DNA of 32,703 nucleotides, from positions 1 through 32,703 of the forward strand of contig JAHYJM010000015.1 of NCBI GenBank assembly GCA_019428945.1, written 5' to 3'. This stretch comes from Bacillota bacterium. Lineage in GTDB: Bacteria > Bacillota > Dethiobacteria > DTU022. The notes beneath the pieces were generated by a model. The model had not been told where the DNA came from. It ran no database searches and was given only the letters and a program-made list of their open reading frames with translations. Below, piece by piece: positions 1-32,703 of this stretch. Numbering within the stretch: the stretch's first letter is position 1; every line of letters begins with the position of its first letter. The translations under genes and the position numbers were made by a program.

Positions 1-36
1 TTCTAAAGCTAAATCATGTTTATCATGGTGGGTCAA
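1..36 (-). CDS. 5' end of an unidentified gene, cut by window edge
   Basis: Only twelve codons are visible, reading MTHHDKHDLALE from a TTG start at 36-34. The reason to call a gene is the ribosome binding site just upstream (AAGGAGTGATC on the minus strand), a near-perfect match to the anti-Shine-Dalgarno sequence, about three bases before the TTG if the whole match is counted. The gap from ppdK is about 105 bp and holds no convincing terminator, so co-transcription with ppdK is plausible. The product cannot be identified from this fragment. Confidence 0.4.
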   Translation of the reverse strand, partial: MTHHDKHDLALE

Positions 37-142
37 TTAGATCACTCCTTACAACTATTTTAACTCATTAACTATTCGCCAAAAAAATACTTTCTCCTGT
101 TTATATGAACTGACAATTTGAAGATTGAATCTTTAAATTATT

Positions 143-2791
143 CTATCCCTGCAAGGCTGCCTTTGCAGCTGAAAGACGGGCGATTGGCAGGCGGTACGGA
201 GAGCAGCTTACATAGTCAAGCCCGATTGAATTGAAGAATTCAATTGAAGCCGGGTTACCGCCATGTTCCCCGCAGATACCCAGCTTCAGGTTCGCCCTGG
301 TTGAACGACCTCTTTTAATAGCAATTTCTACCAATTTGCCCACACCTTCCCGATCTACTTCGGCAAATGGATTAATCAGTATTATTTTATTCTGCAGGTA
401 ATAAGGCAAAAATTTGCTTTCCGAATCATCACGGCTGTAACCCAGTGTAGTCTGAGTTAGATCGTTTGTGCCAAATGAGAAGAAAGAGGCTACTTCGGCC
501 AGTTGATCTGCAACCAGGCATGCTCTCGGCAGTTCGATCATTGTCCCAACCATGTATGTAAGCTTCTTCCCTTTCCCGGCAAACATGTCTTCTGCTGTTA
601 TTTCAACCAGCTTTTTCATTCTGGCCATCTCTTCCCGATGACCTACAAGGGGGATCATAATTTCCGGTTGAAGCTTTTCTTCAGGCATTCCTTCGTCAAG
701 AAGCTTAAACAGGGCCAGGAAAATTGCCCTGACCTGCATTTTGTATATTTCAGGATATACCAAACCAAGACGACAGCCCCGGTGGCCAAGCATGGGATTG
801 TATTCGGAAAGTAAACGAACTTTATGCAGGAGTTTCTCTTTTTCATGCAGCAGAGAGGAATCGCTTCCTTCCCTTCTCAGCTTATCAACTTCAAGTAGTA
901 ACTCTTCCCGATCGGGAAGAAATTCGTGGAGCGGAGGATCCAGAAGACGGACTGTTACCGGATAACCGGCCATCTCTTTAAATATACCTTCAAAGTCGCT
1001 CTGCTGCATTGGCTGCAGTTCACATAATGCCGCCTCCCGCTCTTTAAGATCTGATGCCAGGATCATTTTCTGAACCACGGGAATTCGGTCAGCAGCCATA
1101 AACATGTGCTCTGTCCGGCATAACCCTATTCCCTGTGCTCCAAGTTCAACGGCCAGGCGGGCATCTTCGGGAGTGTCGGCATTGGCTCGCACTTTCAAAC
1201 GGCGCACTTCATCAGCCCAACTTAACAACTTCCTGAATTCGTCCGTAAATTCAGGTTCAATCATCGGCACTACACCCAGGAAAACACGACCGGTAGTTCC
1301 GTCAATAGAAATTACAGTCCCTTCTTTATAATCCTTACCTTTTATTGTGAAAAGTCCTTTGACAAAGTCTATCTGCAGATCTTCGCAACCTGATACACAG
1401 GGTTTACCCATTCCGCGTGCGACAACAGCAGCATGACTGGTCATACCTCCCCTGCTGGTCAGGATTCCCTGGGCAGCAATAATCCCGTGAATATCATCGG
1501 GAGTGGTTTCAGGACGCACCAATAATACTTTTTCATCGTTCTGCGCCATCTCCTGGGCTTTGTCTGCATCGAAAACCACCTTTCCACTGGCAGCTCCAGG
1601 CGAAGCAGGCAGGCCACGGGCAATATAACGATCATTACACTCGGGATCAATGCGCCTGTGTAAAAGCTGTTCAAGCTGGTCGGGTTCTATTCGTTGCAAC
1701 ACTTCTTTCCTGCTGATCAAACCTTCTCCGACCATGTCTACAGCTATACGCACTGCAGCCGGGGCGGTACGTTTTCCGGTACGAGTCTGCAGCATATAAA
1801 GCTTACCTTTTTCAATCGTAAACTCAATATCCTGCATTTCACGATAATGTTCTTCAAGTTTATTACAGATTTGCAGAAACTGATCATATATTTCAGGCAT
1901 ATCACCTTTTAGTTCAGAGAGAGGATGCGGATTTCGGATTCCGGCTACTACATCTTCACCCTGGGCATTAAGCAGGTATTCACCATAGAGTTTGGCTTCT
2001 CCGGTTGAGGGGTTTCGGGTGAAAGCTACTCCGGTACCGCTGTCTTCACCAAGATTGCCAAAAACCATGGTTTGAATATTAACCGCAGTTCCAAGTGTAT
2101 CGGGAATACGGTTTGCTTTACGATATACAACTGCCCGGTTTGTGTTCCATGAATTAAACACTGCCTCAACAGCAAGAAAAAGCTGTTCTTGGGGATCCTC
2201 CGGAAATTCTCCGTCCGTTTCCCGGCGGACCAGATCGAGAAACTGAGCGGTGATTTTTTCAAGATCGGCTTCATTGAGTTCTGAATCAGTGCGCACATTT
2301 TTACGCTGCCTGGCTTCTGTCAGGATATTCTCAAATAGATGATGGCCCACTTGTAAAACCACGTTGGCGAACATCTGGATAAAGCGACGGTAGCAGTCGA
2401 GGGCAAAACGGCGATTCCCAGCCTCATCAGCCAGATAATTTACAGTCGTCTGGTTAAGACCAAGATTTAAAACAGTATCCATCATTCCGGGCATAGAAAC
2501 TACTGCGCCTGAACGTACCGAGATAAGAAGAGGTCGTTCACCACCAAAGCTGCGACCCACTTCAAGTTCCAATTGCTGCAGGTTTTCCAGTATTTCAGAT
2601 TTAAGTTCCGGCCAGAGTCCCTCGTTTCTGCCAAGATATTGATTACACGCCTCGGTAGTAATGATGAAACCCGGTGGAACAGGTAAACCGATCCGAGCCA
2701 TTTCAGCCAGGTTAGCTCCCTTGCCACCCAAGAGACTTTTCATTGATTTATCGCCTTGGGCAAATGGATATACATATTGTCCGGCTTTCAA
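143..2791 (-). CDS. ppdK: Pyruvate, phosphate dikinase
   Basis: PPDK interconverts pyruvate + ATP + Pi with PEP + AMP + PPi in the cytoplasm. The 882-residue product has the normal family length and full domain order. The N-terminal ATP-grasp nucleotide-binding part covers about 1-340. The swivelling phosphohistidine domain carries GGMTSHAAV, with catalytic His453 and the regulatory Thr451 two residues before it. The C-terminal PEP/pyruvate barrel has GTMIELPRA (749-757), FGTNDLTQTT (773-782) and the catalytic Cys840 in GICGEHGG. The start is TTG at 2791, preceded by AAAGGGGG at good spacing; it overlaps the upstream regulator's stop as TTGA, so the two are translationally coupled. The stop is TAG. 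In anaerobes the enzyme often runs in glycolysis with PPi or makes PEP from pyruvate; the direction here cannot be read from sequence. Confidence 0.97.
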   Translation of the reverse strand: MKAGQYVYPFAQGDKSMKSLLGGKGANLAEMARIGLPVPPGFIITTEACNQYLGRNEGLWPELKSEILENLQQLELEVGRSFGGERPLLISVRSGAVVSMPGMMDTVLNLGLNQTTVNYLADEAGNRRFALDCYRRFIQMFANVVLQVGHHLFENILTEARQRKNVRTDSELNEADLEKITAQFLDLVRRETDGEFPEDPQEQLFLAVEAVFNSWNTNRAVVYRKANRIPDTLGTAVNIQTMVFGNLGEDSGTGVAFTRNPSTGEAKLYGEYLLNAQGEDVVAGIRNPHPLSELKGDMPEIYDQFLQICNKLEEHYREMQDIEFTIEKGKLYMLQTRTGKRTAPAAVRIAVDMVGEGLISRKEVLQRIEPDQLEQLLHRRIDPECNDRYIARGLPASPGAASGKVVFDADKAQEMAQNDEKVLLVRPETTPDDIHGIIAAQGILTSRGGMTSHAAVVARGMGKPCVSGCEDLQIDFVKGLFTIKGKDYKEGTVISIDGTTGRVFLGVVPMIEPEFTDEFRKLLSWADEVRRLKVRANADTPEDARLAVELGAQGIGLCRTEHMFMAADRIPVVQKMILASDLKEREAALCELQPMQQSDFEGIFKEMAGYPVTVRLLDPPLHEFLPDREELLLEVDKLRREGSDSSLLHEKEKLLHKVRLLSEYNPMLGHRGCRLGLVYPEIYKMQVRAIFLALFKLLDEGMPEEKLQPEIMIPLVGHREEMARMKKLVEITAEDMFAGKGKKLTYMVGTMIELPRACLVADQLAEVASFFSFGTNDLTQTTLGYSRDDSESKFLPYYLQNKIILINPFAEVDREGVGKLVEIAIKRGRSTRANLKLGICGEHGGNPASIEFFNSIGLDYVSCSPYRLPIARLSAAKAALQG

Positions 2792-3612
2792 CTTTTTTGT
2801 CCCCCTTTGATTGCCTGTATAATGCGATTGGCAACTTCTTCAACCGCCTTGTTGGACACATCAAATACGGTACAGCCGAGCTTTTTCATCACCCGGCGGG
2901 CATAAGTAAGTTCTTCATCTATACGTTCAACATTAACATAATCAGCATCATCACCCAGACCAAGGGCTTTCAGGCGTTCCTGCCTGATTTCACGAAGCTG
3001 GTGTGGGTTTATAACAAGCCCTATAATTTTTTCAGGTGGAATCCAGAAAACTTCTTCCGGCAGCTGAACTTCGGGAACAAGGGGCAGATTGGCAACCATA
3101 ACTCCCTGGTGAGCAAGGTACATACTTAGCGGTGTTTTGGATGTGCGTGATATCCCTATCAATACAACCTCGGCTGTTAACAATCCGCGGGGATCTTTGC
3201 CATCATCATGTTTAACTGCAAATTCGACGGCTGCTACCCTGCGGAAATACTGCTCATCGAGCCGGCGTACCCGTCCAGGTTCCATGTAAGGCGCTTTACA
3301 TGTTGTCTGGCTAAATGCGTCCATCAGTGAGCCAAGGATATCCGCTGTGAAAACGGTATGTATAGCCGCTTCTTCCTCAATAGTTTTGCGCAGTTCAGGT
3401 ACTACCAGTGTATATGCAATAATAGCATTGCATTCGGTCGCTTCTTTAAAAACATCCTTTATCTGCTTCTTGTTTTCAACAAAAGGAATTCTTCTTAACT
3501 CAACAGTGCCTGAATCAAACTGGGAAGCAACAGCCTTAACTACGAATTCAGCAGTATCGCCAATTGAATCGGAAACTATATAGACAATCGGTTTTTCCGG
3601 AATATCTGCCAT
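2788..3612 (-). CDS. yqfL: PPDK/PEP synthase regulatory protein (DUF299 kinase/pyrophosphorylase)
   Basis: Bifunctional serine/threonine kinase and Pi-dependent pyrophosphorylase of the DUF299 (PpsR/PDRP) family. It inactivates PPDK by ADP-dependent phosphorylation of the active-site Thr and reverses this with phosphate. The N-terminus has the family signature IVSDSIGDTAE at about 12-22. The nucleotide-binding loop GISRTSKTP sits at 153-161. I start it at ATG 3612 (274 aa) because GGAGGAG lies just upstream; a longer in-frame extension to 3750 lacks a binding site and would overlap glyS. Its stop overlaps the TTG start of ppdK, and its target Thr is present there (Thr451), so regulator and target form a tight pair. 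Confidence 0.93.
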   Translation of the reverse strand: MADIPEKPIVYIVSDSIGDTAEFVVKAVASQFDSGTVELRRIPFVENKKQIKDVFKEATECNAIIAYTLVVPELRKTIEEEAAIHTVFTADILGSLMDAFSQTTCKAPYMEPGRVRRLDEQYFRRVAAVEFAVKHDDGKDPRGLLTAEVVLIGISRTSKTPLSMYLAHQGVMVANLPLVPEVQLPEEVFWIPPEKIIGLVINPHQLREIRQERLKALGLGDDADYVNVERIDEELTYARRVMKKLGCTVFDVSNKAVEEVANRIIQAIKGGQKS

Positions 3613-3715
3613 TAGTGAACTCTCCTCCAGCAGTTGATCAACCTGTTTTAAAAAAGTCTGCCGAACAATATATACTCTATCCGGCAGACATCTTCCTGCT
3701 TTTTCATATTTTGTT

Positions 3716-5794
3716 TTACGGTGACTGCAGTTTAGAAAAATCAGCCACACGATTGAAGGTGGCCTTTAAAGCTGCAAGCATGTTAAGTCTGTTATTACGC
3801 AGCTTTTCATCATCAACCATGACCATGACATTATCGAAAAAGTGATCAATAGGCTGTTTCAGTACCTGTAATTTTTCCAGTCTCTGCGCTGGTTCGGTTA
3901 AACTTTTCAGGGAGTTCTCAACCGCCTGAAGGGTTCTGTAGAGTTCTTTTTCTGAAATATCCTCAAAGAGGTTTTTGTCAACATAGGTTCCGGGAGCACT
4001 ATGAGCAAGGTTAGCGACCCGGTTGTAAGCTGTTGTCACTTCATCGAGCAGGGGGCCTTTAAGGTAATCTTCAAGAGCTGAAGCCCTATTGCACACCTCT
4101 GCGACCGACTCAAAAGGCACAGTCAGTACGGCTTCGATAACATCATGTTCCACACCTTTTTCCTGAAGCAAAAAGCGCAAACGCTGAATCAGAAAATCAC
4201 GCAGAGTTAATTTAAGCTGCTCCTGTTTATTAGAGTCGATCGTCAGGGTAGTTTCTAAGACTTCCAGTGAATCAGAAATGCAGTCGTCAAACGAAAGACT
4301 TAGCTCCAGCCCATGCATTATCGATACCGCCCCCTGTGCCTGACGGCGGAGAGCGTATGGATCCTGCGAACCGGTCGGCTGAATTCCGACAGCGAAACAG
4401 CCGGCAAGAGTATCAAACCTGTCTGCAAGAGATACCAAAGCGCCTTCGATAACTTCCGGTAATTTATCACCGGTAAACCGGGGCAGATAATGCTCGTAGA
4501 TACCTCTGGCTACCTCTTCAGTCTCTCCACTTAACCTGGCGTATTCACACCCCATTACACCCTGCAGTTCAGGGAATTCTTTTACCATATTGGTAACCAG
4601 GTCGGCTTTGCAGAGATGGGCGACTCTTTTTGCCTCCTCAATCTGTCCGGCATCAAGCTCAAGTTTTTCAGCAAGACGGGCAGTCAATTCAACCAGGCGG
4701 GCCCGTTTCTTATCTACGCTTCCAAGCGATTCAAGAAAAATTACACTTTTAAGTTTTTCAACATAACTCTCCAGCGGTTCTTTTCGATCTTCATTGTAAA
4801 AGAATCTTCCATCAGCCAGCCTCGCCTGCAGCACTTTCGCATAACCCCGACGAATATTATGGTTAAATTTGTTATTACTAATACCCACGAAGAAAGGCAA
4901 CAGCTTTCCACCCTCCTTTTCAACAATGGGAAAATAGCGCTGGTGATTCTGCATCGATGTAATCGGTACTTCCTGAGGCAAATCAAGGTAAGCGGAATCA
5001 AACGATCCATCTACAGCCACAGGGTATTCAACCAGGTAAGTAACTTCTTCAAGCAGATCGGGATCGATCAACGCTTCTCCCCCGATCTCTTCCGCTTTTT
5101 GGTGTAGTTGTTCACGAATTAGATCTTTGCGAAGATTATGATCAACCACTATATAATTATCTTTCAGACAGCGGAAATAGTGATCGATATTGTCAATTTC
5201 AAAGGGCCCGGGAGCAAGGAACCTATGTCCGTAGGTTAACTGTCCCGCATTGATACCGGCATAACTGAATTGAATCGGTTTGTTGTTATACAGGGCAAGC
5301 AGCCACCGGATTGGTCTGGCGAAACGCACTTCTTTACTCTGCCAGTACATCGGCCGGGGGAAAGTTAACTTCTGAATTAGTTTTGGCAGCAGTTCAGGAA
5401 GAATTACTTCGGTGGTTCTTCCCGGGGTTTCTTTATCGATAACTATATAAAGGGCATCTTTGATCATTTCCTCTTTTAAATGATCCCGGGTTATATTGTG
5501 GCTCTGCATAAAACCTTCCAGCGCCCTGGTTGGATTACCATCTTCGTCAAAAGCGCGGTTAACCGGTGGTCCTTTGACCTGCTCAACCAGGTCAGACTGC
5601 TCCTGTTCAAGATTACCAACTTTTATTACAAGACGACGCGGAGTAGCCCAGGTTTCAATCTGACTATAACCGAGGCGGCTATCCTTAAGCAATGCGGCTG
5701 CACCTTTTTCAAGCTGCTCCATCGCTCCCGGGATAAACCGGGAGGGAATCTCCTCGCACCCTATTTCGAATAAGAGATCATGGGTTGCCGTCAT
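3716..5794 (-). CDS. glyS: Glycine--tRNA ligase beta subunit
   Basis: Beta subunit of the bacterial alpha2beta2 glycyl-tRNA synthetase, which provides tRNA recognition. The 692-residue product has the usual length and the typical N-terminus with LLFEIGCEEIPSRF at about 7-20. Long stretches match the tRNA_synt_2f family (for example RWLLALY and the C-terminal helical anticodon-binding part). The start is ATG 5794, chosen over a longer extension because GGCAGGAGGTG lies upstream and the start overlaps the glyQ stop by one base (TAATG). It is the second gene of the T-box-controlled glyQS operon. Its stop at 3716 lies about 100 bp before the PPDK regulator start, so transcription may continue into that pair. 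Confidence 0.96.
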   Translation of the reverse strand: MTATHDLLFEIGCEEIPSRFIPGAMEQLEKGAAALLKDSRLGYSQIETWATPRRLVIKVGNLEQEQSDLVEQVKGPPVNRAFDEDGNPTRALEGFMQSHNITRDHLKEEMIKDALYIVIDKETPGRTTEVILPELLPKLIQKLTFPRPMYWQSKEVRFARPIRWLLALYNNKPIQFSYAGINAGQLTYGHRFLAPGPFEIDNIDHYFRCLKDNYIVVDHNLRKDLIREQLHQKAEEIGGEALIDPDLLEEVTYLVEYPVAVDGSFDSAYLDLPQEVPITSMQNHQRYFPIVEKEGGKLLPFFVGISNNKFNHNIRRGYAKVLQARLADGRFFYNEDRKEPLESYVEKLKSVIFLESLGSVDKKRARLVELTARLAEKLELDAGQIEEAKRVAHLCKADLVTNMVKEFPELQGVMGCEYARLSGETEEVARGIYEHYLPRFTGDKLPEVIEGALVSLADRFDTLAGCFAVGIQPTGSQDPYALRRQAQGAVSIMHGLELSLSFDDCISDSLEVLETTLTIDSNKQEQLKLTLRDFLIQRLRFLLQEKGVEHDVIEAVLTVPFESVAEVCNRASALEDYLKGPLLDEVTTAYNRVANLAHSAPGTYVDKNLFEDISEKELYRTLQAVENSLKSLTEPAQRLEKLQVLKQPIDHFFDNVMVMVDDEKLRNNRLNMLAALKATFNRVADFSKLQSP

Positions 5795-6672
5795 TATCGA
5801 GCACCTCCTGCCAGCAGTGGATATCCGGCTGCTTCCCGCTGTTTTAAGTAGTTCTCGGCACAAAGTCTTGCCAGAGTTCGAACCCGGCCGATATAAGCCG
5901 CCCGTTCGGTAACGCTGATCGCACCCCTGGCCTCAAGGTTATTAAAGGTATGAGAACACTTCAGGATATAATCATAAGCCGGGTAGACCAGGTTTAGCTC
6001 AAGCAATCGTTTTGCTTCAGCTTCATAGCTGTTAAATAGTTGAAATAGAAGGTCGCGGTCTGCATAATCAAAACTGTAGCTGGACTGTTCCCATTCAACC
6101 CTCTTGAAAACTTCACCATAGGTAATATTGCCTGTCCAGATTAAGTCAAATACATTATCACAATCCTGCAGGTACATGGCTATTCTCTCGAGACCATAAG
6201 TAAGTTCTACCGGTACCTGCTCTACATCAAAACCTCCGACCTGCTGAAAGTATGTAAACTGGGTTATCTCCATCCCATCGAGCCAGATTTCCCAGCCAAG
6301 GCCCCAGGCTCCCAAAGTAGGGGCTTCCCAGTTATCCTCAACAAAACGAATATCATGTTCGAGAGGGTTCAATCCCAGGTAAGCAAGGCTGTCCAGGTAT
6401 TGCTGCTGGATGTCGGGAGGAGTTGGCTTTATAATAACCTGGTACTGCGTATGCTGGTAAAGCCGGTTCGGGTTCTCTCCATAACGCCCGTCTGCCGGGC
6501 GGCGTGAAGGCTCAACATAGGCAACCGACCATGGCTCAGGCCCGAGCGATTTTAAAAAAGTTGCAGGGTTCATTGTACCTGCCCCTTTTTCCACGTCGTA
6601 AGGCTGCCAGATAAGGCATCCTCTTGAAGCCCAGTATTCCTGGAGCTTAATCATAATCATCTGTAGTTCCAA
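5794..6672 (-). CDS. glyQ: Glycine--tRNA ligase alpha subunit
   Basis: Catalytic alpha subunit of the heterotetrameric glycyl-tRNA synthetase (class II core). The diagnostic N-terminal block [17 protein letters not shown] and GPEPW are intact, followed by the conserved [14 protein letters not shown] and [16 protein letters not shown] regions. The start is a judgement: in-frame ATGs lie at 6660 and 6654, but the binding site AAAGGGGG is eight bases before a TTG at 6672, which also gives the expected family N-terminus and 292 aa. Reading further upstream would enter the T-box terminator. It overlaps glyS by one base and is controlled by the T-box leader just upstream. Confidence 0.95.
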
Positions 6673-6687
6673 TAATAATACCCCCTT

Positions 6688-6907
6688 TATAGAAAAACCC
6701 ATCCCTGGCTGATATAGCCATAGGGACGGGGCTTGTTCCCGCGGTTCCACCCTACTTGATCCTGCCGGGAGCAGGACCCGCTTAGTTTTTTCAGCTCAGG
6801 AGCGCCATTCACTGAACCCCCATCCGGGCTTACACTATCCCCGGCTCGCTGGGCTGACAGGTCAATTCAGCTACTTCTTTCCATCATTGCTTACAGGCTA
6901 TATAATT
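6688..6907 (-). promoter_or_regulatory. Glycine T-box leader of glyQS
   Basis: The minus strand carries the T-box antiterminator core AGGGTGGAACCGCG (6753-6740), the element that pairs with the CCA end of uncharged tRNA. Upstream are Stem I landmarks: GGAAAGAAGTAG near the base, AGCGAGCCGGGG, and a specifier region GAATGGCGCTCC (6810-6799). GGC at 6806-6804 is a glycine codon, which fits the genes downstream. A terminator follows the T-box core. Established behaviour of the family: uncharged tRNA-Gly stabilises the antiterminator and allows glyQS transcription. Confidence 0.93.
6693..6732 (-). terminator. Conditional terminator of the glyQS T-box
   Basis: On the minus strand, CCCGTCCCT and GGCT pair with AGCC and AGGGATGGG around a short AT loop, followed by TTTTTC. 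The 5' arm lies directly after the T-box core, as expected for mutually exclusive terminator and antiterminator folds. Confidence 0.88.
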
Positions 6908-6913
6908 ATTAGA

Positions 6914-6942
6914 ATACTAACAATTCAGAGCCTTATTGTCAA
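6914..6942 (-). promoter_or_regulatory. Promoter of the glyQS T-box transcript
   Basis: Perfect -35 box TTGACA (6942-6937), 17-bp spacer and -10 box TAGTAT (6919-6914), located immediately upstream of the first Stem I bases. Confidence 0.75.
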
Positions 6943-7047
6943 GTATTCACAGCTGTTGGTAAAGCTGAAACATAATTAATGCTTATTAAAAAGCGCTGAA
7001 ATAGATCAGGGCTTTGAACTAAATAATCGGGTTAGTTTTATCTGTGA

Positions 7048-7083
7048 AGAAAAGCCAGGCCTGAAATAAAATTCACGGCCCGG
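7048..7083 (-). terminator. Probable terminator after the flavodoxin gene
   Basis: On the minus strand, CCGGGCC and TGAA pair with TTCA and GGCCTGG with one bulged base, followed by CTTTTCTT. It starts 16 bp after the flavodoxin stop. The 6943-7047 stretch between it and the glyQS promoter shows nothing else recognisable. Confidence 0.6.
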
Positions 7084-7098
7084 TTAATAAAATTTCTT

Positions 7099-7566
7099 TT
7101 AAAATAGCTTGCTGAGATTTTCAACACACTGTTTTAATGTCTTATCTCGTTTCTTCTCCGACCAGACTACAATCTCAGTTCCGACGACATTTGCTCCCTT
7201 TGCCTCACAGGCTTTTTTCATGTGAGCTATCGCACCGGTTCCTCCGGCCTGTAGCAGTGGAAGCTGCTTTGTAACAAAGATTCCCACTTTCTTTCCGGTT
7301 AGAACCGGCAGCTTTTCCATGTAAGCTTTCATGACAGGATTTAATGAAAAAGCCTGTACAGGCGAACCAAAAATAACCGAATCATAACTACCATGATCTG
7401 GAACTATTTTCAATTCGAACTTTCCAGGTTGGGCTGGACTGTTACCGGAAATAACGATTTCATCTATTACGGCACTATGCCCGGAAGAAGACAGTTTTGC
7501 CTTAAGTTTTTCGGCAACGCTCCTGGTGTTGCCTGTCTGAGAGTAAATAATCAAACCGATATTCAT
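7099..7566 (-). CDS. Flavodoxin-like protein
   Basis: A 155-residue single-domain flavodoxin fold. The N-terminal strand runs into the FMN phosphate loop YSQTGNTRSVA (about 8-18). A second FMN-contacting loop is FGSPVQAFSLNP (about 67-78). Such proteins are small cytoplasmic one- or two-electron carriers. The gene overlaps the upstream NapH-like membrane ferredoxin by four bases (ATGA), so the two are translated together and probably form one electron-transfer module. The ATG start at 7566 has AAGGAGG-type purines upstream, inside the end of that gene. The specific partner and substrate cannot be told from sequence. Confidence 0.85.
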   Translation of the reverse strand: MNIGLIIYSQTGNTRSVAEKLKAKLSSSGHSAVIDEIVISGNSPAQPGKFELKIVPDHGSYDSVIFGSPVQAFSLNPVMKAYMEKLPVLTGKKVGIFVTKQLPLLQAGGTGAIAHMKKACEAKGANVVGTEIVVWSEKKRDKTLKQCVENLSKLF

Positions 7567-8300
7567 TTGCCATTCCTCCTTGAAAACGAGAATTTAATCA
7601 GCTCCCCGGGGCAGCTGTCGACGCATGAACCGCAAAGAATACATTCACTGTAATTTTCCAGACCTGATCTTACAAGGGAATTGACGTCAAGACTCATCGG
7701 GCATACTTTATTGCAGCGTTTACAATCATTACACAGATCAGGAGACGTTTTCAACCTAAGTGAAGGCCATAGTTTTAGCTTTTTTAATTTCAAGCCGATG
7801 ATCATGAAAGGAGCCATCCAGCAGACATAATGGCAGAAAGCCCTTTTACCTGCTGTTAGAGCCAAAACCAGAATTAAACCTGTAACAGAGTAGTAAACAA
7901 AATAATCACCAGGTTGTGATACGGAAATTCCACCGGGTATATGGTAAAAAGGATCAATATCAATAACTACTCCGACTCTTATAAACAGGGCTACTATTAG
8001 TATTAGCCAGGGAAGCCAGATTGCATATTTAATCATGTCGGCTTTCCCGCCCTTTGCCGGTTTCTGGTTAATGATGAAACAAGCTTCCTGCATACCTGCC
8101 GCAGGACAGAGCCATCCACAGAACAAACGTCCGAAAAAAAGAGATCCAATGAAAAGCAGTGCAAAAAAGAGTAGGCTTCCTGCAACTATACCTTCAGCAG
8201 CACCCATAACGATCAAAACAGGTGAGAGGTAATATATAGTCAGTGGAAAAAAAAGAAAAGATATAAAGATTATCGCTCTTCTCACCCGCTGTCTTTTCAT
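7563..8300 (-). CDS. NapH-like membrane 4Fe-4S ferredoxin
   Basis: A 245-residue integral membrane iron-sulfur protein of the NapH/CcoG-like group. Hydrophobic segments lie near 8-33, 37-58, 92-113 and 133-151. The family motif CGWLCP is at 61-66 and a second cysteine pair (FCHYVC) at 156/160. Two ferredoxin-type clusters follow: Cys190/193/196/200 and Cys220/223/226/230. Proteins of this type pass electrons between the membrane pool and soluble carriers. The start is ATG 8300, with AAAGGA upstream; a TTG eight codons earlier is possible. It is coupled to the flavodoxin by a 4-bp overlap. It lies next to mttB but is separated from it by a hairpin, so a link to methylamine metabolism is only a possibility. 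Confidence 0.85.
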   Translation of the reverse strand: MKRQRVRRAIIFISFLFFPLTIYYLSPVLIVMGAAEGIVAGSLLFFALLFIGSLFFGRLFCGWLCPAAGMQEACFIINQKPAKGGKADMIKYAIWLPWLILIVALFIRVGVVIDIDPFYHIPGGISVSQPGDYFVYYSVTGLILVLALTAGKRAFCHYVCWMAPFMIIGLKLKKLKLWPSLRLKTSPDLCNDCKRCNKVCPMSLDVNSLVRSGLENYSECILCGSCVDSCPGELIKFSFSRRNGK

Positions 8301-8342
8301 ACCTGAATCATTCCTTTGCAGCAATAAAAATCTAAAGCAATC

Positions 8343-8393
8343 TCACGCCTTAATAAAACAGAATGCATTAAATCTTGCAGGTAAACCTTCCAT
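8343..8393 (-). other. Possible tiny ORF or gene remnant
   Basis: Between the mttB terminator and the NapH-like gene an in-frame stretch encodes MEGLPARFNAFCFIKA and then a TGA. The open frame extends nine codons upstream of the ATG, up to a TAA, with protein-like composition. AAGGA lies immediately before the ATG, too close to be a good binding site. It could be the decayed 3' end of a lost gene, a leader peptide, or chance. Confidence 0.2.
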
Positions 8394-8423
8394 TCCTTCA
8401 GGATAATATTCCGGATAAAATTA

Positions 8424-8448
8424 TAAGGAGGCCGCTATGGCCTCCTTA
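8424..8448. terminator. Bidirectional hairpin terminator after mttB
   Basis: Perfect 10-bp stem TAAGGAGGCC / GGCCTCCTTA with a 5-base loop, six bases after the mttB stop. The longer T run follows on the plus strand (8450-8456); the minus strand continues with TATAATTTTAT, a weaker U tract. Termination of mttB is the obvious role. Confidence 0.7.
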
Positions 8449-8454
8449 ATTTTT

Positions 8455-9921
8455 TTAGGAGAATTCTTTCTCCGCTTCAGCTACTATATCCCGAAGTGTT
8501 TTTGCAACACTTTCAGACAGTGGTTCGGGTTTATGAGCAACCAGAACTTCCCTGGCGAATTCATTGCAGCGGGTATGCATATCTTTGCCACCGCTATCTT
8601 TCCAGACACCACGGGTATTGCGATCAATTAATTGACTCTGAGACTGATTCTTCTTAAAGTGATCGAAGGTATGCTGGTGGGTAACAAATTCACCGCCTAT
8701 TCCAACCTCCCTGATCACATCGACCGCCATTGATTGATCATTAACCGGTACTCCATCAAGCATACGCCTGATCATACGCACAAACTCATTATCGGCTACC
8801 AGCAGGCCAAAATCCATGGTCATTCCCAGCTCTACCATCCCAAGACCGTATATCATGTTGGCACCTGCCAACGCTGCGGTCATGAGGGTAAGAGTCCGTT
8901 CCTGGCCGGCCTGTAGATCGCCCAGCTTGCTGTCTGTCTATGAGCCGGCCAGGAAGCTTGGGATCCTGTAACTTCTGGCCATAGATGCAACACATGCGCC
9001 GAGCATAGCCATTTCCGGACAACCTACTGTAGCAGTTCCACGGCGCATTTCCATCATTGTTGTCGAGCTTCCGTATATATTGGGTGTTCCTCGCTTTGTC
9101 AGCTGGCTCAGGCAGATGCCGGCCAGAACCTCGGCGTTGTGGGTAACCAGGGTACCGGCCAGGGTTACCGGGCTGGTTCCACCGGCCAAAGCCATTGAGA
9201 GCACATTAACCGGAATTTCGTGTCTGGCATAGGCGATAATAGTTTCGCAGGTTTCCCGGGCCAGGGACAAGGGGCTCTGCGGGCAAACATCAGCCGAAAT
9301 AATCGGCCTCCTGCGCAGATTTTCCTTGCCGCCTGCCACCGCTGATGCCATTTCAATAATCAGTTCGGCAAGTCGAAAGTTAAAAGGTGCTGTACTGCAA
9401 TGTTTAGTGGTGTTTGAAATCATTGCTTCATAATTGTGAAGCGGAAAGATCGCCTGATTAACATCCCTGGGCACTACAGGGCAGTCAAGAATATCATATT
9501 GATCGAGGTAGTCAACCAGTTTTGATACATTCTCAGTGTCTTTCCTGGTTGATTCACGTATTGACCCGTCTTCAAGGTCTGCAACCTGTACACCACAACT
9601 GAAATTACAAAAACCAACACGCTTACCGCCCATAACAAAATCATGTTTCGGATCACGCGCCCCCAGCACAAAACTGGGTGGAGCAGAACGGATACAGTCT
9701 TCAACCACATGAGCCGGAAAGAAGACAGTACTGCTCGATTTATCAACGGTGCATCCGCCACCGTGATATATTTCCAGAGCATCATCGCTGTATACTTTAA
9801 TGCCGGTAAATTTTAAGACTTCGAGAGTAGCATCGTGGATGCGATCGATGGCCTCATCAGACATACAGCTAATGCCAAAGCCTTCGAACATGCTTTCACC
9901 CGCTGCTTTACTGCGTCGCAA
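8455..9921 (-). CDS. mttB: Trimethylamine:corrinoid methyltransferase MttB with in-frame amber (pyrrolysine) codon
   Basis: MttB moves a methyl group from trimethylamine to the Co(I) corrinoid of a partner protein. The frame encodes 327 residues, then TAG at 8940-8938, then 160 more residues, ending in TAA: 488 residues in all, the normal family size. The first part has MttB features such as IYGSSTTM and GCPEMAMLGA shortly before the amber codon. After TAG the frame continues TDSKLGDLQAGQE without any frameshift. The amber falls where Methanosarcina MttB carries pyrrolysine (near residue 334). The start is TTG 9921, eight bases after AAAGGAGG. It has its own promoter and terminator. No corrinoid protein, RamA or pyl gene is in the window, so function depends on genes elsewhere. 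A predictor that treats TAG only as stop would split this into two genes. Confidence 0.9.
8899..8955 (-). repeat. 12-bp perfect inverted repeat around the mttB amber codon
   Basis: TTCCTGGCCGGC (minus strand, 8955-8944) is exactly complementary to GCCGGCCAGGAA (8910-8899), with a 33-base loop. The TAG lies three bases inside the 5' side of the loop. The arms encode FLAG and AGQE. It may be a PYLIS-like RNA element or a by-product of codon choice; the role is untested. Confidence 0.7.
8938..8940 (-). other. Candidate pyrrolysine codon (UAG) in mttB
   Basis: In-frame amber codon 328 of mttB, flanked by LAGS before and TDSK after. The reading frame is uninterrupted on both sides and the family position fits pyrrolysine. 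Confidence 0.85.
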
Positions 9922-9979
9922 AATAAAAACCTCCTTTACCTTTTATTCAAGGGCTCAATTCTTCTTAAATACCGGAGCA

Positions 9980-10009
9980 ATAATACCATATTCACCTGCT
10001 GCCGGTCAA
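9980..10009 (-). promoter_or_regulatory. Likely mttB promoter
   Basis: TTGACC (10009-10004), an 18-bp spacer and TATTAT (9985-9980), about 60 bp before the mttB start. Confidence 0.55.
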
Positions 10010-10048
10010 TTAGATCAATAGAGCCGCTAACCTCTATAATGAAAATAA

Positions 10049-10075
10049 CCTCCCTTCTAGAATTTTTCCGGGAGG
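10049..10075 (-). terminator. Possible terminator after the 57-aa gene
   Basis: On the minus strand CCTCCC pairs with GGGAGG across a 15-base loop that itself contains TTCTAGAA, followed by TTATTTTC. It separates the recO end of the housekeeping block from the mttB promoter. Confidence 0.4.
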
Positions 10076-10122
10076 CCCACTTTTTGTTAAACTGGCATGC
10101 TGTTATTTAATTGAACAATATT

Positions 10123-10296
10123 TTACAAACTGAAATATTTCAGAGCTTCATAAACCAGGAAGGCAGGCCAGACCAGGGCTTTAAGGAAGCCGATCACCCC
10201 AACCCAAAATGTTGTTGCCTGACTGATAAAATAGATAGCAGCGCCAATAAATCCGAGTCCGTAGACCGCGCTGCTGCTGTGAACTTCTTTGGTCAT
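10123..10296 (-). CDS. Conserved small membrane protein (57 aa), function unknown
   Basis: A 57-residue protein. A short polar N-terminus (MTKEVHSSSAVYGLG) is followed by two hydrophobic stretches (about 12-28 and 32-50) rich in Gly, Ala and aromatics, suggesting a membrane hairpin. From memory, very similar small proteins with the same EVHSSSAVYGLGFIGA start occur in other bacteria, but I know no assigned function. The start is ATG 10296, with GAGAGGAGGTG upstream, a strong binding site. It lies 41 bp after recO and is probably co-transcribed with it. Confidence 0.75.
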   Translation of the reverse strand: MTKEVHSSSAVYGLGFIGAAIYFISQATTFWVGVIGFLKALVWPAFLVYEALKYFSL

Positions 10297-10337
10297 TTTA
10301 GCACCTCCTCTCACCTGATTTTACAGTCCTGCCAAGG

Positions 10338-11069
10338 TTATTCCGGTAAAAGGCGACGTGTTTTCAGCTCACCCAATTCAAGGTGGTATGCAAAAAATGA
10401 TGCTGTCAAACCGGCCAGCTCTTTTTTCTGCTCCGGTCCGGCCCTAAGTTTAGATACCTGCTCCAGGGGGGTTTCAATCAGATGCCTGGCCAGGGCAAGG
10501 GCTCCTGCTGTGATTTTCACTGAATCTGCACCACTGCAGCCGGAACAGACCAGGCCGCCCTGCCTGGGACTGAAAGATGGTGATTTGTCACATCCACAAA
10601 CTGTACAGCATTGAAGCTGCGGACTATAACCGCCGCAATTGGCCATCTTTAATTCAAAAGCACGGCAAAGCAGGGCGCGATCTATATTGCCACCAAAAAG
10701 TTTCCATCCGTCAAGCAGCAGCTGGAACAACTCAGGACAGGACTCTTCACCGCTATTAAAACGATCTGTCAGTTCAGCAAGATATAGGCCATAAGGGTAG
10801 AGATCGGGGTCATCACGAAACCAGTTAAAGCGTTCGATTGAATCGAAACCGGTAATGATTGGCCAGGTGCGCCCCCGGTGAAAGGTGAAGCGGCCGTGGG
10901 TAAAAATATCTACACCGGCAGCCAGTTTGCTTTTGGTTTTACGGGCGCCACGGGCTACTGCTTCGAATTTGCCTTCTTCCCTGGTAAGCAGAGTAACTAT
11001 ACGGTCGGCTTCACCAAGTATTCTGGTTCGGATGATCAAACCTTCAGCTGTAAAAATGCGTTCACCCAA
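10338..11069 (-). CDS. recO: DNA repair protein RecO
   Basis: RecO helps RecR load RecA onto SSB-coated single-stranded DNA in recombinational repair. The 243-residue product has the N-terminal OB fold (about 1-80, beginning with the typical TAEGLIIRTRILGEADRIV) and a helical C-terminal part. A zinc site is formed by Cys155/158 and Cys175/178, as in many Firmicute RecO proteins. The start is TTG 11069 with AAGGGG upstream; there is no nearby ATG. It follows era by 75 bp, the usual Firmicute order, and is followed by a small membrane protein gene. Confidence 0.93.
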   Translation of the reverse strand: MGERIFTAEGLIIRTRILGEADRIVTLLTREEGKFEAVARGARKTKSKLAAGVDIFTHGRFTFHRGRTWPIITGFDSIERFNWFRDDPDLYPYGLYLAELTDRFNSGEESCPELFQLLLDGWKLFGGNIDRALLCRAFELKMANCGGYSPQLQCCTVCGCDKSPSFSPRQGGLVCSGCSGADSVKITAGALALARHLIETPLEQVSKLRAGPEQKKELAGLTASFFAYHLELGELKTRRLLPE

Positions 11070-11144
11070 AATTTACCCCTTGCCCCGGCCTTCTCCCCCA
11101 AAGTGAGAAAGAGGATGTTAATTGTTCACTTCGCAAAGATCTGT

Positions 11145-12035
11145 CTAGCGCAGGTGGTACCCTAAACGGCGCAGATCTTCTTCACGGTTACGCCAATCTT
11201 TTTTCACTTTAACTCTTATATCGAGAAAAATATGCTGGCCAAAGAGAGCTTCGAGTTCCCTGCGTGCTTTTGTTCCCGCATCTTTCAGGAGCAGTCCACC
11301 TTTGCCGACAATAATGCCAACCTGTGATTTTCGTTCAACATAAATTTCGGCACGGATATCCAGAATATCGCCGTTTTCCCGCGGTTTCATCTCCTCGATA
11401 ACCACTGCAATTGAAAAGGGAATTTCCTGTCGGGTAAGCATAATCACCTTTTCCCGAATAATTTCTGAAGCTACAAAGCGCTCAGGCTGGTCAGTGATCA
11501 TGTCAGGAGGATAAAATTGCGGCCCTTCAGGCATTAAATCACAGATAGATTTGATCAAGCTCTCAAATTTTTTCTGGGTTAAGGCGGAAAGCAGGAAATG
11601 CTTTTGGAAATCGCATAGCTTACCATAAGTTTCGGTGCGCAGTGATAGTTTGTCAGCTGAAACCAGGTCGATTTTATTTAGAATCAAAAATTTCGGGCTT
11701 TTTACACTTTGCAGGATCTCAGCAATATAGCGATCTCCCGGTCCGGGCGCTTCACTTGCCTCTACCAGGAAACATACCAGGTCAACTTCCTGCATGGCGG
11801 CACGGGCAACCTGAACCATGCTGTCTCCAAGCTTGTGCCGGGGTCTGTGCAGCCCGGGAGTATCGATAAAGATTATCTGAAAATCAGGCCTTGTCAGTAC
11901 GGCCCGTATCTGGTTGCGTGTAGTCTGAGGGCGATCGGTGGTTATTGCAACTTTCTCGCCTACAAGCGCATTGAGCAAAGTTGATTTACCTACATTCGGC
12001 CTTCCAACCAGGGCTACAAATCCGGAACGATGCAT
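11145..12035 (-). CDS. era: GTPase Era
   Basis: Era is an essential GTPase in 30S subunit assembly that binds the 3' end of 16S rRNA. All motifs are present: G1 GRPNVGKS (11-18), the switch region TTDRPQTTR (32-40), G3 DTPG (58-61), G4 NKID (120-123). The C-terminal KH domain has VGIIVGKGG and ends with the DWR region typical of Era. Length is 296 aa. Start ATG 12035 has AAAGGA five bases upstream. The stop is TAG; readthrough would add only pyrrolysine and eight residues before TAA. It lies 14 bp after the cdd-trmO fusion gene. Confidence 0.97.
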   Translation of the reverse strand: MHRSGFVALVGRPNVGKSTLLNALVGEKVAITTDRPQTTRNQIRAVLTRPDFQIIFIDTPGLHRPRHKLGDSMVQVARAAMQEVDLVCFLVEASEAPGPGDRYIAEILQSVKSPKFLILNKIDLVSADKLSLRTETYGKLCDFQKHFLLSALTQKKFESLIKSICDLMPEGPQFYPPDMITDQPERFVASEIIREKVIMLTRQEIPFSIAVVIEEMKPRENGDILDIRAEIYVERKSQVGIIVGKGGLLLKDAGTKARRELEALFGQHIFLDIRVKVKKDWRNREEDLRRLGYHLR

Positions 12036-12049
12036 AGGGTTCCTTTCAT

Positions 12050-12877
12050 TTACTTATTTCGGTAATCGGTTTTTAGGTCAAGCACCGGTGTGCCGTTGAT
12101 TAGATCAAGTCCTTTAACCGTTAAAATGTTTCTATCTATATCAACAAGCTCAACCACTGACTGGGCAATCGCATTTGGTCTGAGGGGAGCCCGGCAGGCA
12201 AATACCCCGTATACTTCATTGCCGCGCCCACTTCGTTTATCTTTCAGTGTATAACCGGCTGCTTTATGGAGGTGTGAAATTACAATTATATTTTTCTCTT
12301 CATCAAGACGGTAAAGACCTTCCTCCATATCAGCGTCGATAATAATTTTTGATAAAAGCTCCTTGTAATTATCAGGAATTGTCTGCGGAACATTGTAATC
12401 ATTGACTACATAACCAACAGGATGAAATGAGACAGGGATTCGCCACAGATCTTCACTGGCTTCAAGCTCTCTGCTGACAGGATTTTCAGCCCAGTTTTCG
12501 GTGCCAAAGGGTTTAGCCAGAAGTTCAAGCAGCGTCATTTTCTCAGTTTCATCTGCCAGATTACCCATAATTACATCTATATTACCTGCCAGCTCCCACA
12601 GTACCTGGCGGCAGGCGCCACATGGACTTGGAGGCGGAGAACAATCAGCGGCAACAGCGATACTTTTGAACTTTCTGTGACCGGCATGGATTGCATTCCA
12701 GACTGCTGTTCTTTCTGCACAGACAGTCATACCATATGAAGCGTTTTCAATGTTGGCTCCGGTAAAAAGAGTCCCGTCCTCCGTCAACAAAGCCGCGCCT
12801 ACAAGAAATTTAGAATAAGGTGCGTAAGCCCTGCTTCTTGCGGCACGTGCAGCCCTGATCAGAGTCTCATTATTCAT
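12050..12877 (-). CDS. cdd: Cytidine deaminase fused to a TrmO-like tRNA methyltransferase domain
   Basis: Two domains in one 275-residue chain. Residues 1-130 are a tetrameric-type cytidine deaminase (cytidine to uridine, pyrimidine salvage) with the zinc motifs CAE (53-55) and PCGAC (85-89). Residues 148-275 match the TrmO/TsaA (YaeB) family, with HPVGYV, GVFACRAPLRPNAIAQS (224-240) and GLDLINGTPVLDLK (256-269). TrmO uses SAM to N6-methylate t6A37 in tRNA-Thr. The normal Firmicute gene at this place between dgkA and era is cdd alone, so the TrmO part is an addition. ATG 12877 has GAGGCGAGGTG upstream; no internal start for a separate TrmO is obvious, and the coding frame is continuous through the junction. 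Confidence 0.88.
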   Translation of the reverse strand: MNNETLIRAARAARSRAYAPYSKFLVGAALLTEDGTLFTGANIENASYGMTVCAERTAVWNAIHAGHRKFKSIAVAADCSPPPSPCGACRQVLWELAGNIDVIMGNLADETEKMTLLELLAKPFGTENWAENPVSRELEASEDLWRIPVSFHPVGYVVNDYNVPQTIPDNYKELLSKIIIDADMEEGLYRLDEEKNIIVISHLHKAAGYTLKDKRSGRGNEVYGVFACRAPLRPNAIAQSVVELVDIDRNILTVKGLDLINGTPVLDLKTDYRNK

Positions 12878-12895
12878 AAAATCACCTCGCCTCAA

Positions 12896-13951
12896 TTATT
12901 CAACCCGAAGATAGGCAGGCAGCTTAATAAAGCCTGAATGATTAACTTCAAATGACAGCCCTCGCCGGGCTTCAAGTTCATTAGCGATGATTCCCAGGCC
13001 GCTGATTAACAAATCGGGATCACCGATAGCTTCTATTACAACAGGGTTGGATGCAACCTGGCGATAATTAACCATGATCAAAGGGCCTGTGCAGCGGATA
13101 GGACTTGTGGTCATCAGGCGCTCTCCGCCGATGCTGATTCCTCTGGCTCCGGCGCTAAAAAGCTCATTTACAATATCCCGTATATCAGCATCATGTACAA
13201 TTGATCCGCTACCCTGTATTTCGTCAGCATCATATATATAAAGTGTAATTCCCGGACCAACCATTTCAGCCAATCCGGCCTGAACTCTGATTTCATGCAG
13301 CCTGATCCTAACTGAATTTAAATCTTCGGTTAAGGCCCGAATCTGATCCTCAGCAGTTTGTGGTACTACCAGTTGTGCTTTGCCCTTTTCTATTTCAATA
13401 TCAATATTTTGATTACCCTGATAACTTCCTGCTGTAAATATAGTATTAATTCTCTGAATGGTGCGAGCCTCAAGGAGTTGATCCGGAAGAATTGTGATCT
13501 GTCCGTCGGTAATTCTGATAAAGAGGTGCACTTTATCTTCCGATTGATTAACCCTGTGGTCACTATTAACTGCATTTAATACTCTTTCTTTAAGCCTTGT
13601 ATCGGCTGACTCATATATAACATCCTGCATTCTTCTGCCCTGGTTTAATACGACCTGGATCAGTTCATCGCTTCCTACGGATAGATCAAGAGCATAATTA
13701 TATTCCGCTAAAGCTTCCCTGACTTCAGGTAAATCATGAACACCCAGATCAATTGCCAGGCGGTAGCTGTATTCTGAAATATCCCGGGCCAGCTCCTGCT
13801 TGTAGATCAAAAGCGAATCAGCCCTGTAAATACGCTCAATAACCAGGTAATAACCCAAACCGATTAATAATGTATTGATGAAAAGAACTGTAAGAATCAG
13901 GACAAGAATTTTATTGCCAGGGAAGGGTTTGCGTTCTGCTTTATCAGGCAT
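12896..13951 (-). CDS. DUF881 family membrane-anchored protein
   Basis: A 351-residue protein. It has a short cytoplasmic N-terminus, one membrane segment (about 15-35), a long extracytoplasmic region of about 170 residues, a coiled-coil-like stretch (about 205-225), and a C-terminal DUF881 domain (about 226-351). The domain shows VGPGITLYIYD, NELFSAGARGISI, TGPLIMVNYR and IEAIGDP; the chain ends with LPAYLRVE as in that family. DUF881 genes (ylxW/ylxX in Bacillus) lie by division genes; the molecular role is unknown. Here it stands between dgkA and cdd, not its usual place. The middle region is longer than in the short DUF881 proteins I know, and I do not recognise it. Stop and the cdd start are 18 bp apart. 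Confidence 0.75.
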   Translation of the reverse strand: MPDKAERKPFPGNKILVLILTVLFINTLLIGLGYYLVIERIYRADSLLIYKQELARDISEYSYRLAIDLGVHDLPEVREALAEYNYALDLSVGSDELIQVVLNQGRRMQDVIYESADTRLKERVLNAVNSDHRVNQSEDKVHLFIRITDGQITILPDQLLEARTIQRINTIFTAGSYQGNQNIDIEIEKGKAQLVVPQTAEDQIRALTEDLNSVRIRLHEIRVQAGLAEMVGPGITLYIYDADEIQGSGSIVHDADIRDIVNELFSAGARGISIGGERLMTTSPIRCTGPLIMVNYRQVASNPVVIEAIGDPDLLISGLGIIANELEARRGLSFEVNHSGFIKLPAYLRVE

Positions 13952-13990
13952 GATTGGATAAACCCCCGGATCAGGAAGTAAGATGTAATA

Positions 13991-14362
13991 TCAGGAAAGT
14001 ATCGCGTTTATGAAATGCCATAAAGGCGGCCCGAGTACAATCAGACCAACAATAACAGCAAAAAAAGATATTAGTAAAACAGCTCCTGCAGCAACATCTT
14101 TTGAAATTTTAGCCAGTTCACTGCGATCCTTTGTATATAAATCGATCGCTTTTTCAATTGATGTATTGAAGGCTTCAGCTGCTAACACCAGAGTTATGGC
14201 TGTCAGCAAAAAGAGCATTCCTGTTTGAGTGATTTTAAGCAACAGACCTACGAAAATAACTATAAGGCCAGCCAGGGTATGGATGATCATATTGCGCTGA
14301 GTTTTAAAGCAATAAATCAAACCGATATAAGCATTTTTCAGGCTTTTAAACACTTTATTCAT
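13991..14362 (-). CDS. dgkA: Undecaprenol/diacylglycerol kinase
   Basis: Small integral membrane kinase of the DgkA family, 123 residues with three membrane segments (about 27-43, 48-65 and 90-115). The catalytic signature EAFNTSIEKAIDL sits at 63-75. In Gram-positive bacteria this enzyme mainly phosphorylates undecaprenol, recycling the cell-wall lipid carrier. Its ATG at 14362 overlaps the end of ybeY by eight bases, the standard ybeY-dgkA coupling. Confidence 0.93.
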   Translation of the reverse strand: MNKVFKSLKNAYIGLIYCFKTQRNMIIHTLAGLIVIFVGLLLKITQTGMLFLLTAITLVLAAEAFNTSIEKAIDLYTKDRSELAKISKDVAAGAVLLISFFAVIVGLIVLGPPLWHFINAILS

Positions 14363-14834
14363 TTAAATCGCCCCCGGTAACCGTCTGATCAAATTCTTCT
14401 ATTATTAATTTTTCTTTTTCCCGCATCCTGCCTGCATCTGAATCTTCCTTGTGATCATACCCTAAAAGATGAAGCATACCGTGTATAGTCAAAAAGGCGA
14501 TTTCTCTTTCAAGGTTATGGCCTGCTTCAGCAGCCTGCTCTTGAGCCCGCTCATATGAAACAAAAATATCTCCGATCGCATAGCCGGACTCTTCATGAAC
14601 CGGGACTGGCTCACCTTCGATATAACTAAAGGATAATACATCCGTTGGGGCATCTATCGACCTGTACTTCTGGTTTAAATCCTGGAGTAACCTGTTGTCG
14701 CCAATCACAACATTTACCTCACCCATACCAAAATCGCTTTCCTTAAGTATATTCTCAAGTAGTGATGATAATTTTTCGACAAAGTGAACTGACAGGCTTT
14801 GATTATCAGCTGTCATTTCGAATACTACACTCAC
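14355..14834 (-). CDS. ybeY: Endoribonuclease YbeY
   Basis: Zinc-dependent single-strand RNase for 16S rRNA 3'-end maturation and ribosome quality control. The metal site HGMLHLLGYDH supplies His118, His122 and His128. The preceding PTDVLSFSY block (63-71) is also typical. The 159-residue length is normal. I use GTG 14834, which overlaps the pgpH stop, with AAAGGAG about 12 bases upstream; an ATG at codon 7 is an alternative. It is translationally linked to both pgpH and dgkA. Confidence 0.95.
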   Translation of the reverse strand: MSVVFEMTADNQSLSVHFVEKLSSLLENILKESDFGMGEVNVVIGDNRLLQDLNQKYRSIDAPTDVLSFSYIEGEPVPVHEESGYAIGDIFVSYERAQEQAAEAGHNLEREIAFLTIHGMLHLLGYDHKEDSDAGRMREKEKLIIEEFDQTVTGGDLNE

Positions 14835-16945
14835 TTAATAACAGGGCTCCTTTCCAGTTCTGCTTTTAAGTCTTTTTCAGGATATTCTATTCTCGAGTGA
14901 TAAATGCCAGACATGATATAAACAAAAGAATCGGCAATACGGTCAAGTTCTTTTAAGGTTAAATCACTTTGATCGAGTTGACCGTCATCAAGTTTTTCTT
15001 TTATCATTCGTTTTATCATGGCTTCAACTCTGCTGCTGGTCGGTTTCGACAGTGAACGTACTCCTGCCTCTACTGCGTCAGCAAGCATGATGATTGCTGC
15101 CTCTTTGGTCTGCGGTTTAGGCCCTTCGTAGCGGAATTTATCCGCAGAAACCTCCTCACGGCAGCTGTTATTCTCAACAGCCTTCTGGTAGAAAAATGAA
15201 ATCATGCTTGTACCATGATGCTGAATGGCTATATCAAGAATAACCTCAGGGAGACGATGTTTCTGTCCAAGTTCAACTCCATCTTTTGGATGGGAACCGA
15301 TAATCAAAGCGCTTAAATTCGGTGAAAGTTTCATATGGGGGTTTTCACCGGACAGCTGATTCTCAGAAAAGAAATAAGGCCTTTTCAATTTACCGATATC
15401 GTGGTAATAAGCACCAACCCTGGTCAGCAGGGCATCAGCCTGAACAGACTCGGCGGCCGACTCAGCCAGGTTCGATACCATCATACTGTGATAATAAGTA
15501 CCCGGAGCTTTCATCAGCAGTTCTTTTAATAGAGGATGGTTGGGATTTGAAAGCTCAAGGAGGGTGATTGCGGTAGTAACACCAAAGAGACTTTCAAGAA
15601 AAGGCAGCAGACCAATCGCAACAACTGAAGAAAATATACCGTTCCCGATGCCTGCCAGAAGGCTGTATCCCAGACTAACCAACGAATTATATTCCAGGTT
15701 AACATTGCCCAGGAACAGATAAATCGCCAGTATTACTCCTGAATTAGTTGCCGCCACATAAAATCCTGCCCGGGCCAGATCGCTTCTCTGACTGAGCCGG
15801 GTCACTGCATAAATGGAAACCAGGCCGCCCAGCAGGGCAATCAGAATATAAGGGAATTCACCACCGGTGATCAATCCAACCATCAACGCCAGGGCCATGT
15901 TGATTATCAAAGCAAGTTTGTAGCCGAAAATTACCGTGATCAGGATAACTCCGGTAGCTACAGGTATGAGATAGCCGGAAAAATATGTCGTGGCAATAGT
16001 CAGGATTAACGTAACTATGAAAATTAAACCCATCAAGAGCATCAGATTGGGATTGTTATATACATGGTTCACAAAAACTGACATATAAATACCTACAATA
16101 ATAAAGACTACCATCAACAGCAGGAACAGCCCGAGGTAGCCTGCATAATCGGCCTGTTGCCCCCTGATCAAGCCAAGTTCGGTTAACTGAGCCATCTGCT
16201 GCTCAGTAACAGGTTCTCCTTCACTGACAATAAGGGTATTCCTTAAGATAATCACCGGCTCAACCTGGCTTCGGGCAAGCTCCCGGTTATCTTCAGTCGC
16301 CTGGATATTATGTGTCATATTCTGTTCCACAAGAGTTCTGACATAAGACTCTGAAACTCTTTTTAAATCTGCGTTGAATGGATAAAGTGCAATCTCCTGG
16401 GTTAGCCGACGCCTGGCCAGATCTTCTTCTTCTTCCCTGATTCCCTGTTCAAAAATTTCACTGACCGAATTATTCAGGCGACCCTGCAGATCGCGAATCG
16501 TCATACTATCTGTCAGCAGCGCGGTAACGGTTGTGGAGGGAAGCTCATCAGGAATAAGGGCTTTCAGCAGCTCTATTTTTTCGTCTAGTTCCAGCTCATC
16601 ATTATCATTGACTTCCAGAACGGTGTCAAAAAATGTGCCGATGCGAGCAAGTGCATTTTCCAGAACTGAAGGATCATAATCATAAACCTCAGGCACTGCA
16701 GTTGCAGCCTGCTCTCTCAGCCTTTCTGTGGCAAATTCATCAACTGCATCTCTCGGAGCATATATTGTCCTGGGGCTTGGTCTGCCTACATTTATATCAA
16801 AACGGGCAGGCATGCTGACGATAGCCAGCAAACCGTAAATTGTTGCAAAGAGCGCAACAACCAGCAGCAGTTTCTGCAGGCGTTTATTTTCTCTGAAAGA
16901 GATTGACCGGCTGAAAAGATCAGCGGGAATTATTCTTTTCTTCAT
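14831..16945 (-). CDS. pgpH: 7TM-HD family c-di-AMP phosphodiesterase PgpH (YqfF)
   Basis: Membrane phosphodiesterase that, in characterised Firmicute members, hydrolyses c-di-AMP. A first membrane segment (about 27-46) is followed by an extracytoplasmic 7TMR-HDED sensor region (about 50-260). A seven-helix membrane block (about 268-445) and a cytoplasmic HD domain (about 480-680) follow. The HD motif is YYHDIGK, with His515-Asp516, and further histidines lie at GSHPKDG and IQHHGTS. ATG 16945 (704 aa) is preferred over one 12 codons upstream, which lacks a binding site. It overlaps phoH by 26 bp and ybeY by 4 bp. Since c-di-AMP controls potassium uptake in many Firmicutes, ktrB in this window may belong to the same network. 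Confidence 0.92.
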   Translation of the reverse strand: MKKRIIPADLFSRSISFRENKRLQKLLLVVALFATIYGLLAIVSMPARFDINVGRPSPRTIYAPRDAVDEFATERLREQAATAVPEVYDYDPSVLENALARIGTFFDTVLEVNDNDELELDEKIELLKALIPDELPSTTVTALLTDSMTIRDLQGRLNNSVSEIFEQGIREEEEDLARRRLTQEIALYPFNADLKRVSESYVRTLVEQNMTHNIQATEDNRELARSQVEPVIILRNTLIVSEGEPVTEQQMAQLTELGLIRGQQADYAGYLGLFLLLMVVFIIVGIYMSVFVNHVYNNPNLMLLMGLIFIVTLILTIATTYFSGYLIPVATGVILITVIFGYKLALIINMALALMVGLITGGEFPYILIALLGGLVSIYAVTRLSQRSDLARAGFYVAATNSGVILAIYLFLGNVNLEYNSLVSLGYSLLAGIGNGIFSSVVAIGLLPFLESLFGVTTAITLLELSNPNHPLLKELLMKAPGTYYHSMMVSNLAESAAESVQADALLTRVGAYYHDIGKLKRPYFFSENQLSGENPHMKLSPNLSALIIGSHPKDGVELGQKHRLPEVILDIAIQHHGTSMISFFYQKAVENNSCREEVSADKFRYEGPKPQTKEAAIIMLADAVEAGVRSLSKPTSSRVEAMIKRMIKEKLDDGQLDQSDLTLKELDRIADSFVYIMSGIYHSRIEYPEKDLKAELERSPVIK

Positions 16946-17924
16946 GTCTTTCCCTTTCCCCCGAAGCCTCGTATACTTCATAAGCTTTTATAATGCTCTG
17001 GACCAGCGGATGTCTGACTACATCTTTTTCTGTCATATAAACAAGAGCAATTCCCTCAACTCCGGCAAGAATACGCGGAGCCTCTGCCAACCCTGAGTAA
17101 CGGCCGCGGGGCAGGTCAATTTGGGTGATATCACCGGTTATTACGGCCTTTGAACCAAAACCAAGACGGGTTAAAAACATTTTCATCTGCTCAGATGTGG
17201 CATTCTGGCCCTCGTCTAAGATGACAAAAGAATCATCCAGAGTGCGCCCACGCATATAAGCGAGTGGAGCAATTTCAATAATGCCCTTTTCACGATACTT
17301 CTGGAAAGTTTCAATTCCAAGCAAATCATAGAGGCCGTCATAAATCGGACGCAGGTAAGGATCTACTTTTTCCTGAAAATCGCCCGGTAGAAAACCGAGA
17401 TGTTCACCTGCTTCAACTGCTGGCCGGGTTAATATAAGCCGCTGTACCTGTTTTGTTTTCAGGGCATCTACAGCCATGGCCAATGCAAGATAAGTCTTAC
17501 CAGTTCCGGCCGGCCCAATAGACAAAACGATATCATAACAGCGTATTGCTTCCAGGTAACGCTTCTGTCCTACAGTTTTCGGACGAATTTGCTTGCCCCG
17601 GGAAGTTACCAGAACCAAATCGCTAAAAAGGGTACGAATAAGATCAACCTCACCCTGTCTGGTTAGTTTAAGGGCATATTCAAATTCCCTGTCAGTCAGT
17701 AGATGCCCCTTGCGTATATGAGCAAGCAGCTCCTGGAACATGGCATATATACTCTCAACATCATCCTCTGCGCCTTCTATGATAAGTTCGTGCCCTTTCG
17801 GAATCAGATGCACATCAAATTTATCTTCAATCAGGCTAAAGTGGCGATCATGCTTGCCGAGAAGCTGAACTGATTCATCACCACCAGTCAGCATGACAGA
17901 GCGACAGTTATTTTTTTCGGTCAA
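16920..17924 (-). CDS. phoH: PhoH family ATPase
   Basis: Cytoplasmic ATPase of the PhoH family, often coupled to YbeY and RNA metabolism. From the chosen start the Walker A motif GPAGTGKT is at 137-144 and the Walker B-like VILDEGQN at 234-241, with a small N-terminal KH-like region before them. Length is 334 aa. The start is uncertain: an ATG at 17966 directly abuts a G-run with no usable spacing, whereas TTG 17924 is preceded by AGAAAGGAG at 11 bases. Gene order phoH-pgpH-ybeY-dgkA is standard for Firmicutes. Confidence 0.93.
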   Translation of the reverse strand: MTEKNNCRSVMLTGGDESVQLLGKHDRHFSLIEDKFDVHLIPKGHELIIEGAEDDVESIYAMFQELLAHIRKGHLLTDREFEYALKLTRQGEVDLIRTLFSDLVLVTSRGKQIRPKTVGQKRYLEAIRCYDIVLSIGPAGTGKTYLALAMAVDALKTKQVQRLILTRPAVEAGEHLGFLPGDFQEKVDPYLRPIYDGLYDLLGIETFQKYREKGIIEIAPLAYMRGRTLDDSFVILDEGQNATSEQMKMFLTRLGFGSKAVITGDITQIDLPRGRYSGLAEAPRILAGVEGIALVYMTEKDVVRHPLVQSIIKAYEVYEASGERERHEEKNNSR

Positions 17925-17997
17925 TAAGTTCCAGGCTCCTTTCTGATCATTAAAAGATAGAACCATCCCCCCTGAAAAAGATATAAATGTCAGGATT

Positions 17998-18438
17998 CTA
18001 CCTTTTTTTCCTTAAAGTAACAGGAGGTTCCAGGATTTCATGAAAAATAAAAGCAGACAAAAATGCATTCTTTTCAGAAAACACCGCACTGAAGTCAACA
18101 TCTGAACCCTGCTGCCTGTAAAACGCCTTTTTCACAGAATCTGGCTTAATGCTTTGGACAGACACAGCTTCAGGAACAGCCTCTTCTTCATAACTGTTCA
18201 GATCATATTCCGTATAATTATCATCAGTAACACTTTCAGGTTCAATTTCAGTTAAACCATCATCAAGAAAAGGATCATCTGCCCATAACTTGATCTTACT
18301 TTCAGGCGGAACCTGCCTGATTTCAGTTACAGGTTGACTTTTCCCAACAGTGTTCCTTCCGCCACGAATAGCTTTCATCACAGCGTTGATTACATTAAAT
18401 ACAATGATAATCAGAATTAGAGGAATAAAACTTTCCAT
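17998..18438 (-). CDS. Uncharacterised single-pass membrane protein
   Basis: A 146-residue protein I do not recognise as a named family. It has one N-terminal membrane segment (about 4-20), a basic patch after it, a long acidic, probably disordered linker (about 45-100), and a compact C-terminus with SEKNAFLSAFIFHEILEPP. The layout of membrane anchor, linker and short C-terminal peptide containing a hydrophobic stretch and EP(P) suggests a tethered interaction motif. It occupies the place where spore formers such as Bacillus have yqfB-yqfC-yqfD. Start ATG 18438 has AAAGGGTG seven bases before it. Stop is TAG. Confidence 0.75.
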   Translation of the reverse strand: MESFIPLILIIIVFNVINAVMKAIRGGRNTVGKSQPVTEIRQVPPESKIKLWADDPFLDDGLTEIEPESVTDDNYTEYDLNSYEEEAVPEAVSVQSIKPDSVKKAFYRQQGSDVDFSAVFSEKNAFLSAFIFHEILEPPVTLRKKR

Positions 18439-18451
18439 GTTTTAACACCCT

Positions 18452-19444
18452 TTATTTATCAAGATCTTCCTGTTGTTCCTGCTGACCCAGCTTACTGATA
18501 CTGCTGCGCATATCTGTATCAGCCATAACATTTTTCAACTGGTAGTAATCCATTACACCCAGGTTGCCATCGCGTAAAGCCTGGGACAGTGCCCTTGGCA
18601 CTTCAGCTTCTGCTTCTACTACCTTGGCTTTCATCTCCTGAACAGCTGCGATCATTTCCTGCTCTCTTGCGACAGCCATAGCCCTGCGTTCTTCAGCTTT
18701 GGCCTGGGCAATACGCTTATCGGCTTCAGCCTGATCAGTCTGGAGCTGTGCCCCGATGTTTTTGCCTACATCTACATCGGCAACGTCGATCGACAATATT
18801 TCATAAGCAGTCCCTGAATCAAGGCCTTTAGCCAAAACAGTATTGGATATTTTATCAGGATTTTCAAGCACAAGCTTGTGATTATCTGACGAACCGATAG
18901 TTGTAACTATACCTTCACCAACCCTGGCGATAATAGTCTCTTCACCGGCACCTCCGACCAGGCGGTCGATATTTGCCCTCACTGTAACCTTTGCCCGCGC
19001 CTTTACTTCAATGCCATCCTTGGCAACAGCAGCTACCACGGGTGTCTCAATTACCTTTGGGTTAACGCTCATCTGCACAGCTTGAAGCACGTCGCGGCCG
19101 GCCAGGTCGATTGCGGCGGCTCTTTCAAACTGCAGGGGTATTTCAGCACGCTGAGCGGCAATAAGGGCATTGACAACCCGGTCAACATTACCGCCTGCCA
19201 AAAAATGGCCTTCAAGTTTATTAACGTTCAAATCAAGTCCCGCCTTAGTTGCTTTGATCAGCGGATTAACGATTTTAACCGGGGCTACACGCCTGAGCCG
19301 CATTCCGATTAGGGCAAATATACCAACTGGTACCCTGGCAGCAAGCGCAGAAATCCAGAGGCCAATGGGAACAAAGCTTAAGATCACGGCCAGGAAAAGA
19401 ATAATCAGACCGACAAAAATCAATAACGTAATAAGTTCTGGCAT
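18452..19444 (-). CDS. floA: Flotillin-like protein FloA
   Basis: Membrane scaffold of functional membrane microdomains in Firmicutes (YqfA family). The 330-residue product has an N-terminal hydrophobic region (about 3-48) forming a hairpin or single anchor, then a SPFH/flotillin-like beta domain. A long charged Ala/Glu-rich coiled coil follows (about 235-295), with repeats such as [14 protein letters not shown], and a short polar tail. Start ATG 19444 has GAGGAGG nine bases upstream; an extension by three codons uses TTG and is less likely. It lies 34 bp after nfeD; flotillin and NfeD proteins are well-known genetic partners. Confidence 0.94.
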
Positions 19445-19478
19445 TAATAACAACCTCCTCAGATATAAAGCTTCATTT

Positions 19479-20795
19479 TCAATCTATCCGGCGCACTATA
19501 ACACGCACTCCTTCAACACGATCAACAACTATTTTTTCTCCGGCAGGTATAAAAGCTCCTTCGCTGACAACATCAATCCGGCGCCCATCAATCTCAGCCG
19601 CTCCCGACGGGCGGAGTGTTGTAATTGCTTTCCCTTCAAGTCCAAGCAACTTCTTTTGATCGAGTGGAGCGACATAACCAAGATCTGCCCGTTCTTCCTC
19701 TGATAATATAATATGCCTCAGGGCTCCCCTTTTTTCAAAAAAGCGAAACGCAAAGTACGAAAACACTCCTGCCAAAAGGAATGATACAAGAAGCATAACC
19801 ATCCCGGTCTGGATTGAAACCGCAGCCAAAACTATCGAGACAGTAGTTGAGATGAGGCCTGATACACCGAATACACCAAACCCCGGCATAAAAGCCTCAA
19901 CCAGCATCAGGGCAATACCAAAGACAAATAGGATAAGGACCCAGTATTCGGCCATGCCGGCAGCAATATTACCGCCAAAATACAGGGCAAATGCAGCCAT
20001 GCTGAGTATTCCGGCAGCACCGAAACCTGCGGTTATGACCTCAAGAATAAGCCCGCCTATACCGATCATAAGCAGAATGGTTCCTACAACCGGATTTGTT
20101 GTCCAACTGACTAAAGTATCACTGACGCGTGATTCAACAATATACCATTCAGCGCCGGGCAGGTTAATCTCTTCCAACAGTTCAGATCTGCTTGTCACAG
20201 TTCCTTCGCTGTAACCAACTTCCAAAGCTTCAGATGCTGTAAGTGTGAGCAAAACGCCTTCCTGTACCAGACCTTCAATAACAATTTCACGTCGTACCAT
20301 GGCTGAGGCTACCCGGGGATCCCGGCCCTGCCTCTCTGCAACTCCAGCCATTTCTTTCTCCCAGAAAGAAAGTTCCTTTTCATCAACTTCGCCAATACCC
20401 AGATAACGTGGCTCAGCTGCCCCGATTGTACTTCCAGGTGCCATGTAAATTGCCTCTGCAGTAAGGGCAAGGTATGCTCCAGCCGAGATCGCATTCGGGT
20501 TTATATAGGCAATAACAGGTTTGTCAAACTCATCGATCAGGCGCCGAATATTTTCAGCAGAGCTGATGAAACCACCTGGTGTGTCCAGCTCTATAATAAC
20601 TGCATCGGCATCAAGACGACCGGCTTCCGCCAGGGCATGCCTGAAATAGCTTACCATTCCGGGATCTATAGTGTCATCGACTTTAATGACCGTGACAAGC
20701 CGGTCATTTTCTGCACTAGTGATAATTGGAATTGATACAACTAAACCAAACACGATAAAAGCCAACCATATGAGCAATCGCTTCTGCCTGGACAA
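19479..20795 (-). CDS. nfeD: NfeD membrane serine protease (long form, ClpP-like)
   Basis: Long NfeD (NfeD1b-type) of 438 aa. A signal/anchor segment (about 8-27) leads into an extracytoplasmic ClpP-class protease domain (about 33-220). That domain has LDTPGG (70-75) and the probable nucleophile Ser104 in AISAGAY. Four to five membrane segments follow (about 233-350), then a C-terminal OB-fold domain (about 375-438). Members cleave hydrophobic membrane proteins and work with stomatin/flotillin partners, here floA just downstream. The start is TTG 20795 with AAGGAGAG eight bases before. A hairpin lies between yqeY and this start. Confidence 0.93.
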
Positions 20796-20815
20796 ATTAT
20801 GTGCTCTCCTTATTC

Positions 20816-20844
20816 AAAAGCCCAGCCTTGTGGGCCGGGCTTTT
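20816..20844. terminator. Hairpin between yqeY and nfeD
   Basis: On the minus strand AAAAGCCCGGCC pairs with GGCTGGGCTTTT (one G-U) around a 5-base loop. It overlaps the yqeY stop and ends about 20 bp before the nfeD start. The U run is short (four), so partial termination or attenuation between the two genes is likely. Confidence 0.65.
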
Positions 20845-21295
20845 ATTTTAGTGTATTTTCTACAACATTTCGTGCTAGGGCGCCATCAGCCCTGCCCTTT
20901 ATGCGGGGCATGAGCAGGCTCATCACTTTACCCATTTCCCGTTTTGTCTCTGCGCCCGATTCGGTTATGACTTCATGAACAATCTGCTTCAGTTCCTCTT
21001 CAGTCAGTTGTTCCGGCAGGTATTTTTTCAGGATATCAATCTCTTTATGAAGATCATCGACCAGGTTTTGACGTCCGGATCTTTCGTAATCACCAAGTGA
21101 TTCCTGCCTTCTTTTTACCTCACGAGTCAGAATTGCCAGTTCTTCATCAGCATCAAGAGGACTTTTCTTGGCAATAGCGCCGTTTTGCAATTCAGCCCTC
21201 AGCATACGAATAACTGTTAAACGAAAACGATCTTTAGCTTTCGACGCTTCTTTCTGATCTTCAAAAAGCTTTTCAGCCAAAGTCTGCACAGACAT
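20843..21295 (-). CDS. yqeY: GatB/YqeY domain protein
   Basis: Cytoplasmic protein of the YqeY family, 150 residues, related to the tail domain of GatB that contacts tRNA in the amidotransferase. It is almost all helical and has the typical KSPLDADEELAILTREVKRR segment (about 44-63) and YLPEQLTEEEL (about 92-102). The family is linked to tRNA-dependent amidation but the function of free-standing YqeY is not settled. ATG 21295 follows rpsU by 26 bp; rpsU-yqeY is the conserved Firmicute pair. Confidence 0.93.
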   Translation of the reverse strand: MSVQTLAEKLFEDQKEASKAKDRFRLTVIRMLRAELQNGAIAKKSPLDADEELAILTREVKRRQESLGDYERSGRQNLVDDLHKEIDILKKYLPEQLTEEELKQIVHEVITESGAETKREMGKVMSLLMPRIKGRADGALARNVVENTLK

Positions 21296-21321
21296 GAGCA
21301 GCGCACCCCCAGTCTAAAAGC

Positions 21322-21495
21322 TTAGCGACGCCTCTTGCGCGCAGCCTCAGCTTTTTTCTTGCGACGCACGCTTGGTTTTTCATAATGCTCACGCCGCCTT
21401 GCTTCAGATAAAACCCCTGAACGGGCACACTGTTTTTTAAATCTTTTTAAAGCCTTATCCAAGGTCTCATTTTTACCAATTTTAACTTCAGCCAT
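21322..21495 (-). CDS. rpsU: 30S ribosomal protein S21
   Basis: Small basic ribosomal protein (57 aa), with the family pattern [14 protein letters not shown] and a strongly basic C-terminus ending [13 protein letters not shown]. It helps start-site selection on the 30S subunit. Start ATG 21495 has a GAGGGGGGAAG stretch just upstream. It lies 53 bp after hinT and precedes yqeY. Confidence 0.97.
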
Positions 21496-21548
21496 TAATC
21501 TTCCCCCCTCTCCATAAACCAACACCAGGGTAAAACTTCACAAACGGT

Positions 21549-21911
21549 TTAAACTCCTCTGCCCTTGGCAATGGTTTGCAGCAAAGGTCTTCCTCCCAGG
21601 AGGTGGAGGTGAAGGTGAAAAACAATCTGACCTGCATCGGGACCTGTATTAATAACCACCCTGTAACCCTTCTTATCCAGTTTAAAAGCTCTGGCAACAT
21701 CATTGGCGACAAGATGAAGGTGACCCATCAGTTCTGCGTCATCTTTTTCAAGATCCAGCAGGGCCGGGATATGTTTACGCGGAACGACTAAAATATGAAC
21801 AGGAGCAGCCGGGTTTATATCTTTAAAAGCGATAACCTTGTCATCTTCATAGACAATATCGGCGTCAAGCTCTTTGTTTATAATTTTACAAAAAATACAT
21901 TCAGCAGACAT
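21549..21911 (-). CDS. hinT: HIT family purine nucleoside phosphoramidase (HinT)
   Basis: Cytoplasmic histidine-triad hydrolase of the HinT group, which cleaves AMP-N-linked phosphoramidates and adenylates. The 120-residue protein has the N-terminal CIFCKI (5-10) and the catalytic triad HLHLH (His99/101/103) followed by LLGGR. Start ATG 21911 has AGGAGGA six bases before it. It is the first gene of the minus-strand run hinT-rpsU-yqeY, with its own probable promoter in the divergent region shared with mnmH. Confidence 0.96.
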   Translation of the reverse strand: MSAECIFCKIINKELDADIVYEDDKVIAFKDINPAAPVHILVVPRKHIPALLDLEKDDAELMGHLHLVANDVARAFKLDKKGYRVVINTGPDAGQIVFHLHLHLLGGRPLLQTIAKGRGV

Positions 21912-21931
21912 ATCTATTCCTCCTGAGCGGT

Positions 21932-21960
21932 ATTATAACACAGCCGTTAACCGTTGAGAA
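21932..21960 (-). promoter_or_regulatory. Possible hinT promoter
   Basis: Consensus -10 TATAAT (21937-21932) about 20 bp before the hinT start. The -35 at 17-bp spacing is weak (TTCTCA). Confidence 0.4.
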
Positions 21961-22039
21961 GCAAAGAACAATTATATTATTTAACACGATGATCTTACTT
22001 CGCTATAAAAAGCCTTATAACCTCTTAACCTAAAAAGTT

Positions 22040-22068
22040 TTTACACAGATTATATGATCCGTTATAAT
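22040..22068 (+). promoter_or_regulatory. Promoter of the mnmH operon
   Basis: TTTACA at 22040-22045, a 17-bp spacer and a perfect TATAAT at 22063-22068, about 40 bp before the mnmH start. Confidence 0.7.
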
Positions 22069-22109
22069 TAACAATATAGCTTGAGCAAAGAAGTGAGGTT
22101 GAAGCGCCC

Positions 22110-23156
22110 GTGGAAATTGAGATCGATGAAGCACTTATGCGTTCTGATCTGGTCTTTATTGATGTACGTTCACCCGGAGAGTTCGCTGAATCATCTATAC
22201 CCGGCTCGGTTAATATCCCCCTTTTTGATAACCGGGAACACCGGCGCTTAGGCATCGTTTATCACCGACAGGGTGAACATCAGGCCAGAAGAGAGGCTCT
22301 GAATATAGTTGCCCCCAGGCTTCCCGCACTGGTTGATAATATTACAGATACATGCGGCGATAGGATACCACTTCTTTATTGCCGCCGGGGCGGTATGCGC
22401 AGCCTAAGTCTTTACCAGGTGCTATCACTAACCGGCATAACTGTCCTCAGGCTTAAACAGGGTTACAAGGCTTACCGCCGTTATGTAAGGAAGCGCCTGT
22501 CTGACTATAATCTTAAAAGCAGACTGGTTGTACTGCACGGGTTGACCGGCGTGGGTAAAACAACACTTATAAAGGAACTTGAGCATAATGATATACCGGT
22601 GATAGACTTAGAAGGTATCGCCAGACATCGTGGTTCGGTGTTTGGGGCAGTCGGCCCCGATTCACCACGCTCGCAAAAAGATTTTGATGCTTTGCTGCTG
22701 TATGAATTGGATTGTATTAAGGATGAACCTTATATTATTGTAGAGGGTGAAGGAAGAAAAATAGGTAATGTCTACCTGCCCAAGTTCCTGGTTGAAGCTA
22801 TGCAGGAAGGTCATCAGCTCTTGTTAGAAGCACCGCTCAAAACCAGAGTTGATCGAATTATGGAAGCATACAACCCTGATATGCTGACAGGGCGGGAACT
22901 AAACGAGTTAAAAGCTGCCCTGGAATCTCTGCGGCGCCGCCTTGGAAATAAAAAAGTTGACATATTAATGGGACTGTTGGATAAAGAAGATTACCGTGAA
23001 GTAGCCAGAATACTATGTGTCGAATACTACGATCATTATTACAGCGATTCCCGTCCCGAGTCGGCAGACTTTGATTACCGGATCGATGCAACTGATCTTG
23101 CCGAAGCTGCCAAAAGCGTTGAGGAAATAATCTCAGGCTTATCAAATAACAGTTAG
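22110..23156 (+). CDS. mnmH: tRNA 2-selenouridine synthase MnmH (SelU)
   Basis: Converts 2-thiouridine at the wobble position of certain tRNAs to 2-selenouridine using selenophosphate, via a geranylated intermediate. The N-terminal rhodanese domain (about 1-125) has DVRSPGEF (18-25) and the catalytic Cys91 in YCRRGGMRS. The C-terminal P-loop domain has GLTGVGKTT (144-152). Length 348 aa. The start is GTG 22110 with GTGAGG about 11 bases upstream. It implies selenophosphate synthetase (selD) elsewhere in the genome. It is the first gene of a plus-strand operon with the YlbF-like and HAD genes. Stop is TAG, with a TGA one codon later. Confidence 0.93.
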   Translation: MEIEIDEALMRSDLVFIDVRSPGEFAESSIPGSVNIPLFDNREHRRLGIVYHRQGEHQARREALNIVAPRLPALVDNITDTCGDRIPLLYCRRGGMRSLSLYQVLSLTGITVLRLKQGYKAYRRYVRKRLSDYNLKSRLVVLHGLTGVGKTTLIKELEHNDIPVIDLEGIARHRGSVFGAVGPDSPRSQKDFDALLLYELDCIKDEPYIIVEGEGRKIGNVYLPKFLVEAMQEGHQLLLEAPLKTRVDRIMEAYNPDMLTGRELNELKAALESLRRRLGNKKVDILMGLLDKEDYREVARILCVEYYDHYYSDSRPESADFDYRIDATDLAEAAKSVEEIISGLSNNS

Positions 23157-23168
23157 GAGTGACCGTTA

Positions 23169-23552
23169 ATGAATCCCCATGATGCCGCACACGCACTAGC
23201 TAAATCTTTAAGAGAGTCAGCTGATTTTAAAGAACTTAAAGGTGCCCAGGCAGAGCTTAAAACCGATCAATCGGCCCGTAGCATGCTGCTCGATTTTCGG
23301 AATGAACAGCTTGAAGTTCAAAAACAGCAGCTTTCCGGAGTGAAAATCGCTCCTGAACAGGAAGAAAAACTTGAGAAGCTCTATGAAGTAATTAATATGA
23401 ACAACACCATAAAGCGTTTTCTCCAGGCAGAGTACAGGGTGGCGGTGCTGTTAAGGGATATCCATAAAATAATCGGTGATGCCACTGAAGAGATTATTGA
23501 CCCTGAATTGATGACACTGCCTGAAGATAAAGATGGAAATTCTGAAGAATGA
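23169..23552 (+). CDS. YlbF/YmcA family protein
   Basis: A 127-residue, nearly all-helical protein of the YlbF/YmcA (DUF964) type. It has the expected ALAKSLRESADFKELKGAQ start (10-28), two long amphipathic helices and an acidic tail. In Bacillus, YlbF, YmcA and YaaT form a complex that affects RNase Y and mRNA maturation; which paralogue this is cannot be decided. ATG 23169 follows mnmH by 12 bp with TAGGAGTGA as binding site, and its stop overlaps the next start (ATGA). Confidence 0.8.
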   Translation: MNPHDAAHALAKSLRESADFKELKGAQAELKTDQSARSMLLDFRNEQLEVQKQQLSGVKIAPEQEEKLEKLYEVINMNNTIKRFLQAEYRVAVLLRDIHKIIGDATEEIIDPELMTLPEDKDGNSEE

Positions 23553-24265
23553 TAAAAGGAAAATATGATGCCATATTGCTGGATCTGGACGGAACCCTGC
23601 TCGATATTGATCTGGATCAATTCATACCTGCTTATGTAAAATCGCTGGCTGGCAGATTTAGTGATTATATTGAACCACATACCTTCAGCGCTCATCTGTT
23701 CGGATCAACTATAACTATGGTCAACAATAGTGACGCGGCGAAAAATAACAGGGAGGTATTTTATGAAGATTTTTGCCGGCGCATCGGTTACAGCTATGAA
23801 AATATTAAGCCGGTTATTGATGATTTCTACAGGAACGATTTTCCCAAATTGAGCTGCTGGGGACGGAAGGTTCCTCACTCTGAAGCAGTAATCGAAGCGG
23901 TCCTGGCCCAAAAAGTGCCACTTGTTCTTGCCACCAACCCGATCTTTCCTCCCGAAGCGGTTTATCAGCGCATCAAATGGGCAGGGTTGTCGGCAGATCA
24001 GTTTTCCCTGGTTACCACTATGGACAATATGCACTTTTGTAAACCGAACCCTGAATACTACCTTGAAATCGCCAATAAAATCAACTGCCCGCCAGACAAC
24101 TGTTTGATGGCAGGCAATGACACTTTAGAAGATCTGATCGCTGCCGAGGTTGGCATGGAGACATTTCTTGTCGACGATTATATCCTGCACCGTAAAGGCC
24201 ATGATCCCGATTATAATTACAGAGGCAGTCTGGAAGATCTGGCAAACTTTTTGAAAGAAGAATAA
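23549..24265 (+). CDS. HAD family hydrolase
   Basis: Haloacid dehalogenase-like phosphatase, 238 aa. Motif I is LDLDGTLLD with Asp12 and Asp14. Motif II is VLATNP (Thr129), motif III is Lys165 in FCKPNP, and motif IV is GNDTLEDL (Asp191/Asp195). The cap between motifs I and II is helical (about 20-110), as in subclass I phosphatases of phosphoglycolate-phosphatase type. The substrate is not predictable. It is translationally coupled to the YlbF-like gene. The 169 bp that follow, up to the converging ktrB, show no clear terminator. Confidence 0.88.
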   Translation: MIKGKYDAILLDLDGTLLDIDLDQFIPAYVKSLAGRFSDYIEPHTFSAHLFGSTITMVNNSDAAKNNREVFYEDFCRRIGYSYENIKPVIDDFYRNDFPKLSCWGRKVPHSEAVIEAVLAQKVPLVLATNPIFPPEAVYQRIKWAGLSADQFSLVTTMDNMHFCKPNPEYYLEIANKINCPPDNCLMAGNDTLEDLIAAEVGMETFLVDDYILHRKGHDPDYNYRGSLEDLANFLKEE

Positions 24266-24434
24266 ATCTGGTAGTTCCACTATTAATGATTTAAAACGGA
24301 ATGGACATAGTTCATGTATCTTGATCTACTTGATTACAGCAATAAGGTTACGTGCCACACTTTTCCCAATCCAAACGGCACCAGTCATTAATCAGACTTT
24401 TTCAAAAAAACCTCCATCTCAGCATAAAAATAAA

Positions 24435-25769
24435 CTAGCCAATTAAAATATGTTCCTCAGGATAATGTAAAACATCAGCCTCTTTGCGCCTGGCTAAAGC
24501 AACCATAAGAGTCAGCGGACCAATCCGGCCGCTAAACATAGTTAACATCAGGGCAACTTTACTGGCACTGCTCAATTCAGGGGTGATCCCCCTGCTTAAG
24601 CCAACAGTGCCAAATGCGGAAAAGGCTTCAAAGAGTAAAGCGCTGAATTCATGATTTTCAAATAAGGCCATAACAAATGTGGCTATAAAGATCAGGCCAA
24701 CAGCAGCGCTAATGATCGAAATCGCCTTCATAATCTGGCTTATAGAAAAAACCCTTGAAAAAACTACCGGTTCCTGCCGGCCCCGGATCATGTTGATAAA
24801 AGTAAAAAAGACGATCCCAAAAGTAGTTGTTTTAACACCGCCACCGGTAGAAGTAGGCGAAGCACCGATAAACATAAGACCCATCAATATAAGAATAGTT
24901 GGGTAGCTTAATGAAGCTGTATCAAGTACATTGAAACCGGCTGTTCGCGGGGTAGCTGCCGTAAATAAGGCCGTAAAAAGTTTACCTCCGGCAGACAGGC
25001 TGCCCATGGTGGCCGGATTATTATATTCGAGGAGTAAAATTATTACTGTGCCGCCAGCTAACAATACTGCCGAAATGAGTAAAACAAGGCGGCTGTGTAA
25101 AGATATTCTTTCACGATGCCTGATATGCCGGGCTAACTCAAGGATAACGGTAAAACCTAATCCGCCAATAATAAAAAGCGTCATAATCGTACCGTTAACC
25201 AGGTAATCAGCCGGCATTCTGGCCAGACTTTCATAATTACCGAAAATATCAAACCCGGCATTGCCAAAGGCTGAAACAGCATGAAAAAGAGAGAAAAATA
25301 TTCCCTCTCCTATACCAAGCTGAGGAATAAAGCGAAATGACATGGCGATTGTACCAAGCAGAATAAAGAAAACCGCCATCCTGACCACAGTAAGAACCAG
25401 CCTGACCAAACCGGCAACAGAATCCTGATTTAAAGCTTCTTTTACAAGCAGACGATCGCTTAAAGTAATTTTTCTGCCCAGGAATACAAAAATCAGGGTA
25501 GCCATGGTCATAAAACCCAAGGAGCCGCAAAATATTAGAAACATAATCACCACATGACCGAGCGGAGTATAAAAAGTACCGGTATCTACTACAACAAGGC
25601 CTGTGACACATACTGCTGAAGCTGCAGTAAAAAGAGCATCTATATAGGCAATATTGGATCCTTCTGTCATGGGGGGCAAAGAAAGCAGCAAAGAACCACT
25701 TAAGATTAAGCCCATAAACCCCAGGGCCATCACCCGGGCCGGGTTTAGCAGTTTTTTTCTTACGGCCAA
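24435..25769 (-). CDS. ktrB: Potassium channel subunit KtrB/TrkH family
   Basis: Integral membrane K+ translocating subunit, 444 aa, with four channel-like repeats. Filter segments are VTGLV (55-59), GNAGF (169-173), RTAGFN (275-280) and GTVGLS (387-392). The gating loop GASPTSTGGGVK (302-313) of KtrB is present. It normally pairs with a cytoplasmic KtrA/TrkA RCK subunit, which is absent here. Start TTG 25769 has GGAG ten bases upstream and a stop shortly before it in frame. The long, hairpin-rich upstream region suggests leader-level regulation. Stop is TAG. Confidence 0.93.
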   Translation of the reverse strand: MAVRKKLLNPARVMALGFMGLILSGSLLLSLPPMTEGSNIAYIDALFTAASAVCVTGLVVVDTGTFYTPLGHVVIMFLIFCGSLGFMTMATLIFVFLGRKITLSDRLLVKEALNQDSVAGLVRLVLTVVRMAVFFILLGTIAMSFRFIPQLGIGEGIFFSLFHAVSAFGNAGFDIFGNYESLARMPADYLVNGTIMTLFIIGGLGFTVILELARHIRHRERISLHSRLVLLISAVLLAGGTVIILLLEYNNPATMGSLSAGGKLFTALFTAATPRTAGFNVLDTASLSYPTILILMGLMFIGASPTSTGGGVKTTTFGIVFFTFINMIRGRQEPVVFSRVFSISQIMKAISIISAAVGLIFIATFVMALFENHEFSALLFEAFSAFGTVGLSRGITPELSSASKVALMLTMFSGRIGPLTLMVALARRKEADVLHYPEEHILIG

Positions 25770-25795
25770 GTCTGATCATCTCCATGCTTAACAAT

Positions 25796-26155
25796 GAAGG
25801 CCCTGGGTACAGAGCCTTCTATTATTATATTCATGATCCTACTCTTGTTTATAGATCTATGCAACAGCTCAATATAATTACTTTGCAGACAGCAAAAACT
25901 GTCTACACCATGATAAGTTAAAGCTTTCAAATCTGCAAGAGGGTATTATATTTTATACAATATTTTTCTGTACAAAGGGAAGCAGCTTCTCCAGTAGGAG
26001 TCAGCTGCTTCTGTGGGCAGTGTATAATCTGCTGTTTTCTGAGGTGCTTAAACGATCGTAATCCCACCTTAACTTACAATCGCCACTGCCTATATCCAAA
26101 CCGGCGCTCCACAAGCTTAGCTGTTATAGCCAAAATAGCCTGTAAAAACTGCCGG
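25796..26155 (-). ncRNA. Candidate structured RNA leader upstream of ktrB
   Basis: On the minus strand, in transcript order: CCGGC/GCCGG (26155-26151 with 26105-26101) enclosing ACAGGCT/AGCTTGT; a closing stem GGCAGTG/CACTGCC (26090-26084 with 26022-26016). Inside this lies hairpin CGATTGTAA/TTACGATCG (26082-26074 with 26061-26053), whose loop AGGTG can pair with CACCT (26046-26042) as a pseudoknot. Next come hairpins at 26011-25979 (9-bp outer stem plus inner CTCC/GGAG), 25906-25885 (8 bp) and 25819-25796 (10 bp). Four of these stems contain a pair that is G-U on the minus strand and A-C on the plus strand, favouring a minus-strand RNA. It does not look like the c-di-AMP (ydaO) riboswitch or any other class I know. 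It may be a leader, a separate small RNA, or two elements. Confidence 0.5.
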
Positions 26156-26208
26156 ATGTATTTTCTTGAAAACATATTCTTTAACTATGTCTATTCTACG
26201 CACTGTTT

Positions 26209-26227
26209 GCGGTAAATATGCGGTAAA
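26209..26227. repeat. Direct repeat GCGGTAAA, 11-bp period
   Basis: GCGGTAAA occurs at 26209-26216 and 26220-26227, one helical turn apart. This is the layout of a site for a protein binding one face of DNA. It lies upstream of the ktrB leader hairpins; function unknown. Confidence 0.35.
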
Positions 26228-26259
26228 GGCATTAAGATAATATTAAATATTTGCGTCTT

Positions 26260-26388
26260 CGGGAATGTTTTTCCTGAGCCTGCTAAATTAAAGCTTAGTC
26301 ATAATGTACTGATCCGATCAACCCTTGTTTACTAGATAAGCAAATTAGTTTATAAATAAGGTTAGCAGGCTCAGGAAAAACATTCCCG
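26260..26388. mobile_element. MITE-like element with 27-bp perfect terminal inverted repeats
   Basis: The arm at 26260-26286 is the exact reverse complement of 26362-26388, with 75 bp of AT-rich non-coding sequence between. The outer end is CGGGAATGTTTTTCC. No target-site duplication is visible next to the ends. No T run follows either arm, so it is not a normal terminator. A non-autonomous transposable element is the best reading; a regulatory cruciform is the alternative. Confidence 0.5.
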
Positions 26389-26532
26389 CTGTACTTCAAT
26401 ATAAATTCAAGGCAGGGATTAAACTGATCTTGGGAAAATAAACAGGTAGGTGCCAATTATCACTGGATATCCGGCTATTTCGGATCCATTGCTTATAGTG
26501 TTATAGTTCAATAAGATTGAAGGTGAAGCACT

Positions 26533-27597
26533 ATGATGAAAATAGTCAGACAGTCTCACAAAGCCGGATTACCACCCGGAACATTAATCCATACCGGAGA
26601 CCTGAAAAGCAAAACCAGCCTGGTAACTTTCTGTAAATATGGCGATACGATTTACCGGGAGGAAAAAACAAACGACCTTAACAAAATTCACAGCCTGCTA
26701 ATTGAACCGGCTCCGGTAACATGGATTAATATTGACGGGTTGGGACGGATAGATCTGCTGAGCGAAGTAGGCTCTTATTACAATCTGCATCATCTCACTC
26801 TTGAAGACATTCTTGATACAGAACAGCGGCCCCGCCAGGAAGCTTATGAGGATTATACTTATATTATTTGCAGAGCGCTGGTTTTTAACGAAAATACTGA
26901 TGATATCGAGTCGGAGCAGGTCAGCCTGGTTATGGGGAACAACTATGTGATTTCTGTCAGCGAGCGAGAAACTGATCTCTTTAAAGCGATGCGGAAACGG
27001 ATAGAACTCAACAAAGGCTCTGCTCGCAAAGAAAGCCCGGAGTACCTGGCTTATAGCCTGCTGGACATCATAGTAGATCAATATTATATAGTAATTGAAA
27101 AAGCCGGTGAGCGACTCGAAGCGCTGGAGGAAGCACTGCTTGCAAAACCTGACGAAAGTACACTGCAGGCTGTCCATCGTTTAAAGCGTAACATGATCAG
27201 CATGCGGCAGGCAGTATGGCCGCTTCGGGAGGCCCTTGTCGGCCTGGAACAGTCGGATGCGGTTTTTAATCATCCTTCAGTGGCCCTGCACCTGCGTGAT
27301 GTCTATTCACATGTTGTGCAAATAATAGATACAGTCGATATTTACAGGGAAATGCTTTCGGGGCTCATTGAAATATACCTTTCCAGCGTTAATAACAGGC
27401 TAAACGAAGTGATGAAAATTCTTACTATTTTTGCCGCCATTTTTATTCCTTTAACGCTCATCTCCGGCATTTATGGAATGAACTTTGTTTATATGCCCGA
27501 ATTGAACTGGCTCTACGGATACCCCTTTGCCTTAGGTTTAATGGCAGCAGTTGCCGTAGTATTGCTGCTCTATTTTAAACGGAAAAAATGGTTATGA
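26533..27597 (+). CDS. corA: Magnesium/cobalt transporter CorA
   Basis: CorA-family divalent cation channel, 354 aa, forming a homopentamer in the membrane. A large cytoplasmic N-terminal domain (about 1-285) has LEDILDTEQRPR (94-105), followed by long coiled helices. Two C-terminal membrane helices flank the selectivity motif YGMN (Gly315-Met316-Asn317) and the loop MPELNW; the chain ends with a basic FKRKKWL. ATG 26533 has GAAGGTG seven bases upstream; a second ATG follows directly. It is divergent from ktrB. The 106 bp after it, before the converging mtaB end, show only a tiny palindrome (GGTATAATACC). Confidence 0.95.
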   Translation: MMKIVRQSHKAGLPPGTLIHTGDLKSKTSLVTFCKYGDTIYREEKTNDLNKIHSLLIEPAPVTWINIDGLGRIDLLSEVGSYYNLHHLTLEDILDTEQRPRQEAYEDYTYIICRALVFNENTDDIESEQVSLVMGNNYVISVSERETDLFKAMRKRIELNKGSARKESPEYLAYSLLDIIVDQYYIVIEKAGERLEALEEALLAKPDESTLQAVHRLKRNMISMRQAVWPLREALVGLEQSDAVFNHPSVALHLRDVYSHVVQIIDTVDIYREMLSGLIEIYLSSVNNRLNEVMKILTIFAAIFIPLTLISGIYGMNFVYMPELNWLYGYPFALGLMAAVAVVLLLYFKRKKWL

Positions 27598-27703
27598 TCA
27601 CTAAGCATAATCAGCATATAGAGGGTTGCAAACAATTTTTTAAAAATGCATTTGAAGGTATAATACCTCCTGAAGCTGTCATAAATTAACAGCAACAAGT
27701 GAT

Positions 27704-29026
27704 TCAAGGCCTCTTTAAGCAGCGCGCATGTTCACCCGTCAGACCGGAGTCTGTTTCACCAAGAATAAGTGTTTTAACTTCCCGGCCCCGCCAGTGAAGC
27801 CCTTTTATTTCCGAGGAAATTTTTACTCTGAGGTAGTGGGGGGTAAATCCTTCACCATATTCGTACGGAACCACTTTCTCAACAAGCACAGGCTGGACTG
27901 TACCGATAAACTGTTTCCGGTATTCAGAAGAAAGAATTTCACCCAGTTTAATCATCTCTTTGCTGCGCTCATCTTTAATTTCATTAGGCAGATGGCCGGG
28001 AAGAGTGACTGCGCGAGTCCCTGGTCTGGACGAATATTTAAAAACATGAAGGCGGCTGAAACCTATATCATGGACCAGGGCCATACTGCGCCTGTGGTGA
28101 TGTTCAGATTCACCGGGAAAACCAACGATAAGATCGCTACTTAAAGCGAGCCCGGGTATCTCCTGCTTTAACCACTTGGCCAGATAGAGGAATTCATCCG
28201 GCTCGTAAGGACGGTTCATCTTACGCAATATCTCACCGTCTCCGCTCTGGAGGGGTATATGCAGATGGGGGCAAACAATTTTCGAGTCAATTATAGCCTC
28301 AACCAATTCAGAGGTTATATCTGAAGGTTCTAACGAGCTCAGTCGCAGCCGTAAAAGATCCGGGATGGTTTCCAACTCTCTGAGCAGTGAAGCAAGGGTT
28401 ACCGCTTCAAGATCAGCACCGTATAGGCCGAGATGAATACCGGTAAGAATTATTTCCCGGCTACCTGACTCAACCAGGCTGCGAGCTCGTAACAAAACCT
28501 GATCAGGTGGAAGAGAGCGCAGTGGCCCCCTGACTTTTGGAATGATGCAGTAAGAACAATTTTGGTTGCAACCCTCCTGAATTTTTAAAAACCCCCTGGT
28601 GCGCCCTCTGCGGCGAACAGGGGGAAGTATTTCAAAGCTTTCGTTATTCCCGTGAGCTGTAACAAGATCGAGAACCGAGCCACGCTGTAAGTTATCAATA
28701 ATATCCGGAAGGTTCTCCCGCTCCCGGTTGCCAATAATGAGATCAACCTGCTCCATCTCTTTAATCTTTTCAGGTTCACCCTGGGCATAACAACCTGTAG
28801 CCACGATGACCGCTTCAGGAGATCGCTTACGGGCGCGCCGTATCGCTTTTCTCGATTTATGATCGCTTAGCCCTGTTACAGTGCAGGTATTAATCACATA
28901 TACATCGGCCTGTTCTTCAAAATCAGCAATACGATACCCGGCCTGTTCAAAGAGGGTTTGCAGCGATTCAGTCTCACAATAATTTACTTTACAACCAAGA
29001 GTGTAAAAAGCGGCCTTTTTTTTCAA
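27704..29026 (-). CDS. mtaB: tRNA t6A37 methylthiotransferase MtaB
   Basis: Radical-SAM methylthiotransferase that makes ms2t6A at position 37 of ANN-decoding tRNAs. The N-terminal UPF0004 domain supplies Cys12, Cys48 and Cys79 for one 4Fe-4S cluster. The radical-SAM motif is CNQNCSYC (Cys153/157/160). A TRAM domain closes the chain (about 375-440). I start at TTG 29026 (440 aa), five bases after AAGGGGGG; this gives the usual KKAAFYTLGCKVN start, while a longer extension would run into rsmE. It lies 16 bp after rsmE as in Bacillus. It acts on the same t6A37 that the TrmO domain modifies in threonine tRNA. Confidence 0.95.
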   Translation of the reverse strand: MKKKAAFYTLGCKVNYCETESLQTLFEQAGYRIADFEEQADVYVINTCTVTGLSDHKSRKAIRRARKRSPEAVIVATGCYAQGEPEKIKEMEQVDLIIGNRERENLPDIIDNLQRGSVLDLVTAHGNNESFEILPPVRRRGRTRGFLKIQEGCNQNCSYCIIPKVRGPLRSLPPDQVLLRARSLVESGSREIILTGIHLGLYGADLEAVTLASLLRELETIPDLLRLRLSSLEPSDITSELVEAIIDSKIVCPHLHIPLQSGDGEILRKMNRPYEPDEFLYLAKWLKQEIPGLALSSDLIVGFPGESEHHHRRSMALVHDIGFSRLHVFKYSSRPGTRAVTLPGHLPNEIKDERSKEMIKLGEILSSEYRKQFIGTVQPVLVEKVVPYEYGEGFTPHYLRVKISSEIKGLHWRGREVKTLILGETDSGLTGEHARCLKRP

Positions 29027-29042
29027 AATAACCCCCCTTACT

Positions 29043-29780
29043 TTAAAGATCTCCCCAGGCTGACTGAACCAGGGCAATCACCGTTGATGATGCAGTTTCA
29101 CTGCGAAGAATTCTCAGACCAAGATGAACTGTAATTGCTCCTGTTTTATTCAGCAATTCTATTTCTCTTTCGGTTAAACCTCCCTCAGGACCGATTATGA
29201 TAGTAACAGTTCCTTTTTCCGGAGAGGGTTGTTTCAACAAACTGCTCAAAGGTACAGCTCTTTCGCCTTCCCAGGGGGTTATAATAGTTTCCATTTCAGC
29301 CTGATGCAAGTATTCCTTTAACTTGATAACATCTTCAACAGCAGGCAAAAATGCCCTTCGGCACTGTGCTGCGGCAGAACGGGCAATAGAACGCCAGCGC
29401 TGCAATCTTTTTTCTTCCTGCTGCCGGCTGCGATGAGGTACGCTGCGTTCAGTTAAGAGAGGCTGGATGCGAACGACCCCTAACTCGACAGCCTGCCTCA
29501 CTATCAGATCAAACTTATCACCCTTTACCAGACCCTGGGCTATAGTAATCTTCAGTGGAGATTCAGCGGGGAGGAGTTTTTCGCCAAGTTCTATAGTGAC
29601 CTCCTTTGGGGAGGAGATAACTACAATGCCTTTATGAACATTTCCAAAACCATCTGATATGGCAACAACTTCATTTTTTTTTATACGCAGTACTCTGTGG
29701 GCATGACTGATATCTCCATTTTTAAGAGATACTGCCAGACCTGAACCCAGGGATTGGTTTTCCAGGAAGAAATAATGCAT
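29043..29780 (-). CDS. rsmE: 16S rRNA m3U1498 methyltransferase RsmE
   Basis: SPOUT-class SAM methyltransferase for U1498 of 16S rRNA, 245 aa. An N-terminal PUA-like part (about 1-70) with HAHRVLRIKKNE precedes the knotted SPOUT domain. That domain has IGPEGGLTEREIE (196-208) and LGLRILRSETA (220-230), which form the SAM-binding knot. Start ATG 29780 has AGGAAGG seven bases upstream; a 25-codon extension without a binding site is rejected. In Bacillus prmA usually lies between dnaJ and rsmE; here it is missing. Confidence 0.95.
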   Translation of the reverse strand: MHYFFLENQSLGSGLAVSLKNGDISHAHRVLRIKKNEVVAISDGFGNVHKGIVVISSPKEVTIELGEKLLPAESPLKITIAQGLVKGDKFDLIVRQAVELGVVRIQPLLTERSVPHRSRQQEEKRLQRWRSIARSAAAQCRRAFLPAVEDVIKLKEYLHQAEMETIITPWEGERAVPLSSLLKQPSPEKGTVTIIIGPEGGLTEREIELLNKTGAITVHLGLRILRSETASSTVIALVQSAWGDL

Positions 29781-29848
29781 TAATAAACCTTCCTCGACAT
29801 ATTTTATCACTTTTTGGACATCGTTGACCCTTATGATTATATAACATA

Positions 29849-29870
29849 AGAGCACGGATAACCGTGCTCT
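29849..29870 (-). terminator. Hairpin between dnaJ and rsmE
   Basis: Perfect 9-bp stem AGAGCACGG / CCGTGCTCT with a 4-base loop, about 50 bp after the dnaJ stop. The U tract that follows on the minus strand is poor (TATGTTATATAA), so it may be a processing or partial termination site. A TATAAT at 29841-29836 could serve rsmE but lacks a good -35. Confidence 0.5.
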
Positions 29871-29918
29871 GAAAGAACCGAATTAACTGCGACTAATCTT
29901 ATGATATTTAAATAAAAT

Positions 29919-31070
29919 TTATGCTCCGCTAATTGCATCTTTCACTTTATCGAAAAAACCTTTATGTTCAAGACCGACTTCTTCACCGCTAATCTCAGCC
30001 AGTTCAACAAGTAATTCTTTCTGTCTTTGGTTGAGCTTTTTAGGTACTGATACATTTGCAGTAACTCTTAAATCGCCTCTGCCTGAGCGTTGCAAATGGG
30101 GCATTCCATGTCCACGCAGTCTGAAAGTTGTCCCATGTTGGGTGCCTTCGGGTATCCGCAGCGATGCCTCACCTTCAAGAGTCGGCACCTTAATTTCTAC
30201 CCCGAGGGCAGCCTGGCTGATACTGATCGGAATATCCATCAGTAAATCGCTTCCCTTTCGCTTAAACTTTTTGTGTGGCTTGATTCTGATTACAATGTAA
30301 AGATCGCCGGGAGGGCCTCCTCTTAAGCCTGCCTCACCCTCACCGCTTACACGCAGTTTATGACCATCATCAATACCGGCTGGAATTTTGATGTCAATTT
30401 TCCGCTCTTTTACGATGCGACCCTGTCCACTGCAGGCGGGGCAGGGTTCTTTGACCACTTTACCTTCACCGCGGCAGGCTACACAGGGCTGGGAACTCAT
30501 AAAACGGCCAAAAGGTGTGTTCCTGGTTACCTGCTGCTGTCCCGTGCCTCCACATGAGGAACAAGTCTCGGGGCTTGTGCCTGCCTTTGCCCTTGTTCCT
30601 TTACATTCTTCACAGATTTCAGTTCGCGGTATTTTAATAGTTTTATCGCCGCCGGCATACGCATCTTCAAGGGTTAATTCAAGGTCATAGCGTAAATGAT
30701 TACCCTGTTCGGGGCCTGGAGGGCGTCTTCTTCCACCGCCCATACCGCCGAAAAATTGTTCGAAGATATCATCAATACCGCCAAAACCAAAACCACCGCT
30801 GAATCCGCCGCCGCTAAAACCGTCAAAACCACCGGCTCCGTTATTGAAGCCAGCCTGGTGTCCAAAACGGTCGTATTGTTCACGTTTTTGGGGATCGCTT
30901 AATATATCATAGGCCTCTTTGACCTCAGTGAATTTTTTCTCAGTTTCAGCATCATCCTTGTTAAAATCGGGATGATACTGCCTGGCCAGGCGTCTGTATG
31001 CTTTTTTAATTTCATCTGCGGATGCTCCACGTTCAAGGCCTAATACGTCATAATAGTCTCTTTTACTCAT
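29919..31070 (-). CDS. dnaJ: Chaperone protein DnaJ
   Basis: Hsp40 co-chaperone that delivers clients to DnaK and stimulates its ATPase. Type I layout in 383 aa: J domain with HPD at 33-35, Gly/Phe-rich linker (about 71-117), zinc region, and two C-terminal substrate-binding domains. The four cysteine pairs are 153/156, 170/173, 196/199 and 210/213. The first repeat reads CEECKGTRA instead of the usual CxxCxGxG, but its cysteines are present. ATG 31070; TAA stop. It is separated from dnaK by a repeat-rich 128 bp. Confidence 0.97.
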
Positions 31071-31111
31071 AAATTTAGATCAGTCCTCACAAAAACATTT
31101 TAATAACAATT

Positions 31112-31196
31112 CATCTCCACCCTAATCCTCCCCCCGTAAGGGGGAGGGTGAAGTGGGTGTTTTACCTCTCCCATGATGGTGGGAGAAGCGGGTACT
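31112..31196. repeat. GC-rich palindromic repeats between dnaK and dnaJ
   Basis: Two adjacent hairpins: CCTCCCCC/GGGGGAGG around GTAA (31127-31147), and TCTCCCA/TGGGAGA (31167-31186). Each is followed by a similar tail (GTGAAGTGGGTG and AGCGGGTAC). This resembles REP-type intergenic repeats of the form CCCTCCCCC-loop-GGGGGAGGG seen in many bacteria. They follow the dnaK stop and could also protect or terminate the dnaK message. Confidence 0.6.
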
Positions 31197-31198
31197 TG

Positions 31199-32703
31199 CT
31201 AACTTTCTTTTTTCTCCTCATCTGCCCGATCGTCCTGCACGTCGTAATCAGCATCTACCACATTTTCAGCATCTTCGCCACCTGTAGCTTCCCCCGCTTC
31301 GCCGCCTTCCGGGCTACCCTGTTCTGCTTTCGCCTGTTCATATAGTTTAGATGACAGTTCATGCATAAAACTGTTCATTTTTTCTGTTACCTCTTTAATC
31401 TTGTCAAGATCTTCGCCTCTTGCTGCTTCACGCAATTCTTCAGCAGTTTTTTTAACCTCTTCAGCTTTATCGGCTTCAATCTTATCGCCAAGATCTTTCA
31501 GCGCTTTTTCAGCGCTGTAGGCAAGTGTGTCCGCCTGGTTGCGGGCTTCAGCCAGTTCACGGCGTTTGCGATCTTCTTCTGCATGCTTTTCGGCATCATT
31601 AACCATAGCATCAATTTGATCTTTTTCCAGTCCGCTTGAAGCAGTTATAGTTATTTTCTGCTCACGGTTGGTGGCAAGATCTTTCGCAGATACATTCACG
31701 ATGCCGTTAGCATCAATATTAAAGCTAACTTCGATCTGGGGAATACCGCGCGGCGCCGGTGGGATGCCGTCGAGCATGAAACGCCCCATGGTTTTATTAT
31801 CCGATGCCATTGATCTTTCACCCTGCAGAATGTGGATTTCAACACTGGTCTGGTTGTCAGCAGCTGTCGAGAAAATCTGCTTTTTCTCTGTAGGAATTGT
31901 AGTGTTACGTTCAATAATCTTAGTAAAAACACCACCGAGAGTTTCAATTCCCAGTGATAGTGGCGTAACATCAAGCAGCAGCACATCTTTAGCTTCACCG
32001 CTTAAAACAGCAGCCTGGTAAGCAGCGCCCATGGCAACAACTTCATCAGGGTTTACCCCCTTATGAGGCTCCTTACCCAAAAGCTTGCGAATTGCATCCT
32101 GAACAGCCGGGATACGCGTTGAACCTCCGACAAGAATAATACGATCTACTTCTTCTGCTGTCAAACCGGCATCGGAAAGCGCCTGTTTAGTCGGACCCAT
32201 GGTTTTTTCAACCAGGTCGGCCGTCAATTCGTCAAATTTTGCCCTGGTCAACGGCACATTAAGGTGTTTCGGGCCATCCTGGGTTGCTGTAATGAAGGGC
32301 AGGTTTATATCTGTGCTGGTTACTGAAGACAGCTCAACTTTGGCTTTTTCGGCAGCTTCGCTTAAACGCTGCAGAGCCATCCTGTCTCCCCTGAGATCTA
32401 TACCCTGGTCTTTCTTAAACTCTTCAGCTATGTAGTCTACTATACGCTGATCAAAATCATCCCCGCCAAGACGGTTGTTTCCGCTGGTTGCTTTAACTTC
32501 AACCACATCATCGCCCAGCTCAAGAACTGAAACGTCAAATGTTCCGCCGCCAAGGTCGAAAACAAGAATTTTATGATCACCTTTTTTATCGAGACCATAA
32601 GCGAGCGCTGCCGCTGTAGGTTCGTTGATAATGCGCAGGACCTCTAAACCGGCTATAGTGCCGGCATCCTTAGTAGCCTGGCGCTGGCTGTCGGTAAAAT
32701 AAG
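31199..32703 (-). CDS. dnaK: Chaperone protein DnaK, N-terminus beyond the window
   Basis: Hsp70 chaperone, the 3' 500 codons of the gene; the first part of the ATPase domain lies beyond base 32703. Visible ATPase motifs are [13 protein letters not shown], the phosphate loop [12 protein letters not shown], and [10 protein letters not shown]. Next come the linker [13 protein letters not shown], the substrate-binding domain and the helical lid. The tail is longer and more acidic than usual, with [15 protein letters not shown] before the family ending [11 protein letters not shown]. Stop is TAG; readthrough would add 32 codons through the palindromic repeats. dnaJ lies directly downstream, as usual. 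Confidence 0.97.

Follow-up and report, generated by a model that had tools for sequence, protein, structure and literature searches.

The window analyzed here, a 32,703-nt stretch of DNA that makes up contig C144 of a 2.36-Mb assembly (98% complete, 170 contigs), carries on its reverse strand an mttB gene whose reading frame contains a single TAG (Table 1). In the original prediction, this frame was said to be open apart from that one codon, to be family-like on either side of it, and to have the TAG at the place where Methanosarcina MttB has pyrrolysine (Pyl). All three points hold. Translation of 9921–8455 (−) confirms an otherwise open frame that ends in TAA, with LAGS before and TDSK after codon 328. 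Read through the TAG, the protein gives one PF06253 match spanning both halves (residues 18–487, E 1e-104), which shows the flanks to be family-like and in the same frame, and it scores 674 bits against the NCBIfam equivalog TIGR02369 'trimeth_pyl' (cut-off 525). A full-length alignment with M. barkeri MttB (PDB 7xcl, E 2e-107) places the TAG exactly on the modified residue Pyl334 (numbering from PMC9842639).

Table 1. Coordinates of genes and features at the mttB locus, given as positions in the window.
Feature	Position	Strand	Remarks
mttB, Pyl-containing methylamine methyltransferase (predicted)	8455..9921	-	488 codons, TTG start, TAA stop
In-frame TAG, predicted pyrrolysine codon 328	8938..8940	-	same column as Pyl334 in M. 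barkeri MttB (PDB 7xcl)
Shine-Dalgarno AAAGGAGG	9930..9937	-	8 nt 5' of the TTG start (9921)
Ser-Cys codons at the Gly110-Thr111 position of M. barkeri MttB	9595..9600	-	Ser-Cys in ten of ten orthologues covering the site
Tyr codon, equivalent of catalytic Tyr364, kept	8848..8850	-	Tyr in every orthologue covering the site, window included
Conserved RNA structure in coding sequence (predicted)	8792..8924	-	+16 to +148 nt, counted from the first UAG base; long imperfect stem topped by a hairpin
Apical hairpin (predicted)	8844..8881	-	5-bp outer helix 8881-8877/8848-8844; 6-bp inner helix 8872-8867/8862-8857
NapH-like membrane polyferredoxin	7563..8324	-	directly downstream of mttB
Flavodoxin/FMN-reductase-like protein	7099..7566	-	adjoins mttB in several relatives, 60-76% identity

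The gene order recO–mttB–flavodoxin-like–glyQ–glyS recurs, whole or in part, in several relatives, and some mttB orthologues lie at other genomic places. The NapH-like polyferredoxin has no match beside mttB in the relatives compared. No relative was found on viral contigs. No corrinoid protein gene adjoins the window mttB, so that its partner would have to act in trans; other Pyl-MttB genes of the genome adjoin MtbB genes, BCCT transporters, and a sigma-54 activator. Elsewhere in the genome, a non-Pyl MttB gene (L028, contig C41:1717–3957, −) ends in a TAG that is immediately followed by the in-frame ATG of its corrinoid protein, and reading this TAG as Pyl would join the two proteins.

Conservation of the TAG and the pyrrolysine genes of the organism

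Orthologues at 72–96% identity occur in the MAGs JAABTH (Bacillota S22.Bin020), VGTO (K_DeepCast_150m), UBA993, CSMAG_2485, and M55B129, and others in the same identity range in several 'Syntrophomonadaceae' CSSed MAGs. Soda-lake MAGs named Syntrophomonadaceae have been described as relatives of Dethiobacter (PMC6146748), and we infer that the window genome belongs to this Dethiobacter-related lineage. A sense codon in close relatives, which had been named as a sign of a recent nonsense mutation or sequencing error, is found in none of them: the TAG is kept in all 11 orthologues that cover the site, the window included. On its 3' side, dN/dS is 0.03–0.14 in all orthologue pairs in the same frame, indicating strong purifying selection, and on its 5' side it is ≤0.045 where dS is unsaturated.

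The genome also encodes the machinery that such a codon calls for. On a single contig (C48), a corrinoid protein gene ends and is followed by pylT, pylSc, pylB, pylC, pylD, and pylSn, in that order. The tRNA-Pyl (L012, contig C48:340–411) has the anticodon CUA (CTA), and the scores of PylSc, PylSn, PylB, PylC, and PylD against their NCBIfam models all exceed the cut-offs (351/178, 114/51, 508/348, 470/248, and 239/150 bits, respectively). Genes and order, the split synthetase, and the CUA anticodon are those of the pylTScBCDSn cluster layout of bacteria (PMC3941956), from which the present cluster differs in lying directly behind a corrinoid protein gene and in having a pylD that ends in TAG. 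A lack of pyl genes, the other sign against Pyl named in the original prediction, is thus not seen in this genome. Together with the conservation of the TAG in 11 of 11 orthologues, the complete cluster supports the proposal that the organism, an uncultured anaerobic bacterium, uses the 22nd amino acid.

Comparison of about 500 genomes in total ties the in-frame TAG to the pyl genes. Among 100 relatives, 16 have a TAG-containing MttB, and all 16 have PylD above the cut-off (PylD is present in 20). Across the phylum, PylB and TAG-MttB were each found in 25 of 399 genomes and coincide in 24, although these include related genomes and hence are not 24 independent cases; the two mismatches are incomplete MAGs (61% and 83% complete). 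The original description of Pyl-containing MttB as rare in bacteria is a weaker point of the prediction: with pylB in 25 of 399 sampled genomes, Pyl is no great rarity in this phylum.

In the genome itself, 24 MTTB matches were found, which include fragments at contig ends. One TAG inside the domain is carried by six MttB proteins, in every case at the Pyl334 column, and five MtbB proteins (PF09505) have a TAG at one shared site. The additional methylamine methyltransferases and partner proteins that the original prediction led us to look for were thus found in part: MtbB, corrinoid proteins (three above the TIGR02370 cut-off), and two RamA-type activators (PF14574) are present, but MtmB is absent from the genome. 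With the acetyl-CoA synthase subunit CdhC (PF03598), the corrinoid proteins and activators fit a feeding of methyl groups into the Wood–Ljungdahl pathway, as judged from gene content. A TAA and a TGA flagged as internal stops within two further MttB matches both lie 5' of likely start codons, and ten other TAG-interrupted candidates for Pyl proteins, outside Pyl-MttB and MtbB, were rejected, none having the TAG within a recognized domain; where both flanks of the TAG gave matches, these are adjacent genes in frame. The genome moreover holds a formate dehydrogenase alpha gene with an in-frame TGA (L064, contig C37:1538–4633; TIGR01553, 1121 bits) and a tRNA-Sec (L103, contig C87:290–383), and the organism thus appears to encode selenocysteine besides pyrrolysine, 22 amino acids in all.

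The same-column TAG in six paralogues, its retention in orthologues, and the purifying selection downstream of it confirm that the observation goes beyond chance at the level of sequence comparison, and judged from the sequence, Pyl in this MttB is near certain. A true stop, be it a nonsense mutation, a sequencing error, or a split gene with two polypeptides, is very improbable even though the standard code calls the halves as two separate ORFs, since the orthologues that share the TAG come from different assemblies, the genome has the complete pyl cluster, and the downstream ATG at 8883 lacks a strong Shine-Dalgarno sequence and sits inside the catalytic barrel.

As a Pyl enzyme, the window MttB belongs to an already-known type, and there is precedent for large MttB sets in which Pyl proteins are the minority: 'DCMF' (Ca. 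Formimonas warabiya) has 82 mttB genes, and 23 of its 96 methylamine methyltransferases contain Pyl (PMC6778437). The two genomes are alike in their MttB expansion with a Pyl minority, the pyl cluster, the Wood–Ljungdahl pathway, and selenocysteine, whereas the present one is of another lineage and has about 22 MttB genes, 11 Pyl enzymes, and no MtmB. At first look, 35–43 MttB candidates per genome were counted in G162 (2.1 Mb) and in G143 and G181 (both about 4 Mb), which for the small 2.1-Mb genome of G162 would be an extreme density.

Pyl also seems to have been lost within the family. MttB proteins in which Ile or Leu occupies the Pyl site (G000, contig C61:9417; G028; G073) form a clade that nests with high support in the Pyl clade, and monophyly of all Pyl rows is rejected (p-AU 0.02, for a group named after the tree was seen), which suggests secondary loss. 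The Ile-bearing protein reaches 587 bits against the NCBIfam model for Pyl trimethylamine methyltransferases (cut-off 525), and it is accordingly named a Pyl enzyme. A parallel is provided by the functional non-Pyl MtmB homologue of methanogens (PMC13044021). The gene for the Ile-bearing MttB (L017, contig C61:9336–10853) shares its contig with a Pyl-MttB, a Pyl-MtbB, and a BCCT transporter. MttB genes without a TAG, whose products have 45–46% identity to the window protein, were seen in the Pyl-using G165 (C1:461022–462446) and the non-Pyl G124 (C72:34883–36307), where further loss of Pyl is possible.

RNA structure behind the UAG

UAG serves in this genome as both stop and, on the above evidence, Pyl codon. 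It ends 22% of 1086 ORFs selected from 1.53 Mb (65% of the genome) by a greedy pick of long ORFs instead of a gene caller, and this share is nearly independent of ORF length. Such usage, to which pylD itself contributes, agrees with the statement that bacteria handle Pyl by regulation and not by codon avoidance (PMC3941956). One Pyl-mttB gene (L017, contig C61:3729–5321) has two in-frame TAGs, the Pyl site and a terminator 163 codons later, and so offers a built-in natural control for the context of UAG. With roughly one ordinary gene in five ending in UAG, read-through in Pyl messages should be favored by some means.

A comparison of nine near-full-length orthologues revealed a peak of synonymous codon identity at codons 321–360 of the aligned protein, in which the UAG is codon 316. 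The excess is 0.57 in the strongest run of ten codons, compared with about 0.06 gene-wide, and none of 2000 permutation maxima, which correct for scanning along the gene, reaches this value (99th percentile 0.39). In RNAalifold analysis of 132-nt blocks, codons 321–364 are lowest by far (−47 versus a mean of −14), and their consensus fold has a z of −5.58 relative to conservation-matched column shuffles, with ten other blocks of the gene at −2.1 to +0.1. Single-sequence folding of +15 to +147 beats synonymous-codon shuffles at p ≤ 0.02 in 8 of the 11 sequences. The apical hairpin is formed by standard pairs in 121 of 121 cells, against 30–45% when the partners are slid, and its pair 8880:8845 (61:96) is A-U in six sequences and G-C in five, a pattern that requires at least two double changes on the tree; the two members of the sister paralogue type C38 differ by the same exchange. 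For the 43-pair structure as a whole, cells changed on both sides outnumber those in all 500 shuffles, a count that leans towards structure because the structure was derived from the same alignment. Taken together, the comparison supports an RNA structure that is conserved 3' of the UAG in the window orthologue group, a new element relative to an earlier study that found no sign of a common structure behind the mttB UAG (PMC3639795).

Structured RNA behind a Pyl UAG within the coding sequence is also described by the PYLIS models (Rfam RF01982, RF02509, RF02510). The window has an RF02510 (PYLIS_3) match that starts at the TAG (57 bits versus 38), but several of the model pairs are non-standard in the window, the model also matches the Ile-bearing non-Pyl paralogue, and the first 100 nt behind the UAG, taken from the window alone, fold like shuffles (z 0.15). 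We therefore do not count this match as support and read it as a reflection of coding conservation. The structure supported in the window group is a different one and reaches to +148.

The apical hairpin is recognizable in the sister C38 type, for which a covariance model with structure scores mildly lower than a sequence-only model (51 versus 59 bits), and it is insignificant in the C61, C119, C50, and C12 types and in the f5 genomes. In the remaining groups the structured model falls far below the sequence-only one (e.g., 12 versus 47 bits), which indicates that the full 43-pair structure is group-specific. By score, the structured model matches more remote orthologues in G207, G143, and G181 (59–63% identity, TAG retained), where the hits (52–64 bits) lie as far behind the UAG as expected. 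Raised synonymous identity behind the UAG was otherwise found only in the C61-type Pyl-mttB group (28/39 versus 140/349; p 1.5e-4, as one of eleven pairs tested), whose predicted stem differs from that of the window group; the other Pyl-mttB groups do not have it. Since the structure was not found in several other Pyl-mttB groups of the same cell, it cannot be a general requirement for Pyl insertion; it might help choose between stop and read-through. For the archaeal PYLIS, a gain in Pyl protein yield has been reported, although the element is not essential (PMC3639795).

The structure could instead be unrelated to UAG decoding: a signal for mRNA stability, a ribosome pause that allows folding, a site for an RNA-binding protein, or a dyad in the DNA. 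Its absence from other Pyl-mttB groups of the genome is in keeping with such a role, as is the start of the stable apical hairpin about 60 nt 3' of the UAG; yet no second block of this kind exists in the gene, the outer stem sets in 16 nt 3' of the UAG, the C61-type group is also constrained behind the codon, and the compensatory changes speak against a pure DNA site. We regard a role apart from decoding as a serious contender whose chances fall somewhat short of even. That the signal is instead an artefact of the higher protein and codon conservation of this gene part is improbable: the region does code for a conserved active-site strand, and the unremarkable folding of the window's first 100 nt would suit this explanation, but the test used synonymous sites instead of amino acids, the shuffles preserved column conservation, and most single sequences fold better than their shuffles.

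Active site, substrate, and proposed route

Among the closest known systems is M. barkeri MttB (PDB 7xcl/7xcm/7xcn; TIGR02369), which the window protein resembles in the Pyl site and in the equivalents of Tyr364, Met249, and Gly372, all kept in the window group. The window protein differs from the archaeal enzyme in being bacterial, in the Ser-Cys that replaces Gly110-Thr111, and in being encoded by a gene without an adjacent mttC and with structured RNA behind the UAG. Gly110 and Tyr364 were reported to be 100% conserved among 66 Pyl-MttB sequences, and the Gly110-Thr111 cis peptide contacts a water at the Pyl imine (PMC9842639). Compared with the reported full conservation of Gly110, the Ser-Cys site is a new variation and possibly one that goes with a changed substrate. 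Gly110 is uncertain as a family-defining residue, since the Pyl-MttB on contig C12 has Ala at this position (the remaining Pyl-MttB copies have Gly).

Trimethylamine (TMA) is a plausible substrate, but a less sure one given the Ser-Cys site and the absence of an adjacent corrinoid partner. The exchange weakens the identification as a TMA methyltransferase and leaves that as a Pyl enzyme with the MttB fold in place. A pocket changed by Gly110Ser and Thr111Cys to suit some other tertiary amine, with a different Pyl-MttB paralogue as the real TMA enzyme, would account for the presence of Ser-Cys in every member of the group, for six divergent Pyl-MttB proteins in one genome, and for the location of the window copy apart from corrinoid and transporter genes, when others adjoin BCCT transporters or MtbB. 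Against it stand the retained equivalents of Tyr364, Met249, Gly372, and Pyl334 and a score above the TMA equivalog cut-off, which the non-Pyl paralogue passes too. We consider this alternative possible, though on balance rather doubtful.

Our preferred explanation, in which we place high confidence, is that mttB encodes a full-length, Pyl-containing, corrinoid-dependent methyltransferase of the MttB family, with the following proposed route, amine substrate, and role of the RNA. Judging from the genes present, PylB, PylC, and PylD would make pyrrolysine from lysine, and the split synthetase PylSc + PylSn would charge tRNA-Pyl(CUA), which would then compete with release factor 1 to read the UAG at codon 328. 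The RNA structure that begins 16 nt 3' of this codon is the best candidate for raising the full-length share. In the finished enzyme, Pyl would bind a methylated amine, for which trimethylamine or another tertiary amine like it is the likeliest choice, and the methyl group would pass to a corrinoid protein acting in trans, kept reduced by RamA-type activators, and from there into the Wood–Ljungdahl pathway. A stronger version, in which the RNA is a true bacterial pyrrolysine-insertion element that raises read-through and the Ser-Cys enzyme has, in addition, moved to an amine other than trimethylamine, is put forward only tentatively.

The question of how cells distinguish Pyl UAGs from stop UAGs is a long-standing one, and the context element proposed in the archaeal case proved dispensable though helpful (PMC3639795). 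If the stronger version is true, an RNA element would separate sense UAG from stop UAG in a genome where UAG ends a fifth of the genes. The structure occurs in bacteria that retain UAG among their stops, and one mttB group that combines constraint on synonymous sites with a consensus fold and compensatory changes makes the question directly testable. An uncultured, partly soda-lake family joins the users of pyrrolysine, one of its small genomes encoding 11 predicted Pyl enzymes as well as selenocysteine; for this genome, standard annotation would split all 11 Pyl genes and yet label a non-Pyl paralogue as a Pyl enzyme.
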